Of a stretch of DNA of 64,000 nucleotides, positions 1 through 64,000 are shown in pieces. The first letter of the stretch is position 1. Each line of letters begins with the position of its first letter. The position numbers and the translations under genes were made by a program. The notes below the pieces were generated by a model. That model saw only the letters and a program-made list of their open reading frames with translations. It had not been told where the DNA came from and made no database searches. Source of the DNA: Okeania sp. KiyG1 (GTDB taxonomy: Bacteria > Cyanobacteriota > Cyanobacteriia > Cyanobacteriales > Microcoleaceae); contig NZ_BLZO01000198.1 of the NCBI RefSeq assembly GCF_014132355.1, positions 62,001 through 126,000 of the forward strand, given 5' to 3'.

Positions 1-11
1 AATCAAAATAT

Positions 12-239
12 ATGTCAATTGTAATTAACTTAACTCCTGAATTAGAAGTACGACTCCGGGAAAAATCAACTCAACAAGGACAAGATATTTCCCTAGTTGT
101 CAGTGAATTACTTGCCAGAGTATTAGACTGGGAAACTGTCGATACCGCAGAAGCTATTGAAGGTATTCAACAAGGATTAGATGATTTTGAAAATGGTCGA
201 TTTCGTTCTTTTGATGAGTTTGCTAAAGCACAACGTTAG
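12..239 (+). CDS. Antitoxin-like small protein (RHH type), orphan
   Basis: A 75-residue protein. The N-terminus (INLTPELEVRLREKSTQQG) has the look of ribbon-helix-helix or CopG-like antitoxins, and the C-terminal half (GIQQGL..ENGRFRSFDEF) matches the usual GI-x-x-GL...GR..S-x-E-E-F tail that binds a RelE/ParE-type toxin. No toxin gene follows, because the next gene is on the opposite strand, so it is an orphan unless the partner lies before the window. The family call is from sequence pattern only. Confidence 0.7.
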   Translation: MSIVINLTPELEVRLREKSTQQGQDISLVVSELLARVLDWETVDTAEAIEGIQQGLDDFENGRFRSFDEFAKAQR

Positions 240-255
240 ATTCAGTTATCAGTTA

Positions 256-492
256 TCAGTTATCAGCTTTTGATAGTTGAGTAATTATCTCTTCCCGTAA
301 CTCTTCAGCAGAATAATTAAAAATAGGGATTTTATATTGTCCTAAAACTTCGATAAAAGCTGATTTAGAATATCCTGCTAATTTTGCTGCTTTTCCTAAA
401 TAAATTTTATTAATTTCATACAACTTTATTGCTAAGAATAACTTAGCCTCATTTTCCGAAATTCCCATAGGAAGTTCACAAACTAAATTCAT
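256..492 (-). CDS. UPF0175 family protein
   Basis: 78 residues. The segment GKAAKLAGYSKSAFIEVLGQYKIPIFNY is the UPF0175 signature: a predicted helix-turn-helix with the pattern G-x-A-A-x-L-A-G-x-S-x-x-x-F followed by a short strand. Members are usually found as antitoxin-like regulators beside PIN or similar toxins in cyanobacteria. An AAGGAG ribosome-binding site stands about 6 bases before the ATG. The gene converges with the antitoxin-like gene at 12-239, and STRR copies (ttatcag) lie in between. No toxin partner is adjacent. Confidence 0.75.
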   Translation of the reverse strand: MNLVCELPMGISENEAKLFLAIKLYEINKIYLGKAAKLAGYSKSAFIEVLGQYKIPIFNYSAEELREEIITQLSKADN

Positions 493-713
493 AATTGCTC
501 CTTTTCAGTTATCAGTTATCAGCTTTGGATGGTTAAGTTATCAGTTTTCCCCGATCGACTGCCGATGTCTAATAATTGATAATTAATCCCTAAAGGTTTA
601 AAGCTTCTCCCTCCTAATAATTAATAATTAAGAAAAGAATTTTTAAACCTTTAAATTTCTATCTAACTTTATCAAGCTCTAATTATCAATTATCAATTAT
701 CCATTATCCATTA

Positions 714-1307
714 TCAGTTATCTCCTGCCAACTTATCTTCCGTCGCCAAAAAATTTCCTAAATCAAGCACAGGGGACTCTCTGGAAAAATCAGGATGTGT
801 ACCTTGATAAACAGTCGAACCATCAAATAACGCTTTAGTCATATCTACCATTGCCTGATAACCATCAACTTCCACATCCAAAGTTAACAATAACGGACAA
901 CTATCACCACTCAACTTTGTTTTCGCACAAATAACTTCTTGCTCTGGAGTATTAGGATCTCGGCGACTTTCTATGGAAAGTAAACCATCTTTGCGGAAAT
1001 ATTCTAAGCGCTCCTCTATTTTTTCACAACGTTTAGCAGGAGTCCAACCCCCTCCCATAGGTATCACAATACCTAACCAGGGATGTTTACCTTTATCATT
1101 GTCATACATTACCGTCCAAACTTTTTGATTTTTATTTCCATCCAGTTTTAATTCGCAGGAAAAGCGGTCTGTTTTTTTTACCAGAAGGGTAGGCCAATCT
1201 TTGACAAGATCGATGAAACCAACTACTTCCATTAATAATCCAGCTATGGGAATTATTACAACTAATATGAACTTTCCTATTCGTGCAATTTTTCCATTCT
1301 CTGCCAC
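714..1307 (-). CDS. COP23 domain protein
   Basis: 197 residues with an N-terminal membrane segment (about residues 10-32) and a COP23-type domain. This family was named after a circadian-oscillating membrane protein of cyanobacteria. Visible landmarks are RFSCE near residue 48, WTPAKRCEKIEERL near 88, VICAK near 126 and a DGYQAM-like stretch near 147, with paired cysteines typical of the family. The biochemical role is unknown. The stop codon abuts an STRR run (ttatcag). Confidence 0.75.
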   Translation of the reverse strand: MAENGKIARIGKFILVVIIPIAGLLMEVVGFIDLVKDWPTLLVKKTDRFSCELKLDGNKNQKVWTVMYDNDKGKHPWLGIVIPMGGGWTPAKRCEKIEERLEYFRKDGLLSIESRRDPNTPEQEVICAKTKLSGDSCPLLLTLDVEVDGYQAMVDMTKALFDGSTVYQGTHPDFSRESPVLDLGNFLATEDKLAGDN

Positions 1308-1667
1308 AAGTTTCTCCTCATCTATATATATTTATGAATATTTTTTGAGGGTATCTAAATAAACCCACAATATTTTACTCAATTTTTTGTGAGGAGTTTT
1401 CGGAAAGGTTGAACTATTTCAGTTATCAGTAAAAATATTGCTTGTCTTGTTAAAAATTTCAGATTTGATATACTGATAACTGATAACTGAAATGAGTATC
1501 TCACCCGAAAGACTTAAAGAATTACAAAATATAAAAGACTCTGAGATTGACACCTCTTTAGTGTAATGTAGCGAAATGAACAGAATTTTTACTTATGATA
1601 ACTTAAAAATTTATATACCTCCAAAAAGTTATAAGTTATTGATAAAAACTATAGTGCTAGAGTAAAA
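1308..1667. other. Intergenic with inverted STRR blocks
   Basis: AT-rich spacer between divergent genes. It holds two blocks of the ttatcag/ctgataa heptamer in opposite orientation (about 1418-1432 and 1472-1490), which form the arms of a roughly 70-bp foldback. No other gene or RNA is recognised. Confidence 0.5.
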
Positions 1668-2186
1668 ATGACTATTATTACGACTAGAGAAGCAGCTTTT
1701 TTATTAGGTATTTGTTGTCAGAGAGTTAGAGTTCTACTTTCTCAGGGAAGAGTAAAAGGGGCTTATAAACATAAAGGATTTTGGCGTATTCCTCTGTATG
1801 GCCAAATGCCTGTTGTTATACCAGGTACTAGAGGACCGGAAGGCGTCTGGTGTAAGAGGCTGCGACAAGCCCCCACAAGAATTCATGTCAATCAAAAGAA
1901 AATTCAAGCCAATGGTAAGAGAATCAACACAGATCCTCAAATGACTCCCGAGCAACTAATACCAGTGGTTTCCATGAAGCAGGGGAAACATAATTATTTA
2001 GGTTATCAGATGGAGATTCATGGTCCTTGTCGTATCGTATATAAACCTTACCACCCCTTAAGTTGTGGTGCTCATTTGTGGATTGAGACCTATCATCCGG
2101 TGCAATTTGTAGATACTCAGTTTAAACCTGCTACGGCGAAGCGAGCCTATAAATACGTTGAGAACCAGTATAAAAGAAAATTTTAG
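1668..2186 (+). CDS. HTH-domain protein of unknown function
   Basis: 172 residues. The first 45 residues (TREAAFLLGICCQRVRVLLSQGRVKGAYKHKGFWRIP) resemble an excisionase/MerR-type winged helix, in which a helix-turn-helix is followed by a basic G-x-W-x-I-P hairpin; this suggests DNA binding. The remainder, rich in His, Tyr and Lys, is not recognised. The HTH fits a regulator or a mobile-element accessory protein. There is no operon partner, and the next 770 bases hold dndD-derived repeats. Confidence 0.6.
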   Translation: MTIITTREAAFLLGICCQRVRVLLSQGRVKGAYKHKGFWRIPLYGQMPVVIPGTRGPEGVWCKRLRQAPTRIHVNQKKIQANGKRINTDPQMTPEQLIPVVSMKQGKHNYLGYQMEIHGPCRIVYKPYHPLSCGAHLWIETYHPVQFVDTQFKPATAKRAYKYVENQYKRKF

Positions 2187-2319
2187 CTATCCTTAATCGC
2201 TTTGTTTACTGAAGAAGATTGCTATTAATTTGTTCTATACATTATAACTGCTGTAAAACTCTGGTATTTGACTTTAACAGAGAAAAATTATGGTGATTGA
2301 ATTAAGGTGTGAGTAGAAA

Positions 2320-2953
2320 GAAAGTTTTTGCCTTACCAAAAATAGCTGATTTTCAGATTAATTCTATTTTTAAAGTACATACGAATACTTTTGCTATGAA
2401 TAACAAAAAATATGTTTTCAGCCGTCAGTAAAAAAGCTAAATGGTTACATTGGTAGATAAATTTTCTACCTCTGTGTGAGTAACTTCAGTTGAAGAAGCA
2501 GAGGGAAAAAAATTGCTTACCAAAAATATCTCATTTCCAGATTAGTTTGATTTTTTTGACAATCATATTTGAGTAAATATTCACATGGATAAGTAAATTT
2601 TTGACTCTTGTGTGGCTAACTTTAATTAAAGTGACAGAGGGAAAAATTTTTGCTTACCAAAAGTAGCCTCTTTCCAGGTTAGTTTAATTTTTTTGAGAAT
2701 CATATTTGAGTAAATACTCGTCAGCGATAGCCTACAAATTCTGGAGATTTTCTCCTTCTACCTAAACAACTTCAGTTGAAAAAGCAGAAGTCAAAAAGTT
2801 GCTGACCAGAAGTATTCTTTTTTTGAGATTTGTCTGATTTTTTTGAGAATCATATTCGAGTAAATATTAGTAAGCGATCGCCTCCAAAATTTTGAAGATT
2901 TTCGATTTTACCTCAGCAACTTTAATTAAAAAAGTAGAGATAAAAAAAGTGGC
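2320..2953. repeat. Degenerate tandem copies of the dndD 3' end
   Basis: About four tandem units lie directly downstream of the dndD stop. Each begins with a (g)cttacc block at about 2332, 2515, 2652 and 2801, and the last block at about 2951 is the dndD end itself, giving steps of 183, 137, 149 and 150 bp. Units share long identical stretches with dndD codons for its last 35-37 residues, for example TTTTTTTGAGAATCATATT (2987-3006 in dndD) and the agcgat(c/a)gcct(c/a)caaa block. Copies diverge with distance from the gene and carry stops, so they are not expressed as protein. The copied part encodes the conserved DndD tail ending in GYFW, so the gene is the likely source. Confidence 0.85.
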
Positions 2954-4936
2954 TTACCAAAAGTATCCTTTTTTGAGATTAGTTTGATTTTTTTGAGAAT
3001 CATATTCCAGCAAATACTCGTGAGCGATCGCCTCCAAACTACGGAGATTTTCTACCTCTAATTTACCAATCTCAGTATCAGTAGATAACAGAATAACTTG
3101 ATGACTAGCAGAAGGGAAATAACGTTCTACTAAATTCTGACGGTGAGATGAATCTAATCTACCTAAAGGTGTATCAATAGCGACGGGTAAATGTCTACCA
3201 GAAACCCTTGCCAAACCCCACAAAAACGAAATTGCTAAAAGCTGTTTTTCTCCAGCAGAAATGCGATGTTTAGGAACAATTTGCCCTTGATTATCGTAGA
3301 GAGAAAGAGCAAAATTATTAGTATCAATAGCCACACGATGTACCAAATCTGATTTATGCAAAAGATAGCGGAAACATTCAGTAACTTCCATCTCTAACTT
3401 ATTCAATTTTTTCAAAGTTAACTTCTCCTTAAATAGCTGCAAAGTTTTCTTCACTTTGCCAGAAGATTCAATGATATTTTGAATATTGTGACGTTCGATA
3501 GTTTCATCAGTATAACTAAATAATTCCTTCTTAGTTTGAGTAATAGCATCGTCCATTTTTTTACGCTCGCGATCGCTATTTTCACAAGCTATCTGTATCC
3601 TAGCTAATTCAGTTTGTGCCTCCTCTAAAGCAGTTTCCAAAATTTCATAAGCTTCCGGAGATGCTGCACTTACCAACTGCTTTTCCAAAACATTAATTTC
3701 CACTTCAAAATCTTTGAGACGAGTTAAATTTTCCCGAGCATTTTTCCGACAATTTTCAATTTCATAGCGCAACAAATTTTCTAGTAAAGTTAACGCCTCC
3801 TCATCTGCCAATAACCAAGATTCATCACTTTGATTAATATCCTCTTCAATCATCAGATTTTCTTGATTAAGAAACGTTTGAATTTTACTAATTTTGCCAG
3901 CAGGAATAGACAACTCATTCAGGTAATTAACTAAACGTCGGTCTCTTTCCTGAAAAGCATCCAAAGCTATTTCTGCTTCATGGCGTAAAATCTCTACATC
4001 ACCCTGAGAACTTGCTTGTTCCAAAAGAGGAGAAATTAAAGCTAGAGGTAAAGCTCCCGCAGCAAGTTCAATCATTTCCTGACGAGCATTCTCCATATCT
4101 AACTCTATATCTTTAAACTCTTGTTCTAACTGACTTCTCTCCGCAGCAATTTTTCCCCCTTCCGAAACAAATTTTCTCATGGCTTTTTGCTGTTTTTGTT
4201 GAGCCTTTTTTAACTGCTTTTGCAAATCTGCTAATTTTTCCGTAGCAACTTCCAAATCTGTCTTTTGTTGATGGAGTTTTTGTTCAATTTCTTCTAAATT
4301 TTTTAATTCTGTAGTTTTAGCAATTTGTTTCTTTTTCCGAGTCACCAAAATATCTAAATCTGTTGCCAGACGTTCAGCTAATTCCAGTCCTAATAATGAT
4401 TGAATTGCATCTACAACCAAAGGTGGAGGAATTTCTAGTTCAGCCAACTCTTTTACCTGTTCTCCATCAAAGAGAAATAGATTAGAAATTCCCAAAGGTA
4501 AGAGATTTTCTATATATTCATCCCAGGCATTTGCTAAGTAGGAATCAGGCCATTCACCATCAAGAATTCCCAGACTATCTTTGCCATCTTTCGGATTTTT
4601 TTCCCAGGTACGAACTACGCGATATTCTACAAGTTGGTCATCTTGAATATGTTCAAAAGCTAATTCAATGCGAGTTTTTTCTGTAGGGGGAGTATTACGA
4701 TTTACGCATTGAGAAAGAAAGTCGCCATAAGTTAAGTTTCCTCTAGTTGAACATTGGGCGCGATGACCATAAAGTGCGAGGCGAATAGCATCTAAAAGAG
4801 TAGTTTTTCCTCCTCCATTCATACCTCCAAATAAGATGATGGGACGGGGGCGATCGGTAAGGGTAGGGCGGAGGTTTATTGTTTGTTTACCGGAGTATGG
4901 TCCGAAATTTTGTAAGACGAGTTCTAGGAAAATCAT
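2954..4936 (-). CDS. dndD: DNA phosphorothioation protein DndD (SMC-like ATPase)
   Basis: 660 residues. This is the ATPase of the DNA sulfur-modification machinery that acts with DndC and DndE to place sulfur in the DNA backbone. Walker A is GGMNGGGKTT (37-46), the DndD hallmark FLFDGEQ is at about 154-160, long coiled coils run over about 195-530, the ABC signature ISAGEKQ is near 560, and Walker B VAIDTPLG is near 580. The C-terminus ends in GYFW as in other DndD proteins. It is full length and intact. It is co-oriented with dndC but separated from it by a 3.6-kb repeat region, an unusual gap for genes normally adjacent. Its own 3' end is duplicated downstream. Confidence 0.93.
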   Translation of the reverse strand: MIFLELVLQNFGPYSGKQTINLRPTLTDRPRPIILFGGMNGGGKTTLLDAIRLALYGHRAQCSTRGNLTYGDFLSQCVNRNTPPTEKTRIELAFEHIQDDQLVEYRVVRTWEKNPKDGKDSLGILDGEWPDSYLANAWDEYIENLLPLGISNLFLFDGEQVKELAELEIPPPLVVDAIQSLLGLELAERLATDLDILVTRKKKQIAKTTELKNLEEIEQKLHQQKTDLEVATEKLADLQKQLKKAQQKQQKAMRKFVSEGGKIAAERSQLEQEFKDIELDMENARQEMIELAAGALPLALISPLLEQASSQGDVEILRHEAEIALDAFQERDRRLVNYLNELSIPAGKISKIQTFLNQENLMIEEDINQSDESWLLADEEALTLLENLLRYEIENCRKNARENLTRLKDFEVEINVLEKQLVSAASPEAYEILETALEEAQTELARIQIACENSDRERKKMDDAITQTKKELFSYTDETIERHNIQNIIESSGKVKKTLQLFKEKLTLKKLNKLEMEVTECFRYLLHKSDLVHRVAIDTNNFALSLYDNQGQIVPKHRISAGEKQLLAISFLWGLARVSGRHLPVAIDTPLGRLDSSHRQNLVERYFPSASHQVILLSTDTEIGKLEVENLRSLEAIAHEYLLEYDSQKNQTNLKKGYFW

Positions 4937-5126
4937 TTTTTAGGGAATAGGGAATAGGGAATAGGGAATAGGGAGTAGGAGGAAAGGTAGTGGGTTAATG
5001 AAGTCAGAAGTTAGAAGTTATTTTTGTAACGGGGATTTGAGTTCCGCTCCAAAAATATTGCGCCTTAAAAGGCGGGGTTTTAGACCCATATTATTTTGAT
5101 AATTAACTTGATTTTTTTATTCTTAG
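4937..5126. repeat. STRR and spacer upstream of dndD
   Basis: A 7-bp tandem repeat (gggaata, about 4942-4975) begins just upstream of the dndD start. AT-rich spacer follows before the large tandem array. No gene is seen. Any dndD-proximal promoter would have to lie here or in the array. Confidence 0.6.
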
Positions 5127-8100
5127 AATTTACCTTTTTCGGTAGGAGGTAAGTTTGACAAATAGAATTTTCTTGTCAACCAACGCACGATTTTTTGCCT
5201 TTGACTTAGACTGAGAAAAAGGGAGGTTTGCCACAGATGAGTTTGCCAGATAAATTTTCATAACTTTCTAGTCATTGTGGAATTTTTCCCAGTAGAAGGT
5301 AAGTCTGACCAATCCAATTTTCTTATAATTTTTGCCTTTGACTTAGACTGAGAAAAAGGGAGGTTTCCCACAGATGAGGTAAACAGAGAAATTTTCATAA
5401 CTTTCTAGTCATTGTGGAATTTTTTCCGGTAGGAGGTAAGTCTGACCAATCCAATTTTCTTCTCAAGTAACAGATAATTTCTGCCTTTAACTTAAACTGG
5501 GAAAAACAGAGGTTTCCCACAGATGAGGTAAAGAGAGAAATTTTCATAATTTTCTAGTTATTGTGGAATTTTTCCCAGTAGGAGGTAAGTCTGACAAATC
5601 CAATTTTCTTGTAATTTTTGCCTTTGACTTAGACTGAGAAAAAGGGAGGTTTCCCACAGATGAGGTAAACAGAGAAATTTTCATAACTTTCTAGTCATTG
5701 TGGAATTTTTCCCAGTAGAAGGTAAGTCTGACAAATCCAATTTTCTTCTCAAGTAACAGATGATTTTTGCCCTTAACTTAGACTGGGAAAAACAGAGGTT
5801 TCCCACAGATGAGGTAAACAGAGAAATTTTCATAATTTTCTAGTCATTGTGGAACTTTTCCCAGTAGGAGGTAAGTCTGACCAATCCAATTTTCTTGCCA
5901 AGCAACGCCCGAATTTTTGTCTTTGACTGAGACTGAGAAAAACAGAGGTTTCCCAGGGATGAGATTTCCAGATAAATTTTCATAACTTTCTAGTCATTGT
6001 GGAACTTTTCCCAGTAGGAGGTAAGTCTGACCAATCCAATTTTCTTGTAATTTTTGCCCTTAACTTAGACTGGGAAAAACAGAGGTTTCCCACAGATGAG
6101 GTAAACAGAGAAATTTTCATAATTTTCTAGTCATTGTGGAACTTTTCCCAGTAGGAGGTAAGTCTGACCAATCCAATTTTCTTGCCAAGCAACGCCCGAA
6201 TTTTTGTCTTTGACTGAGACTGAGAAAAACAGAGGTTTCCCAGGGATGAGATTTCCAGATAAATTTTCATAATTTTCTAGTTATTGTGGAATTTTTCCCA
6301 GTAGAAGGTAAGTCTGATAAATCCAATTTTCTTCTCAAGTAACAGATAATTTTTGCCTTTAACTTAGACTGGGAAAAACAGAGGTTTTCCACAGATGAGT
6401 TTTCCCGATAAAATTTACATAAACTGCCATTCATTGTGGAATTTTCCCAGGAGGTAAGTTTTACAAATCGAATTTTCTTGCCAAGCAACGCCCGAATTTT
6501 TGCCTTTGACTTAGACTGGGAAAAACAGAGGTTTCCCACAGATGAGGTAAAGAGAGAAATTTTCATAATTTTCTAGTCATTGTTGAACTTTTCCCAGTAG
6601 GAGGTAACTCTGACAAATCGAATTTTCTTGCCAAGCAACGCCCGAATTTTTGTCTTTGACTGAGACTGAGAAAAACAGAGGTTTCCCAGGGATGAGATTT
6701 CCAGAGAAATTTTCATAACTTTCTAGTCATTGTGGAATTTTTTCCGGTAGGAGGTAAGTCTGACAAATCCAATTTTCTTCTCAAGTAACAGATAATTTTT
6801 GCCCTTAACTTAGACTGGGAAAAACAGAGATTTCCCACAGATGAGGTAAACAGATAAATTTTCATAATTTTCTAGTTATTGTGGAATTTTTCCCAGTAGA
6901 AGGTAAGTCTGATAAATCCAATTTTCTTCTCAAGTAACAGATAATTTTTGCCTTTAACTTAGACTGGGAAAAACAGAGGTTTTCCACAGATGAGTTTTCC
7001 CGATAAAATTTACATAAACTGCCATTCATTGTGGAATTTTCCCAGTAGGAGGTAAGTTTTACAAATCGAATTTTCTTGCCAAGCAACGCCCGAATTTTTG
7101 CCTTTGACTTAGACTGGGAAAAACAGAGGTTTCCCACAGATGAGGTAAAGAGAGAAATTTTCATAATTTTCTAGTCATTGTTGAACTTTTCCCAGTAGGA
7201 GGTAACTCTGACAAATCGAATTTTCTTGCCAAGCAACGCCCGAATTTTTGTCTTTGACTGAGACTGAGAAAAACAGAAGTTTCCCAGGGATGATATTTCC
7301 AGAGAAATTTTCATAATTTTCTAGTCATTGTTGAACTTTTCCCAGTAGAAGGTAAGTCTGACAAATCCAATTTTCTTCTCAAGTAACAGATAATTTTTGC
7401 CCTTAACTTAGACTGGGAAAAACAGAGATTTCCCACAGATGAGGTAAACAGATAAATTTTCATAATTTTCTAGTTATTGTGGAATTTTTCCCAGTAGAAG
7501 GTAAGTCTGATAAATCCAATTTTCTTCTCAAGTAACAGATAATTTTTGCCTTTAACTTAGACTGGGAAAAACAGAGGTTTTCCACAGATGAGTTTTCCCG
7601 ATAAAATTTACATAAACTGCCATTCATTGTGGAATTTTCCCAGTAGGAGGTAAGTTTTACAAATCGAATTTTCTTGCCAAGCAACGCCCGAATTTTTGCC
7701 TTTGACTTAGACTGGGAAAAACAGAGGTTTCCCACAGATGAGGTAAACAGAGAAATTTTCATAACTTTCTAGTCATTGTGGAATTTTTTCCAGTAGAAGG
7801 TAAGTCTGACAAATCCAATTTTCTTGTAATTTTTGCCTTTGACTTAGACTGAGAAAAACAGAAGTTTCCCAAAGATAAGGTAAAGAGAGAAATTTTCATA
7901 ACTTTCTAGTCATTGTGGAATTTTTCCCGGTAGAAGGTAAGTCTGAGAAATATAATTTTCTTGCCAAGCAACGCCCGAATTTTTGCCTTTGATTTAGACT
8001 TGCCAAAATAGAGGTTTTCCACAGATGAGTTTTCCCGATAAAATTTACATAAGCTCCCATTCATTGTAATTTTCCCAGTAGGAGGTAAGTTTTACAAATC

Positions 8101-8452
8101 GAATTTTCTTGCCAAGCAACGCCCGAATTTTTGCCTTTGACTTAGACTGAGAAAAACAGAGGTTTCCCACAGATGAGGTAAACAGAGAAATTTTCATAAC
8201 TTTCTAGTCATTGTGGAATTTTTCCCGGTAGAAGGTAAGTCTGACAAATCCAATTTTCTTCTCAAGTAACAGATAATTTTTGCCTTTAACTTAGACTGGG
8301 AAAAACAGAGGTTTTCCACAGATGAGTTTTCCCGATAAAATTTACATAAGCTCCCATTCATTGTAATTTTCCCAGTAGGAGGTAAGTTTTACAAATCGAA
8401 TTTTCTTGCCAAGCAACGCCCGAATTTTTGCCTTTGACTTAGACTGAGAAGT
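5127..8452. repeat. Tandem array of about 22 units derived from the dndC 3' end
   Basis: A 3.3-kb array fills the dndC-dndD gap. Using the tag cattgtgg as a ruler, successive units fall at 5280, 5417, 5566, 5703, 5852, 6002, 6139, 6289, 6439, 6585, 6735, 6884, 7034, 7183, 7333, 7482, 7632, 7781, 7918, 8068, 8216 and 8366. The steps are 137 or 146-150 bp; a 12-13 bp block (ccaagcaacgccc or ctcaagtaacag) accounts for the two size classes. A higher-order repeat of four units (about 596-598 bp) recurs from 6267, 6862 and 7460 with near identity. Read on the minus strand, units encode RKLDWSDLPPTGKSST or close variants, which match DndC residues 500-515 (KQLSWANMKFSGQSSA) codon for codon. No long frame stays open. 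Most units keep a hairpin, CTGGGAAA/TTTCCCAG. Confidence 0.88.
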
Positions 8453-8524
8453 TGTTAGTAATTTTTGCATTTTTCCCATAGTAGAAAAGATAAATTTTCC
8501 AGATAAAGTTTCATATTTTTATTT

Positions 8525-8577
8525 CTCCTCTACTCCTCTACTCCCCTACTCCCCTACTCCCCTACTCCCCTACTCCC
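8525..8577. repeat. STRR, octamer ctactccc
   Basis: About six copies of an 8-bp unit (ctactccc) abut the dndC stop codon. The same unit recurs at 63010-63090, next to the panB stop. Confidence 0.85.
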
Positions 8578-10134
8578 TCACTCAATATCTGCCGAACTTT
8601 GACCAGAAAACTTCATGTTTGCCCAACTTAATTGTTTAATTTTATCTGAGACTTTTCCTTTCTCGACAGCTTCTTTGAGGTCTCTTTTATTATGAGCGTT
8701 TTGAATAGCTTCTTCCTTGGAACGAGAACTTGTTTCAAAACATTGTTCGAGACTTTCATAAATCTTATATCGGTGAGACTTAATATAATATTGCCGCTCT
8801 GTATCTAACAGTTTTGCCATAAGTTCAAGGTGCATTTCATCCCCATTACATATTTCTTCTAATACTGACCATTCATCACTACCTAAAAGACTGATTCCTG
8901 CACCAGGACGACAGTCTTTAAATTCCTCTCCTGTTACTTCTTCATATATACGAGGTAAACTATCATCAAACTCGTGTTTTTCCTCTAACCAAATGCGTCT
9001 AATTTCACTCAGTTCTTCCAGAGAAATGAGAGTAATATCTCGCATATTTTCTGGAGCAGTTTCACGAATTTGTGTTTGAGCTTCTAACAGTTTTCTCAGT
9101 AAAGTATCTCGCCATTCTTTTTTATATGGACCAGGAATTGGTTCTACAGAAACTTCACCATCTATATTCCGTTCAAATAGTTGAACTGTACCCCAAATTC
9201 GCCGAAAGTCTCTTTTATCTCTATCAGAAATATCTAGTTCCCGACGCAAATCTACAAGAGGTTGTAACCATTCTTTTTCTTCATCATTTTGAATCATTGC
9301 TGACATAGATTTATCACTATCTACTAAGGTGCAAACCCAGCATCCAAAACGAGAACTTCCACAACTAGGAGTAGAAGTATCAACTACTAACGGACATTCA
9401 TTATCTTCCGTCGCACCTCGATACATTGCTAGTAAATCTTTATTACTATTTCCCCAAGGATTTTCCCACTGCATTAAATATAGCCAAACTTCATCAGTTC
9501 GCCAGTCTTCAATAGGAGAATAAATTAAAGAATTAAGTAAATTGGCATTAGGACTAAGGCGTTCCCGAACTCGTTTTTCTTCTAGTCTTTTCATTGTTCT
9601 AGCGCGGTTAAGACTTTCAGTTTTACGAGTACCTAAAACTAGGATAACTTCTCCATTAGTTCGTACAGCATTACGAATGAAAAGATTAGATGGTTCAATT
9701 TTTAAACGTCCCGTACACCATCTAAATTTCAGACGGGGTGCGGGATAACCTTTACCAATTAAACCTACCCAATATGTATATTGAATATCTGGTTGTAGAA
9801 GGTGAGTTTCTATTGGCATTTTCTGTTTTTGGGCAACTCTCTCAATGTTTTTTAGAGATTGTTTAACCCAAGCAGAAACATAAGGATTTTCTACTCGTGT
9901 ATCAGTGGTAATGACATAGATTTTTTTTGTTCTTTTTTCTGCTGGCAAAGCAGCGATAGCATTCCATATAAGTTGCAAAACTGCTGTACTATCTTTTCCT
10001 CCAGAATATCCAACAATTAAGGGAATTTCATCAAGGCAATATAATTCTTGAATTTCTATAGTTAGCTTTTCTATATCTTTGATTAGTTCAGCGGTTGTCC
10101 GCTCTGGAAAAAGAGATTTTTGTATTCCTACCAT
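8578..10134 (-). CDS. dndC: DNA phosphorothioation protein DndC
   Basis: 518 residues. This is a PAPS-reductase-like PP-loop ATPase that activates and transfers sulfur during backbone phosphorothioation. The PP-loop SGGKDS is at residues 44-49. Cysteines expected for the Fe-S cluster and sulfur relay are Cys140 (RWCTGR), Cys247 (NECP), Cys258, Cys265 and Cys268 (SCGSSRFGCWVC). Length and motifs are those of a full DndC. The last residues are the source of the array at 5127-8452. The gene is co-directional with dndD; the broken SBD-HNH gene ends 46 bases upstream of its start. No dndA is present, so a housekeeping cysteine desulfurase would have to supply sulfur. Confidence 0.95.
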   Translation of the reverse strand: MVGIQKSLFPERTTAELIKDIEKLTIEIQELYCLDEIPLIVGYSGGKDSTAVLQLIWNAIAALPAEKRTKKIYVITTDTRVENPYVSAWVKQSLKNIERVAQKQKMPIETHLLQPDIQYTYWVGLIGKGYPAPRLKFRWCTGRLKIEPSNLFIRNAVRTNGEVILVLGTRKTESLNRARTMKRLEEKRVRERLSPNANLLNSLIYSPIEDWRTDEVWLYLMQWENPWGNSNKDLLAMYRGATEDNECPLVVDTSTPSCGSSRFGCWVCTLVDSDKSMSAMIQNDEEKEWLQPLVDLRRELDISDRDKRDFRRIWGTVQLFERNIDGEVSVEPIPGPYKKEWRDTLLRKLLEAQTQIRETAPENMRDITLISLEELSEIRRIWLEEKHEFDDSLPRIYEEVTGEEFKDCRPGAGISLLGSDEWSVLEEICNGDEMHLELMAKLLDTERQYYIKSHRYKIYESLEQCFETSSRSKEEAIQNAHNKRDLKEAVEKGKVSDKIKQLSWANMKFSGQSSADIE

Positions 10135-10180
10135 TTTTCAATACTCCTAAAATTTTTTAATTTATTCTGTATTTTTATGT

Positions 10181-11151
10181 TTATGAGATAAATACATTTT
10201 GGCGATGCCATTGTAAAGCTTCTATTCTGGGGAAAGATTCTTTTTCATTTGGCAACCAAAGCTGATTACTATTAAATTCCTTCATTGGTTTAGAATTTGG
10301 TGATTATTCTAAGAAATTATTGGAAACGATGATTTTATAATCATCAGTTATGGTAAATAAACCTTTATCGAATGCCCAATGATGATTTTTACACAGTGAT
10401 ATGCCGTTATTTATTCTATTGTCATAAAATTTGGCAAATGGTTTGATATGCGCTCCATCTACAATGTTTTGCTTGATTGACATGGTGACTTTCATTCCAC
10501 AAAAAGCACATTTATAGTTATAGGTATGTACAACTGCTTTACGAAAGATACCATCTCTAACTACAGATTTTCTGAGATATGATTTAGGTTGTTTTTTCTC
10601 TTGGTTTAATAAATTAATTGAGCTTTCTTCCTCATCATCCTCTTTTTGGAATCTTTCATTAATTGCTAGAAGTTCTTTAATATCTTTTGATTGGCTGAAA
10701 ACCAAGTTGCAATTAGTACATCTATTAATTCTTTTCTATAATTTTTGTCTTGCAATAGTTCAAAAAGTTCTGGGTCTAAACTGGCATACTCAACTACTTC
10801 TTTCAACTTTTTAACGGAACTTGGTTGCTTTAAAGAATTATTTTTAGATTCAATATGCCAAAATCCTTCGCTCTGTAGATAGAAAAAAGGAAGGTGTAAA
10901 TTATCTTTACCTTGATAAGTACCAGAAGATAAAATATCCCAATGTTTATTAAAGGTATCAATTAATTGCTCTGAAGCAGCTATCTGATTATTTTCAATGA
11001 AACCTTGTGCAATTAAATCAATTACAGACAAAATTAAAATGGGCTTATATTCTGCATTCGGACCTAGTCTTTTACTTGTCTTAAGTTCGGTAAAACGTTG
11101 ACAGTAGTATGCTAAATTTTTTTCCCTATGTAATTCTTGATTTTCACTCAT
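10181..11151 (-). pseudogene. Sulfur-binding-domain HNH endonuclease, broken
   Basis: The original frame runs about 323 codons. The N-terminal part (11151 to about 10690) has the layout of sulfur-binding domains of PT-dependent McrA-type enzymes such as ScoMcrA: YKPILILSVIDLI near residue 36 and LPFFYLQSEGFWHI near residue 85. The C-terminal part carries an HNH nuclease (CAFCG, then DGAHIKPF, NNGISLCKNHH, AFDKG). A one-base loss in an A-run near 10690 shifts the frame between the two domains (the halves overlap at 10666-10705). An in-frame TAA at 10304-10306 cuts off a tail that continues open to 10183 and ends WHRQNVF, as in relatives. Both lesions would inactivate it. Such enzymes cut phosphorothioated DNA, so loss beside dndC makes sense. 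Confidence 0.8.
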
Positions 11152-12213
11152 TTATAGCACTAGCTAAAACATCTGTATTTTCACTATTTATTTCTGATAA
11201 ACCAGTAGATTGAGTAAATAGGTAGGCAAAATTAAATCTAAAATAACTATCAAAGTTAAATTTACCATAACTATTCTAATTCCTCCTTTTTTAACTAGCT
11301 ATCAGCTATTAGCTATCAGCCTAAAAATTTGTACATAGACTTCTATAAGTTGTTTAATTTGATGAGGGGTTTAAATCCCCTTCTAAAAAACTGATTGCTG
11401 AACTGCTATTTGCGGAGCATTCCGTCAGGAAACGCTTTTTAAATTGCAAAATTAAGTTGATTAGTTTCTCAGTTATACCTGCTACTTTCATTAATTGATA
11501 ATGAATAATGGATAATTACTTCTGGTTAAAACCGTTACGAAATTGAATATAAGCAAATTTGATTTCTTCTCTTGGTCGATTGGATATGGTTAGGAAACCC
11601 ATCAACCCCACCCAACGGGTGCGCTCCTAAGATCGACCGCTTTTTTATCCTTTAAAGGAGAGGCTTTAAACCTAGATTCGATTAATTATCAATTATCCAT
11701 TTTAATCTTATACTTATACAAAATAAATAAGTTTTTAATCCCTTTTTTTGCAGAAATAAATAAACTGTATATTAGATACTATTTCTATTTTCAGTAAGGA
11801 TGTATTCGTCAACTAAAATAGCTGATCTTCAAATTTATTAAGTAGTAAGTTTTAAGAAAAATACTAATAAATTATTCATTTTTCTCTAAACACTATGCTC
11901 TGTGAAAACTGGCTTTTAATAGCTGAATGGCTATTATTTTGATGGTATAGCACTACGCATTAAGATTAGGACAGCTAAGAAACTTCAAAATATTACAGTT
12001 AAAATTTTTGACTCTAGCTGATAGCTGAATGTTGTTTGCGGAGCATGACAAACGGAAATGCTTATAGCTATCAAAAGACATCAATATTCATGCCTCATGT
12101 TCCATCGGTTAGTATTGACATAATAAATAGTATATGATACAAAAATTACTATACAATTAACAATTATACTGACTCAAAAGTTTTTAAAAACGTTTGTTGA
12201 CAAAAATTTATAT
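11152..12213. other. Gene-free spacer with foldback repeats
   Basis: No convincing gene. It contains a degenerate GTAAGC-type MITE-like stretch (about 11298-11440, with tagctatcagctattagc and gcggagcattccg), a copy of the cctctcctt...aaaggagagg foldback family (about 11490-11700), and a second gcggagcatg...aaatgc fragment at about 12010-12068. Confidence 0.5.
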
Positions 12214-12393
12214 ATGTAGTGATTTTCAAAAAAATTAAAAATATTTCCTAACATCAGCGATGAAAAGACCAATAAACCCACCTCAGAAATAGCAAAAGAA
12301 ATTTTAGAAAATGATAATCGAGAAAGAGAAGCGATCGCCATCCTTTTAGACAAACATATAGGCAAAGATGACAGACTTTTAGTACAAAAAACC

Positions 12394-13860
12394 ATGATGG
12401 GAAAAACCGAAGCTTATATAGGTTCCGTCACTCTAGAATGGTTAGATAGTCGTGTACGTTTTGCCTCTCAATTACCATTATTTCGGCAAAAATTTGATGT
12501 AGAAACAGATAATGTAATTCGTGACGCAGAAACAATAGATGAAATTCAACAACGACCTTTAGATTGGTCTCGTCAAGCTCCATTAACCCTATATTTAGCA
12601 ACAAGAAAAGCACATAAATTTCCAGCAGTATTAGTAGTAATTAGTCCTAGTTGGGTAGATAATCCCAAAGCAGAAGAATGGAATAAAAATGGTGAAGCAA
12701 ATAAATCTGCTACTGATTTTTTACCCCTAGATTCAACCGGAAAAGTAGGATTATTAGACCTACGTTTAGAAGTAGCAGTATTTGCCCTAGACGGTCAACA
12801 TCGACTCATGGGAATTCAAGGATTAATGGAATTAATCAAAACAGGTAGGTTGCCTAGATATAACAAACAAAAAAAACCAGTAGGTGCAGCTATTAACATT
12901 GATGATTTAGCGGAAACCCATCATATTGAATTGCCAGAATTACAAAAATTAGCTTACGAACAAATAGGTATAGAATTTATTCCCGCAGTAGTAAAAGGAG
13001 AAAGTAGAGCACAAGCACGACGGAGAGTTAGGTCAGTTTTTGCTCATGTAAATTTGACTGCCGTAAAATTAAGTAAAGGGCAGTTGGCATTATTAAATGA
13101 GGACGATGGGTTTGCTATTGTGGCTAGAAAAGCAGCAATTTATCATCCTTTATTAAAAGAGAAAGATGATAGAAACCCACGGGTGAATTGGGATAGTGCA
13201 ACTGTGGCAACTAAGTCTACTGTTTTAACAACTCTTCAGGCAATTCAAGAAATGTCTGAAAGATATTTAAAACCTCGTTATCCTCATTGGAAACCTTCAG
13301 ATAGAGGTTTAATTCCCATGCGTCCTGAAGAAGAAGAATTAGAAGAGGGGCTAGAGGAATTTATGTTGTTTTGGAATTATTTATCTAATTTACCTAGTTA
13401 TTCAAGATTAGAAAATGGTGCCGAAACTCCAGAATTGAGAAGATTTAGTTTTGAGATAAAACCAGGAGAAGGTCATGTTTTATTTCGCCCCGTTGGACAA
13501 ATTGCTTTTGCTGAAGCTCTAGGAATTTTAATATACAAAAAAGGATTTTCTCTCGAGGAGGTTTTTCAGAAATTAAATAAGTATGATGTGGATGGTGGTT
13601 TGAGTGGAATAGAATTTTCTGACTCTATTTGGTATGGGGTTTTATATGATTTTAATCGGAAGCGAATGTCGGTAGCTGGGAGAGATTTAGCGATGAGATT
13701 GTTTATCTATATATTAGGTGGAATTTCTGACAAAATGGAACGAGCAGAAATTCGTCGGGAGTTGGCAGAAGCAAGGAGAGTTGGGGATAATCAAGCTGTA
13801 GATTTTCAAGGTAAGTTTGTGGAATTAAAAAAGGTAGGGTTGCCGAAAATTTTGTCCTAG
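12394..13860 (+). CDS. dndB: DGQHR-domain protein, DndB-like
   Basis: 488 residues from the first available ATG. DGQHR at residues 133-137 is the defining motif of the DndB family, whose characterised members repress or modulate phosphorothioation. The coding frame clearly extends upstream of this ATG (12223-12393 is open and reads like protein: TSEIAKEILENDNRERE...LLVQKTMMGKTEAY), but no ATG, GTG or TTG is available before an in-frame TAG-TGA at 12217-12222. The native start was probably lost or frameshifted; a GTG at 12219 in another frame could be the old start. No ribosome-binding site precedes the ATG at 12394. It is divergent from dndC. Calling it DndB rather than another DGQHR protein rests on this context. 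Confidence 0.75.
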   Translation: MMGKTEAYIGSVTLEWLDSRVRFASQLPLFRQKFDVETDNVIRDAETIDEIQQRPLDWSRQAPLTLYLATRKAHKFPAVLVVISPSWVDNPKAEEWNKNGEANKSATDFLPLDSTGKVGLLDLRLEVAVFALDGQHRLMGIQGLMELIKTGRLPRYNKQKKPVGAAINIDDLAETHHIELPELQKLAYEQIGIEFIPAVVKGESRAQARRRVRSVFAHVNLTAVKLSKGQLALLNEDDGFAIVARKAAIYHPLLKEKDDRNPRVNWDSATVATKSTVLTTLQAIQEMSERYLKPRYPHWKPSDRGLIPMRPEEEELEEGLEEFMLFWNYLSNLPSYSRLENGAETPELRRFSFEIKPGEGHVLFRPVGQIAFAEALGILIYKKGFSLEEVFQKLNKYDVDGGLSGIEFSDSIWYGVLYDFNRKRMSVAGRDLAMRLFIYILGGISDKMERAEIRRELAEARRVGDNQAVDFQGKFVELKKVGLPKILS

Positions 13861-14748
13861 AGTGTTAGAAAAAAAGGCAAGGTCATTTCAGTTATCAGTT
13901 ATCAGTTATCAGTTATCAGTACCTCTGCAATAAGGAGGCTTGAAATAAGGAATATTCTATTTTTTTCTCCCCTTAAAAGGATAGGTTTTAGACCACAATT
14001 TTTCGTTGAGGAAGAGTTGATTGATGTTTTGAATTTTTTCAAATTCTTTAGACTAGCTTTAATGCAATGAGCTACAAAAATTTATCTGCAATGCAATGAA
14101 AGCTGTTTTATACCAAGGGTGAAAAAAGAATGCTTTTGTGAAGTGAAACTTCAATTATTAAGTAATTAACACAAGCGCAATGACATTTTTGATAATTAGT
14201 ACACCAGGAGCGTATTAATAATTCTTATGTTTACCGAAAAATTCAGGTATAAAGCCTCTCCATTTATGGAGAAAAAAGAAAAAAATCCTTTGATCCAATC
14301 CTCTTATTTATAAGAAGAGTTCATTAATTGATAATTGATAATTACCTCTAGTTAAAACCGTTACGGAATTGAATATAAGGAAATATCCTAGCACTTTTTT
14401 CCCCTTAAAAGAGGAGGCTTTAAACCAGAATTATTTAATTATTAATTATTCGGTAACTAGACAGTGCAAAGTTCTTGGAATAACTATTGCTAGCTAAGGC
14501 TTTCAGCGATCTAAAGGTTAAAAACTCTTTATTCACAGCTGTAAGTACTGTAAGCCTTTTCCAGTAATACTTTCAGTATTCAAAGCAAATAGTTTTTTGG
14601 CAGAACTTTGTACTCTCCAGTTCGGTAATTCTAAATTCTAAATTCTAAATTCTAAATTCTAAATTCTAAATTCTAAATTCTAAATTCTTGAATTCTCCCC
14701 CACTCCCCTACTCAAGAATCAGTAATACTACGCTACAGAATATTATTT
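13861..14748. other. Gene-free region rich in STRRs and foldbacks
   Basis: Holds a ttatcag STRR (about 13886-13920), an 'acctctgcaataaggaggcttg' type fragment after it, a copy of the cctctcctt/aaaggagagg foldback family at about 14320-14455, and an aattcta heptamer STRR of about nine units at 14628-14690. No coding signal is seen. Confidence 0.6.
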
Positions 14749-15009
14749 TCAACCATTACTAAATAAATATTTTTCTAAATACTCCCAATGTTGATGTCCG
14801 TATTCTTCTCGTAGTAAATCTTTTACATCAGCATTAATAACTAATTCTCCATCTTGATTATCTTGGAATAGTAGTCCATGAGCAAGCACCTCTTGTAGAT
14901 TGGTGAGAGTATCTATTAAATTGGCGATCGAATAATGTTCTTCTACCCATTCAACAGGACTAGGTATTTCAGAATTAACATTGATTGGATTATTAGTATT
15001 AACTTCCAT
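14749..15009 (-). CDS. Hypothetical small acidic protein
   Basis: 86 residues, acidic (many Glu and Asp), with no recognised domain. The body (SPVEWVEEHYSIANLIDTLTN...LREEYGHQHWEYLEKYLF) has ordinary amino-acid composition and helical patterning, which favours a real gene. No clear ribosome-binding site is visible. It stands alone between repeat-rich spacers. Function unknown. Confidence 0.5.
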   Translation of the reverse strand: MEVNTNNPINVNSEIPSPVEWVEEHYSIANLIDTLTNLQEVLAHGLLFQDNQDGELVINADVKDLLREEYGHQHWEYLEKYLFSNG

Positions 15010-15339
15010 AATTTAATATCAGTAAAAACCCTGAATTTTAATCAATTGTTCAATCTTAATATATCATCTGATTATTTATGTTGTAATTTCAGTGAAGCTA
15101 GTTAAGGTGTTCGCCATGAAAATTTTTATGTGTTTTGCGGTCTAGATCGATTGAATAGTATGACCTATTGTTGATCTACGGATGTTTAAGAAAATAATAG
15201 GAGCTATATTAGGAGAAGTGAGGATTAAGGAAAAGAAAAAAGTAAACTACCTTTTTTACCTATGGATCGATGCCTAACTTCTAGTCCATGAGATAGTACA
15301 AATGTCGCAAATAAGGAAGAATAAAAAAGTAAAAAATAA

Positions 15340-15467
15340 TAGACATCTCCAGAAAAGAGGGAGTAGGCAGTAGGCAGTAGGGACGTTGCATGCAACGTCC
15401 CTACAGAGGAATAATTGATAATTTATGTGTGAGAATTGATTTGATTTTGGATTTTTGGAGATGTCTA
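15340..15467. mobile_element. MITE, TAGACATCTCC family (copy 1)
   Basis: Terminal inverted repeats TAGACATCTCC / GGAGATGTCTA. The ends begin and finish in TA, which would fit a Tc1/mariner-IS630 type target. The interior holds agtaggc repeats and the perfect 28-bp palindrome at 15377-15404. Related copies: 41056-41149, 46774-46907, 51235-51359, 59021-59314 (interrupted) and 62336-62447. No transposase inside. Confidence 0.75.
15377..15404. repeat. 28-bp perfect palindrome (GTAGGGACG type)
   Basis: A perfect palindrome, arms gtagggacgttgca and tgcaacgtccctac. Same end pattern (GTAGGG(A/G)CG...CG(T/C)CCCTAC) as the elements at 41909-41936, 46807-46835, 47065-47092 and 54914-54975. Confidence 0.85.
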
Positions 15468-15664
15468 ATAGAGATAAGTCACTTTTAGCATTCTTTTTTA
15501 TCGTTGATACAATACTAAATCGAATTTAGCTTGTAATTTTTATAAAAAGTCGAAGTTTTTGCTTAAACTAGGATTTGAGTATTTAAATAACTGGATTCTG
15601 ATTTGTGCTATCTAAAGTAGTAATAGGTTAAACAACATAATTAAGATGGCTATAAACAAATTTT

Positions 15665-16555
15665 ATGGATAGTATTTTTATTCAAATAGTTGCCTATCGC
15701 GATTTAGAATTAGTCCCAACAGTAGAAGAAGCGATCGCTCATGCCACTCATCCTGAACGCCTCACTTTTGGCATTTGTTGGCAGTATGGTACGGATGAGG
15801 AAAAGGACTATATCAGCAAACTTAAAGGTATTAAAGATTGTCGTATTATTGCAGTGCCTGCTTCTGAAGCTCGTGGCGTAGGTTGGGCGAGGTCTTTGGT
15901 ACAAAAGTTGTGGCAAAAGGAACGTTATACTCTACAAATTGATGCCCACATGAGATTTTTGCCTGGCTGGGACATAGAATTGATTAAAATGCTGGAAATG
16001 TGTCCCAGTGAAAAACCTCTTTTGAGTACTTATCCTCCTGCTTACAGACCCCCCAGGGAATTGGTTGGGGATACGCCAAGTCGGTTAGAGGCAAAGGGGT
16101 TTGGAGATCCTGGTATTTTAAGTTTAAGAGCTATAGGCGATTTGAGTAAATGTAGTATTCCACAATTAGGAACTTTTGTTGCTGCTGGATTTATTTTTGC
16201 AGATGGGTTAATTATTGAGGAAGTACCCTACGACCCGGAGATTTATTTTACTGGGGAAGAGGTGTTATTTGCTGCGAAAGCTTGGACAAGGGGATGGGAT
16301 ATTTATCATCCTAATCTTAGTGTTTGTTGGCATTTTTATAATACTGGTAAAAAGCGGGTTGTACATTGGGAAGATCATCAAGATTGGTGGGTGCAAAATA
16401 AGATATCTGAATCTCGTTTCCGTCAGATTTTAGGTATGGAAACTGCCACGGAAGATTTTGGAATTTATGGGTTAGGAAATGTCAGAAGTTTGGCAGATTA
16501 TGAGGCGTTAGCTGGTGTGAGTTTTAAGGAACGTTGGTTTATTCGTTTTATGTAA
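15665..16555 (+). CDS. GlcNAc-type glycosyltransferase
   Basis: 296 residues. The start (SIFIQIVAYRDLELVPTVEEAI) and the block HPERLTFGICWQ match the glycosyltransferase (GlcNAc) family that includes the Skp1 UDP-GlcNAc:hydroxyproline transferase of Dictyostelium. A DxH metal-binding-like motif lies in LQIDAHMRF (about residues 95-100), followed by a long acceptor region with FTGEEVLFAAKAW near 198. Acceptor unknown; cyanobacterial members may modify peptides or glycans. The stop codon at 16553-16555 is supplied by the inserted MITE at 16552-16747. The pre-insertion frame would have ended with Ile and a TAG just beyond the duplicated target. Confidence 0.8.
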   Translation: MDSIFIQIVAYRDLELVPTVEEAIAHATHPERLTFGICWQYGTDEEKDYISKLKGIKDCRIIAVPASEARGVGWARSLVQKLWQKERYTLQIDAHMRFLPGWDIELIKMLEMCPSEKPLLSTYPPAYRPPRELVGDTPSRLEAKGFGDPGILSLRAIGDLSKCSIPQLGTFVAAGFIFADGLIIEEVPYDPEIYFTGEEVLFAAKAWTRGWDIYHPNLSVCWHFYNTGKKRVVHWEDHQDWWVQNKISESRFRQILGMETATEDFGIYGLGNVRSLADYEALAGVSFKERWFIRFM

Positions 16556-16747
16556 GCATTTAGCTGTCAGCTATTAGCTATCAGCTATTAATTTTGGAGA
16601 AGATAAAAGTAACCTTTGAAATTGAGAAAGAATAAAAAATTACTAGCAAAGTCTCCTTTCTAAACCTGAGAAGTAATTATTCATTACTCATTGCTGATAG
16701 CTGACTGCTAATAGCTGTTTGCGCAGCATTCCGGAGGAAATGCTTAC
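16552..16747. mobile_element. MITE, GTAAGC family (IS66-like), copy 1
   Basis: 196 bp with ends GTAAGCATT...AATGCTTAC and sub-terminal agctgtcagctattagc repeats. It is flanked by a perfect 8-bp target duplication CGTTTTAT at 16544-16551 and 16748-16755. GTAA ends with 8-bp duplications are the hallmark of IS66-family elements. No transposase inside. Inserted at the 3' end of the glycosyltransferase gene. Confidence 0.9.
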
Positions 16748-16765
16748 CGTTTTATTTAGGGAAGT

Positions 16766-16815
16766 TAAAAGTTAAAAGTTAAAAGTTAAAAGTTAAAAGT
16801 TAAAAGTTAAAAGTC
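16766..16815. repeat. STRR, heptamer aaaagtt
   Basis: About seven tandem copies of a 7-bp unit (gttaaaa) downstream of the MITE, a typical filamentous-cyanobacterial STRR. Confidence 0.85.
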
Positions 16816-16932
16816 ATCAGGAAGTTAGCCAAATACAAGCGTGGGAATTTTTCTCTTTCTTGAAAATCGGAAAGTTCTCTGAATTTATGAATCAGGAAAA
16901 ATTTAAAGTCCACACTCAAAAGTAATTAATTT

Positions 16933-17471
16933 TCAAGCTAATAAATCATCTACTTCAACACTAAAACCTATTAAAACTTTTTGAGTAGTAACAACTTGAC
17001 CAGAAGTAAACATTAAACCTTGATTTTCAGTAACTATTATTATCCATTTACTTTCAGGAAAAACTAACCAAATTCTTCACCACCAGACTCTAAATATTCC
17101 TGAGCTTTTAAAAAGACATTTTCAGCTAAATCTGTAGGGGAAATAATCTCTGCACTTAAAGGAAAACTTTGAGGCAAAGTAGGATAATTTCCATATTCTG
17201 AAACTAACTCAGGAGTTAGATAAGCAATATCAGGCGATCGCCCTTGTTTATTAGTACGGCAAGGTACATCTGTATAAACTTCTCCACCTTGTTTGCTGGA
17301 ATTTTTATAGTTATCCCAATAACGACCGAGCTTAAATTGAATTTTTCCATGTCTTAATGTTATGCCGTTTTTTTCTATTAATTTGCCGTCTACCCATTCC
17401 ATTTTTTCAGGAGGGTTTTTTGTGAAGTCTTCTAAGGAAATATTTTGATTGATGAGAGTAGAATTTATCAT
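16933..17471 (-). pseudogene. Uma2-family (DUF820) endonuclease, frameshifted
   Basis: The open part (17471 to 17064, 135 residues) has the Uma2/DUF820 pattern: EWVDGKLIEKNGITLRHGKIQ, GEVYTDVPCR, RSPDIAYLTPE and PLSAEIISPTD, that is, PD-(D/E)XK-type catalytic positions. The frame stops at EEFG, just where relatives read EE(V)W-L-V-F-P. Inserting one base near 17069 reopens the frame, which then reads WLVFPESKWI and continues to a stop at 16933-16935. So one base is missing. Uma2 genes are very abundant in filamentous cyanobacteria, often in decayed form. Confidence 0.75.
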
Positions 17472-17628
17472 AGTTTAAGAAGGAAGAAGGAAGAAGTAAA
17501 GTAAGGATATAGCTGAGAAGCTCTGTCAATTTTTTTGAGGGAATGAAAAAGTCAGGAGCAAAAATATGATATTGTATTGATAGTAGAGTTTAGCATCAAT
17601 ACCCAAATCAAATTATCAAATTATTGTG

Positions 17629-18552
17629 CTATTTTTCGTCTGTTTCCTGCTCCTGATTATAAGCACTCTTAATCATATCTCCAATTGATACACTTGAATC
17701 CTCTATTTTTGAAACATTTACATTGTACTTAGCTGGTTGAGTTTTATTTTTTTGAAAAGGCAGTATTAGAAGCTCTGCAATTTTTTTAGAAAAAGTACCT
17801 ATATCTAGAATGATAATTAACAATATAGCTAATTTTACGAAAAAAGCCGTAAATTCACCGGACAAAGGAATCATTTCCAAGATTTGTGGAAGAGTAAAAA
17901 ACAATATCAAGAAGGTGACAAAATTCATAATTCTAGAAATTTCATCCCTCTCTCCTTTATATGTTCTTGGAATAAGTTCAACTTTACTAATATCTTGAAT
18001 TGAGCAAAACAATTTTGGTACTTCCTTTTCCTCAGTTCGTCTTCCCGACAAAAATCGAAATCCTACTTTACTTTTCGGTAAAATTTCTCTTATCAAATAC
18101 CTTTTTTTTGCTTCATCTTGCTTACTATCCTTTATCTCAATTTCCTCTATACCCATTAAATTATCATTTAAAGGTGGCTCGAAAAATTGCTCTAAAATTC
18201 CAACGCTTGTAGAAAAAAGTTCAAAAGTAATTTCTTGATTTTTAATGACTTTTCGACCAGTATTTTCAATATCGCAAGAGATGACATACAAATCTGCAAT
18301 CTTCTTATCATCTTCACCATAAAGGATACTAATATTTTTCTGACCTATATCTTTTTTGAACTCTAAAATACTCAATATATTTATTGTATAGGAAAGCTCC
18401 ATAGTTTGGTCTTGACGTTGCTTGTTTGATGAGAAGTAATTAAATAACGCTACTGAAAAACCAGAGATAATAGCAATAGCAACCTTTTGCCAGAAATCAT
18501 TATTCTCTAATAGTGTTTGAATTATTTTCGGATATTCATTTAAGTTATCCAT
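17629..18552 (-). CDS. Membrane protein of unknown function
   Basis: 307 residues. There is one predicted membrane helix near the N-terminus (about residues 21-42, VAIAIISGFSVALFNYF), a polar middle domain (about 60-195) and two hydrophobic helices near the C-terminus (about 208-228 and 235-256), then a charged tail. No family recognised. Its place inside a defence-rich region makes an effector role conceivable, but nothing in the sequence proves it. Lower complexity and AT-rich codons suggest recent arrival. Confidence 0.6.
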   Translation of the reverse strand: MDNLNEYPKIIQTLLENNDFWQKVAIAIISGFSVALFNYFSSNKQRQDQTMELSYTINILSILEFKKDIGQKNISILYGEDDKKIADLYVISCDIENTGRKVIKNQEITFELFSTSVGILEQFFEPPLNDNLMGIEEIEIKDSKQDEAKKRYLIREILPKSKVGFRFLSGRRTEEKEVPKLFCSIQDISKVELIPRTYKGERDEISRIMNFVTFLILFFTLPQILEMIPLSGEFTAFFVKLAILLIIILDIGTFSKKIAELLILPFQKNKTQPAKYNVNVSKIEDSSVSIGDMIKSAYNQEQETDEK

Positions 18553-18585
18553 CTGATAATCTCCTTATTTTTTTAAATAATAATG

Positions 18586-18708
18586 AGGTGCATCTCATAT
18601 TTGCAAAAATACTTTTTTCTTATTCCCTATTCCCTGTTCCCTGTTCCCTGTTCCCTGTTCCCTAAAAGCGATAAATTTTTGGCTTTATTCTTGCATTGAG
18701 ATGCACCT
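18586..18708. mobile_element. MITE with AGGTGCATCTCA ends
   Basis: 123 bp, terminal inverted repeats AGGTGCATCTCA / TGAGATGCACCT. It is flanked by TAATAATG (18578-18585) and TAACAATG (18709-18716), an 8-bp target duplication with one mismatch. The interior contains a ccctgtt STRR (about 18625-18662). Non-coding. Confidence 0.8.
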
Positions 18709-18757
18709 TAACAATGATTAATTTTATACCAATTTGTTAAAGATATGGAGGAGTTTT

Positions 18758-18792
18758 ATCCCCCCAAACCCCCCTTGGAAAGGGGGGCTAAG
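18758..18792. repeat. C-rich/G-rich hairpin element
   Basis: CCCCCCTT...AAGGGGGG inverted repeat just downstream of the PfkB-type kinase stop. Related short C6/G6 palindromes occur at 19822-19905 and 63941-63999. They could act as terminators but look like a dispersed element. Confidence 0.55.
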
Positions 18793-18822
18793 AATTCAGG
18801 TTTATGTCATTTCAGTTAACTG

Positions 18823-19707
18823 TTAACTGATTATCCACTGTCTAGTTCCGAAATATTCACAAGAATGAGCAGCAATATTAACAGCATTTGCCAATGCTTC
18901 TGTAAATTCTCCATGAAAAATATAGTGACAAAATGCTCCATGAAAAATATCACCTGCACCTAAAGTATCAACAGCATTAATTTTCGGAACTTCCACATTA
19001 CCAAGCTTACCTTGACTCAAATACTTGATAGGTTTTTCTCCTTGAGTAATAGCAATATGTGGAATATTTTGATTTGCTAAGTAGGTAAAAACTTCCTCTT
19101 GACTCTCACAATTAGGAGGATAAAAATTAGCAGAACAAATAGCATAATCAACAAAAGGTAAAATTTCCTCAAATCCTGGTTTCCAACTACCACCATCTAT
19201 AACAATAGGAATGTTTTTTGACTTAGCAAGTTGAGCAACTTCTAAACTCGCTGCCATTTGATGACCGTCGATTAAAACAATATCAATATTATGAATAATA
19301 TCTGGGGAAATAAATTCTTTTGAGATTTGAGACTTAGTAGCATTGATAGAAATTACAGCGCGATCGCCTGTATTTTGAGTAGTAATAATTGATGAAACTG
19401 GTGGTGGTTCGTCACGATTTTTATCTAAGTCTTGTATTGTGACATTATGCTTTTCTAAATCAGCCCTAATTAGGTGAGTTATTGGATGATTTCCTAACCC
19501 ACAGAGAAGAGTTGTTTGATTATCAAAATAGCTAAATGTTACGGCAGCATTTGTGGCAGGTCCCCCTGCTGTAATAGTATAATCGGCAGCAACAACTTTT
19601 TTATTTTTCTCAGGATAAGTTGCTGTGAGATAAACTAAATCTAAGGTTATTAATCCGACAAATAATCCGGTTTTAGTCATAATTTTATTCTGGTTTACCA
19701 ATTTCAA
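18823..19707 (-). CDS. PfkB-family sugar kinase
   Basis: 294 residues. This is a ribokinase-fold carbohydrate or nucleoside kinase. The N-terminal substrate region contains TAGGPATNAAVTFSYF (about 47-62, the GG-x-x-x-N motif) and the C-terminal signature DTLGAGDIFHGAF (about 245-257) holds the catalytic Asp. Substrate cannot be told. The start may be the second Met (MTKTG, 19680); neither has a strong ribosome-binding site. Transcribed alone, away from the helicase gene at 20051. Confidence 0.85.
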   Translation of the reverse strand: MKLVNQNKIMTKTGLFVGLITLDLVYLTATYPEKNKKVVAADYTITAGGPATNAAVTFSYFDNQTTLLCGLGNHPITHLIRADLEKHNVTIQDLDKNRDEPPPVSSIITTQNTGDRAVISINATKSQISKEFISPDIIHNIDIVLIDGHQMAASLEVAQLAKSKNIPIVIDGGSWKPGFEEILPFVDYAICSANFYPPNCESQEEVFTYLANQNIPHIAITQGEKPIKYLSQGKLGNVEVPKINAVDTLGAGDIFHGAFCHYIFHGEFTEALANAVNIAAHSCEYFGTRQWIIS

Positions 19708-20050
19708 AAAATATATTTATATCCAAAAGTAAAGTAAGTATTGTATTAGGAACAATAAATCCAAGTATTTCTAAATATCAATGCTTAGAGGTTGTCTGAA
19801 AAGTCCCATTTGCTACATCCAAGCCCCCGCGCATCCCCCTATTTTGGGGGACTAGAGCAAGCAAATTGACTCTTGTTCCCCCCAAATTTGGGGGGCTAGG
19901 GGGGCAAAATTCAGTATCAAAAAACTTTCTGACTTCTGACTTTGTTAAACACGCCTTCTTTGATTTAAATTTAAAACCAAGTTCCGATAACTATATAATA
20001 GATTTATTTATCGAAAAATCGAAAATTGGTGTATCTAAAAATTAGTATAA
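19708..20050. other. Intergenic with C6/G6 palindromes
   Basis: Divergent promoter region between the kinase and the helicase. Contains 'cccccaaatttggggg'-type palindromic pieces at about 19820-19905. Nothing else recognised. Confidence 0.5.
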
Positions 20051-21439
20051 ATGAATAAACTAACAGTAAATTTTTGCTGTCCGACAATGCCATCTCATCT
20101 TAAATTACGACCCTATCAAGAACAAGCTATTAATAATTGGTTTACAAATCGAGGTAGGGGAATTTTGAAAATGGCAACAGGTAGTGGAAAAACAATAACT
20201 GCCTTAGCGATCGCTACTCAACTTTATCAAAAAATTGCTTTACAAGCATTAATTGTGATTTGTCCTTATCGTCATTTAGTAACTCAATGGGCAAGAGAAT
20301 GTGAAAAGTTTAATCTTCAAACCATTCTGGCTTTTGAGAATGTACATACTTGGCAAAATCAACTTTCTACTACACTTTATAATATTCATTCTGGCTATGA
20401 AAAATTTATTACTGTTATTACTACAAACTCTACTTTTATTTCAGATAGTCTCCAATCTCAGATTAAATATTTTCCTGAAAAAACTCTGATTATTGGGGAT
20501 GAAGCACATCATTTAGGTTCGCCCAAGTTAGAGAAGAGTTTACCAAAAAATATTGGTTTAAGACTTGCTTTGTCTGCCACGCCAGAAAGATATTTTGATG
20601 ACCAAGGAACTACGGCAATTTTAGATTATTTTGGTGAAGTATTACAGCCTGAATTAACTTTGGCTGATGCCATTAGACAAGGTGCTTTAGCTCGTTATCT
20701 TTATTATCCAATTTTAGTGGAATTGACTGAAGCAGAAAGTCGAGCTTATGCAAAATTAACTTCCAAAATTGGTTGGGCATTATTATTATCAGAAAAAGAA
20801 AATGTAGAAATAGAAAAAGAAGATTTAACAGCTTTATTAATGCAGCGTTCCCGTTTAGTAGCTTCAGCAACAAATAAATTAATAGCATTAAAAGCATTAA
20901 TGGCAAAACGTTTACAAACCAGTCATACTTTATTTTATTGTGGGGATAGTTCCGTAGAAACTGAAGATATTTCAAACTTAAGACAAATGGAAGCAGTGGT
21001 AAGAATATTAGGTTATGAATTAGGTTATCGAGTTAATACTTATACTGCTGAGACTCCAATTAAAAAAAGAGAGAAATTAAGACAACAATTTGAAAGTGGA
21101 GAATTGCAAGGTTTAGTAGCAATTAGATGTTTAGATGAAGGGGTAGATATACCAGCAATTAAAAATGCAGTTATTTTGGCAAGTAGTCAAAATCCACGAC
21201 AATTTATTCAGAGAAGAGGGAGAATTTTACGACCTCATCCAAGTAAGGAAAGGGCAACTTTATTTGATATGATTGTTTTGCCTCCAGATATGGGTAGAAG
21301 TACCTTGGAAGTAGAAAGAAATTTACTGAGAAAGGAGTTAAAAAGGTTTTTAGAATTTGCAGATTTAGCAGACAATGCTGGAGAAGCTAGAGTGAAATTA
21401 CTAAGCATTCAAAAAAGGTATGGATTATTAGATATTTGA
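20051..21439 (+). CDS. DEAH helicase, PT-system restriction-associated
   Basis: 462 residues. A superfamily 2 helicase/translocase of the SSL2/HepA-like type: Q-like motif RPYQEQAI (20-27), Walker A MATGSGKT (41-48), DEAH (150-153), SAT (175-177) and motif VI QFIQRRGRILR (about 398-408). Size and layout match the family annotated as 'DNA phosphorothioation system restriction enzyme', which co-occurs with dnd genes in cyanobacteria. I assign it to that group from recall and from its location 6 kb beyond dndB. Its presumed role is to translocate on, or help attack, unmodified DNA; it has no visible nuclease domain, so that role is inference. Confidence 0.75.
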   Translation: MNKLTVNFCCPTMPSHLKLRPYQEQAINNWFTNRGRGILKMATGSGKTITALAIATQLYQKIALQALIVICPYRHLVTQWARECEKFNLQTILAFENVHTWQNQLSTTLYNIHSGYEKFITVITTNSTFISDSLQSQIKYFPEKTLIIGDEAHHLGSPKLEKSLPKNIGLRLALSATPERYFDDQGTTAILDYFGEVLQPELTLADAIRQGALARYLYYPILVELTEAESRAYAKLTSKIGWALLLSEKENVEIEKEDLTALLMQRSRLVASATNKLIALKALMAKRLQTSHTLFYCGDSSVETEDISNLRQMEAVVRILGYELGYRVNTYTAETPIKKREKLRQQFESGELQGLVAIRCLDEGVDIPAIKNAVILASSQNPRQFIQRRGRILRPHPSKERATLFDMIVLPPDMGRSTLEVERNLLRKELKRFLEFADLADNAGEARVKLLSIQKRYGLLDI

Positions 21440-21504
21440 TATTTGATTAAGGCAAGAAGTAAGAGAGAAAAAGAAGTATTTTTGGGCTTTTATTTTTTCA
21501 CAGT

Positions 21505-24500
21505 TTACTGAGTAGAACTTGGAGAGTACCAAGCATTATGAAAGTCTGGGTAGCTCATGTGTTGAGCGCAGTGCCAAACAATATCATTTGCAGCTACATA
21601 TCGTATTAAGTCATAATTATAAACTTCGCTTTGTACAGACTTTTTTTCTTGCATATAAAAATTTTGTTGTACATATTCTTTGAGATTAGCAACCATCACC
21701 TTTAATTGTTTTACTTCACTAATTTCTGTGAGTGCAAGAGCAACTTGAGTGGGAATTTCTGGATTTTCAATTACGACAATAAAATTAATAGCCTCTTCAA
21801 GTATTTGGGGAATTAAAAATGCTCCTAGTTTTGTTAAAGCATATAGCCAAGTTGAACGAAATTGTGCATCTTTGCTCTGTTTTATCCGCTCTAAAAATTT
21901 CTTAAGTGTATCAATATCATTGTTGGCAATCGCATATTTTATGTTTCTAAAAAAAATGTGTTCACTAGATTCTAATGTTAATTTTTCTTGGTCTTCCAAA
22001 AAATCCTTAAATTTTTCATATTGTTGCATTTGTATTTCGTTAAAAAATAGGTCAGATTCAAAATCATCATCATCGTTATCATCAAGCATTTCAGGCTCAA
22101 AATAAAATGTATTTGTGTTAATTTCATTTAGTATGCTATCTGCTAACTCAATTACATATTGCTCATTAGAGTTATTTCGCAGTGTTATTAATGAGTTTAA
22201 AATATTTTTATCTGTCAAAATAATATCATTAATAACTGAGATAGTGCATAATATGGAATCTTTTTCCATGTTTCTACAGTGCTGTTCTAATGGCATAATA
22301 ACTAGACTTCTTAGCAATTCCACATAGGTAAATTTTTGAGGATTTAAAATACTATACTTTTTAGCAAAATCAAGCAATAGAAAAACTTTTATTTCTTCCA
22401 TTTCATCAGCATATAAATACAAACATATTATATCATTAATTATTTCTGAACTTATGTCTCTTTTCTCCAATATTTTTAATGCTTGATCGATAACTAGATG
22501 CTCTTCTTCCGGATATATCAGCTTAATTAAAATTGCATCATTTATTCTATTATCAACTTTTAGCTTTTCTAATAAATTTAAAATATTAAAAACAACCAAA
22601 ATTTTTGCTTTGTATTCAACCATAGCAAGACTGATAATTTCTAAAAATTCATCATCATTCTCAAAGTCAATTACACCAAAATAACTTAGCTTATCAAGAT
22701 GGTTACTTGTGAGAAACCGAATGTTATAGTCTTCACTAAAAAGAAAAAACAATAGCTTTCTTAAAACGTCTTCACTAATAATTTCTTTATTGATACTTTG
22801 ATTATCTAATAATACTCTAATAATAGAAATACATTTATTTTCATCTTCGTTAGATAAAAATAGTTCAACTAATATACTTGTAGCTTGGGGATGAAATTTA
22901 TCATATTTTAGTATAATTTCAGCAGCTTCTAATGCAATAGAATAATCAGAGTCTAAAAAATCAGCTACTTTATCTAGTACAGCCTCTTTATTTGGAGATA
23001 TTTCAAACAATATTTTAGTTATTTCAAAGCGTTTATCCTGGTAGTTTTCAGAATTAAGGTAATAGTTTAAGAGATTTGAAGATAGGCTAGGGAAGACTTT
23101 CAAAATATTTAAAAATAAATCATCAAAACAATATGGTATCAACCACTTAAGTCCACCTTGATAATAAATGTTAGTTATAATAGAAAAAATTGATTTTTCT
23201 ATTATTTCTTTACATTGATAATAATTTCCTAATCTGTATAATGCTGCCACGATAAAAGGAAAAATTTGAAAACCATAAAACTCTAAACACTTATCTGACT
23301 CAAAATAATCAAAAATGTTGAGAAATTTTTCTCTATCTCTTGTTGAACATTTACCACTTTCCATCCACATCAAAGCTACTTCTTGCCAGTATGAATCAAA
23401 AATTCGGTAGGTTGAGTTTGACACATTTCCAGGAATATGGTTAAACAAAAACTCCCAGTTAGGAATGACAAGACTAGCAAAATATTCTTGAAAAGTAGGA
23501 TGGAAAAACCTATAAGCTTTATCTGTCTTAACTTCTTCATCTACTAAAACTAATAAATCTAAATCTAAAGCCAAATTAAACAATTTATCATCCTGAATTT
23601 CTTTGTAAATTAAACTCTCAGACAACCGAAACCTTTCCAAACTATCTAAACCAGCTAAAGCTACCCTACCCAAAGCTTGATGAAGTTGATTTTTTAAATT
23701 ATGCCTAACATTCCAATCAATATCTATTTTTTCAGGCTTCCACTCATAAAAATACCGGATAAACTGTTGATAAAGTCCTGCTTTTGTTTCTGGAAATTCT
23801 GCATTTTTGTCAAAATAAAAAATCTGACACAACAACGATAACCTCAGAGGATTTCTCACCAAATCATAAATCCTTTCATGGCGCGACTCTTTTAACTTTT
23901 GCTCCAACTTTTTACCCAGTTTTTAATTCTCAGCTTTAACAAACCACTGATGAATAAAATCATCGACTTGCTCAAATTTAAACTCCAAAGTTTTGTAAGT
24001 TTCAAAACCACTAAGAGGATTATTAAAATTAACATCCCAAACATTTGTGCGACAAGTTAAAACTACTCGCGCTGCATTTAAGAAACCAGTAAGTTGTTGT
24101 TGAATATTTCTCAGAGTTTTCCCTGCCGAACTTTCCCCTATTTCATCCACACCATCAAGCAACAACCACACCTCATTCTTTTGTAATAATTTTGTTAAAA
24201 GTTTCTCCAAAGTTGCTGAGTCAATATCTAAATCTATGAAAAACATCGCATTTGGCAACCACTTTTTCAGAATGTACTCTTCCAGTGTTTTTCCCTGCAA
24301 ATCTCCCAATGGGATACATATATATAGATGGTTTGTGTTTTTCAGGTAGGTAGCAATTTTATCTAACCAAGTCGTCTTACCCGATCCTGCTTCTCCAACA
24401 ATAGCAGTAAATTTATTTTTCTTCCCTTGAATAACATCCAACAAAAATTCATCATATTCGTAAGTGCGGGTAATAACCTCTTTCTCCCTGAACTTTTCCA

Positions 24501-25026
24501 TCCCATTATTCTCACTGTGACGTTGTTGTAATTTGCGTTCAACTAACCCCAATTTCACAAATACTTCAACTTCACATCCTATTTGAGTTGCTTTACGTCT
24601 GAGTTGTTGAGTTGTTTGCTGCTTTTCCAGCATTTTTGCACATACTTCACGCCAATTAATTTTTATTTCAGTGGGGGTAGAAGGTGAGTTTTCTGGTTTT
24701 TTTCTATATTTTTTCAGGAGTTTATGAAAGTCTAATTTTTCTCCATCAGCATCTTCTCCTAACTCAAATTTCTCTCGAATAGCTAAAGAGATTTCTTTTC
24801 CTTTTTTTAATGCTTGTCGGAGAGAACCTTCAGCATATCCTGATTTTTTGGCAGCTTCAGCGTGAGTTAAACCACTTAACTTTCCTAAGAGTGCAGCTTT
24901 TGAACTTGGTGCTAAATCTTTCTTTTTTTTATGTTGTTTTTCTACAAGAATTTCTGCCAAGTCTCTGAATAATTCGTCAATATTCCAATTCTCGTAAACT
25001 TCTGAAAATTCTTCTTCAAATGTCAT
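21505..25026 (-). pseudogene. NACHT-type STAND NTPase with internal TAA
   Basis: One continuous reading frame of 1,173 codons interrupted by a single in-frame TAA at 23923-23925. The upstream part (25026-23923, 367 residues) has an N-terminal HTH-like region (about 43-85), Walker A GEAGSGKTTWL (211-221) and Walker B LLLDGVDEI (288-296). The downstream part (to 21505, about 800 residues) begins in the same frame with the usual post-NACHT block RIYDLVRNPLRLSLLC and continues as a long helical repeat (HEAT/ARM-like) sensor. A CAA or GAA to TAA change explains the break. Restart at a TTG (23905-23907) is possible but unsupported by a ribosome-binding site. Bacterial NACHT proteins of this build act in phage defence. 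Confidence 0.82.
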
Positions 25027-25087
25027 TTACTTAAACTATTTTGATAAATCTACAAATCTAATTTTATCAATATTTATCATAGCACTT

Positions 25088-25293
25088 GTAAGCATTCAGC
25101 TATTAGCATTTCCTGCGGAATTATCCGCAAACAGCCATCAGATGCATGAACATATTCAAGCAATAAATGAGGTTAGGTTATAGCCAATTTCATTAATGAA
25201 TTTTAATCCTCCTTGGCGGATAATTCCCCTCCAGTATGATAATGAATTAATAACAAATAGCTGATAGCTGATGGCTGACTGCTGAATGCTTAC
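25088..25293. mobile_element. MITE, GTAAGC family (IS66-like), copy 2
   Basis: 206 bp, ends GTAAGCATTCAGC...GCTGAATGCTTAC. Flanks TAGCACTT (25080-25087) and TAGCACTC (25294-25301) form an 8-bp target duplication with one mismatch. It lies in the divergent promoter region between the NACHT gene and the gene at 25406. Confidence 0.88.
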
Positions 25294-25405
25294 TAGCACT
25301 CACAAAATACTCACAGTTTTACTCACACTTACTCACACACTGTAAGTAGATTTTATCTAATCTTCTAGATAAGCTGTAAATAGTTAACAAAAAGGAGAAA
25401 AAATT

Positions 25406-25963
25406 ATGACTGCTTATCAACTCAGCCTTTTCCCTAACACTGAATATATCTCTAGTAAATCTAATAATTTAGATGACTTATCTTCTGCTTATCGTAATTT
25501 TAAAAGTGGCGAAGTTATCAACGAATTAGAAATGAAAGTCATAGACATTTTGGAAATTGTTTTAGGAAATAATTTCCGTTATTGCCCCCAAATCACTCTC
25601 AAGAGTATTTGTCCTAACGCTGGCTGGATACCAAAAAATATTTGGGAAATCTGGATTAATTCCAAAGTAGATATTGCTGTAATAGAACGAGGTTTAAAAA
25701 CAAATCGTCAAGCAAAATTAGTAATAGAATGTCAGTCATTTTGCCATAAACTCCCAGAAGTAAAAGAAAGCGACTACCACAAATATCAAATTTTATATAC
25801 TGTAAATATTCCGTTAATTTATGTAGAGCAAGTTCCAGAAGATGAGCGTTTTTATCGGTTTTATACACCCAATGAAACAACCCAAATATTTTATAACTTA
25901 ATCACCCAAGATAATAGACAGCAACTCAAAACATTTCTAGAACAAAACATTGTTCAAAAATAA
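25406..25963 (+). CDS. Possible PD-(D/E)XK nuclease-fold protein
   Basis: 185 residues with a strong AAGGAG ribosome-binding site before the ATG. The central part (KVDIAVIE, about residue 91, then LVIECQS, about residue 109) has the spacing of an Asp...E-x-Q/K nuclease core, as in DUF2726-like endonuclease-fold proteins. The tail (IPLIYVEQ) supplies the next strand. No flanking domain. Uma2-like and related nuclease-fold genes are common companions of cyanobacterial defence islands. The assignment is tentative because only the core spacing supports it. Confidence 0.5.
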   Translation: MTAYQLSLFPNTEYISSKSNNLDDLSSAYRNFKSGEVINELEMKVIDILEIVLGNNFRYCPQITLKSICPNAGWIPKNIWEIWINSKVDIAVIERGLKTNRQAKLVIECQSFCHKLPEVKESDYHKYQILYTVNIPLIYVEQVPEDERFYRFYTPNETTQIFYNLITQDNRQQLKTFLEQNIVQK

Positions 25964-26247
25964 TCAAATTCATGGCAGTTTTAAAGTTATAAAGTTAGCT
26001 AAAATTTAGGTTTGGTTGAGAAAAGAAACCCAGCAGGATCTTGGTGAGTCGGGTTAAGCGACAGAGTAACCTAACCTACTAACTAAACCTAAACAATGTT
26101 AGAATAAAATTTGTTGGGCTAATATTGGATTTTGTGGCGCAACCTAGCTAAAATTAATTAAATATTTAGAATTAAATGTTTAGTGAGTATAAACCAATTA
26201 ACCCAAGCAATAAACAAGCTCAAACCTGTCTAAAAGTTTGTCAGATT

Positions 26248-26496
26248 ATGATTACTATTAATTTAAAACCAGAAATTGAAGCTCTAATCCAAGAAAAAGC
26301 TACGTCACAAGACTTATCAATTGAACAATATATTGAAATTTTAATAGAAAAATAAATTGAAAAAATTGTTTCTGAAGTTCAGGAAACAGCCTACTTATTT
26401 AAAAGTGAAACTAACAAAACTAGGCTGTTAAATGCTATCGAAAATCTTGAACATAAAACCAATTTAATTTAACTTTCATTAGAGGAAATTGAGTGA
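26248..26496 (+). pseudogene. Decayed antitoxin (YefM/RHH-like)
   Basis: Frame ATG at 26248 to TGA at 26494-26496, interrupted by in-frame TAA codons at 26353-26355 and 26470-26472. The start (MITINLKPEIEALIQEKATSQ) resembles the antitoxin at 12-239, and the tail (ETAYLFKSETNKTRLLNAIENL) matches YefM-type antitoxins (T-x-Y-L-x-x-S-x-x-N-x-x-R-L). Both stops could be CAA-to-TAA changes. It overlaps the toxin start by 4 bases, as in intact operons. Confidence 0.65.
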
Positions 26497-26550
26497 GTAA
26501 AAGAATTCTATTTGAAACTTCTGCTTTTTCAGACTTTACTGAGTGGGTTA
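26493..26550 (+). pseudogene. Truncated toxin fragment (YoeB-like)
   Basis: A GTG overlapping the antitoxin stop opens MSKRILFETSAFSDFTEWV, similar to the first residues of Txe/YoeB ribonuclease toxins. After 19 codons the sequence runs into a ttatcag STRR (26550 onward) and the rest of the toxin is gone. The pair is non-functional. Confidence 0.5.
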
Positions 26551-27238
26551 TTTCAGTTATCAGTTATCAGTTATCAGTACCTCTGATGAAATTATTATTA
26601 TTGCCTGTAAATACCATTATTAGTAATAAAAGAATTTTAGATATTATATTTTTTTGTGCCGAATGATAGTTCATTAATGAATAATGGATAATGGATAATT
26701 ACCTGTGGTTAAAACCGAGAGGATTGAAGATAAGGAAATATTATTTCTTCTCTTGGTCGATTGGATATGGCGAGGAGACTTCGCCATCCCTCGAGCGTTT
26801 TTTTTTCCTTAAAAGAGGAGGCTTTAAACCATAATTATTGAATTATTAATTAGGGCTTGCTGATTAAATCTCAAAACATTTAGAGATAAAGGTTTCAAGA
26901 ATTTTAGGTGCTGAAAAAGTAGCAGCTTTTCGGTTGATGGAGCGGAAAAAGTGAAGATTTTTCTATCATTATGATAGAAAAAGTAAGGGTGGATTATGAA
27001 TGACTAGTTCTTCAGCTAACTCCCCTAAATCCTAACTCTTCACTACTCCCTACTCCCTACTCCCTACCATAGCAAAAAGACTTTATTCAGCAAACCCTAA
27101 TTATTAATTATTAGGTAAAAAAAGCAACTCCAGTTTATTTCAGACAACTATCTCTAGCATTCTCTTATTCTTTTCAAAATTTACTCCTTCTTCCCTACTC
27201 CCTACTCCCTTCTTACATTAAAATGACTTTCAAATACA
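26551..27238. other. Gene-free, STRR and foldback-rich spacer
   Basis: Contains a ttatcag STRR (26550-26577), a foldback-family copy at about 26668-26855 (inner arms ggcgagg...), and tactccc STRRs at about 27040-27066 and 27190-27212. No gene seen. Confidence 0.55.
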
Positions 27239-27484
27239 ATGACTTTCAAATACTCAGACAAAAGAATCACAGAAATATCAACTATTTTTTCAGAAAAGCA
27301 GTCAAAATATAATCATAAAACTCAAACAAAACTGAATAATATTCAAGAACCAATTACTACTGCACCCCCAGAAGTAAAGCAAATTATTGGGAGAGTATTA
27401 CAACTAGAAAAAGACCGACTTTATAAAAAAACACCCCGGATAAACGATGATATTCTCAAAATTATCAAGGAAGCAGTGCAATGA
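27239..27484 (+). CDS. Small protein coupled to the DndD-like ATPase
   Basis: 81 residues, Lys-rich and mainly helical, no recognised domain (ends NDDILKIIKEAVQ). Its stop overlaps the start of the following ATPase (ATGA at 27481-27484), so the two are translationally coupled and likely act together. A 16-bp stretch containing the ATG (aatgactttcaaatac) is tandemly duplicated just upstream (27222-27237), creating an out-of-frame decoy ATG at 27223. Not DndE by sequence as far as I can tell. Confidence 0.65.
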   Translation: MTFKYSDKRITEISTIFSEKQSKYNHKTQTKLNNIQEPITTAPPEVKQIIGRVLQLEKDRLYKKTPRINDDILKIIKEAVQ

Positions 27485-29547
27485 AATTAATTTCAATTAT
27501 CTTGTGTAACTTTCGTCAGTTTTACGGCAAAACTCCAGAAATAATCTTGGCATCAGGTCAGAAAAATACAACAATTATTCATGGCAATAATGGTGCAGGT
27601 AAAACTACCATAATGAACGCCTTTACTTGGGTACTTTATGAAAAATTTAGCGCCGCTTTTGTCGTAGAAACTCAACTTGTAAATAAACGAGCAATTACAG
27701 AAGCAAAACTTGGTAAAGCCATAGCTTGTTGGGTAGAAATTGTATTTGAACATGATAATAAACGGTATCAAGCCAAACGTTTATCACGAGCTTATAGGAA
27801 TGAAAAAAATGAAATTGAACATGGTAAAAGTGAATTATATATGCAGATAGCTGGAGATGACGGACGTTGGTCTCCACCCCCAGAACATCCTGATGATATT
27901 ATTGGTAGAATTTTGCCAGAAAGTTTGCATCGATATTTCTTTTTTGACGGAGAAAGAATTGAGTATATTGTTAGAGATGACCGGAAAAGTGAAATAGCAG
28001 AAGCGACAAAAGAATTATTAGGAATTGAAGTATTAAATCGTTCTGTTAGACATTTAGGAGAAGCCAAAAAATCCTTAGAAACTGATTTAAGATTAATTGG
28101 TAATCCTGAAACTAAAAAACTGCTGAAAGAAAAAAATCAAATTGAACAAGAAATTAACAAATTATCAAAACGCCAAACAGAGATAGAGAAAGAATTACAA
28201 AATCATCGAGAAGTTAAGAAAGAAATTAGTAGTCGTTTAGTGGAATTTAAAGGTGCAGAAGGATTACCCCAACAAAAAGGCCAATTAAATCTCCAGATAG
28301 TATCAATCAAAGAACAAATATTACAAGCTCATCAGGGGTTAAAAAGAGCCATATCAACTCGTGGTTATATGGTTTTCTTGTCAGATGCCATAGAAAAATT
28401 CCGAGAACTTTTTGGTAATTTAAAAGAAAAAGGAGAGTTACCCATAGGAATTAAAAGACAGTTTGTACAACAATTATTAGAAAAACAACGTTGTATTTGT
28501 GGAGCAGAATTAACTATAGATTCTCCAGGGAGAAAATCAGTAGAAAAATGGATGGAAAAAGCCGAAATTGCTGATGTAGAAGAAACCGCAATTAGAATGA
28601 GTATACAGATAGATGAAATTGACAAACAAGTAGTGGAATTTTGGGATGAAGTTGATAGACAACAAGCTAATATCGAAAAATTACGTCATCAACTTTCACG
28701 GGTTGAAAATGAATTAGAGTCAGTTCATAAAAAACTACGAAATTATCCAGACGAAGATATTCAGCAGTTACAAAAACGCTTAGATGAAATTGAAATTAAA
28801 GTAGGAAACTTAAACCGAGAAACTGGCTCAAATGCTCTACAACTAGAAACTTTAAATAAAGAAATTAAAATCTTAGATAAACAACTTGATAAACAACAAA
28901 TGAATGAATTAAAACAAGTTTTAGCCCAAAGGCGAATTGCCGCTACTCAAGATGCTATCAATAGATTGATAGAAGTCCGAGGGCGTCTAGAAAAACAGTT
29001 TAGAGTTTCCTTAGAAAAACGAGTACAAGAATTATTTTCAGAAATTTCTTTTACTCCCTATATTCCTAAATTGAATGAAAATTATGAATTAACTTTAGTA
29101 GAAAATACTGGTGGAGAAGATGCCTTAGTTGCCGCTTCTACAGGAGAAAATCAAATCCTAAGTTTGGCATTTATTGGTAGTATTATTGACGAAGTACGAA
29201 TCTGGAGTCAAAAAAACACTTTAATGGGACCAGATAGTAGCACTTTTCCCATAGTAATGGATTCCCCTTTTGGCAGTTTAGACGAAATTTATCGCAGACA
29301 AATTGCTAATATTATTCCTCAACTAGCAAATCAATTAGTTGTATTAGTAACTAAAACTCAATGGCGAGGTGAAGTAGCTGAAGAAATGGCTGATTATATT
29401 GGTAGAGAATATGTGCTTTCTTATAATTCTCCAAAATTAGATTGTGAAGAAGATGCTATTCACTTAAGTGGAAAATCTTATGCTTTGGTAAAACGTAGTC
29501 CGAATGAGTTTGAATATACAGAAGTGCTGGAGGTAGATTATGATTAA
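27481..29547 (+). CDS. DndD-like / Rad50-like SMC ATPase
   Basis: 688 residues. N-terminal Walker A GNNGAGKTT (about 35-43), FFFDGERIEYI near 155 (equivalent to the DndD FLFDGEQ motif), long coiled coils, a C-x-C-G knuckle (CICGAEL, about 338-344) between coil arms like half a Rad50 zinc hook, signature STGENQILSL near 552, and Walker B FPIVMDSPFGSLDE near 588-601. It belongs to the DndD-like branch of SMC ATPases but is distinct from the dndD at 2954. It probably works with the coupled small protein at 27239, as a second DNA-sensing or restriction-side ATPase of the island; that role is inference. Confidence 0.8.
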   Translation: MKLISIILCNFRQFYGKTPEIILASGQKNTTIIHGNNGAGKTTIMNAFTWVLYEKFSAAFVVETQLVNKRAITEAKLGKAIACWVEIVFEHDNKRYQAKRLSRAYRNEKNEIEHGKSELYMQIAGDDGRWSPPPEHPDDIIGRILPESLHRYFFFDGERIEYIVRDDRKSEIAEATKELLGIEVLNRSVRHLGEAKKSLETDLRLIGNPETKKLLKEKNQIEQEINKLSKRQTEIEKELQNHREVKKEISSRLVEFKGAEGLPQQKGQLNLQIVSIKEQILQAHQGLKRAISTRGYMVFLSDAIEKFRELFGNLKEKGELPIGIKRQFVQQLLEKQRCICGAELTIDSPGRKSVEKWMEKAEIADVEETAIRMSIQIDEIDKQVVEFWDEVDRQQANIEKLRHQLSRVENELESVHKKLRNYPDEDIQQLQKRLDEIEIKVGNLNRETGSNALQLETLNKEIKILDKQLDKQQMNELKQVLAQRRIAATQDAINRLIEVRGRLEKQFRVSLEKRVQELFSEISFTPYIPKLNENYELTLVENTGGEDALVAASTGENQILSLAFIGSIIDEVRIWSQKNTLMGPDSSTFPIVMDSPFGSLDEIYRRQIANIIPQLANQLVVLVTKTQWRGEVAEEMADYIGREYVLSYNSPKLDCEEDAIHLSGKSYALVKRSPNEFEYTEVLEVDYD

Positions 29548-29603
29548 ATCCTCAAAATTATTTATGTGAATTAGTATTAGTAACATAAGTTGAAGTTGTT
29601 GAA

Positions 29604-29831
29604 CAGGGTAAGCTCATCTTAACAATCATTGACAAATAGTATTTTTTGTGTTCCTGTTGCTCTGAAAGCTTTTTAGATTAATTTAGTAACTAGAATACAT
29701 TCCAATTGTTAAGCAAGAAAACCCATAATTATGAATATTTTGTGATATTAATAATTCCTTGAAAAGCTTGTACTGCAAGCAGCTCATAAAAACCTTTATT
29801 TATCAATAGTATTTTAGATGAGCTTGCCCTG
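29604..29831. mobile_element. MITE-like element with CAGGGTAAGCTCATCT ends
   Basis: 228 bp bounded by inverted repeats CAGGG(T/C)AAGCTCATCT (15 of 16 match). No coding capacity and no clear target duplication. Followed by a taactga STRR (29831-29868). Fills the gap between the ATPase and the DUF4332 gene. Confidence 0.65.
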
Positions 29832-29929
29832 ATAACTGATAACTGATAACTGATAACTGATAACTGAAATGACTTCTTATCATAGCTCCTCGACAGAAGG
29901 TAAAATAGTGAAAGTCAAATAACAGATAA

Positions 29930-30397
29930 ATGATGATAAATAATATTCAAGATATTGAAGGCATGAATTCTGTATATGCTGAAAAATTAATAGGAGTAGG
30001 TATCACTAAAGTAACAGAACTATTAGAACAATGTTCGTCTCTCGCAGGAATAGAAGAATTAGAGCAAGCTACTACCATTGAAAAAGACCTGATTATTCAG
30101 TGGGTAAATTTTGCTGATTTATCACAAATTAAAGGAATAGACCGGGAATATTTTTCCCTCTTATCAGCTTTAGGAATACATACAATTTCTCAGTTAAAAA
30201 ATCGGTTTCCTGAAACACTCCACTCTCAGATGATGAAGCTTAACCGTCAAAAACAACTGGTACAATGTTTACCTAGTTTAAGTCTTGTTAGAAGTTGGGT
30301 TGCTCAGGCAACAAACCTTCAAAGAAAAACTGCCCATAACAATGTGCCAACTACTAAATTACCATCAAAAAAATGGTCTATAGATTGGTCTGATTAA
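29930..30397 (+). CDS. DUF4332 (helix-hairpin-helix) protein
   Basis: 155 residues. Two helix-hairpin-helix-like units: IEGMNSVYAEKLIGVGITKVTELLEQ (about 8-33) and IKGIDREYFSLLSALGIHTISQL (about 64-86), the layout of DUF4332 proteins. Such folds often bind DNA non-specifically. Role unknown. It follows the DndD-like ATPase gene after a MITE; no operon link is evident. Confidence 0.75.
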   Translation: MMINNIQDIEGMNSVYAEKLIGVGITKVTELLEQCSSLAGIEELEQATTIEKDLIIQWVNFADLSQIKGIDREYFSLLSALGIHTISQLKNRFPETLHSQMMKLNRQKQLVQCLPSLSLVRSWVAQATNLQRKTAHNNVPTTKLPSKKWSIDWSD

Positions 30398-30469
30398 GAA
30401 AAAAGGTAGCGATCGACAAGTAATGATTTTTGCAGTTTAATTTCTAACAATTAAAGGAATATACCAAGT

Positions 30470-31880
30470 GACATACTCCCACACTAAGCTGAAGCTATAG
30501 TGTGGGCTTCTCGTTTCGCAGTCCCGGTACCCCGTCGGACTCCACGAGCTTTAAGGACGTCTGGGCCCTGCCGCCCTATTTTTTATATTTATCGCTGCGT
30601 TTACATCGCGGTCTATTACTGTACCGCAGTGCGGACAAGAATGAGTTCTTTGGGATAATTCTTTCGGGACTTTTTCCCCACAGTTTGAGCAGTCTTGGCT
30701 GGTATTTTTGGGGTTTACTGCTATAGTCTTCTGTCCAGCATTTCCGGCTTTGACAGTCAAAATAGTCAGGAATTGACCCCATCCAGCATCGTTAATTGAT
30801 TTGCTCAAACGGGTCTTTGCTAGCCCTTTAATGTTTAATTTTTCGTGGGCGATAACTTCGGCTTTTGATAACAATTCATTGGCTGTTTTAAAATGAAAAT
30901 CTTTACGTTTATCGGCTACTTTTTTATGTTGTTTAGCTAAGGCTTTGACAGCTTTTAACCATCTTTTACTACCTTTCTTTTGATAAACGTTTCTGTAGAA
31001 TCTTTAATCGCTGCTGAGAAGAGCGATAGTATTGAGGTATGGGGACAGATTCTCCTTCACTTGTTACTAAGAATTCCTTTAGCCCCATATCAATTCCCAG
31101 AGTATTTTTTAATGTAGGTTCCACTTCACTTGTGGAAGTTGGAACTGATTTGTCTTCTAGGGATAAAGTCACATAATAACCATCTCCTTTACGACTAATA
31201 GTTACAGTTTTTATTTGAAAACCATCAGGTAACGGCCGATGTTGAATCAACTTTATATTGCCTATTTTGGGCAAGTTTATCTTGTTTCCTTCTATGCAGT
31301 CTTGCTTGATTTGAGGATAAGTAAAACTGCGATAACGTCCTTTTCCTTTAAACCTTGGTTTTCCTAATTTTCCTCCATTTTTGTCTGCCTTAAACCATCT
31401 ATCAAAAGCAAGTTTTACCCGTTTTATGCAATCTTGCAAAACCTGAGAATGAATCAACTTGTAGGAAGGAAACTTGTCTTTGGTATTGACCAAATCTTTT
31501 TTTTGAGAGTAATAATCTGGATTATCCCTGAGTCTTGGAATTGGCATCTACCTTGGGGCAAGCATTAACCGGACAACGGTTTTCTGACCACCATGAGAAT
31601 CTTTCACCTAACCGATAGTTGTACTGCCGACGCAACAATTCCAACCACATTTCTATTGTGGCTAACTGTTCTTTATTTGGCCTTAATTTATATTGGTAGG
31701 CAGTGCCCATGGTGGAAATTTTCCGGGGTGATAGCAATATAATAATACAAGTTTTTCAACTAGGGCGAAAGCTTCTGCTGGGATAGCATGCAAATTTAAT
31801 AGGTTCGATGCCCATTCAATTTGTCGCCGATTCATCTCACGCCAAATCTGCATAATTATGGCGTGAGGCTTCTCGGCGAT
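30470..31880 (-). mobile_element. IS200/IS605-type element, tnpB only
   Basis: Bounded by a right-end hairpin (30478-30507, CCCACACT...AGTGTGGG) and a left-end imperfect hairpin (31824-31879, TCGCCGA...TCGGCGA with inner TCACGCC/GGCGTGA). It contains a tnpB broken by frameshifts and no tnpA, so it is a non-autonomous or dead IS1341-like copy. Exact ends are estimates. Confidence 0.65.
30551..31737 (-). pseudogene. tnpB: TnpB RNA-guided nuclease, two frameshifts
   Basis: Three segments in three frames: 31737-31522 (N-terminus, LRPNKEQ...RQYNYRL), 31547-30969 (wedge/REC and RuvC-I, GIDMGLKEF) and about 30965-30551 (RuvC-II region EKLNIKGL, zinc ribbon CSNCG...CPHCG, Ruv[11 protein letters not shown]). 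The first frame change is near 31535 and the second at the KER-GSKRW junction near 30967. The catalytic Asp, Glu and Asp are all still encoded, so decay is recent. It would not give active protein unless frames are shifted during translation or the breaks are sequencing errors. Confidence 0.8.
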
Positions 31881-31924
31881 TCAGCTAAAATTTAGCTGAT
31901 AGTAAATAGTCATTCATCTGTTTC

Positions 31925-32920
31925 ATAGAAGCGATCGCTCTACTGAAAAACTCTACACATTATCATCCTGTGAAGCACCTAAAAAATCCCCAAGGTTTTT
32001 TGCCTTGCATTGCTCAAATAATTGTGAGATAATTTAACTATAAGGGTTAACTTGCCTATACGCTTGACTTTTTATTCAATCAAGAAATATATATGACATA
32101 CTCAACACTTACTACCACAAATAGTCTAGAGAAATAAAAGACACAAATATAGCCAGACTTGAGGTGAATTTTATTAGTTATCTGTATAGAAGCGATCGCT
32201 CTACTGAAAAACTCTACACATTATCATCCTGTGAAGCACCTAAAAAATCCCCAAGGTTTTTTGCCTTGCATTGCTCAAATAATTGTGAGACAATCTAACT
32301 ATAAGGGTGAACTCGCCTATACACTTGACTTTTTATTCAATCAAGAAATAGAAATACTCAGCACTCACTGCCACAAATAGCCATGAGAAATAGAGGTGAT
32401 TCTTATAAGTTATTTGTTGATAGCGATGTAGCTACTGCACTTGCTCCGCCAACGCTCCATTGAAAAACCGGACAACTTTTTATTTTGTGAAGCACCTAAA
32501 AAATCGCCAAGGTTTTTTGCCTTGCATTGCTCAAATAATTGTGAGAGAATTTAACTATAAGGGTTAACTTGACCCTACGCTTGACTTTTTATTCAATCAA
32601 AGAATATATGATGAAATACCCAGCACTCTCTAGCACAAATAGTCTGGAAAAATAAAAGACACAAATATAGCCAGAGTTGAGGTGGTTTTTATTAGTCCTC
32701 TATATAGAAGCGATCGCTCTAGTGCAGGATGGCAGAAATAACTAACCAGTTACAAATGACTTCCGCGTAGCGACTCTATTGATAAAACCCCACAACTTTT
32801 CATTTTGTGAAGCACCTAAAAAATCGCCAAGGTTTTTTGCCTTGCACTCTCCAAATAATTGTGAGATAATTTAACTATAAGGGTTAACTCGCCCCTCCGC
32901 TTGACTTTTTATTCAATACA
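31925..32920. repeat. Four-copy 256-320 bp tandem repeat with hairpin
   Basis: Four units, tagged by tgaagcacc at 31971, 32232, 32488 and 32808 (steps 261, 256 and 320). Each has a HIP1-containing block, the hairpin CAAGG-TTTTTTG-CCTTG preceded by aaaaaatc(c/g)c, caaataattgtgag, ctataaggg and ttgactttttattcaa. On the minus strand the hairpin is followed by a T-run, as in an intrinsic terminator. Unit 4 is longer because of a nested 55-bp element (32719-32775) shared with 41147-41235. No protein is encoded. Confidence 0.8.
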
Positions 32921-33023
32921 AAAATAGTATTTCACCCACATATAAAATCTCAGTGATTTTCAATTAGAGGAAGTTTAAATATCCCCCCAATCGAAAATTC
33001 AGACTTTTTAACCGTGAATTTTA

Positions 33024-33788
33024 TCAAGAAAATTCAGACTTTTTAAACACTAGAAAATGTTGTTGTGGTAAAAAATCATCAGTCTCTTGCCAAACCAAAC
33101 CCACAGAATTCATTTCTTTTTTCACCTGTTTCTCAGTCATCTTGTGCAAACCTTTAATCATAATCATCGGATTTTCACCCCGATATTCCAATAAAATAAC
33201 CCGCCCACCAGACTTCAAAGCAGCAACTATTCCTAACATCATTTCTCGCGGATATTCAAACTCATGATAAGCATCAACTAACAAAGCAATATCAACAGTA
33301 GAAGGAGACAACTTAGGATTATCTACATCCCCTAAAACCGTCTCAATATTAGTAATATTTTCCTCATTTTTAACAAAATTAATTAACTCCAACATCTCCG
33401 GTTGTACATCTACGGCAATAACCTTACCTTGAGGAATCAAAGGACTAATTCTAAAAGTAAAATAACCAGTACCAGCACCAATATCTGCCACAACATCCGT
33501 AGGTTTTAAATCAAGATAATCGATAGCACTTTGAGGATTTTCTCTATAACTTCTGCTAGGTCTTTCTAACCATGTAGCACCTTCATGACCCATAACTTTA
33601 GCTATTTCTCGACCTAGATAAAATTTCCCAATACCTTCCGGGTTATGGATAGTTTTATATTGATAAACTCCATCTGAACTAGCAACCACATTAGCTTTTA
33701 TAGAACAAGCATTTAAGACCAAACCTAGAATAGCTATAAATAAAATTATAGCTACATTTTGAAAATACTTCCTGAACTGTTTATTCAT
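33024..33788 (-). CDS. Exported class I SAM-dependent methyltransferase
   Basis: 254 residues. An N-terminal hydrophobic signal ends in a lipobox-like LNAC (about residues 25-28), suggesting a lipoprotein or periplasmic anchor. The Rossmann methyltransferase core follows: motif I VVADIGAGTGYF (about 97-108), VIAVDVQPEM (motif II) and LLVDAYHEFEYP (motif IV region). Similar secreted methyltransferase-like proteins occur in cyanobacteria and planctomycetes; substrate unknown. Single gene; the tandem array lies downstream. Confidence 0.8.
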   Translation of the reverse strand: MNKQFRKYFQNVAIILFIAILGLVLNACSIKANVVASSDGVYQYKTIHNPEGIGKFYLGREIAKVMGHEGATWLERPSRSYRENPQSAIDYLDLKPTDVVADIGAGTGYFTFRISPLIPQGKVIAVDVQPEMLELINFVKNEENITNIETVLGDVDNPKLSPSTVDIALLVDAYHEFEYPREMMLGIVAALKSGGRVILLEYRGENPMIMIKGLHKMTEKQVKKEMNSVGLVWQETDDFLPQQHFLVFKKSEFS

Positions 33789-34323
33789 TGCTAAGTATAA
33801 TTAAATAACAGGAATAATCTTATCATATTTCATCAAATCAGTAAGTTAATATAAAACAAAAAAAACCTGATAATTAGTTTAATTATACTTGCCTTATATT
33901 CATCCATTTTGAGTATTTTTAGTAAGCATTCCGCAGGAAATGTTTACCATTTTCAAACAGAATAATGAATTACTATTACCACGGCAATAGTTGATTTTTT
34001 TCAATCATTTAAAATTCACAATTAATAACCACTCATTCTTTTTGAGAAAATAATTGAGTCAGAATAAATATCAATGAATCTTCTACTTTTAAGGAGAAGC
34101 TTAAAACATGAAATAATTAATCATTGGATAACTTTAACTCAAAAATCCATATATTTAAGCAGAAAAAAATAATTTTAAATTTAATTATTTTAGTTATAAA
34201 ATAATTGAAAAACAAGAGAAATATTCCCTATTTGACTAGATTGGTATATATTTTAATTGGAGATACAGTAGTTTGTATCAATTCAAGCAATCAACAAAAA
34301 TTAATTGGTAAATTAATACAATT
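33789..34323. other. Spacer with a 26-bp mini-MITE remnant
   Basis: AT-rich divergent region. It contains GTAAGCATT...AAATGTTTAC (33922-33947), a minimal relative of the GTAAGC MITEs, flanked by TATTTTTA / CATTTTCA (6 of 8 match). No gene or RNA recognised. Confidence 0.5.
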
Positions 34324-34659
34324 ATGCCTCAAGAATATAATAAATTAGTACGCGATCGCATACCAGAAATTATCCGTAAAAATGGTTTAGAGTGTGAAAC
34401 GATCGCTCTCTCAGAAACAGAATATCGCCAAGCATTACGAGAAAAACTTATTGAAGAAGCCCAAGAAGCAGCAACAGCAAGTAACAGTGAATTAGCCATA
34501 GAAATAGCCGACCTATTAGAAGTAGTAGATGCTTTACTCAAAAGTTATGGAATTTCTCATAATCAAATTACACTCGAACGAGACCGAAAACGCGCAACTA
34601 AAGGAGATTTTGAGCAAAAAATTATGTTATTGTGGACAAAAGAAAATACTACTAAATAG
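34324..34659 (+). CDS. MazG-like / phosphoribosyl-ATP pyrophosphohydrolase-like protein
   Basis: 111 residues. It reads YNKLVRDRIPEIIRKNG (residues 5-21), KLIEEAQEA (about 42-50, the E-E-x-x-E metal-binding helix) and EIADLLEVVDALL (about 59-71, the E-x-x-D helix), the all-alpha NTP pyrophosphatase fold of the COG4997 type. It hydrolyses nucleoside triphosphates or related nucleotides; the physiological substrate is not inferable. HIP1 sites lie within the gene. It stands alone, 540 bases upstream of the PT-associated gene. House-cleaning or nucleotide-depletion roles are both possible. Confidence 0.8.
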   Translation: MPQEYNKLVRDRIPEIIRKNGLECETIALSETEYRQALREKLIEEAQEAATASNSELAIEIADLLEVVDALLKSYGISHNQITLERDRKRATKGDFEQKIMLLWTKENTTK

Positions 34660-35202
34660 AAATTATTAAAAATGTTGAGGAAAAACATCTTCAACAATTA
34701 ATAATTAATAATTAATAATTAATAATTACCTCTTCTTTTCAAGGAGAGCATTGACTCCAAGAAAAAAATTTTCTTGTTTCTCCTTTAAGAGCTGATTTGT
34801 AAACTTCGCCAAAAGTGTTATATTATCTAGCTTGTAGCAATTAATAATTTACTTGACAAAAATCCTGGAATCCTGGAATCTAAGTATAGCAAGTAATTCA
34901 GTGCCTTAATATTTACTTTATAAATCAGCTCTAAAGGAGAGGCTTTAAACCTTAGTTATTCGATAAATTTTTTGTCAAATTAGACTACCTACTACAATGG
35001 TAGAAGTAAATCGTTTAATACTTCCAAAAATGTTAGTATAAATTGAAGCAGATATTTCACAATAATAATAAAGATGATAAATATCTGCTTACTACTTAAT
35101 CATACTGTAGATAAAATTAAACAATTAATAATTGCCTATTCTTATTCTTAAAATAGGAAATGTCTTTCCAACTGTTCCCTGCTATATGTTTAAATTTTAG
35201 TA
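34660..35202. other. Spacer with split foldback-family copy
   Basis: Contains aattaat heptamers (about 34696-34730) and arms of the cctctcctt/aaaggagagg foldback (about 34694-34965), separated by unrelated AT-rich DNA with a cctggaat tandem dimer (34865-34880). No gene seen. Confidence 0.45.
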
Positions 35203-35667
35203 ATGAATAGAATTAGAATTGCCAGAGATAAAGCAGATTTAGTCAAAGCTTTAACCGAGTCAGAAGAAAAAACAGGTCCTTTTAAAACTTATGCCGATGT
35301 AATGGTATTTGCCGCATCTTTAGCCATTAAGAAAAACCACCGAGTTCCACTAACAGAAATTTCTCAAAGAGAACCCGGTCCAATTAGTATTGAAGTGTTT
35401 TGGTCTAGGGGATATGAAAGTGTTATTAAATTAATCGCGATCGCCGACACAAAAGATACAAAAATTATCTCTCCAGTAAATGAAGAAATAGAAGAGAATT
35501 GCATTAAAATATTTGAAGAATATGCCAATGGAGGGCTAGAAATATTACGAGATGAAATGCGGGGAGCAGTAAATTATTCAGAACGACTTTTATTAGTCTT
35601 AATTTCCCAGAGGTATCAAAAATCTCAAACAGAAACAGAATTTGACTTAACTAAATTTTTGAAATAA
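35203..35667 (+). CDS. DNA phosphorothioation-associated protein 4-like
   Basis: 154 residues. The N-terminus (RIRIARDKADLVKALTESEEKTGPFKTYADVMVFAASLAIKK) and overall size match the small family annotated as dnd system-associated protein 4, found near dnd genes. The opening resembles the DndE-like pattern of a helical protein acting on growth-phase DNA, but it is longer than DndE. Molecular role unknown. Its presence 22-25 kb away from dndC supports reading the whole 3-36 kb stretch as one dispersed PT island. Confidence 0.7.
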   Translation: MNRIRIARDKADLVKALTESEEKTGPFKTYADVMVFAASLAIKKNHRVPLTEISQREPGPISIEVFWSRGYESVIKLIAIADTKDTKIISPVNEEIEENCIKIFEEYANGGLEILRDEMRGAVNYSERLLLVLISQRYQKSQTETEFDLTKFLK

Positions 35668-36278
35668 ATAAAAAGTTCAAAAATCAACAAATAACAGTTA
35701 ACAATTAAAAATTAATCATCACCTCTTTCTTTTAAAAAATCATAGAATTGACTAAAAAGAAATATCAATAACTTTTATCCTTCGGCACACTTTTTTTCTT
35801 AGAAAAAACCTCAATCTATAATTTACACTTCAAATAAAAACACCATACTTAATTGAAGAAGGCAGCTATGCTACGGGAGCTGTTTTTTTTAACTTTTAAC
35901 CTTTAACCCACATTCGGAAATTCAAGAGCGTATCATTAAAAGTAGTATATAAATCCTGAACTTGGTAGGTATTTATACTATGCAAATCATCTCAATTACT
36001 TTTTTCGTCGATCGATCTTCCCAGTAAAAAATTTACGCATAAATACTTGCTATATTTGATTACTCAATCACGGCAGCTATGATTTTCTTCTAAAATTCTG
36101 TCTCCTGTCTCCTGTCTCCTGACTCCTGATTCTATACTACATTTTGTGGTGCGGAATGTGGGCTTTAACCTTTAACTTTTGACTTTTAAGTTTTGACTTT
36201 TGACTTATAGTCTAGATGCGCCCATACAGGTATGATGGCGATATTGAGCATCAAAAAGGGAACGCAAATTAAAGAATC
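35668..36278. other. Spacer upstream of glgA
   Basis: Contains a terminator-like hairpin (35863-35890), tctcctg and aactttt heptamer runs (about 36098-36125 and 36168-36205) and the glgA leader. No gene seen. Confidence 0.5.
35863..35890 (+). terminator. Intrinsic-terminator-like hairpin
   Basis: CAGCT-atgctacggg-AGCTG followed by eight T residues. It lies about 200 bases after the PT-associated gene, and the T-run is oriented for plus-strand transcripts. Confidence 0.6.
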
Positions 36279-37697
36279 ATGCGAATTTTATTTGTGGCAG
36301 CTGAAGTAACTCCTTTAGCCAAAGTTGGTGGTATGGCCGATGTAGTAGGAGCCTTACCCAAAGTGCTACGGGCCATGGGTCACGATGTCCGTATCCTTAT
36401 GCCTTACTATGGCTTTCTGGGCGACAAAATGGAAATCCCAGAAGAACCAATCTGGGAAGGAAATGCTATGTATCAAAGCTTTGGCATTTATGAGACAGTA
36501 CTACCAAAAAGTGATGTACCGTTATATCTGTTTGGTCATCCTAGCTTTTGGCCACGTCGTATCTACTACGGAGATGACGAAGACTGGAGGTTCACTCTAT
36601 TTGCCAATGGAGCGGCTGAGTTTTGCTGGAATGGCTGGAAACCAGATATTATTCATTGCAATGACTGGCACACAGGTATGATACCAGTTTGGATGAACGA
36701 AACCCCAGATATTAAGACCGTATTTACTATTCATAACCTAGCTTATCAAGGACCTTGGCGCTGGTACTTGGAAAGAATTACTTGGTGTCCCTGGTACATG
36801 GAAGGCCATAATACAATGGCAGCAGCAGTTCAGTTTGCAGATCGAGTAACTACTGTTTCTCCCACTTATGCTAGTCAGATCCAAACACCTAATTATGGTG
36901 AACGCCTAGATGGTTTAATGTCCTTTGTGAGCGGGAAACTACATGGCATCCTCAATGGTATCGATATGAACTTTTATAATCCAGCTAGTGACAGATATAT
37001 TGCTCAAACTTATAGCGTCGATACCCTGGAGAAACGTGCTGATAATAAAATTGCTCTTCAAGAAGAGGTGGGTTTTGAAGTAAATAAGAATACCTTTCTC
37101 GTAGGAATGGTCTCCCGACTGGTAGAGCAAAAGGGACTCGATCTAATGCTGCAAGTCTTGGATCGGTTTATGGCCTACACCGATAGTCAGTTTATATTGT
37201 TGGGCACGGGCGATCGCTTCTATGAAACTCAAATGTGGCAGATAGCTACTCGTTACCCTGGTCGTATGAGTGTGCAACTTTTATATAATGATGCACTATC
37301 TCGACGGATCTATGCAGGTACCGATGCTTTTTTAATGCCTAGTCGGTTTGAGCCTTGTGGTATTAGTCAAATGTTGGCCATGCGGTATGGTAGCGTACCT
37401 ATTGTACGTCGCACAGGAGGGTTAGTTGATACAGTACCTTTCCATGACCCAGTTAACAATGCTGGTACTGGCTATTGTTTCGATCGCTATGAACCACTAG
37501 ACTTCTTTACTGCAATGGTTAGAGCTTGTGAAGCTTTCCGCTTTAAAGAGCAATGGCAAGAATTACAGAAACGTGGGATGAGACAAAACTTTAGTTGGGA
37601 CAAATCAGCTCAGGAGTATATTAAAATGTACAAATCAATACTTGGATTACCTGAGGAAGAAACAGCAGTAGAGAAAGAACCTGAATTAGTACAGTAA
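36279..37697 (+). CDS. glgA: Glycogen synthase, ADP-glucose type
   Basis: 472 residues, GT5 family. It transfers glucose from ADP-glucose to the growing alpha-1,4-glucan in the cytosol. N-terminal motif [17 protein letters not shown] (15-31) is the K-x-G-G substrate loop. Later landmarks are [13 protein letters not shown] (about 127-139), the second-domain loop around [12 protein letters not shown] (about 278-289) and the E-x-x-G-I-S-Q block [11 protein letters not shown] (about 359-369), with the catalytic Glu. Length is normal. Monocistronic, ending at a hairpin terminator. Less AT-rich codon use than the island genes marks it as core genome. Confidence 0.96.
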
Positions 37698-37710
37698 GAA
37701 ATTTATAATA

Positions 37711-37738
37711 GGAACTGGGGTAAATTTCCCCAATTCCT
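37711..37738 (+). terminator. glgA terminator-like hairpin
   Basis: GGAACTGGGG...CCCCAATTCC stem with a short loop, 13 bases after the glgA stop; followed by ttcagttt, a weak T-tract. Confidence 0.6.
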
Positions 37739-37779
37739 TCAGTTTAAGATTATTAGATAGGATCAATCTATTGTTTGAT

Positions 37780-39879
37780 TTATTTTAAATTTTTCTTGCT
37801 CTTTTTCTTTCCATCCTTAGTGTATTTTTCAATTAGAGTATTAAATACATTATCAGCAAAGCGATCGCTAAAGCCTACCAGAAAAGATAGAATCAAAATT
37901 ACTTCGGTAGTTATCTTTTCTGATGTTAATAAAGATAAGCCAGAAATAAGAATTAGGTAAAAAGCAGAACCCAGAACAATTCCTTGTACCGATCTAGTAA
38001 CAGTCCATTTAAGCACATTACCAAATTCATAAATTGGTTGACGATTAAAGCGATAAATCATTGCTGCAAAGCTACCTATAAAACTCCAGAAAACAACAGG
38101 CCAAGGAATATTAATTAATGGAAGTTTTAGTTCATTCAAAGATTTTTCTCCCACTGAAACTAAAGGTCCATAAAATAATCCCCCAACAATCATCACTAAA
38201 ATAATTCCCACAATAGTTATAGTAACTAAACCAGTAGTTGCTCTTGCCTTCTGTAGATCGAAGTTTACCAATTTTTCAACCAAATAACGCCTTTTTTCAA
38301 TATCAATCATTATCCCTATCGTAGCTTGTGCTTCGTCACTTAAGACATAGATATTTTTATCTTGATCGTCTTTATTATTTCGCTCTTTATTATCTTTATT
38401 TTGACTAATAGAAATTTGTTCATTTTCTGATTCTTTTACTAGATTTTTGATTAAATCAAAAGAATTTACGATCTCTTCAGGATTTGAATTTTTAATTATC
38501 TCGACTACAGTTTGATGGGAAACTATATTATTTTGTTGGTTTGATAATTTCCCTTCAGTGTTTTGGTTCTCTATATCGAACTTTTCTATCAAATTATTGA
38601 GCTTTTCCACCAACTTGCTAAGTAAGCATTCAGCCGTCAGATATCAGCTATCAGCTATTGCTTTTAATGAGTGATAAAAGCTTTATTGACTGAGCTAGAA
38701 AAATCTTACTACAAAAGTCAGCTCTAAAGTCTATATTCATTTAAAACTCGTCCTTAAGCACAGGTTATTATTGCTGATAGCTGACAGCTAATAGCTTAAT
38801 GCTTACCTTACTAATAACACTCAAATGGGTTTCTGCCTCCTCCCGAATTTCCTTATATCCAATTTTAGAAACCATATTTGCAACTAACTCTTTACTAGAT
38901 GAAGCTGGATATAAAGCCAGAATAAATGAATTATTTAACTTAGATATTTGCAAATTTACTTCATCTGCTATACTTCCTAGAGATTGTAGTAAAATCTTAT
39001 CTTCTTCAGGACTTTCACCTATTTGAGATTGTATTTTTCTAATCTGTTCAAAATATTTTCCTGCAGTAATTAGTTCATCATTCTGATTAATGTAATTTTT
39101 TATATTTTTTTGATTAATTGACCAAGTGTAAATACAGGCTTAAAAAAAATCTCCATATTTTGAAATGTCAAATCACTTATAACATCAAATACTGAAATGG
39201 GATAAAGTTGACGAATTTTATCTAACTCATCCATACTTTCTTTGACTGTAAAAAATTGAGTTATTTTTCCTTTGATTTGTTCTATTTGAGTGAGGATACG
39301 CTGAGTATATTCTTTGTTCAAATGGATGAATTTGACATCAGCTTTAATATTTGTACCGGCAAGAAAATTTGAGTTCCCTTGATTAATGTTTTGAATAAAA
39401 TTTTGATTTCCGGAAAGAATACCTGGGTCTTTACCTAAATAATCACCTCTACTAACATTTTCCTTGATTTTTTGTTTAACATCATCTACATCTTTCTGCA
39501 AAGCTTTTATTTTATTAGTTAGCCTTTGTATTTGTCTAACATACTCTTGAAAATCTGTTGAAGAACTAGATTGAAGTTCTGTTTCAAATAGATGTTGAAC
39601 TTCTTCAGCTTCTCTCGCAAAATCAGGTTCTGTATTAATTTTTCCTTGTAAAGTATCAGCAATTATCTTTAAAGTTTGAGTCAGTGGTTCTTCAGCATTA
39701 CTTGTTTATAATTGATTCCATAGTAACCTGGTTTGAAAATTTTCCTCAAGCTCTTCTTTAGTTCTTTGTTTTAGAGAAGTTATTTTTTGAAACGTTGTTT
39801 TAGATATTTTTGATCCACCTTCTTCAGCAAACCTATTAACTAGCAATGATAATAAAAATGGGACAACAAAAGTTTCCAT
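37780..39879 (-). pseudogene. Membrane protein gene split by MITE, stop and frameshift
   Basis: A single ancestral gene. From the ATG at 39877-39879 the frame reads a short hydrophobic start (METFVVPFLLSLLV), then a coiled, Lys/Glu-rich cytoplasmic region with an in-frame TAA at 39706-39708 and a one-base shift in an A-run near 39105. A 185-bp MITE (38622-38806) interrupts it. The C-terminal part (38613-37780, 277 residues) has about four membrane helices (residues ~125-150, ~168-188, ~212-232, ~235-255). Conceptual removal of the MITE and one target copy joins the two parts in frame (reads VISKLVEKLNNL). Function unknown. The 277-residue part has only a TTG as a possible start, consistent with being a fragment. 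Confidence 0.78.
38622..38806. mobile_element. MITE, GTAAGC family (IS66-like), copy 3
   Basis: 185 bp, ends GTAAGCATTCAGC...GCTTAATGCTTAC with sub-terminal tatcagctatcagc arms. Flanking 8-mers CTTGCTAA (38614-38621) and CTTACTAA (38807-38814) are a target duplication with one mismatch. It interrupts the membrane protein gene. Confidence 0.92.
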
Positions 39880-40341
39880 AACCAATTACCTAAAAATCAA
39901 GATCTAAAGCCTCCCCTTTAAGGGGATAAAAGCAGTCGTTAGCGGAGCTTCCCGTAGGGTGGGATGGCGATCTTCGGAGCGGCTCTGTCAAGAGCGGGTC
40001 TCGGAGCCATATCCAATGGACTAAGAGAAAAGAGAATTCCGTATTTCAAGCCTCCTTATTGCAGAGGTACTGATAACTGATAACTGATAACTGATAACTG
40101 AAATTACCCTAGTTCTTTATTGGTTTAAACATCAAAATAAATATAATAAAAACCTAGTATTTTTAATTGAAAATTAATTAATAAATTTGTCAATAATTAA
40201 CCATAAATATATATAGCAGATGCGGTCATATATGAAGTGCAGATATTAACAAGTAAATGTCTACAATGTGAGCATATTGACCGCAATGAGCATACCTCAC
40301 CCCCGATGGAATTTGCTGTAAAAAAATTATTTGTCTAAATT
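39880..40341. other. Foldback copy, STRR and a TGCGGTCA inverted repeat
   Basis: Contains a reverse-orientation foldback-family copy (about 39897-40070), a taactga STRR (40072-40102) and an inverted repeat TGCGGTCA...TGACCGCA (40221-40285). No gene. Confidence 0.55.
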
Positions 40342-40770
40342 TTAGGCAAATAAGTCAAGTGGTAAATAACCATAAGTTCCATTAACTTCTGTCGCTTCAG
40401 CAGATTGACAAGATACTAATACTCCTCTATATTTTCCGATATAGGGTTCAAGATGATATGACTCTTTCATCCCATTAAACTTGATATAAACTGAACCTTC
40501 AATTGCTCTAAAATTAGAGTCATCAATTAAAGTATTATTATATCCTAATGCCCTTAGATAGCTTTCTAAAGCAGATAAAGCTTCAGTAGTTGATTCGGCA
40601 CAAATTCCCAACATTTGATAGTCAGACAAATTAACTAATAGCAAAATTGCTGCTTGAGTAATAGCTTTTTCCTCTGGTGATTCTACTAACTTAATGTTTT
40701 GGCAAGTAAATTTATGGAGGATTTTTTCAGCTTGAGCAACGGTGAGATTCTGAATGTTTTGAGTAGACAT
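40342..40770 (-). CDS. DUF1824 family protein
   Basis: 142 residues from the internal ATG (MSTQNIQ) that I prefer over one 4 codons upstream (40782). Signature blocks of this cyanobacterial family are LSDYQMLGICAEST (about 51-64), SVYIKFNG (about 92-99), YRGVLVSCQS (about 114-123) and the terminal NGTYGYLPLDLF. Function unknown; broadly conserved in cyanobacteria, so it probably belongs to the core genome. Single gene, followed by repeats on both sides. Confidence 0.88.
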   Translation of the reverse strand: MSTQNIQNLTVAQAEKILHKFTCQNIKLVESPEEKAITQAAILLLVNLSDYQMLGICAESTTEALSALESYLRALGYNNTLIDDSNFRAIEGSVYIKFNGMKESYHLEPYIGKYRGVLVSCQSAEATEVNGTYGYLPLDLFA

Positions 40771-40782
40771 ATAATATGGCAA

Positions 40783-41633
40783 ATTGTATGACGATAATAT
40801 CTTTAAACAATTAATAATTAATAATTACCTTTCCTTGAAAAGAAGAGGATTGACTAAAAGAAAAGTTTTTTCTTCTCTTTGTCGATTGAATATGGCGAAG
40901 TATCCTCACCATCCCATCCTACGGAAAGCTCCGAATATTGACAGCTTTTTTCTCCTTTAAAGGAGCGGCTTTTAACCTTAATTATTGGTAATATTTGTGG
41001 GATAACAGGAGTTTTATGAAAATTATACAATTTTCAATAAATTAAATAAGTATAGTAGGCATCTCCAGAAAAGAAGGAATAGGGAACAGCGAGAAATAAT
41101 TGATAATTTATGGATAATAATTGATTTTTTTTTGATTTTTGGATGTCTAGTACAGGATGGCGGAAATAACTACTTACAAAATCCTCAAACAATTACAAAT
41201 CAAAAATGATTGACTGTTAACTTCCGCGTAGCGACACTACTTAATGAATGATAGCCTCATATTAAATCTATCATATTGTCTAAGGTACAAAATTTATAAT
41301 AGTTAACTGAGAATATGAAAAATACTATAGCGTTTCTCAAGTTACCGAGGTACAGTTGTTTTTCTTCTTTTCTACTCCCTACTCCCTACTCCCTAAAGTA
41401 AACCAGTTTTGTATCTCACACTTCTTGGAAATTGCTATATAGCAACCAGCCTATTTTTATACTTCCTACTCTCCAACCCCCTGAAAAAATTAGCTATCTC
41501 AAGAGAACGGGGTTAATACTAACTTTTGAACTTTCATGTAATAATTGACCGAAAAAATGGGTCTCAAGCCTCGCCTTTTTAGGGCGACTTTTTAGTTGAT
41601 TTTTTCAATAAATATGTTAACCTATATGTTAGT
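40783..41633. other. Repeat-filled spacer
   Basis: Holds a foldback-family copy (40806-40993), a TAGACATCTCC MITE (41056-41149), a dispersed element with ggatggcggaaataac...cttccgcgtagcgac (41147-41235; partner at 32719-32775), a tactccc STRR (about 41370-41392) and the left end of the tnpB element (about 41560-41633). No independent gene. Confidence 0.6.
41056..41149. mobile_element. MITE, TAGACATCTCC family (copy 2)
   Basis: 94 bp, ends TAGGCATCTCC / GGATGTCTA, a shortened member of the family at 15340-15467. Confidence 0.65.
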
Positions 41634-42870
41634 TTGATGCGTCAAGTTATGAAAGCTAGATTTAAGTACCGTATATATCCAACGCCGGGACAAAAATACC
41701 GATTAGCCAAGCTATTTGGCTGTGTCCGTGTGGTTTGGAATGATAGTCTAGCTTACTCCCAACAGAGGTATAAATCAGAAGAAAAGAAATCTACTAATTC
41801 AGAACTACAAAAGCTTTTTATTACTCAAGCTAAAAAGACTAAATGCAGAGAATGGTTGTCAGAGGTTTCTAATATACCACTGCAGCAGTCCTTGAATGAT
41901 TTAAACCGTAGGGGCGAACGGCCGTTCGCCCCTACAAACTTTTTTAAATCAACTCAAGGCCAGAGAAAAGGTAAACCTGTTAAACCTCCTAAATTTAAAA
42001 GTAGAAAGTCAAAGCAAACTGCGAGGTTTACAAAGGGAGGGTTTAAAGTTGGTCAACACAAAGTTTATTTAGCCAAAATTGGAAAGCTGAAAATTGTATG
42101 GTCAAGAGAATTACCTACTGCTACATCATCAGTAACAGTAATCAAAGATTCAGCCCATAGATACTTCTTAAGTTTTGTAGTAGAAATACAACCAGAAATC
42201 TTACCTAAAACTGATAATTCAGTAGGTATAGATTTAGGTATTAAAACCTTTGCTACATTTAGTGACGGTACAAAGATTGATGCTCCTAAACCACTGAAGA
42301 AACGAATTAAGAAGTTAAGAAAGGTAAAGTTTGTCATTATCTCATAAAACTAAAGGGTCAAAAAGGTATGAAAAAGCAAGGATTAGAGTTGCTAAGTTCC
42401 ATGCAAAACTGAAAGATACAAGGACAGATTTTCTACATAAATTATCTACTAAAATAATTCGTGAAAACCAAACAATTGTTTTAGAAGATTTAAACGTTTC
42501 TGGAATGGTAAAAAACCGTAAATTATCCAGAGCCATATCAGATTTAGGTTGGAGACAATTCCGGACATTCTTAGATGGAATTGCTGAAAAATATGGTCGT
42601 GATTTTAGAGTAATTAGTCGTTGGGAACCGACCTCTCAAATTTGCTCAAATTGTGGCTTTAAAGGTGGAAAATTAGACCTTAAGGTGCGAGAGTGGGAGT
42701 GTCTAAACTGTGGCACAAAACACGATAGAGATGAGAATGCAGCAATAAATATATTAGTCGCCGGAGGGCATTCGGAGACAAAAAACGGACGTGGAGGCAA
42801 GTGTAAGACTACTGCAAAAGTAGCAGCAGCCTGTGAAACGTCAACCCACCCAGGAGCTTCGGCTCGGTAG
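41634..42870 (+). pseudogene. tnpB: TnpB RNA-guided nuclease, one frameshift and an in-frame palindrome
   Basis: IS200/IS605-type TnpB in two overlapping frames, 41634-42347 and 42331-42870, with the shift near 42330. RuvC-I is GIDLGIKTF, RuvC-II LEDLNVSGM, RuvC-III DRDENAA, and the zinc ribbon is CSNCG...CLNCG; all catalytic residues are present. Near residue 93 a 28-bp perfect palindrome (41909-41936) plus a few bases is inserted in frame, adding RRGERPFAPT between LNDLN and NFFKS. No tnpA is adjacent. The 3' end with its hairpin would also encode the guide (omega) RNA in a live element. Confidence 0.82.
41909..41936. repeat. 28-bp perfect palindrome inside tnpB
   Basis: Arms gtaggggcgaacgg and ccgttcgcccctac. 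Same family as 15377-15404. It keeps the tnpB frame. Confidence 0.9.
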
Positions 42871-42874
42871 GAAT

Positions 42875-42896
42875 CTCCGCGCCTAAAGGCGCGGAG
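42875..42896 (+). ncRNA. Right-end hairpin of tnpB element (omega RNA 3' region)
   Basis: CTCCGCGCC-taaa-GGCGCGGAG hairpin 4 bases after the tnpB stop, followed by gaggatgtcaaatga, the usual right-end context of IS200/IS605 elements. By family knowledge the guide RNA covers this region; its exact limits are not determinable here. Confidence 0.55.
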
Positions 42897-43498
42897 AGGA
42901 TGTCAAATGAGTTATTATCGCTCTTAATCGACTATAGCCATCCTAGATATAAAATGAATATTTGCTACATATCAAAAAAATTAACCCTCAGTATTTAGAT
43001 AACTAACATTTGTTCAAAATATATTTATTTAGGACAGGTATATTCTTTCAAGAAAAACATTGTATGGAAAAATATTTTTTATGATGAGCGACAACCTTAG
43101 TCAAATTTATTATTAATAGATAAACTAGAAAAATTGGCTATCTATAAAAAAAACAATAATTTATAACTATATTCACAGATATTTAGTTGTGTAAATACTT
43201 TTAAATTTATCCATATAGCGAAAAAATCTGGTTTAAAGCCTCCTCCTTTTGAGGGGATAAAAAAAGAGAATATTTCAGATTGCAAGCCTCCTTCTTGCAG
43301 AGGTATAACTGATAACTGAAATCACACTAATCACTCCTATTTCTATTGTTATTAACAAAATATTGCACAAACAAAATATCTAGATAGGGATACAGAAAGA
43401 AATTGCTCAATACCTAAATTACCAAATTAAGAAAATAATCCTTAGACCCAAGAAATAAAATTAGAATAGAAGTCGTAAAATCAGGAAATTAATCATCA
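42897..43498. other. Spacer with foldback fragment
   Basis: AT-rich. A reverse foldback-family fragment with gcctcctcctttt and a ctgataactga tail lies at about 43230-43325. No gene seen. Confidence 0.5.
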
Positions 43499-44668
43499 GT
43501 GAAAGTATCATTAGTTGTTAGTGACTTATCAAGCAGTGGTGTGGGTAGATGGGGAGGCGCAGTTCGTCCTTTCTTATTATCTCAAGCATTGAAAAAACTA
43601 CAAGTAGAAGTAGAAATTGTCGGCTTTGTTAGTGGAGAAAAACAACAACTAACAACTAATCAGGAGAATTATATTATCGCCATAGATAGCCACAATTACT
43701 ATCCCAAATTTTTATTATCAGCCAAACAACTTCTAGATAAAATAACAGGAGACATAATTTACGCCTACAAATTAAAACCTACCAGTCTAGGTTTATCTCT
43801 AGTAAGAAAAATGCAAACCCATCGCCCAGTATTTTTGGATATTGACGATTGGGAGTTAAGCTGGCATGGAGGAGATAATTGGAAATATCATCCCACTCTT
43901 AAACAATTAGCTAGAGATATTTTGAAACCAGAAGGAGCATTACGACAACCAGACCATCCCTTTTATTTAAAATGGATAGAAAGTTTTGTCTCCAAAGCAG
44001 ACAGGGTAACTCTACATAATCAATTTCTCAAAAAACGCTTTGGTGGGACTTATTTACCAAATGGAAAAGATACCACTCTATTCGACCCAAGCAAGTACAA
44101 TCCAGAGGTAAGTAGAACTCGTTATGGCTTAAGCGATTATAAAATTTTAATGTTTCCAGGGGCACCACGACCTTATAAAGGTGTAGAAGACGTGTTAATA
44201 GCCCTAGAGAATATCAATCAGCCAGATTTAAGATTGGTCATTGTCGGAGGTAGTCCTTATGATGATTATGACCGTCAACTAATGGAAAGATGGGGAAATT
44301 GGATAATTAAAATGCCCAAATATCCACCTACAGTGATGCCAGAAATTGTAGCGGCTGCCCATATAATAGTAGTCCCCCAGAGAGATACTCCAGAAGCTCA
44401 AGCACAATTTCCATTAAAACTAACTGATGGGATGGCAATGGCCAAACCAATTATTGCCACAAAAGTAGGGGACATACCAGAAATTGTAGGCGATACTGGC
44501 TATTTAGTCGATCCTAGTTCTCCCGAACAAATTGCAGCACAAATTGAACTAATATTTAATGACTTAGCCACAGCAAATATCAAAGGCATAAAAGCTAGAG
44601 AAAGATGTATTAAATATTATAGTATTGATGCTATGGTCGCCATTTTATCAGAGTTAATCAAAATTTAG
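43499..44668 (+). CDS. GT4-type glycosyltransferase
   Basis: 389 residues starting at GTG. The GT-B fold is indicated by an N-terminal domain with a glycine-rich loop (GVGRWGGAVRPF), a GDIIYAYK strand and DIDDWELSW near 118. In the C-terminal domain MFPGAPRPYKGVEDVL (about 217-232) and FPLKLTDGMAMAKPIIAT (about 302-319, the E-x7-E-like donor region with TDGMA) occur. The closest match is GT family 4. The ABC exporter gene begins 57 bases downstream, so the pair probably makes and exports a surface glycan or glycolipid. Donor and acceptor unknown. Confidence 0.85.
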   Translation: MKVSLVVSDLSSSGVGRWGGAVRPFLLSQALKKLQVEVEIVGFVSGEKQQLTTNQENYIIAIDSHNYYPKFLLSAKQLLDKITGDIIYAYKLKPTSLGLSLVRKMQTHRPVFLDIDDWELSWHGGDNWKYHPTLKQLARDILKPEGALRQPDHPFYLKWIESFVSKADRVTLHNQFLKKRFGGTYLPNGKDTTLFDPSKYNPEVSRTRYGLSDYKILMFPGAPRPYKGVEDVLIALENINQPDLRLVIVGGSPYDDYDRQLMERWGNWIIKMPKYPPTVMPEIVAAAHIIVVPQRDTPEAQAQFPLKLTDGMAMAKPIIATKVGDIPEIVGDTGYLVDPSSPEQIAAQIELIFNDLATANIKGIKARERCIKYYSIDAMVAILSELIKI

Positions 44669-44725
44669 CGAGAAGGTTGAAGAGTAGAAAAAATTGAGAT
44701 AATCGAAGATATTAGGAAAATATAA

Positions 44726-46743
44726 ATGTCTAAAAAGAATTTATTTTAAGATTTATTCGGCGTTACCCTTTCCACATAATAGGAAATATTATATTAGGCT
44801 TTGCCGGAGGATTATTTAATGGAGTTAATACAGCCCTAATAGTACCTATACTACTACAAATTTCTGGGCAAGAAATTGAACTGAAGGGTTCTCCTCCTAT
44901 AATTCAGTTTTTATTATCTCCCTTTGACGGAGTTCCAGAAAAGTATCGTCTTGTGGTGATGCTTTTAGCAGTCATATTAACTATTGTTCTGAAAAATTTA
45001 ACCACATATTTAAAAAGTTTGTTATCAGTAGCTTTTACTCGTAGCCTCACAAATAGTATTAAATCCGAAATGTTCCAAACATTAATGGATAGCGATTTAG
45101 ACTTCTTCACGAAAGTAAAAGTAGGAGATTTAACAAAACGTTTAGGCTCAGATACAGCTCAGTGCACACAAACTATTAATGCTTATATTAATCTAGTAAC
45201 TCAATCAATAACTATTTTATTATTTGTCAGTATACTAATTTCTATCTCTTGGCAACTTACTTTAATTTCTACTCTATTGGTAACCTTAATAGCAGGTATT
45301 AATCAATTATTTATCCGTCGTTCAAAGAAATTTGGATCTTTTTTGAACCGGGAACAAAAAACTTATGCCATCAAAGTAATTGAAACTCTTAATGGTATTC
45401 GTTTAATTAAATCAGTAAGTAGCGAAAATAGAGAATATAAGCAGTTAAGAAAATTAATGCTGTCCTTGGAAAACATAGCGCTGAAAGCCAAAATGAATTC
45501 AGCATTAATAGCACCAGTGAATGAGGTTACCAGCATAATTACGGTAATCAGTATATTATTATTAGGTAGAACTTTATTTGCCGATCAAGTAGCAAATGTT
45601 TCTGCTATTTTACTTACTTATCTTTTAGTTCTATTTCGTTTACTACCAATGATATCAGGAATTAATGGTATCCGTAATCAAGTTGCCAAAGGGTCTGCTA
45701 GTTTTGATATGGCTGTAGACTTATGGAGAAGAGATAATAAACCAATTATGAAACCTGGTTCCATACCCTTTCAAAAAGTTAGGAGAAAAATTCATTTTAA
45801 TAAAATTTCTTTCTCTTATCCAGGCAATAGTAATTTAGTTCTCAAAAATGTTGATGTCTCTGTACCTAAAGGTAAAACCTTAGCATTAGTGGGAGGTTCG
45901 GGAGCAGGTAAGTCAACATTTGCTGACCTACTACCAAGATTTTATGACCCTATCTCTGGTTCCATCACTATAGATGGCATTGACTTGCGTGAGTTCGATA
46001 TTACCAGTCTCAGAAAAAGAACTGGTATTGTTAGTCAAACTACTCATTTATTCAACGACACAGTCAGAAATAATATTTTTTATGCTCGTCCTGACGCCAC
46101 AGAAGATGAAATGATTAAAGCTGCCAAACAAGCTAATGCTTATGATTTTATTATGGAATTGCCAAAGCAATGGGAAACCGAAATAGGCGATCGGGGTGTA
46201 ATGCTTTCAGGAGGCCAACGTCAACGTTTGGCCATTGCTAGGGCCTTATTGCAAGATCCAGAAATATTAATCTTAGACGAGGCCACCAGTGCTCTTGATA
46301 CTGTTTCTGAGCGTTTGGTGCAGGAGGCCATCGATAAATTAAGTCGAGACCGAACAGTTTTAGTTATTGCCCACCGTCTCTCAACAATTCAAAATGCAGA
46401 TCAAATAGCTGTTTTAGAGCGTGGAGAATTAGTGGAAATTGGCACTCATTTAGAACTTCTAGAAAAAGAAGATGGTTACTATCGCCGTCTCTATTCTATA
46501 CAGTTTGGCGACCAATCTCAGCTAGGTAATTATGTTGACCAGAAAATTTTGACTAAAGCTTCTTATGAAGCTCGTGGTTCTCTCAATCAAATTATTGGTT
46601 CTTTAAGACTATTAGCTGATGAAATAATTGATACTCCCGAAGAACAGACAGAACTTACTGAGGAAGCTTTTCAGTCAGCAATTTCTCTTTTAAGAACCCT
46701 AGAAATATTTGAAAATCAAATGGTAAACAAGAAGAAAGTTTAA
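44726..46743 (+). CDS. ABC exporter, MsbA/HepA-like, with N-terminal frameshift
   Basis: A half-transporter of about 672 residues: transmembrane domain with about six helices, then an ATPase with Walker A GGSGAGKST, signature LSGGQRQR, Walker B ILILDEATSALD and the switch His (VIAHRLS). An ATG at 44726 opens MSKKNLF, then hits TAA; adding one T in the TTTT run at about 44744-44747 reopens the frame (LRFIRRYPFHIIGNI) and joins the long frame. Otherwise translation could start only at 44953, which removes the first membrane helix. Either a decayed start or a sequencing slip. It follows the GT4 gene and probably exports its product. Confidence 0.8.
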
Positions 46744-46773
46744 CGCTCAAAGTTTTATTGGCTCAGTTATGAA

Positions 46774-46907
46774 TAGACCTCTCCGGAAAAGAGGGAGTAG
46801 GGAGTAGTAGGGACGCCCTTATGCAACGTCCCTACAGAGTAGGGGGAAAGAATTGATTTATATAGTGCAATAATTGATTTGATTTTTGATGATCGCGCCT
46901 ATGTCTA
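46774..46907. mobile_element. MITE, TAGACATCTCC family (copy 3)
   Basis: 134 bp, degenerate ends TAGACCTCTCC / ATGTCTA. Contains a 29-bp GTAGGGACG...CGTCCCTAC palindromic insert at 46807-46835. Confidence 0.65.
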
Positions 46908-46997
46908 ATAATTAATCAAAAATTTTAATATTGATATATAGCGCTGCTCGCTCAGGTATTTACAACTTCCAGATAAAAGTGCAGTAAGGGAAAAGGT

Positions 46998-47400
46998 ATT
47001 TGACATCCTCCCGACGCTGCTCTGCGAGACAGCGCGGGATTCCCATCCACCAATCAAACATACTGTAGGGGCGATTCGCTCTTCGCCCCTACACTGAACG
47101 ACTCAGGGCGGGTTGACACCTCACTGGAAAATGCTGGCAATGCCAGTAAGCACGCTTCCTCTATTTTAACATGCTTATCTGTAAAACTGCAAGATTGATT
47201 GGTTTTCCCATGGGACGCTCCCCTAATAGCTGCCGCACTTGCTCCGCCTTTTCCTGACGGAATGCTCCGCTTGCCATGTCGGCGACAGCCGTTAACGCAG
47301 TTATGCGAAGCGCAAAACGGGAGAGCGCGGGTCTTCAACCAACGTTGAGATAAAAAATCATGTGTAAATATGTCAGAGTGCATTGCTATATTTAGAGAGT
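46998..47400 (-). pseudogene. IS200/IS605 right-end remnant
   Basis: Begins tttgacatcctcccgacgctg and an imperfect hairpin, as at right ends of tnpB elements (compare 42875-42915, opposite strand). It continues with a minus-strand frame (VKIEEACLLALPAFSSEVS) that reads like a frayed tnpB tail. A GTAGGGGCG palindrome (47065-47092) sits inside. The body of tnpB is missing. The 109-residue open frame here is not a functional gene. Confidence 0.45.
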
Positions 47401-47815
47401 TAGCTGATTTTATATAGTTATTTTATTTGAGATGTAAATCTAGATTGATATTATGTCTACGCTTTATCATTTGTGTAAACCCAAGGGTTAATATCTACAG
47501 AAAATTTAAGTTTTTCTTGCTTTTAAACCTTCCTGCCTCTTCCCTCTTCCCTCTTCCCTCTTCCTTACCGAATAATTAAGGTAAAAATCATCTCCTTTAA
47601 AGGAGAAACAAGCGGTCGAGGGATGGCGAGGTCTCCTCGCTGTCCGACCATCGACCAAGAGAGAAAAAACTTTCCTTTTATTCAATCCTCTTTCTTTTAG
47701 GGAGAGGTAATTATCAATTATCAATTATCAATTATCAATTATTGAACTTTGCTCCAGATAAAAACGCTATAGAAAAATAGAAAAATTTTGTCATACTAAA
47801 ATGCTAAATGGAGTT
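47401..47815. other. Repeat-rich spacer
   Basis: Holds a fragment (about 47455-47570, tttgtgtaaaccca...cttccct STRR) also present at 59049-59240, and a reverse foldback-family copy with aattatcaattatc STRR (47570-47745). No gene. Confidence 0.55.
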
Positions 47816-48691
47816 CTATCGCTCCCATTTTTCAAATATCCATTCTTGCAAAATAGGATTGACTAATTCCGGTGCTTCATCTTGAGGACAATGACCAACT
47901 CCAGGTAAAGGAATAAACTTTTGTACTGTTTCAAACTTAGCAAATTCCTTTGCCAATTCAATATTTTCCCAGGGGTCTTCTTCTCCCCATAAAATGAGAG
48001 CCGGACATGGTAATATTGGCAATAAATCTTCGGGTAAAGGTCCTTGAGAATAACCAGTAAAAGCCACAAAAACATCAACTGCTCCCTCATCTTTTGCTGG
48101 TGTTAAGAGTAGATTTATTAATTCATCAGTAACAGCTTCAGAACGTTTATAAGCTTGCAATAATACTCGTCTGACTGTTTTCTTTGTTGCTAACTGATTA
48201 AAAAATATTTGACTTACCCACTTGACTTTTAGTATCTTTTGTACTATATATGCCCCTTGACTACGATACCAAGGAAGAGTAGCTCTTTTCCGTTCGTGCA
48301 AAAGTCGCAAAGAACAATTGATAATTCCTATACCTAAAGCAATATCAGGAGAATCTACTGCTGCCTGCATCACCGCAATACAACCAACAGAATTTCCTAT
48401 TAGAAAAGCAGGGGTGCCAACTATTTCTCTACAGAAATCAGCAATTTGTTGACCCCAGGTTTCAAATGTATAGGTAACATCTTTGCTTGGAGTTGGTTTA
48501 GCTGAAGCGCCAAAACCAAGTAAATCAATAGCATAACAACGACAATTGGTAGCTAGTACAGGGATATTTTTGCGCCAGTGTCCCCAGGAAGCACCAAAAC
48601 CATGTACTAATACTACAGAAGGGCCTTTTTCTCCTTGGCTTTGGTAGCAAATAGGCCAACCTCGCCATATCCAAGTTTTAGCGGTAGTCAT
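47816..48691 (-). CDS. Alpha/beta-fold hydrolase
   Basis: 291 residues. Oxyanion block VLVHGFGASWGHW (about 28-40), nucleophile elbow GNSVGC (about 98-103), acid in LWGEEDPW (about 234-241) and catalytic His in PGVGHCPQDEAPE (about 263-275). It is of the haloalkane-dehalogenase/epoxide-hydrolase-like branch common in cyanobacteria and plastids (some relatives act in pheophytinase-like or lipid ester hydrolysis). Substrate not inferable. Cytosolic; no signal peptide. Single gene. Confidence 0.88.
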   Translation of the reverse strand: MTTAKTWIWRGWPICYQSQGEKGPSVVLVHGFGASWGHWRKNIPVLATNCRCYAIDLLGFGASAKPTPSKDVTYTFETWGQQIADFCREIVGTPAFLIGNSVGCIAVMQAAVDSPDIALGIGIINCSLRLLHERKRATLPWYRSQGAYIVQKILKVKWVSQIFFNQLATKKTVRRVLLQAYKRSEAVTDELINLLLTPAKDEGAVDVFVAFTGYSQGPLPEDLLPILPCPALILWGEEDPWENIELAKEFAKFETVQKFIPLPGVGHCPQDEAPELVNPILQEWIFEKWER

Positions 48692-48780
48692 CAGAATTTT
48701 AAGATGTATCGATCATTAGCTTGATTATTTTACCTGAATTTACCGAAAAGTTGGGTTTAAAGCCTCGTCCTTAATCAAAT

Positions 48781-48944
48781 AACTACCATAAAGCAAGAAT
48801 TAGACTGGGAAAATGCCATTTGAAGGTTAGTAGACAGCGTAAAGACTGGGCTATTAAACAAGCTCGGTGCATAGTGGCATCTAACGATGTTATCGTCTAT
48901 GTAGACCTGAAGATACAAAATATGGTCAAAAACCATTTAAACCT
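48781..48944 (+). pseudogene. tnpB internal fragment
   Basis: A 54-codon open stretch reads KARIRLGKCHLKVSRQRKDW...VIVYVDLKIQNMVKNH, matching the RuvC-II neighbourhood of TnpB proteins (usual form E-DL-x-x-x-NMVKNH; here the catalytic Glu is replaced by Val-Asp context). Both ends are missing; the 3' side is cut by a MITE insertion at ACCTT. Confidence 0.7.
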
Positions 48945-48945
48945 T

Positions 48946-49037
48946 CAGGACTTACGCATTTTTCCGACAAAAACGCTATATATACCATAGTGCTATAGTT
49001 TTTATATACTATATATAGTACCTTTGCATAAGTCCTG
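48946..49037. mobile_element. MITE, CAGGACTTACGCA family (copy 1)
   Basis: 92 bp, ends CAGGACTTACGCA / TGCATAAGTCCTG, with a perfect 5-bp target duplication ACCTT (48941-48945 and 49038-49042). The core ccatagtgctatagttttta is shared with 53296-53376 and 62863-62962. Confidence 0.85.
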
Positions 49038-49315
49038 ACCTTGAAAAAATGAGTAATTTATCTCAATAATTATCTTCTAAATTAGATTCATTATTTATTG
49101 ATAAGTAGAGCGTTTCTCAAGTTACTGAGGTACAGTTGTTTTTCTTCTTTTCTATTACCGAATAATTAATAATTAAATCATTCAGCTTGATTAGCCTCCC
49201 CTTGGCTGCGACTTAAATAGGATTGCTATAATACTCTACATTTAACATTTACAATAACCATCAAAATTTTGCTAAATGTTAAATTATTCAACTCTAGAAT
49301 ACTAAAATTTTAAAA

Positions 49316-50225
49316 ATGTCAGCAATTTATCCTACATCAAACCTACCATTTATAGGTTCAGAAATTGAACCAGACTATACCACTGCCAAAGTAGCAATTT
49401 TACCAATTCCTTATGAAGCTACTACCACTTATAGAAGGGGTTGTGTTAATGGTCCATCAGCAATATTAGATGCGTCTCAACAGTTAGAATGTTATGACGA
49501 AGAATTAGACCGAGAAACTGGTTTAGAAGTTGGTATCTATACCCATGAATCTATAGCAGATACAGGTAATGGAAAAAATATTACCATTAGATATGCTAAA
49601 AGTAACTCAAGAAACAGTAGAAAAATTAGTGAATGATGGAAAATTTGTTATTGCTATAGGTGGAGAACATAGTATTACAAATGGAATTGTTAAAGCTTAT
49701 AAAAAAATATATTTGGATGAAAAATTTACAGTTATTCAAATAGATGCTCATGGCGATTTACGTTATGAATATGAAGGTTCAATATATAACCATGCCTGCG
49801 TAATGCGACGGATAATTGAAATGGAATTGCCAACAATACAAATCGGTATTCGTGCGATTTGCAAAGAGGAAGCCAATTTAATCAAGGAGAAAAATCTCAC
49901 AGTTTTTCGTGCAAGGGAAATAGCTATTCAGCCAGATTGGATAGAAAGAGCGATCGCTAGTATTCCGACTCAACGAGTTTTTTTAACAATAGATTTAGAT
50001 GGAATTGACCCAACATTAATTCCTGGAGTTGGTACGCCAGAACCTGGTGGGCTAAATTGGTATTCTTTAACTACATTTTTGCGGAAATTATTTGAATTAC
50101 ACGAAGTAATAGGTTGTGACATTATGGAGTTAGCTCCGATAGTTGATTCTGTAGTATCTGAGTTTACAGCAGCTAAATTAATCTATAAACTTATTGGGTA
50201 TCAGGCATTAGCTCAAGGCTGGTAA
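49316..50225 (+). pseudogene. speB: Agmatinase/arginase-family ureohydrolase, frameshifted
   Basis: Two overlapping frames, 49316-49636 and 49569-50225, are one ureohydrolase of about 302 residues. Frame 1 gives the N-terminus (AILPIPYEATTTYRRGCVNGPSAIL); frame 2 gives the catalytic core with metal ligands in IGGEHSIT, IDAHGDLR and TIDLDGIDP and the tail GGLNWYSLT. The shift lies in the A6 run at about 49573-49580. Agmatinase converts agmatine to putrescine and urea. With an otherwise clean sequence, the shift may be a sequencing slip rather than true loss. The symbol assumes agmatine is the substrate. Confidence 0.8.
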
Positions 50226-50290
50226 AAATATGGGATATGATAGAAAAATATTTGTTATAAGTAAGGCGATTTTTGAAAGGTAATAGATAT

Positions 50291-50863
50291 ATGAGTTTGA
50301 CTGAAATGACAGGAACAGAAATTGATAATTATGCTCCAGATTTTGAATTGCCAGGAGTAGATGGCGAGGTTCATCATTTAGCAAGATATTTAGAAACTTT
50401 TAAAGTAGTTTGTGTGATATTTTTGAGCAATCAATGCCCAGAAGTAGATTTATACATTGAACGGATTAAACAACTACAAAAAGATTTTCAAAACCAAGGA
50501 GTAATCATAATTGGAATGAATGCTAATGATGGGACGATTTCTCCCACAGAGAGTTTTGAAAAAATGAAAGAATTTGCAGATAAGAATCAACTAAATTTTC
50601 CCTATATTCGGGATGTAACTCAAGATGTAGCAGAAAGCTTTGGGGTTGACAAAACACCCGAAGCTTTTTTATTGGACCGGGAAGGTAAGTTACGGTATCG
50701 TGGCCAAATAGACGATAATGTTAATCAGCCAGAAGCAGTAAAAGTTGCTTATTTACATCAGGCAATTGCCCAACTTCTTCAAGATGAAGTAGTAACCCTA
50801 TCCCATACAAAAGTTGTTGGTTGCTCAATTAAATGGCGTCGTTCAACAATTAATAATGAATAA
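50291..50863 (+). CDS. Redoxin (AhpC/TSA-like) family protein
   Basis: 190 residues from ATG 50291; a TTG 18 bases upstream is less likely, since an AAAGG lies shortly before the ATG. Thioredoxin fold of the bacterial redoxin/peroxiredoxin-like group: APDFELPGVDGEVHHL (about 11-26), single active-site-like Cys in FLSNQCPEVDLYI (the usual NHCPYV block, altered), VDKTPEAFLLDREGKLRYRGQIDD (cis-Pro region) and the family end VVGCSIKW. A second Cys is not at the resolving position of 2-Cys enzymes. Follows the agmatinase-like gene by 65 bases. Confidence 0.85.
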   Translation: MSLTEMTGTEIDNYAPDFELPGVDGEVHHLARYLETFKVVCVIFLSNQCPEVDLYIERIKQLQKDFQNQGVIIIGMNANDGTISPTESFEKMKEFADKNQLNFPYIRDVTQDVAESFGVDKTPEAFLLDREGKLRYRGQIDDNVNQPEAVKVAYLHQAIAQLLQDEVVTLSHTKVVGCSIKWRRSTINNE

Positions 50864-51471
50864 TGAATAATTAATAATTAATAATTAATAATTACCTCTC
50901 CTTCAAAAGAAGAGGATTGACTCAAAGGAAAGTTTTTTCTCTCTTGGTCGATTGGATATGGCGAGGTTTCCTCGCCATCCCTCCACCGCTTGTTTCTCTT
51001 TTAAAGGAGAGGGATTTTACCTTAATTATTCGGTAATTTCCAACTGTTGATAATTTCACTCCCACAGAAAATTTATATGAATCTGCCAAGAATGATGAAA
51101 TTTATAGCGCGTAGCGCCAGGGAATAGGGAATAAGGAAAAAGAAAAAACGAGTACATAAGAATAAGATAACTGCTATATTCTATACTTCAAAGGAACACC
51201 TCAATTCTCACATCTGACTCGGTGATTGCTATATTAGACATATCTAATAATAAAAAATCAAATCAATTATCACACATAAATCATCAATTATTCCCCTCCA
51301 CCGGAGGGGTTAGGGTGGGTTCCCTACTCCCTACTCCCTCTTTATAGAGGAGAAGTCTATTATTTTATGCAACTTCTTATAAATTTAGTATCAAGAATAA
51401 AATAGTGGAAAAAAGCAGATCAACTGGTATCGTATTGTGGAAGCAACTTTAGTTGAGAAAAGACTCAAAGT
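50864..51471. other. Spacer with foldback and MITE copies
   Basis: Contains aataatt STRR and a foldback-family copy (50853-51035, inner palindrome ggcgaggtttcctcgcc) and a TAGACATCTCC-family MITE in reverse (51235-51359). The pyrH promoter should lie in 51360-51471; no clear consensus is recognised. Confidence 0.55.
51235..51359. mobile_element. MITE, TAGACATCTCC family (copy 4, reverse)
   Basis: 125 bp, ends TAGACATATCT / AGAAGTCTA, containing cccctccaccggagggg and a ctactcc STRR. Confidence 0.6.
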
Positions 51472-52194
51472 ATGGGGACAGTCGATCGACGGGTTTTGCT
51501 GAAATTGAGTGGCGAATCCTTGATGGGAAGTCTGGGCTATGGCATAGATCCGGCAGTAGTCCAAGGAATTGCTCAAGAAGTGGCCGAAGTAGTGGCCACA
51601 GGAATTCAAATGGCAATTGTTGTTGGGGGCGGTAATATCTTTAGAGGTGTAAAAGCAGCCTCGAAAGGAATGGACCGAGCAACAGCAGATTATGTGGGCA
51701 TGATTGCCACTGTAATGAATGCCATTACCTTACAAGATGCCCTCGAACAAGCAGGAGTACCGACAAGAGTCCAAACAGCGATCGCTATGCAGGAAGTAGC
51801 CGAACCTTACATTCGCCGTCGAGCCATTCGCCATCTAGAAAAAGGCCGAGTGGTAGTTTTTGGCGCAGGTTCTGGTAATCCATTTTTTACCACTGATACT
51901 ACTGCTGCTCTGAGAGCTGCAGAAATTGATGCAGAGGTAATTTATAAAGCCACTAAAGTTGATGGGGTCTATGATTCCGATCCAGAGAAGAATCCACAGG
52001 CCAAAAGATACGAGTCCCTAACTTATGGGGAAGTATTAAGAGAAGACTTACGGGTAATGGACAGTACAGCGATCGCCCTTTGCAAAGAAAATAATATCCC
52101 GATTATTGTATTTAATCTTTCAGTTACGGGTAATATTCGTAAAGCCGTTATGGGAGAAAAAATTGGAACTATTGTGAGAGGTTTTGATGAATGA
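51472..52194 (+). CDS. pyrH: Uridylate kinase
   Basis: 240 residues. UMP kinase of the amino-acid kinase fold, phosphorylating UMP to UDP with ATP. Motifs: [11 protein letters not shown] (9-19), [11 protein letters not shown] (about 46-56), [12 protein letters not shown] (about 68-79), [17 protein letters not shown] (about 133-149) and [10 protein letters not shown] (about 163-172). Length normal. The last 4 bases overlap frr (ATGA), the usual cyanobacterial pyrH-frr operon. Less AT-rich codon use than the island. Confidence 0.97.
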
Positions 52195-52739
52195 ATATAG
52201 AAGAAGCTGAAAAGAAAATGAAAAAAGCAGTTGAAGCTACTCAAAATTCCTTCAACACGGTTAGAACTGGAAGAGCTAATGCTTCTCTTTTAGACAGAGT
52301 AATAGTTGAGTATTATGGAGTTCCAACTCCACTGAAATCTATGGCAAATATTGGCATCCCAGATGCTAGTACCATTACTATTCAACCTTTTGATAAAAGT
52401 AGTCTGGGCTTAATTGAAAAAGCAATTAATATGTCAGATGTTGGTTTAACTCCCAACAATGACGGATCTATTGTAAGGCTAAATATTCCTCCACTCACCA
52501 GTGAACGTCGTCAGGAAATGGTCAAGTTAGCAGCTAAACTGGCTGAAGAAGGGAAAGTTTCTGTCCGTAATATTCGTCGTGATGCTGTAGATTCAGTTCG
52601 TAAACAAGAAAAAAATAGCGATATTTCTAAAGATGAATCACGAGATTTGCAAGACAAAATTCAAAAAAAGACAGATAAATACGTCGCAAAAATAGATGAG
52701 TTATTAGCTGCGAAAGAGAAGGATATTACCACAGTTTAA
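52191..52739 (+). CDS. frr: Ribosome recycling factor
   Basis: 182 residues, complete. RRF separates ribosomal subunits with EF-G after termination. Family marks: [17 protein letters not shown] (about 20-36), [14 protein letters not shown] (about 41-54), [14 protein letters not shown] (about 102-115), [12 protein letters not shown] and the end [11 protein letters not shown]. Translationally coupled to pyrH by a 4-base overlap. No terminator hairpin is evident downstream. Confidence 0.97.
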
Positions 52740-53725
52740 AAACTTTTGAAAACATGAGTAAGTAAAAGTTAGAAGTCAAAAAAAATTAGGTATTAGATGG
52801 TAGGTATTACATAAACTTTTTCACTTAGTATCCGATAAGTAAATTAGTAAATTCTTATGGCCTATCATCTATTTGAAATGATGACTTGAGGAAGCTAAAT
52901 AAAATCCGGTTGAATAATTGTAATTTCTAGTAGGAGTTGCGCAATTTTTGAACTTTAATACACTAAACTCTCGTTATTAGGAGTAATACCAATTTTAAAA
53001 AAGAATGCTATAAAAAGTGCCTCTCGATCAGATATGCTTAAAAATAATGGCTATCGTTCATTTTATATAGTTATCTCTATTTTTTTACCTTTTTTTCAAT
53101 ATTTCCTCCTTCTTCCTTCTTCCTTACTTCCTTCTTTCTTACTTCTACTATTTGTAACAAACACTTATCAAAATGGTATAATACCCATTTTATGTGAAGT
53201 AGCATTGAGATTAACTTCTCTCCTTTAGAACTGATGAGCCACTTGGCAAACTCTTGTTGCAGACGGCCTACAACCTAGAACTTAATTTAATGCGATCGGG
53301 ACTTAGGCCAAGGTACTATATATAGTAGGTAAAAACTATAGCACTATGGTATATATAGTGTTTTTGTCGGAAAAATGCTTCAACAATTAATAATGAATAA
53401 TGAATAATGAATAATGAATAATTACCTCTCCTTGAAAGAAGAGGATTGACTAATAATGAAAATTTTTCTTTATTATCCCCTTAAAAGGGGAGGCTTTAAA
53501 CCACAATTTTTCGGTAAATCTTGGTTATCTATGCAATTAGACAAGACATTAAAAATCGAGTATGTTAAAAAAATATTAGGTATGATGGAGTCTTTGTGAC
53601 TTTAATGCAGTAGGTTCTATAGATAGTTTGACAAAAACCAATAGTATATCTACCATAAGCCCACGCTTAATTAACTTTTTCCCATTCGACGAAATATCAA
53701 AAATCTAGTTATCAAAGTTGAAAAA
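52740..53725. other. Gene-free kilobase between frr and the GGR-family gene
   Basis: AT-rich. Holds a cttcctt STRR (about 53100-53145), a degenerate CAGGACTTACGCA-family MITE (53296-53376), a gaataat STRR and foldback-family copy (53385-53517). A short hydrophobic frame over the STRR is a compositional artefact. No gene recognised. Confidence 0.6.
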
Positions 53726-54841
53726 ATGTTTGATTGTATAATTGTAGGAGCAGGCCCAGCAGGAGGTACAGCAGCTTATCATTTGGCAAAGAAAGGACGC
53801 TCCGTTTTAGTCATAGAAAAGGAATCTTTGCCCAGAATTAAAGCTTGTGGTGGTGGGGTATCTCCAGCTATTGCTCAGTGGTTTGACTTTGATTTAACTC
53901 CAGCTATTTCTCTCAAGGTCAAGAAAATTCGCTATACATGGAAATTAGAAGACCCCGTAGAAGCAGATTTACCTTCTGCAATGTGGATGGTTAAACGGGA
54001 TATTTTCGATCATTTCCTGATCCAAAAAGCTCAAGCAGAAGGTGCAGAATTAAGAGATAAAACAGAAGTTACAGGTATTGAATTTAAAAGCGATTGTTGG
54101 GAAGTTAAAACAAACGGAGAACCTGTTACAGGTCGTTATTTAATTGCGGCTGATGGAGCAAAAGGCCCAATGGCTAAATGGTTAGGTTTTAAAGAATCAA
54201 AAAAACGGCAAAGTTTGGTTTTTGAAGCAGCATTAAAAGAGCAAAATCAACAAGTTAATTTTGAATTTGGCTCAGTTAAAAATGGCAATATTTGGAGTTT
54301 TCCAAAAGCAGATTCTTGCTCAATTAATATTGCTACTTTTAGAGGTGGAGAACCCAAAAATTTATCCAAAGATTTGATGGAATATGCACAAAAAATTGGT
54401 TTAAGTGCAAATCAAAATGAGTTATTAGAACATCCTATTTCTCTATGGGATGGAGATAAAAATCTCCACACAGAAAATGCAGTATTGGCAGGAGAAGCAG
54501 CAAGTATATTAGACCCTTTATCTGCTGAAGGAATTCGCCCCTCAATTTTCAGTGGTGTTAAAGCTGCTGAAGCAATAGATGAAGCTTTAGGAGGTAATGG
54601 GGATGCTCTGAAGAAATATACTCAGGTAATAAATGAAGAATGGGGTGCAGATATGGTTTGGGCAGGTCGTTTAGCAGGAGCATTTTATCGGTTTCCTAAA
54701 GTAGCTTATAAAGTGGGAGTTAAATTGCCTGTAGCAACTGAAGTAATGAGTAAAATTCTGTGTGGAGAATTGCGTTATGCAGATATTGCTAACCGAGCAA
54801 TTAAAAAACTAAGTGGTAGTTTTTTACCAGGAAGAGGTTAA
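53726..54841 (+). CDS. Geranylgeranyl reductase family FAD oxidoreductase
   Basis: 371 residues. N-terminal dinucleotide-binding GAGPAGGTAAYHLAKKG (8-24) with E31, then the GGR-family block KACGGGVSPA (about 40-49), GRYLIAADGAKGPMAKWLG (second FAD site, about 135-153) and GEAASILDPLSAEGIRPSIFSG (about 251-272). It probably reduces isoprenoid chains or a related polyene. It is not the main chlP type as far as length and motifs show, but the short GGR-like paralogue usually next to pyrH-frr in cyanobacteria. Confidence 0.87.
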   Translation: MFDCIIVGAGPAGGTAAYHLAKKGRSVLVIEKESLPRIKACGGGVSPAIAQWFDFDLTPAISLKVKKIRYTWKLEDPVEADLPSAMWMVKRDIFDHFLIQKAQAEGAELRDKTEVTGIEFKSDCWEVKTNGEPVTGRYLIAADGAKGPMAKWLGFKESKKRQSLVFEAALKEQNQQVNFEFGSVKNGNIWSFPKADSCSINIATFRGGEPKNLSKDLMEYAQKIGLSANQNELLEHPISLWDGDKNLHTENAVLAGEAASILDPLSAEGIRPSIFSGVKAAEAIDEALGGNGDALKKYTQVINEEWGADMVWAGRLAGAFYRFPKVAYKVGVKLPVATEVMSKILCGELRYADIANRAIKKLSGSFLPGRG

Positions 54842-55185
54842 GGAGAAGTCAGAAGTCAGAAGTTAGAAGTCAGAAGTTTAGTAGTGGAGTGGCACACCTA
54901 AAATGTTGCAATAGTAGGGGCGGGTTCCACGTTAAATTAATGGCGTTACAAATTATTCAGATAAACCCGCCCCCACCTCAATAATCGCTCCGCACCAAAT
55001 TATGTCGGTCCAGTAGGGTACATTAGACGACTAAAGTTTAGACTTTAAAAAGCATTTAACAATTCGTCGTAACGCACCATTTTTAGATTTCTCAGTCAAC
55101 TAGATTGATTATATCTAGTTTGCTTGGTCATAGTAGAACCAGAAAAATTAAGAAGCCCAAATAACTCTTTGGAAAGGGATACAAT
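54842..55185. other. Spacer with STRR and GTAGGGGCG foldback
   Basis: An agaagtc STRR (54842-54880) and a 62-bp inverted-repeat element (54914-54975, gtaggggcgggtt...aacccgcccccac). The rest is the leader of the ATPase gene. No other gene. Confidence 0.55.
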
Positions 55186-56421
55186 ATGCCATTTCACAAA
55201 CTGAAATTGAATCAGGTTTTTGGAATTTCACCAAATATTCCTGAGCATACCTATGTTGATAGAAATAATCTCGATCAACAATTTAACTATTTGGTTGGTT
55301 CTGGAAGTCACCTAGTTATTCATGGTGCTTCAAAGCAGGGTAAAACAGTGCTAAGAAGAAAAAATTTACCTGATAAAAAATGTATTAAAGTTCAATGTAC
55401 TAATAGAACAGATATTGGTCATATATATTCTGAAATTATTAGGCAGGCAAAAGTTAACATACCAACGGAAGTAACAAATCAAATTTCTGGTTCTGCGGGC
55501 GCAAAAGCTATGGGTCTGGGATTTCAGATAAATGGGGGATTAAATGGTGGCAGATCGGAAAAATGCAAATTTCCAGATTTTAGTTTAGATAACATAAATT
55601 ACATTGCTGAAGTAATCCAAAAAACTGACAAAAAAGTAGTAATTGAAGACTTTCACTACTTATCAACGGACGTAAGGAAAAAATTATCATTTGACTTGAA
55701 AGTGTTTTGGGATTGCTCTGTTTCTTTCATTATTATGGGAGTCTGGTCAGAGGATAATATTTTATCTTACTACAACGGAGATTTAAGTGGTCGCATTGAA
55801 GAGATTGATGTTCGATGGAAAAACGAAGAACTCGAAAAAGTTCTTGAAATGGGAGAAAGGAAATTACAAATTTCTTTTAGCGATCAGATAAAAAAATCTA
55901 TCCTAGATGATTCTAATGGAAATGTCGGTTTATTACAGCTTATTGCAGGAAAAGTTTGTTTTGCATCAGGCATCACAGATAATAATTCTAGAAGCAAACG
56001 TACTATTAGTAACATTAACTCTCTGGCAAATTGTCGTTCACAAATATGTAAAGACCTAGTTCCAAGGTATCGTTTATTTAGTGAGAAATTTAGTAGAGGT
56101 TTTAAGAATGAAGCTACTCAACCGATTTATGAGAGTTTACTGCATATCTGCATGGAAGCAAGTGATGAAGAGCTACGCTTGGGTATACATAAAGACATTA
56201 TTGGGGAGCGTCTCAAACATCTAGATATAGAAGTAAACTCACCATTGAGCGATTATCTTAAAAGAATAGATAATCTACAGTCAATAAGTGGAGTTTCTCC
56301 TATTGTTCTGTCTTATAACACAGATTCCCAAAAGGTTCAATTAGTAGATTACGACCTTTTATTTTTTCGCAAATATATTGGAGAAAATAACTTACCTTGG
56401 CCGTGGTTACGACAAGATTAG
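55186..56421 (+). CDS. Orphan P-loop ATPase (AAA/STAND-like)
   Basis: 411 residues with a GGAAAGGG ribosome-binding site before the ATG. Walker A HGASKQGKTVL (about 46-56) is unusual in having Lys-Gln before GKT; Walker B VVIEDFHYL (about 149-157). The C-terminal half is helical with no recognised domain. It resembles single-gene ATPases often annotated as ATP-binding proteins near mobile elements; a defence role is possible but unproven. No partner gene is adjacent. Confidence 0.65.
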   Translation: MPFHKLKLNQVFGISPNIPEHTYVDRNNLDQQFNYLVGSGSHLVIHGASKQGKTVLRRKNLPDKKCIKVQCTNRTDIGHIYSEIIRQAKVNIPTEVTNQISGSAGAKAMGLGFQINGGLNGGRSEKCKFPDFSLDNINYIAEVIQKTDKKVVIEDFHYLSTDVRKKLSFDLKVFWDCSVSFIIMGVWSEDNILSYYNGDLSGRIEEIDVRWKNEELEKVLEMGERKLQISFSDQIKKSILDDSNGNVGLLQLIAGKVCFASGITDNNSRSKRTISNINSLANCRSQICKDLVPRYRLFSEKFSRGFKNEATQPIYESLLHICMEASDEELRLGIHKDIIGERLKHLDIEVNSPLSDYLKRIDNLQSISGVSPIVLSYNTDSQKVQLVDYDLLFFRKYIGENNLPWPWLRQD

Positions 56422-56538
56422 CCTCAAGTTTATAACCTCTTTTTTGATATTATTTATAATCATTTTAAGGGGATGAAAAAAATAAACCTTACTATTTCTA
56501 GAAGCACTGATAACTGATAACTGATAACTGATAACTGA

Positions 56539-57321
56539 TTAAAATGCCAACCTTAATAAAGAAGGAAGTAAAGAACCAATAGCGTGTACAAATTGATTAG
56601 GCTTTTTTGGCTCAGGAGGATTTAAACGTAGGTCAATAATTTCCACCAAATATTCTGATAATTCTTCACCCTCTTTACTACCTTTAGAAATAAAAATATC
56701 ACGAGATTTTTCCGCATCTGCAAGAGCCGCTTCAAGATTTCCCAAGTCTGCAAGAGCCATACTTCTAGCAAAATAAGCAGCAGCTAAATCGGATTTCAAA
56801 CTAATAGCTTGGTTATAATACCTAACAGCATCTTTATAATGTCCAGCCTTTGCTTCAGCAATTCCTAATCGATAAAAATCTTCAGCTTCACCAACATTAG
56901 ATGGCATTCCCACAGCACCTAACAAAAAAGCATTTTTTAGGTCAACATCACTTAAATTAGCACCAGTTAAATAAGCACTTCTCAGATCCGTACCAGCCAA
57001 ATTAGCCCCAGTTAAATTAGCCCCAGTTAAATTAGCACCAAATAAACTTGTACCAGCTAAGTTAGCACCACTTAAATCTGCCCCAGTCAAATTAGCACGA
57101 CTGAGATTTGCCCCACTCAAGTTAGCCCCTTTGAGATTAGCTCCTTGAAGATTTGCTAGTACCAGGCCAGCACCACTTAATTCACAATTTGGACATTGTT
57201 TACTAGATAATAACTTTTGTGTATGTTGGATATTTTCAGCAATGGCTGGAGCGTGAGTACAAACCGTACTTAAAACTAAAATAGCAGAAAAGATTTTGAG
57301 TCTCATCTTCAAATCTTCCAA
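56539..57321 (-). CDS. Secreted pentapeptide-repeat and TPR protein
   Basis: 260 residues. Signal peptide-like N-terminus (about residues 1-28, MRLKIFSAILVLSTVC; the start may be this internal Met at residue 6). CPNCELSGAGL (about 43-53) opens a right-handed beta-helix of about 17 A(N/D)LxG pentapeptides (to about 135). Two TPR units follow (AKAGHYKDAVRYYNQAI and ALADLGNLEAALADA, about 155-205). Common cyanobacterial architecture, likely a periplasmic or thylakoid-lumen scaffold; function unknown. The stop abuts a taactga STRR. Confidence 0.85.
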   Translation of the reverse strand: MEDLKMRLKIFSAILVLSTVCTHAPAIAENIQHTQKLLSSKQCPNCELSGAGLVLANLQGANLKGANLSGANLSRANLTGADLSGANLAGTSLFGANLTGANLTGANLAGTDLRSAYLTGANLSDVDLKNAFLLGAVGMPSNVGEAEDFYRLGIAEAKAGHYKDAVRYYNQAISLKSDLAAAYFARSMALADLGNLEAALADAEKSRDIFISKGSKEGEELSEYLVEIIDLRLNPPEPKKPNQFVHAIGSLLPSLLRLAF

Positions 57322-57708
57322 ACTAAAGATTATATTTTGCTGCTATGTTAGCACTCAATTATTCAATAATTTAGAATTTAGAATTTAGAATTTAGAATGC
57401 GCGAATTACCTCTCCTTAAACATGTCGCGTAGCGTTAACGTAGTTATGCGAAGCAAAACGACCGCTTTTTATCCCCTTAAAAGGGGAGGCTTTAGACCAC
57501 GATTTTTCGGTAAAAATAAGGTTGTATGAGAATCCCAGTTTTAATTTAAAACTATGTTCATAGTTGATTATAGATTTATGGAAATTTTACTAATTTGATA
57601 ATTTTTTAACTGAGAGAATTTTAATTCACCCAGTTGGGTGATGCTACTCATAAATTATTAGTAATAAACTTAAAGAAAGTTATAAATTCAAAATTAAGTT
57701 AGTAAAAT
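57322..57708. other. Spacer with STRR and foldback copy
   Basis: aatttag heptamer STRR (about 57367-57395) and a foldback-family copy (about 57400-57513) with nested gttatgcgaagc piece. The leader of the small gene at 57709 has no clear signals. Confidence 0.5.
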
Positions 57709-57885
57709 ATGAACAATATACAAGGTTCTGAGATTTTACTTCAAAAGGAGCAAATTTCATTAACAAAAACCATTGACTCTATTTTGAAAAAAGGTATAGT
57801 CACTCAAAGCGATAGAAAAAAACTATTATCTTTTCTGGCATCTAATCCACTGCTTATTTCTGAATATATCCAAAGAATTAATTAA
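57709..57885 (+). CDS. Small protein of unknown function (58 aa)
   Basis: 58 residues (ends LLISEYIQRIN). Helical, with SDRKKLLSFLASNPLLISEYI near the end, similar in style to short cyanobacterial proteins with a T/S-RSDR-x-x-L block. The ATG at 57709 is preceded by AT-rich DNA without a strong ribosome-binding site. Too short for certainty, but composition is protein-like and it lies in an otherwise repeat-free stretch. Confidence 0.55.
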   Translation: MNNIQGSEILLQKEQISLTKTIDSILKKGIVTQSDRKKLLSFLASNPLLISEYIQRIN

Positions 57886-58099
57886 ACTATCTTCCAAATA
57901 GAATCTGGAATGTTAAAAGTATTAAGTTAAAGTTAAAGTTGTTTTCCATATTCCTGAAAATCCTAATTTTTTCTGCTATTGCTGACATGAAATATAGTAT
58001 CTATACACTAGCAAAAGTAGCAAAGCTATTTCTTAGGCGTTGCAGTTTAAATAGCTTCATTATACTACATTAGACTCGCAATAGTTTTAAAATAATTGA

Positions 58100-58714
58100 T
58101 TATCCATATTGAGATGAATTTTGCGTATCGATACAAGTTAATATATGAATAAGAGCTAGCTCCACAGTATCATGCCAATTATCTGAAACATCAAAGAATG
58201 GAAAACCATATCGAATACAGTCTTTTTCGATCGCTTGGCTCAATGAAATAAAACTTTTCACGGTTTCTAGTAATTCTAAATCTTCTATTTGATGAGACCA
58301 ACAGCAAGGATCGTCAACTGCTGCTTTGCGAATTTCGTGAAGTTTGCGTTCAGGTTCAGTATTTGTATATCCCAAAAATAAAGTAACGGGTTTGATATAC
58401 CAAAGACGTTCGATAATGAGTTTAGGTGAGATGAATGAAGACTCATAAACACGAAGATAGTTAAATTCTTTACCCATATTACGAATAGCTTTCACCAACA
58501 CCGTATCACAATAATCTTGAAATATCTCCTTCTCCCTAGGAGTAAGTATGGGAGCAGGATAATTATTGCGAACAGCATTTAAAAATGAGTCTAAATGCAC
58601 AACAGTACATCGGGTTTGCTGAAAAACGAGATTAGCAAGTCGAGACTTTCCAGCACGACTAACACCTCCAATAATAACTGTACCAATGCTCTCAATTTTT
58701 TTTTCCATAACCAC
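58100..58714 (-). CDS. P-loop nucleotide kinase-like protein
   Basis: 204 residues. Walker A GGVSRAGKSRLA (about 16-27), followed by VVHLDSFLNA (about 38-47), as in adenylate/nucleoside kinase-like proteins. Start at 58708 (MEKKIES) or 58714. The lid and substrate regions are not clearly assigned; it could be a small-molecule kinase. Single gene, AT-rich. The promoter region contains the tcatgtccgg end of a MITE-like repeat and a long STRR. Confidence 0.7.
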   Translation of the reverse strand: MVMEKKIESIGTVIIGGVSRAGKSRLANLVFQQTRCTVVHLDSFLNAVRNNYPAPILTPREKEIFQDYCDTVLVKAIRNMGKEFNYLRVYESSFISPKLIIERLWYIKPVTLFLGYTNTEPERKLHEIRKAAVDDPCCWSHQIEDLELLETVKSFISLSQAIEKDCIRYGFPFFDVSDNWHDTVELALIHILTCIDTQNSSQYG

Positions 58715-58760
58715 TCTGACAAGTTATATCATGTCCGGTTGAATACTTATTATTAAGATA

Positions 58761-58856
58761 GTAGGGGAGGGGGAGTAGGGGAGTAGGGGAGTAGGGGAGT
58801 AGGGGAGTAGGGGAGTAGGGGAGTAGGGGAGTAGGGGAGTAGGGGAAATTAAAGTA
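58761..58856. repeat. STRR, octamer agtagggg
   Basis: About eleven tandem copies of an 8-bp unit, the complement of the ctactccc STRRs at 8525-8577 and 63010-63090. Confidence 0.9.
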
Positions 58857-59020
58857 ATTATAGAATAAGGACTTATGCACCTACAACATATTTTCGTCAT
58901 TCTAATTTAGAAATTACACAAGATTCGCGATCGCTCTCTACTAATTTTTTTTTTGATATCAGAAAACAGCGCTGCAATTCCTTAATTATTGAATCTAATT
59001 GCGATCGCATTGTTTTCTAT

Positions 59021-59314
59021 TAGACATAGGCGTGGAAATTCAAAATAATATCATGTCCGAACGCAATCGTTTGTGTAAACCCAAGCATGAATATATGAAT
59101 ATACATAGGAAATTTAAGTTTTTTCTGGCTCTTAACTTTAGCCTTCCTGCCTCTTCCCTCTTCCCTCTTCTCTCCTCCCTCTTCCTTCTTCCTTCTTCCT
59201 TACCTTAGCTATACAATACCGATGCTACCGGACATGATATAAAATCAATTCTTATCCATAAATTGTCAATTACTTCTCCCTGTTCCCTGTTCCTTCTTTT
59301 GGAGGAGATGTCTA
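59021..59314. mobile_element. TAGACATCTCC-family MITE with nested MITE
   Basis: Outer element: starts TAGACATAGG and resumes at about 59241 with aaaatcaattcttatccataaattgtc, ending GGAGATGTCTA at 59314, matching other family members in reverse. Inner element (about 59048-59240) has ends (A)TCATGTCCG / CGGACATGAT and carries cttccct STRRs; its body is similar to 47455-47570. Confidence 0.7.
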
Positions 59315-59866
59315 TTTTTTTGAATAAAAACAGCATACATAATTTGAAGAAGCAGTTAACCTTGTTACAAATTTCTTAGAATTAGAGTTATTTTAATTAT
59401 TATTAAATAAGCTTAGAAATAAACTAGCCGCTTTGTATTTATTAATACAGCTAATTAGAGACTAAAGCTTTGAAATGTATATTGTTATCAGTACTGAAAC
59501 AGATAACTGAATGTTAAGTAATTCTGGATATATAAACTCTTGTAGATATAGCAATAGACAGGTAGGTTAGGACTTGTGCGGATGACGATTACAATCAGGG
59601 AAAATGTTTTTCCCACTGTTTCCTGCTATAAATCTCAGGAAGTCTGGTCTCATAAAGATTTGCGCTCTTAGCTATTTATTGACAAAAAGTGTGAAATATG
59701 GTACTACATAGTATCTAACAAAAACTTTAATATTGAGTTTATTGTTAAGTAATAATTAAGGAACCAGAGTGTAATAATTTAAGGAATTATAGTATAAAAT
59801 TACACTTTCTGTACGCTTCATCAACCATTTACAGCCAAAAAACTATATAATTAGGAAAAAAACACC

Positions 59867-61021
59867 ATGAAAATTCTACTTACAGAGAATTCAGGTAAGG
59901 ATAAAGTCGAATTTCCAGCTCCCACTAATAAACCAGAAATGGCAGCTCAAATACAACAAATGAGTTTGATGATTGCCGAATCACTACATGAAGAAGATCA
60001 GTATCAGGAGGACTCTAGTATGAATATACAGGCTTTAACTCTCTCATTATCAGAAAATTCACAAGACATAGATGATGCAGTAGGAGCATTATTTAAACAA
60101 ATGTCTCGCTATCCTCTTCTCAGCCAAAAAGAAGAAGTAGAATTAGCCAGGTTGATCCAAGAATTACTTATCTTTGAACAACTGCCAGAAAAACTAGCAA
60201 ATGACTTAGGGAGGATGCCCACAAAAGGCGAAGTAGCAGCAGCAGCAGGTTTAACAGAAGTACAACTATCTCATCGCTTACATAAGTGTCGTGCCGCCAA
60301 ACGCCGAATGATTAGCTCTAACCTGCGTCTAGTAGTTTCCATTGCCAAACGCTATCTCAACCGAGGAGTACCCTTTCTAGATTTGATTCAAGAAGGAGCA
60401 TTAGGACTAAACCGTGCCACAGAAAAATTTGACCCAGAGAAAGGTTACAAATTCTCCACCTATGCTTATTGGTGGATTCGTCAAGGAATAACTCGCACTA
60501 TTGCTAATCAAGGGCGTACTATTCGTTTACCAGTTCATGTAGTTGAACAGATTAACAAACTCAAACGAGTCTACCGCGACTTACGACGGAAGTTAAATCG
60601 TATCCCCAGTGATGCCGAAATTGCTCAAGCATTAGAAATTTCTCACCAACAACTGCGTAACCTCCAGCAAATTCGCCGGAAAACCCTTTCTTTGAACCAT
60701 CGTTTAGGTACTGACGAAAATAGCGAACTGCTAGACTTCTTAGAAGATAATGAAAATAGCACTCCCGAAGCGCAGATGAATGATATGATGATGCGCCAGG
60801 ATATCTTGGAAGTCTTAAATCATGTATTAAGCGATCGCGAACAAGATGTCATCACTCTCCGATATGGTTTACTCACAGGAGAACCTCATACTTTAGATGA
60901 AGTAAGTCGCATGATTAATCTATCCCGGGAGCGAGTCAGGCAAATTCAAGCTAAGGCCATGCGGAAATTACGTCGTCCTCAAGTAGCTGAACGCTTAAAA
61001 GAATGGTTAAATCGATTTTAA
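59867..61021 (+). CDS. Group 2 RNA polymerase sigma-70 factor
   Basis: 384 residues. Sigma-70 region 1.2-like SLSENSQDIDDAVGALFKQMSRYPLLSQKEEVELARLI is followed by region 2 (SSNLRLVVSIAKRYLNRGVPFLDLIQEG, about 145-172), 2.4 (FSTYAYWWIRQGITRTIA, about 187-204), region 3 and region 4.2 HTH (LDEVSRMINLSRERVRQIQAKAMRKLR, about 345-371). Size and motifs fit the non-essential group 2 factors (SigB-E type) of cyanobacteria, which recognise near-primary promoters under stress or nutrient change. Which one cannot be told. AGGA ribosome-binding site upstream. Confidence 0.93.
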   Translation: MKILLTENSGKDKVEFPAPTNKPEMAAQIQQMSLMIAESLHEEDQYQEDSSMNIQALTLSLSENSQDIDDAVGALFKQMSRYPLLSQKEEVELARLIQELLIFEQLPEKLANDLGRMPTKGEVAAAAGLTEVQLSHRLHKCRAAKRRMISSNLRLVVSIAKRYLNRGVPFLDLIQEGALGLNRATEKFDPEKGYKFSTYAYWWIRQGITRTIANQGRTIRLPVHVVEQINKLKRVYRDLRRKLNRIPSDAEIAQALEISHQQLRNLQQIRRKTLSLNHRLGTDENSELLDFLEDNENSTPEAQMNDMMMRQDILEVLNHVLSDREQDVITLRYGLLTGEPHTLDEVSRMINLSRERVRQIQAKAMRKLRRPQVAERLKEWLNRF

Positions 61022-61065
61022 TAAAATTTCAAGAATTTAGAATTTAGAATTTAGAATTTAGAATT

Positions 61066-61168
61066 TAGAATTACCTCTCCTTTAAAACGGATAGGATTAA
61101 CTCAAAGGAAAATTTTTCTTTTTATCCTCTTAAAAGAGGAGGCTTTCAAGCGCAATTTTTCGGTAATA
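61066..61168. repeat. Foldback-family copy after sigma-factor gene
   Basis: cctctccttt...aaaagaggaggctttca, preceded by an agaattt STRR (61033-61064). Fills most of the gap to the acetyltransferase gene. Confidence 0.7.
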
Positions 61169-61188
61169 GCTGTAATAGTGATTAAATT

Positions 61189-61686
61189 ATGTCTTTAGAT
61201 GAACTAAAATTGCGTAGTGCTACGCCAGCAGATGTACCTGTAATATTTGAGTTAATTAAAGCACTAGCTGAGTATGAGAAATTATCCCATGCTGTTACAG
61301 GTAGCGTTGCCTCCTTAAAAGCTGATTTATTTGGCGATCGTCCCTACGCTGAAGCTATTATTGCTGAATTTGCTGGCCAACCTGTAGGTTTTTCTCTCTT
61401 CTTTCATAACTACTCAACTTTTCTCACTCAACCGGGAATTTATATAGAAGATTTATTTGTTTTACCGGAATATCGAGGGCGGGGTATTGGAAAACAACTG
61501 GTCAGTTATGTCGCACAGTTAGCAGTATCCCGAAACTGTGGACGTTTAGAGTGGAGTGTTTTAGATTGGAATAAACCAGCGATTGGATTTTATCAACGTA
61601 TTGGTGCGTCAATTTTAGATGAATGGCGTATATGTCGTGTTACTGGCAATTCTCTCAAGAGTTTAGCATCTGGACAGCAATTTTAA
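61189..61686 (+). CDS. GNAT N-acetyltransferase (spermidine/spermine-acetyltransferase-like)
   Basis: 165 residues. Acetyl-CoA motif A IYIEDLFVLPEYRGRGIGKQLV (about 84-105, R/Q-x-x-G-x-G/A) and motif B region WSVLDWNKPAIGFYQRIGA (about 125-143), the arrangement of the diamine N-acetyltransferase branch. Substrate is probably an amine or amino acid. Cytosolic. STRR (ggcagaa) follows directly. Confidence 0.85.
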   Translation: MSLDELKLRSATPADVPVIFELIKALAEYEKLSHAVTGSVASLKADLFGDRPYAEAIIAEFAGQPVGFSLFFHNYSTFLTQPGIYIEDLFVLPEYRGRGIGKQLVSYVAQLAVSRNCGRLEWSVLDWNKPAIGFYQRIGASILDEWRICRVTGNSLKSLASGQQF

Positions 61687-62123
61687 AGAAGGCAGGAGGC
61701 AGAAGGCAGAAGGCAGGAGGCAGAAGGTCTAATTGCTTATGGATAGTCAACGACCGTTGACTAAAAAATAAGGTCTCGAGCCTCCCCTTGGCTTCGCCAC
61801 GAGCTGTCGCTCTACAAGGGAATGAAAAAGCGGTCGTTAGCGCAGCTTCCCGTAGGGTGGGATGGTGCCATTCGGAGCGACTCTGATAAGAGCGGGTCTC
61901 CTCGCCATATCCAATCGACCAAGACAGCGGTCGATCTTCGGAGCTTCCCGTAGAGTGAGATGGCGAGGAAACCTGCGCTGGCCGACCATCGACCAAGAGA
62001 AATAAAGTTCAATATTTCAAGCCTCTGACTTTCCTGCGGAATGCTGCGCAAACAGGTAGAGAGAGGTGCTGGTAACTGATAACTGATAACTGATAACTGA
62101 TAACTGAAATGAGGCTATTAACC
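61687..62123. other. Foldback and STRR region
   Basis: ggcagaa STRR (61686-61725), a large reverse foldback-family copy (about 61770-62065) with nested gcggaatgctgcgcaaac piece, and a taactga STRR (62070-62108). No gene. Confidence 0.6.
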
Positions 62124-62330
62124 ATGACTATTTGGGTAAATGAACAGATAGATCCATCTGGTATTATCTACTCTTGTATTGCTTGTGGCGATCGACAACA
62201 GGCCCAAGAATGCCATGAGTCTTTTCAAAACAATTTAACTGAGACTCAAAAGGAACAAGGATGGAAAGCTATACTGCGAACTGTTGAATCTTGGGATGAA
62301 GTACCTGTCAGTGCTTTAAAATTGAACTAA
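62124..62330 (+). CDS. Small conserved-type hypothetical protein (68 aa)
   Basis: From ATG 62124 (MTIWVNEQID). I prefer it to the ATG at 62109, which lies in the STRR end, because GAGG stands 8 bases before the 62124 ATG. Acidic, with CIACG near residue 17 and a C-terminal WKAILRTVESWDEVPVSALKL, which looks like a short cyanobacterial protein of unknown role. No partner identified. Confidence 0.6.
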   Translation: MTIWVNEQIDPSGIIYSCIACGDRQQAQECHESFQNNLTETQKEQGWKAILRTVESWDEVPVSALKLN

Positions 62331-62335
62331 TATAA

Positions 62336-62447
62336 TAGACATCTCCAGAAAAGAGGGAGTAGGGAGTAGGGAGTAGGGGGTAGGGGGAAAGAATTGATAA
62401 TTTCTGTGCGATAATTAATTTTATTTTTTATTATTGGAGATGTCTAA
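62336..62447. mobile_element. MITE, TAGACATCTCC family (copy 6)
   Basis: About 112 bp, ends TAGACATCTCCAG / TTGGAGATGTCTA, interior agtagggagtaggg STRR. The best-preserved ends of the family. Confidence 0.8.
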
Positions 62448-62562
62448 TAAGCAAGGTAGCAAAAAAGGAAAATTTATAACTGCTCTTAAGCTAATTTTCC
62501 GGTTGAGTAGGATAAAACTATGAATTTTAAATTTATGGAGTTAAATTCGGAAATTATCAAAC

Positions 62563-62772
62563 ATGGAAATCTACGCATACCATCAAATTGCTGTGACTTG
62601 GGAAACATCTCACAAAATTGAACAACCAAGGTGTTTTTCGTGCGATCGCATTATGGATTTTTTACGTTTAGGATGGAAAATCATGTTTGCACCAGAGTTG
62701 CTAGAAGTTGCCGAAGTTCCTGAAACTACTCAACCTTCACCTAAGACAAATTCTTCCATAAGTTATGCTTAG
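62563..62772 (+). CDS. Small hypothetical protein (69 aa)
   Basis: 69 residues (MEIYAYHQIAVTWETSH...). A CFSCDR pair could bind metal but there is no second pair. The tail is Pro/Thr-rich. Composition is ordinary and a HIP1 site lies in the gene. No recognised family; it could be conserved in cyanobacteria. Confidence 0.45.
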   Translation: MEIYAYHQIAVTWETSHKIEQPRCFSCDRIMDFLRLGWKIMFAPELLEVAEVPETTQPSPKTNSSISYA

Positions 62773-63090
62773 ATTGAGAAGATAAGAGAATTTTTATAGA
62801 CTAGGCATTATAAGAAGGAAAAAGGAAGAAATAAGGTTGAGATAGCGATCATTTATTATAATCAGGATTTACGAATTTTCCCAACAAGTCTATTATATAT
62901 ACCATAGTGCTATAGTTTTTATTTGCTATATTGCTATATATAGTACCTTTGCGTAAGTCCTGATCAAATCCGCTGCCATTCGGTCTAAAAAAATGCTTAA
63001 TCTGAGCGCCTACTCCCCCACTTCCCCACTCCCTTACTCCCCTACTCCCCTACTCCCCTACTCCCCTACTCCCCTACTCCCCTACTCCCC
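62773..63090. other. Spacer with MITE and STRR
   Basis: CAGGACTTACGCA-family MITE (62863-62962, ends CAGGATTTACGA / GCGTAAGTCCTG) and a ctactccc STRR (63010-63090) that abuts the panB stop. Confidence 0.6.
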
Positions 63091-63879
63091 TTATGATGGT
63101 GGTTGAGGAAATTTTCTCTCCCTAACTTCCCAACTATATTCTTTCACTGCTTGAGTAATATTTTCTCGCAAGTTAGCATAAGATTTAGCAAAGGGTGGCT
63201 GCCAATCAGAAATGCCTAAAACATCGTTAATGACTAATACCTGACCATCACAATAAACTCCCGCACCAATACCAATAGTAGGAATAGAAACTTTTTCAGT
63301 AATCTCTTTAGCTAAATCTGCTCCAATATGTTCTAAAATCATGGCAAAAGCACCAGCTTCTTCCAAGGCGACAGCTTCTGCTAAAATACGCGCCCTAGCA
63401 TCGGGAGTTTTACCTTGTTTGCGATAACCTCCAAATTGATGAACAGATTGGGGAGTTAGACCAATATGACCCATAACCGGAATACCTACTGATGTTAATT
63501 TACTTATCGTTTGAGCGATCGCTTCATTTCCACCTTCTAGTTTCACAGCTTGAGCGCCAGTTTCTTTGAGTATTCTCCCTGCGGAATGTATGGCTTGTTG
63601 AATACTTTCCTGATAAGTTAAAAATGGTAAATCTACCACTATTAAAGCTTGTTTAACACCTCGACGTACCGCCTTAGCATGATGAATCATTTCATCAAGA
63701 GTAACTGGTAGAGTAGTATCATAGCCTAATGCTACCATAGCCAGAGAATCTCCTACTAGAATTAAATCTACTCCTGCTTGGTCTAAAATTTGAGCGATCG
63801 CATAATCATAGGCCGTTAAAGCTACTATGGGACGACCTTTTTGTTTCCATTGAATTAGTTGTTTTGTGGTAACTGTCAT
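63091..63879 (-). CDS. panB: 3-methyl-2-oxobutanoate hydroxymethyltransferase
   Basis: 262 residues from ATG 63879 ([15 protein letters not shown]); a longer start upstream would add unrelated residues. Converts alpha-ketoisovalerate to ketopantoate with methylene-THF in pantothenate/CoA synthesis. Family blocks: [12 protein letters not shown] (about 19-30), [24 protein letters not shown] (about 38-60), [13 protein letters not shown] (about 150-162) and [24 protein letters not shown] (about 201-224). Full length. Its stop directly abuts the ctactccc STRR. Confidence 0.95.
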
Positions 63880-64000
63880 TTTAATTAAGTTAAAAGTTAT
63901 AGCAAGAAAAGGGCGTTGCTGATTCTGGGTATGATGCAAGCCCCCCTAGCCCCCCAAAATTGGGGGGAATAAAACTCTAAAAGTCCCCCAAATTTTCGGG

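Follow-up and report, generated by a model that had tools for sequence, protein, structure and literature searches.

Results and Discussion

In the window (the whole stretch of 64,000 nucleotides that was analysed), dndC and dndD are separated by a gap of 3,641 bp, most of which is occupied by a head-to-tail array, the arrangement that defines a minisatellite or VNTR. The array is probably a locus-specific, non-coding bacterial minisatellite, which would have formed by neutral turnover from a segment duplicated at the 3' side of dndC. Rather than a new system or device, it most likely consists of leftover DNA moved by recombination. A second tandem array, downstream of dndD, consists of copies derived from the 3' end of that gene.

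Structure of the array between dndC and dndD

The array lies on the minus strand, running from 8512 to 5127 (about 3.4 kb), and is divided by nhmmer into 24 segments: 22 full units of 135–149 bp and two partial units of 101 and 49 bp. The initial annotation, which had counted about 22 units of 137–150 bp in this gap, is therefore borne out. TRF reports a period of 150, with 21.2 copies and 82% matches, over positions 5325–8450. The unit is non-coding and its copies are decaying, with a minimum unit-to-unit identity within the array of about 74%. A higher level of organization is also present. The four-unit blocks of 598 bp at 6264–6861 and 6862–7459 are identical in 587 of 601 aligned columns (98%), showing that a four-unit block was duplicated recently. 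The stretch at 7460–8057, by contrast, is identical to the preceding block in only 537 of 611 columns; the three near-identical blocks of about 600 bp that had been placed at 6267, 6862 and 7460 are thus really two and a part.

Between the stop codon of dndC and the array lies a short simple repeat, which is absent from the relatives L041, L043, L045 and G153 (L numbers denote named dnd loci, G numbers genomes); there, likeness to the unit starts at most 22 nt past the stop. The window as a whole is rich in simple repeats of 7–8 nt (such as TCAGTTA, AATTATC and CTCCCCTA), more than 30 being given by TRF. Another array, of period 256 and 2.9 copies, is found between two reading frames at 31924–32669.

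Table 1. Positions of the repeats and of the neighbouring dnd genes in the window
Feature	Position	Strand	Basis or remark
Second tandem array, decaying dndD 3'-end copies	2333..2905	-	nhmmer E 8e-14, 9e-19 and 8e-5 for the first three copies
Individual dndD-end copies	~2905-2805, 2779-2655, 2583-2518, 2371-2333	-	fourth by ungapped BLAST
Source segment of the dndD copies	~3060-2912	-	
dndD, 660 aa	2954..4936	-	TIGR03185, 703 bits, cutoff 246 (NCBIfam)
Stretch between array and dndD	4948..5090	.	matches the 3' end of the L042 IscB-like frame and following sequence, 74.7% over 178 columns
Tandem array, 22 full units and two partial	5127..8512	-	nhmmer segmentation; TRF
Part of unit quoted in the initial annotation, peptide RKLDWSDLPPTGKSST	5848..5899	-	
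Higher-order repeat, two adjacent 598-bp four-unit blocks	6264..7459	-	587/601 columns; block from 7460 partial, 537/611
Short simple repeat, 8-nt unit CTCCCCTA, dndC stop to array	8525..8577	.	TRF
dndC, 518 aa, DNA phosphorothioation sulfurtransferase	8578..10134	-	TIGR03183, 693 bits, cutoff 290 (NCBIfam)
Sulfur-binding-domain HNH endonuclease-like gene, two overlapping frames	10304-10705, 10666-11151	-	between dndB and dndC
dndB, divergent	12394-13860		Pfam DndB

Occurrence in the genome and in relatives

The cyanobacterial genome to which the window belongs measures 11 Mb, and among named relatives its DndC is closest to that of Okeania (O. hirsuta, 98%). A search of this genome with the unit gave 24 matches at E ≤1e-5, all of them in the dndC–dndD array, and a next best value of 0.04 (150 of 11,891 first-look candidates were scored). 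BLAST with one unit likewise found 23 places in the same genome, all inside the array; it found none in 194 other genomes sampled from the order, where few candidates were scored per genome and the diverged copies of G153 were missed. Occurrence of the repeat far from dndC, which had been named as evidence against a link with that gene, was not seen, significant matches being confined to the dndC–dndD locus. A dispersed repeat family was rejected on the same distribution of significant matches in the own genome.

A sequence model built from an alignment of units matches eight of 62 genomes of the family at E 0.001, each on one contig: five of six in the own genus and three of seven in the sister genus (8/13 over both). 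The matching set comprises the window and G153, together with L040, L041, L046 and L047, which belong to the own genus, and L043 and L045, which are labelled as the sister genus but titled Okeania; L040, L041, L043, L045, L046 and L047 are the loci of genomes G227, G228, G239, G240, G231 and G229, respectively. Since the match coordinates are those of the named loci, the array lies between dndC and dndD in all eight genomes. The presence of the array behind dndC in related genomes, proposed as a check in the initial annotation, is thus confirmed for seven relatives (the six named loci and G153), with other numbers of units.

The unit HMM has 7 matches in the gap of L040, 17 in L041, 13 in L043, 10 in L045, 4 in L046 and 13 in L047, and one further match in L041 starts 34 nt before the end of dndC. 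It has none in the gaps of the near relatives L042, L044, L048 and L049, nor in any gap outside those six loci, 46 of the 80 named dnd loci having been examined. Copy number therefore varies between relatives at one locus, from 4–17 matches in six of them to 24 segments in the window and none in four; the genome collections hold one genome per species. The nearest neighbour of a unit belongs to the same array in 51 of 65 cases. This holds for 21 of 22 units in the window, 11 of 14 in L041, 9 of 9 in L043 and 8 of 11 in L047, and for 2/4 in L040, 0/2 in L045, 0/1 in L046 and 0/2 in G153. The varying unit number, the resemblance within genomes and the recent copy of a four-unit block together point to turnover by recombination or slippage. 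Under the mechanism that we propose, an ancestor of the Okeania/Trichodesmium clade would have undergone a head-to-tail duplication of some 149 bp on the 3' side of dndC; copies would then have been gained and lost by unequal recombination or slippage, and the units homogenised within each lineage while otherwise drifting without selection.

In L042 (Okeania sp. SIO1I7) a frame of 438 aa with RRXRR and HNH domains (L042:9872-11188), which we take to be IscB-like, is found in place of the units. The Trichodesmium locus L048 keeps the flank that follows dndC (judged by eye) and 30 nt of the flank preceding dndD, at 90%.

The array shares with bacterial minisatellites and VNTRs its head-to-tail non-coding units, its single locus and its higher-order blocks, as well as a copy number that varies between relatives and units that are most alike within a genome. 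It is unlike them in its long unit (135–150 bp), its length of 3.4 kb and its position inside a conserved gene pair. A search of titles and the starts of abstracts found no report of the dndC–dndD array among the matches listed.

Origin of the unit

The initial annotation had derived the array from the coding end of a dnd gene, namely dndC. This was right in kind for dndD (see below), but for dndC the tests disagree, and on sequence comparison the evidence that the unit is the 3' coding end of dndC is suggestive. The quoted peptide, RKLDWSDLPPTGKSS(T), is indeed encoded in the units starting at 6186, 6047 and 5899, and close forms of it in the units at 5461 and 5324; Trp is missing from the remaining 17 full units. 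Out of 7,527 windows taken from 17 proteins of the window, the DndC tail gives the quoted 16-mer its top ungapped match (33, with 22 for the next). When translated units were compared with shuffled ones, the scores of the five Trp units were reached by 0–3.3% of shuffles. Of the 17 units that lack Trp, none does better than the 2% level and 5 attain the 5% level, in these cases by other alignments. The case is a warning that repeats of this sort can contain peptide-like matches, here in 5 of 22 units, that mimic gene fragments.

Two accounts of the founding segment have to be weighed. In one, it extended from around codon 500 of dndC, across the stop, as far as about +77, with later decay of its coding part; we hold this to be plausible, with doubt a little stronger than belief. 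In the other, to which we give almost even credence, the unit is purely intergenic, the founding segment starting just past the dndC stop, and the likeness to the tail is due to chance. The phase of the likeness speaks for the coding end. Of 150 phases, the proposed register comes first by DNA identity (83 unit anchors in eight arrays, and likewise in the seven arrays other than the window), and by BLOSUM it ranks first over the eight arrays and second when the window is left out; no phase could be assigned to 13 of the 65 units. In own-species tests the best phase was 0, or -1 in L041, in five other arrays, an agreement that counts against a purely intergenic unit. Among 2,898 coding 57-mers, those reaching the score of the dndC tail number 4 for the window array, 34 for all eight arrays and 62 for the seven arrays besides the window; none of 23 further gene ends reaches it. 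When each array was instead compared with controls from its own dndC and dndD, the tail score was reached by 13/665 in L041, 30/663 in L047, 43/663 in L040, 78/665 in L043 and as many as 173/665 in L045, which weakens the case. Against its own gap, the dndC tail was equalled by dndC-body controls in 3 of 23 cases in L041, 4 in L040, 8 in L047, 16 in L046 and 17 in both L043 and L045. A local DNA alignment of the unit consensus with dndC gave no significant match, in line with the intergenic account, and the best match lay outside the tail, elsewhere in dndC; the unit HMM had no hit to the dndC tail of the window at E 10.

In L041, none of 137 controls equals the extension of the flank likeness into the coding end, and in L048 6 of 137 do, as expected of a coding-end origin; such an extension was not seen in L043, L045 or G153, where 24, 27 and 15 of 137 controls reach it. 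A pairwise version, which has little power owing to an indel, gave 2 and 7 of 40 in L041, 40 and 2 of 40 in L048, and 40/40 throughout in L043, L045 and G153. In a profile–profile comparison of the dndC tail with the unit, 55 of 400 controls reach the score, a result that suits the intergenic account, and the optimum again ends at codon 500. The extension tests covered five loci and the profile–profile comparison four, picked by eye for a unit-like flank; L044 and L049, which are also without a simple repeat after dndC, were left out of both. In four loci the distance from codon 500 to the first unit is 142–143 nt, which would favour the coding end and lies within 5–8 nt of both the 148–150 and the 136 spacing; we put the probability of coming as near as 8 nt to 149 by chance at about 1 in 9. 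Later units are spaced by 148–149 in 7 of 10 cases in L043 and by 136 (six) or 148–150 (three) in L041, and irregularly in L045 and G153. The intergenic account is in turn favoured by the point at which likeness begins: self-matches start about 22 nt past the stop in L041, L043 and L045, and HMM matches at +11 in L043 and L045 and at +22 in G153. The units still resemble the post-stop flank closely and the coding tail far less; a single joint duplication would predict the opposite, unless the flank had been refreshed by conversion. The dndC-tail tests share data and ancestry, so their results cannot be multiplied.

The motif TTCCACA, found in many units, occurs among 12 dndC tails compared only in that of L041, where it is possibly a short conversion tract from the array to the gene.

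Some dndC ends outside the array-bearing group also resemble the unit. In Crocosphaera watsonii WH 8501 (L074), which has no array, the unit HMM matches from -51 to +44 around the dndC stop (L074:5125-5220) with 8.8 bits (E 0.004 for the locus; 11.0 bits with a wider HMM), a score reached by none of 331 random stretches. This match, like that in L041, spans the stop and so speaks against a purely intergenic unit. Its clearest part is the flank, CTGTTTTTCC.AGTC near +30, which may be an old conserved element after dndC, and the register of its coding part is about 14 nt off that of the initial annotation. Taken together, the dndC ends of 39 outgroup loci have higher scores than random stretches (p 0.018 and 0.0016), in favour of the coding end, but the effect is carried by four of them, L074, L048, L049 and L051 (three being Trichodesmium), and the registers of L074, L049 and L051 are not that of the initial annotation. 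The remaining 35 of the 39 ends have no positive unit-HMM score. The outgroup matches support a founding segment at the 3' side of dndC, and less so its coding part. A further point for the coding end is the parallel in dndD.

Copies of the dndD 3' end

Downstream of dndD, its final 150 nt are found again on the same strand (nhmmer E 9e-19, 8e-14 and 8e-5). The repeated segment consists of the last ~107 nt of the gene, stop included, and ~42 nt of flank, 149 nt in all. Such copies are also present in five relatives: nine further matches, mostly spaced by 149 or 138, in L043, and one or two in L040, L041, L042 and L045. BLAST found none in L044, L046 or L047, the last having a weak HMM match, and single 34-nt matches to the dndD end are found in L048 and L050. 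The copies are decaying, several having stops or a lost frame, and their mismatches by codon position (85/537, 53/545 and 93/544) are distributed more flatly than those between orthologues (0.077, 0.047 and 0.199).

In the repeat pair of a diversity-generating retroelement, differences are concentrated at adenines. Such an element was rejected here, the dndD copies being changed at 62 of 660 A and 88 of 276 G.

The units of the two arrays have no likeness to each other, 69 of 300 shuffles reaching their score. Both are about 149 bp long, with variants of 136–138.

The dndD array is like a partial tandem gene duplication, in that a gene end and its flank are repeated downstream in the same orientation. 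The dndC–dndD array differs from that class in that its coding origin is only suggestive.

Possible function and assembly

A functional array, acting as a regulatory spacer, as an element for transcript processing or as clustered sites for the sulfur-modifying enzymes, would fit the constant position of the repeat in 8 of the 13 genomes from the two sister genera. We consider it improbable in view of the following results. No base pair of a conserved RNA fold was predicted over 38 units on the one strand tested, no Rfam family matches positions 1–14000 of the window at the gathering score, and between 2000 and 12500 neither promoter-like sites (32, with 32.5 expected) nor terminator-like sites (4, with 6.6 expected) exceed the shuffled expectation. 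The number of full units ranges from 0 to 22, and L042 has the IscB-like gene instead. From the missing fold, the Rfam result, the promoter and terminator scan and the range of unit numbers, the array is read as satellite-like, probably neutral DNA with no selected role. The missing fold may leave room for a role at the level of the DNA, and the persistence at one spot in two GTDB genera, together with the two unlike arrays of ~149 bp, might be a sign of a selected role or of some local mechanism. An array of structured RNAs was rejected, the 38 units having neither a consensus nor a covarying fold on the strand tested.

That the length of the array is partly a product of assembly is less probable still. 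Near-identical blocks of 598 bp are hard for short reads, and the gaps of G153 and L043 contain N; independent assemblies, however, share the unit family and differ in the lengths and sequences of their arrays.

Tandem arrays elsewhere in the genome

This genome was sampled over 1.44 Mb, containing 767 reading frames of at least 120 aa and 58.7% coding sequence. A non-coding tandem copy was found within 700 bp of 10 of 757 gene 3' ends and 15 of 741 5' ends, and tandem arrays of period at least 40 make up 59,452 of the 594,163 non-coding bases sampled (10%). These rates of arrays and gene-end copies are perhaps too high, since the sample, mostly the first 20 kb of contigs, leans to contig ends, where assemblies break at repeats; some of the frames counted are also repeat-borne. 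A general preference for a spacing of 149 bp was not found, most of the other gene-end copies being spaced differently. The dndC–dndD array is among the longest seen, yet of a kind that is common in this genome.

In Trichodesmium IMS101 about 40% of the genome is non-coding, and the share not derived from pseudogenes is called enigmatic in the accessible text of PMC3655545. The repeat-rich, low-coding genomes of Trichodesmium, as presented there, are like the present one in their large intergenic share (c. 40% in IMS101); the parts of that review available to us do not describe arrays of gene ends, and the window genome is nearest to Okeania. About 40% of the sequence sampled here lies outside reading frames of at least 120 codons, and this is the setting of the dnd arrays. 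The tandem capture of gene ends with their flanks might steadily supply genomes of the Okeania/Trichodesmium clade with non-coding DNA, in which case the dnd operon would show it twice, with unlike units of ~149 bp. We think this rather unlikely. Such capture would proceed by seeding, amplification, homogenisation and decay and, if true, it would account in concrete terms for some of the intergenic DNA called enigmatic in the accessible text of PMC3655545. The dnd locus offers a comparative series: one locus in eight related genomes, with arrays of differing lengths and stages of decay and a conserved gene end as a ruler. Together with the second array at the next gene, the series allows the rise, spread and decay of gene-end copies to be measured.

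Neighbouring genes at the dnd locus

As judged from their arrangement, 3.6 kb apart, dndC and dndD may have lost their co-transcription. It is rare for a nuclease that should cut sulfur-modified DNA to lie beside the modifying genes, this being the case for <3.6% of such enzymes according to the part of PMC7461809 available to us. The HNH endonuclease-like gene between dndB and dndC scores below the cutoff of NF045808, its copy in L041 reaching 120.8 of 180 bits. It is a single open frame of 323–330 aa in L040 (6987-7955), L041 (6972-7943) and L046 (6855-7844), is present as shorter or broken pieces in L042–L045, L047 and L049, and has no match in L048, L051 and G153. Its N-terminal part matches the solved structure of SBDHga1 (8h0l) with E 6.7e-20.
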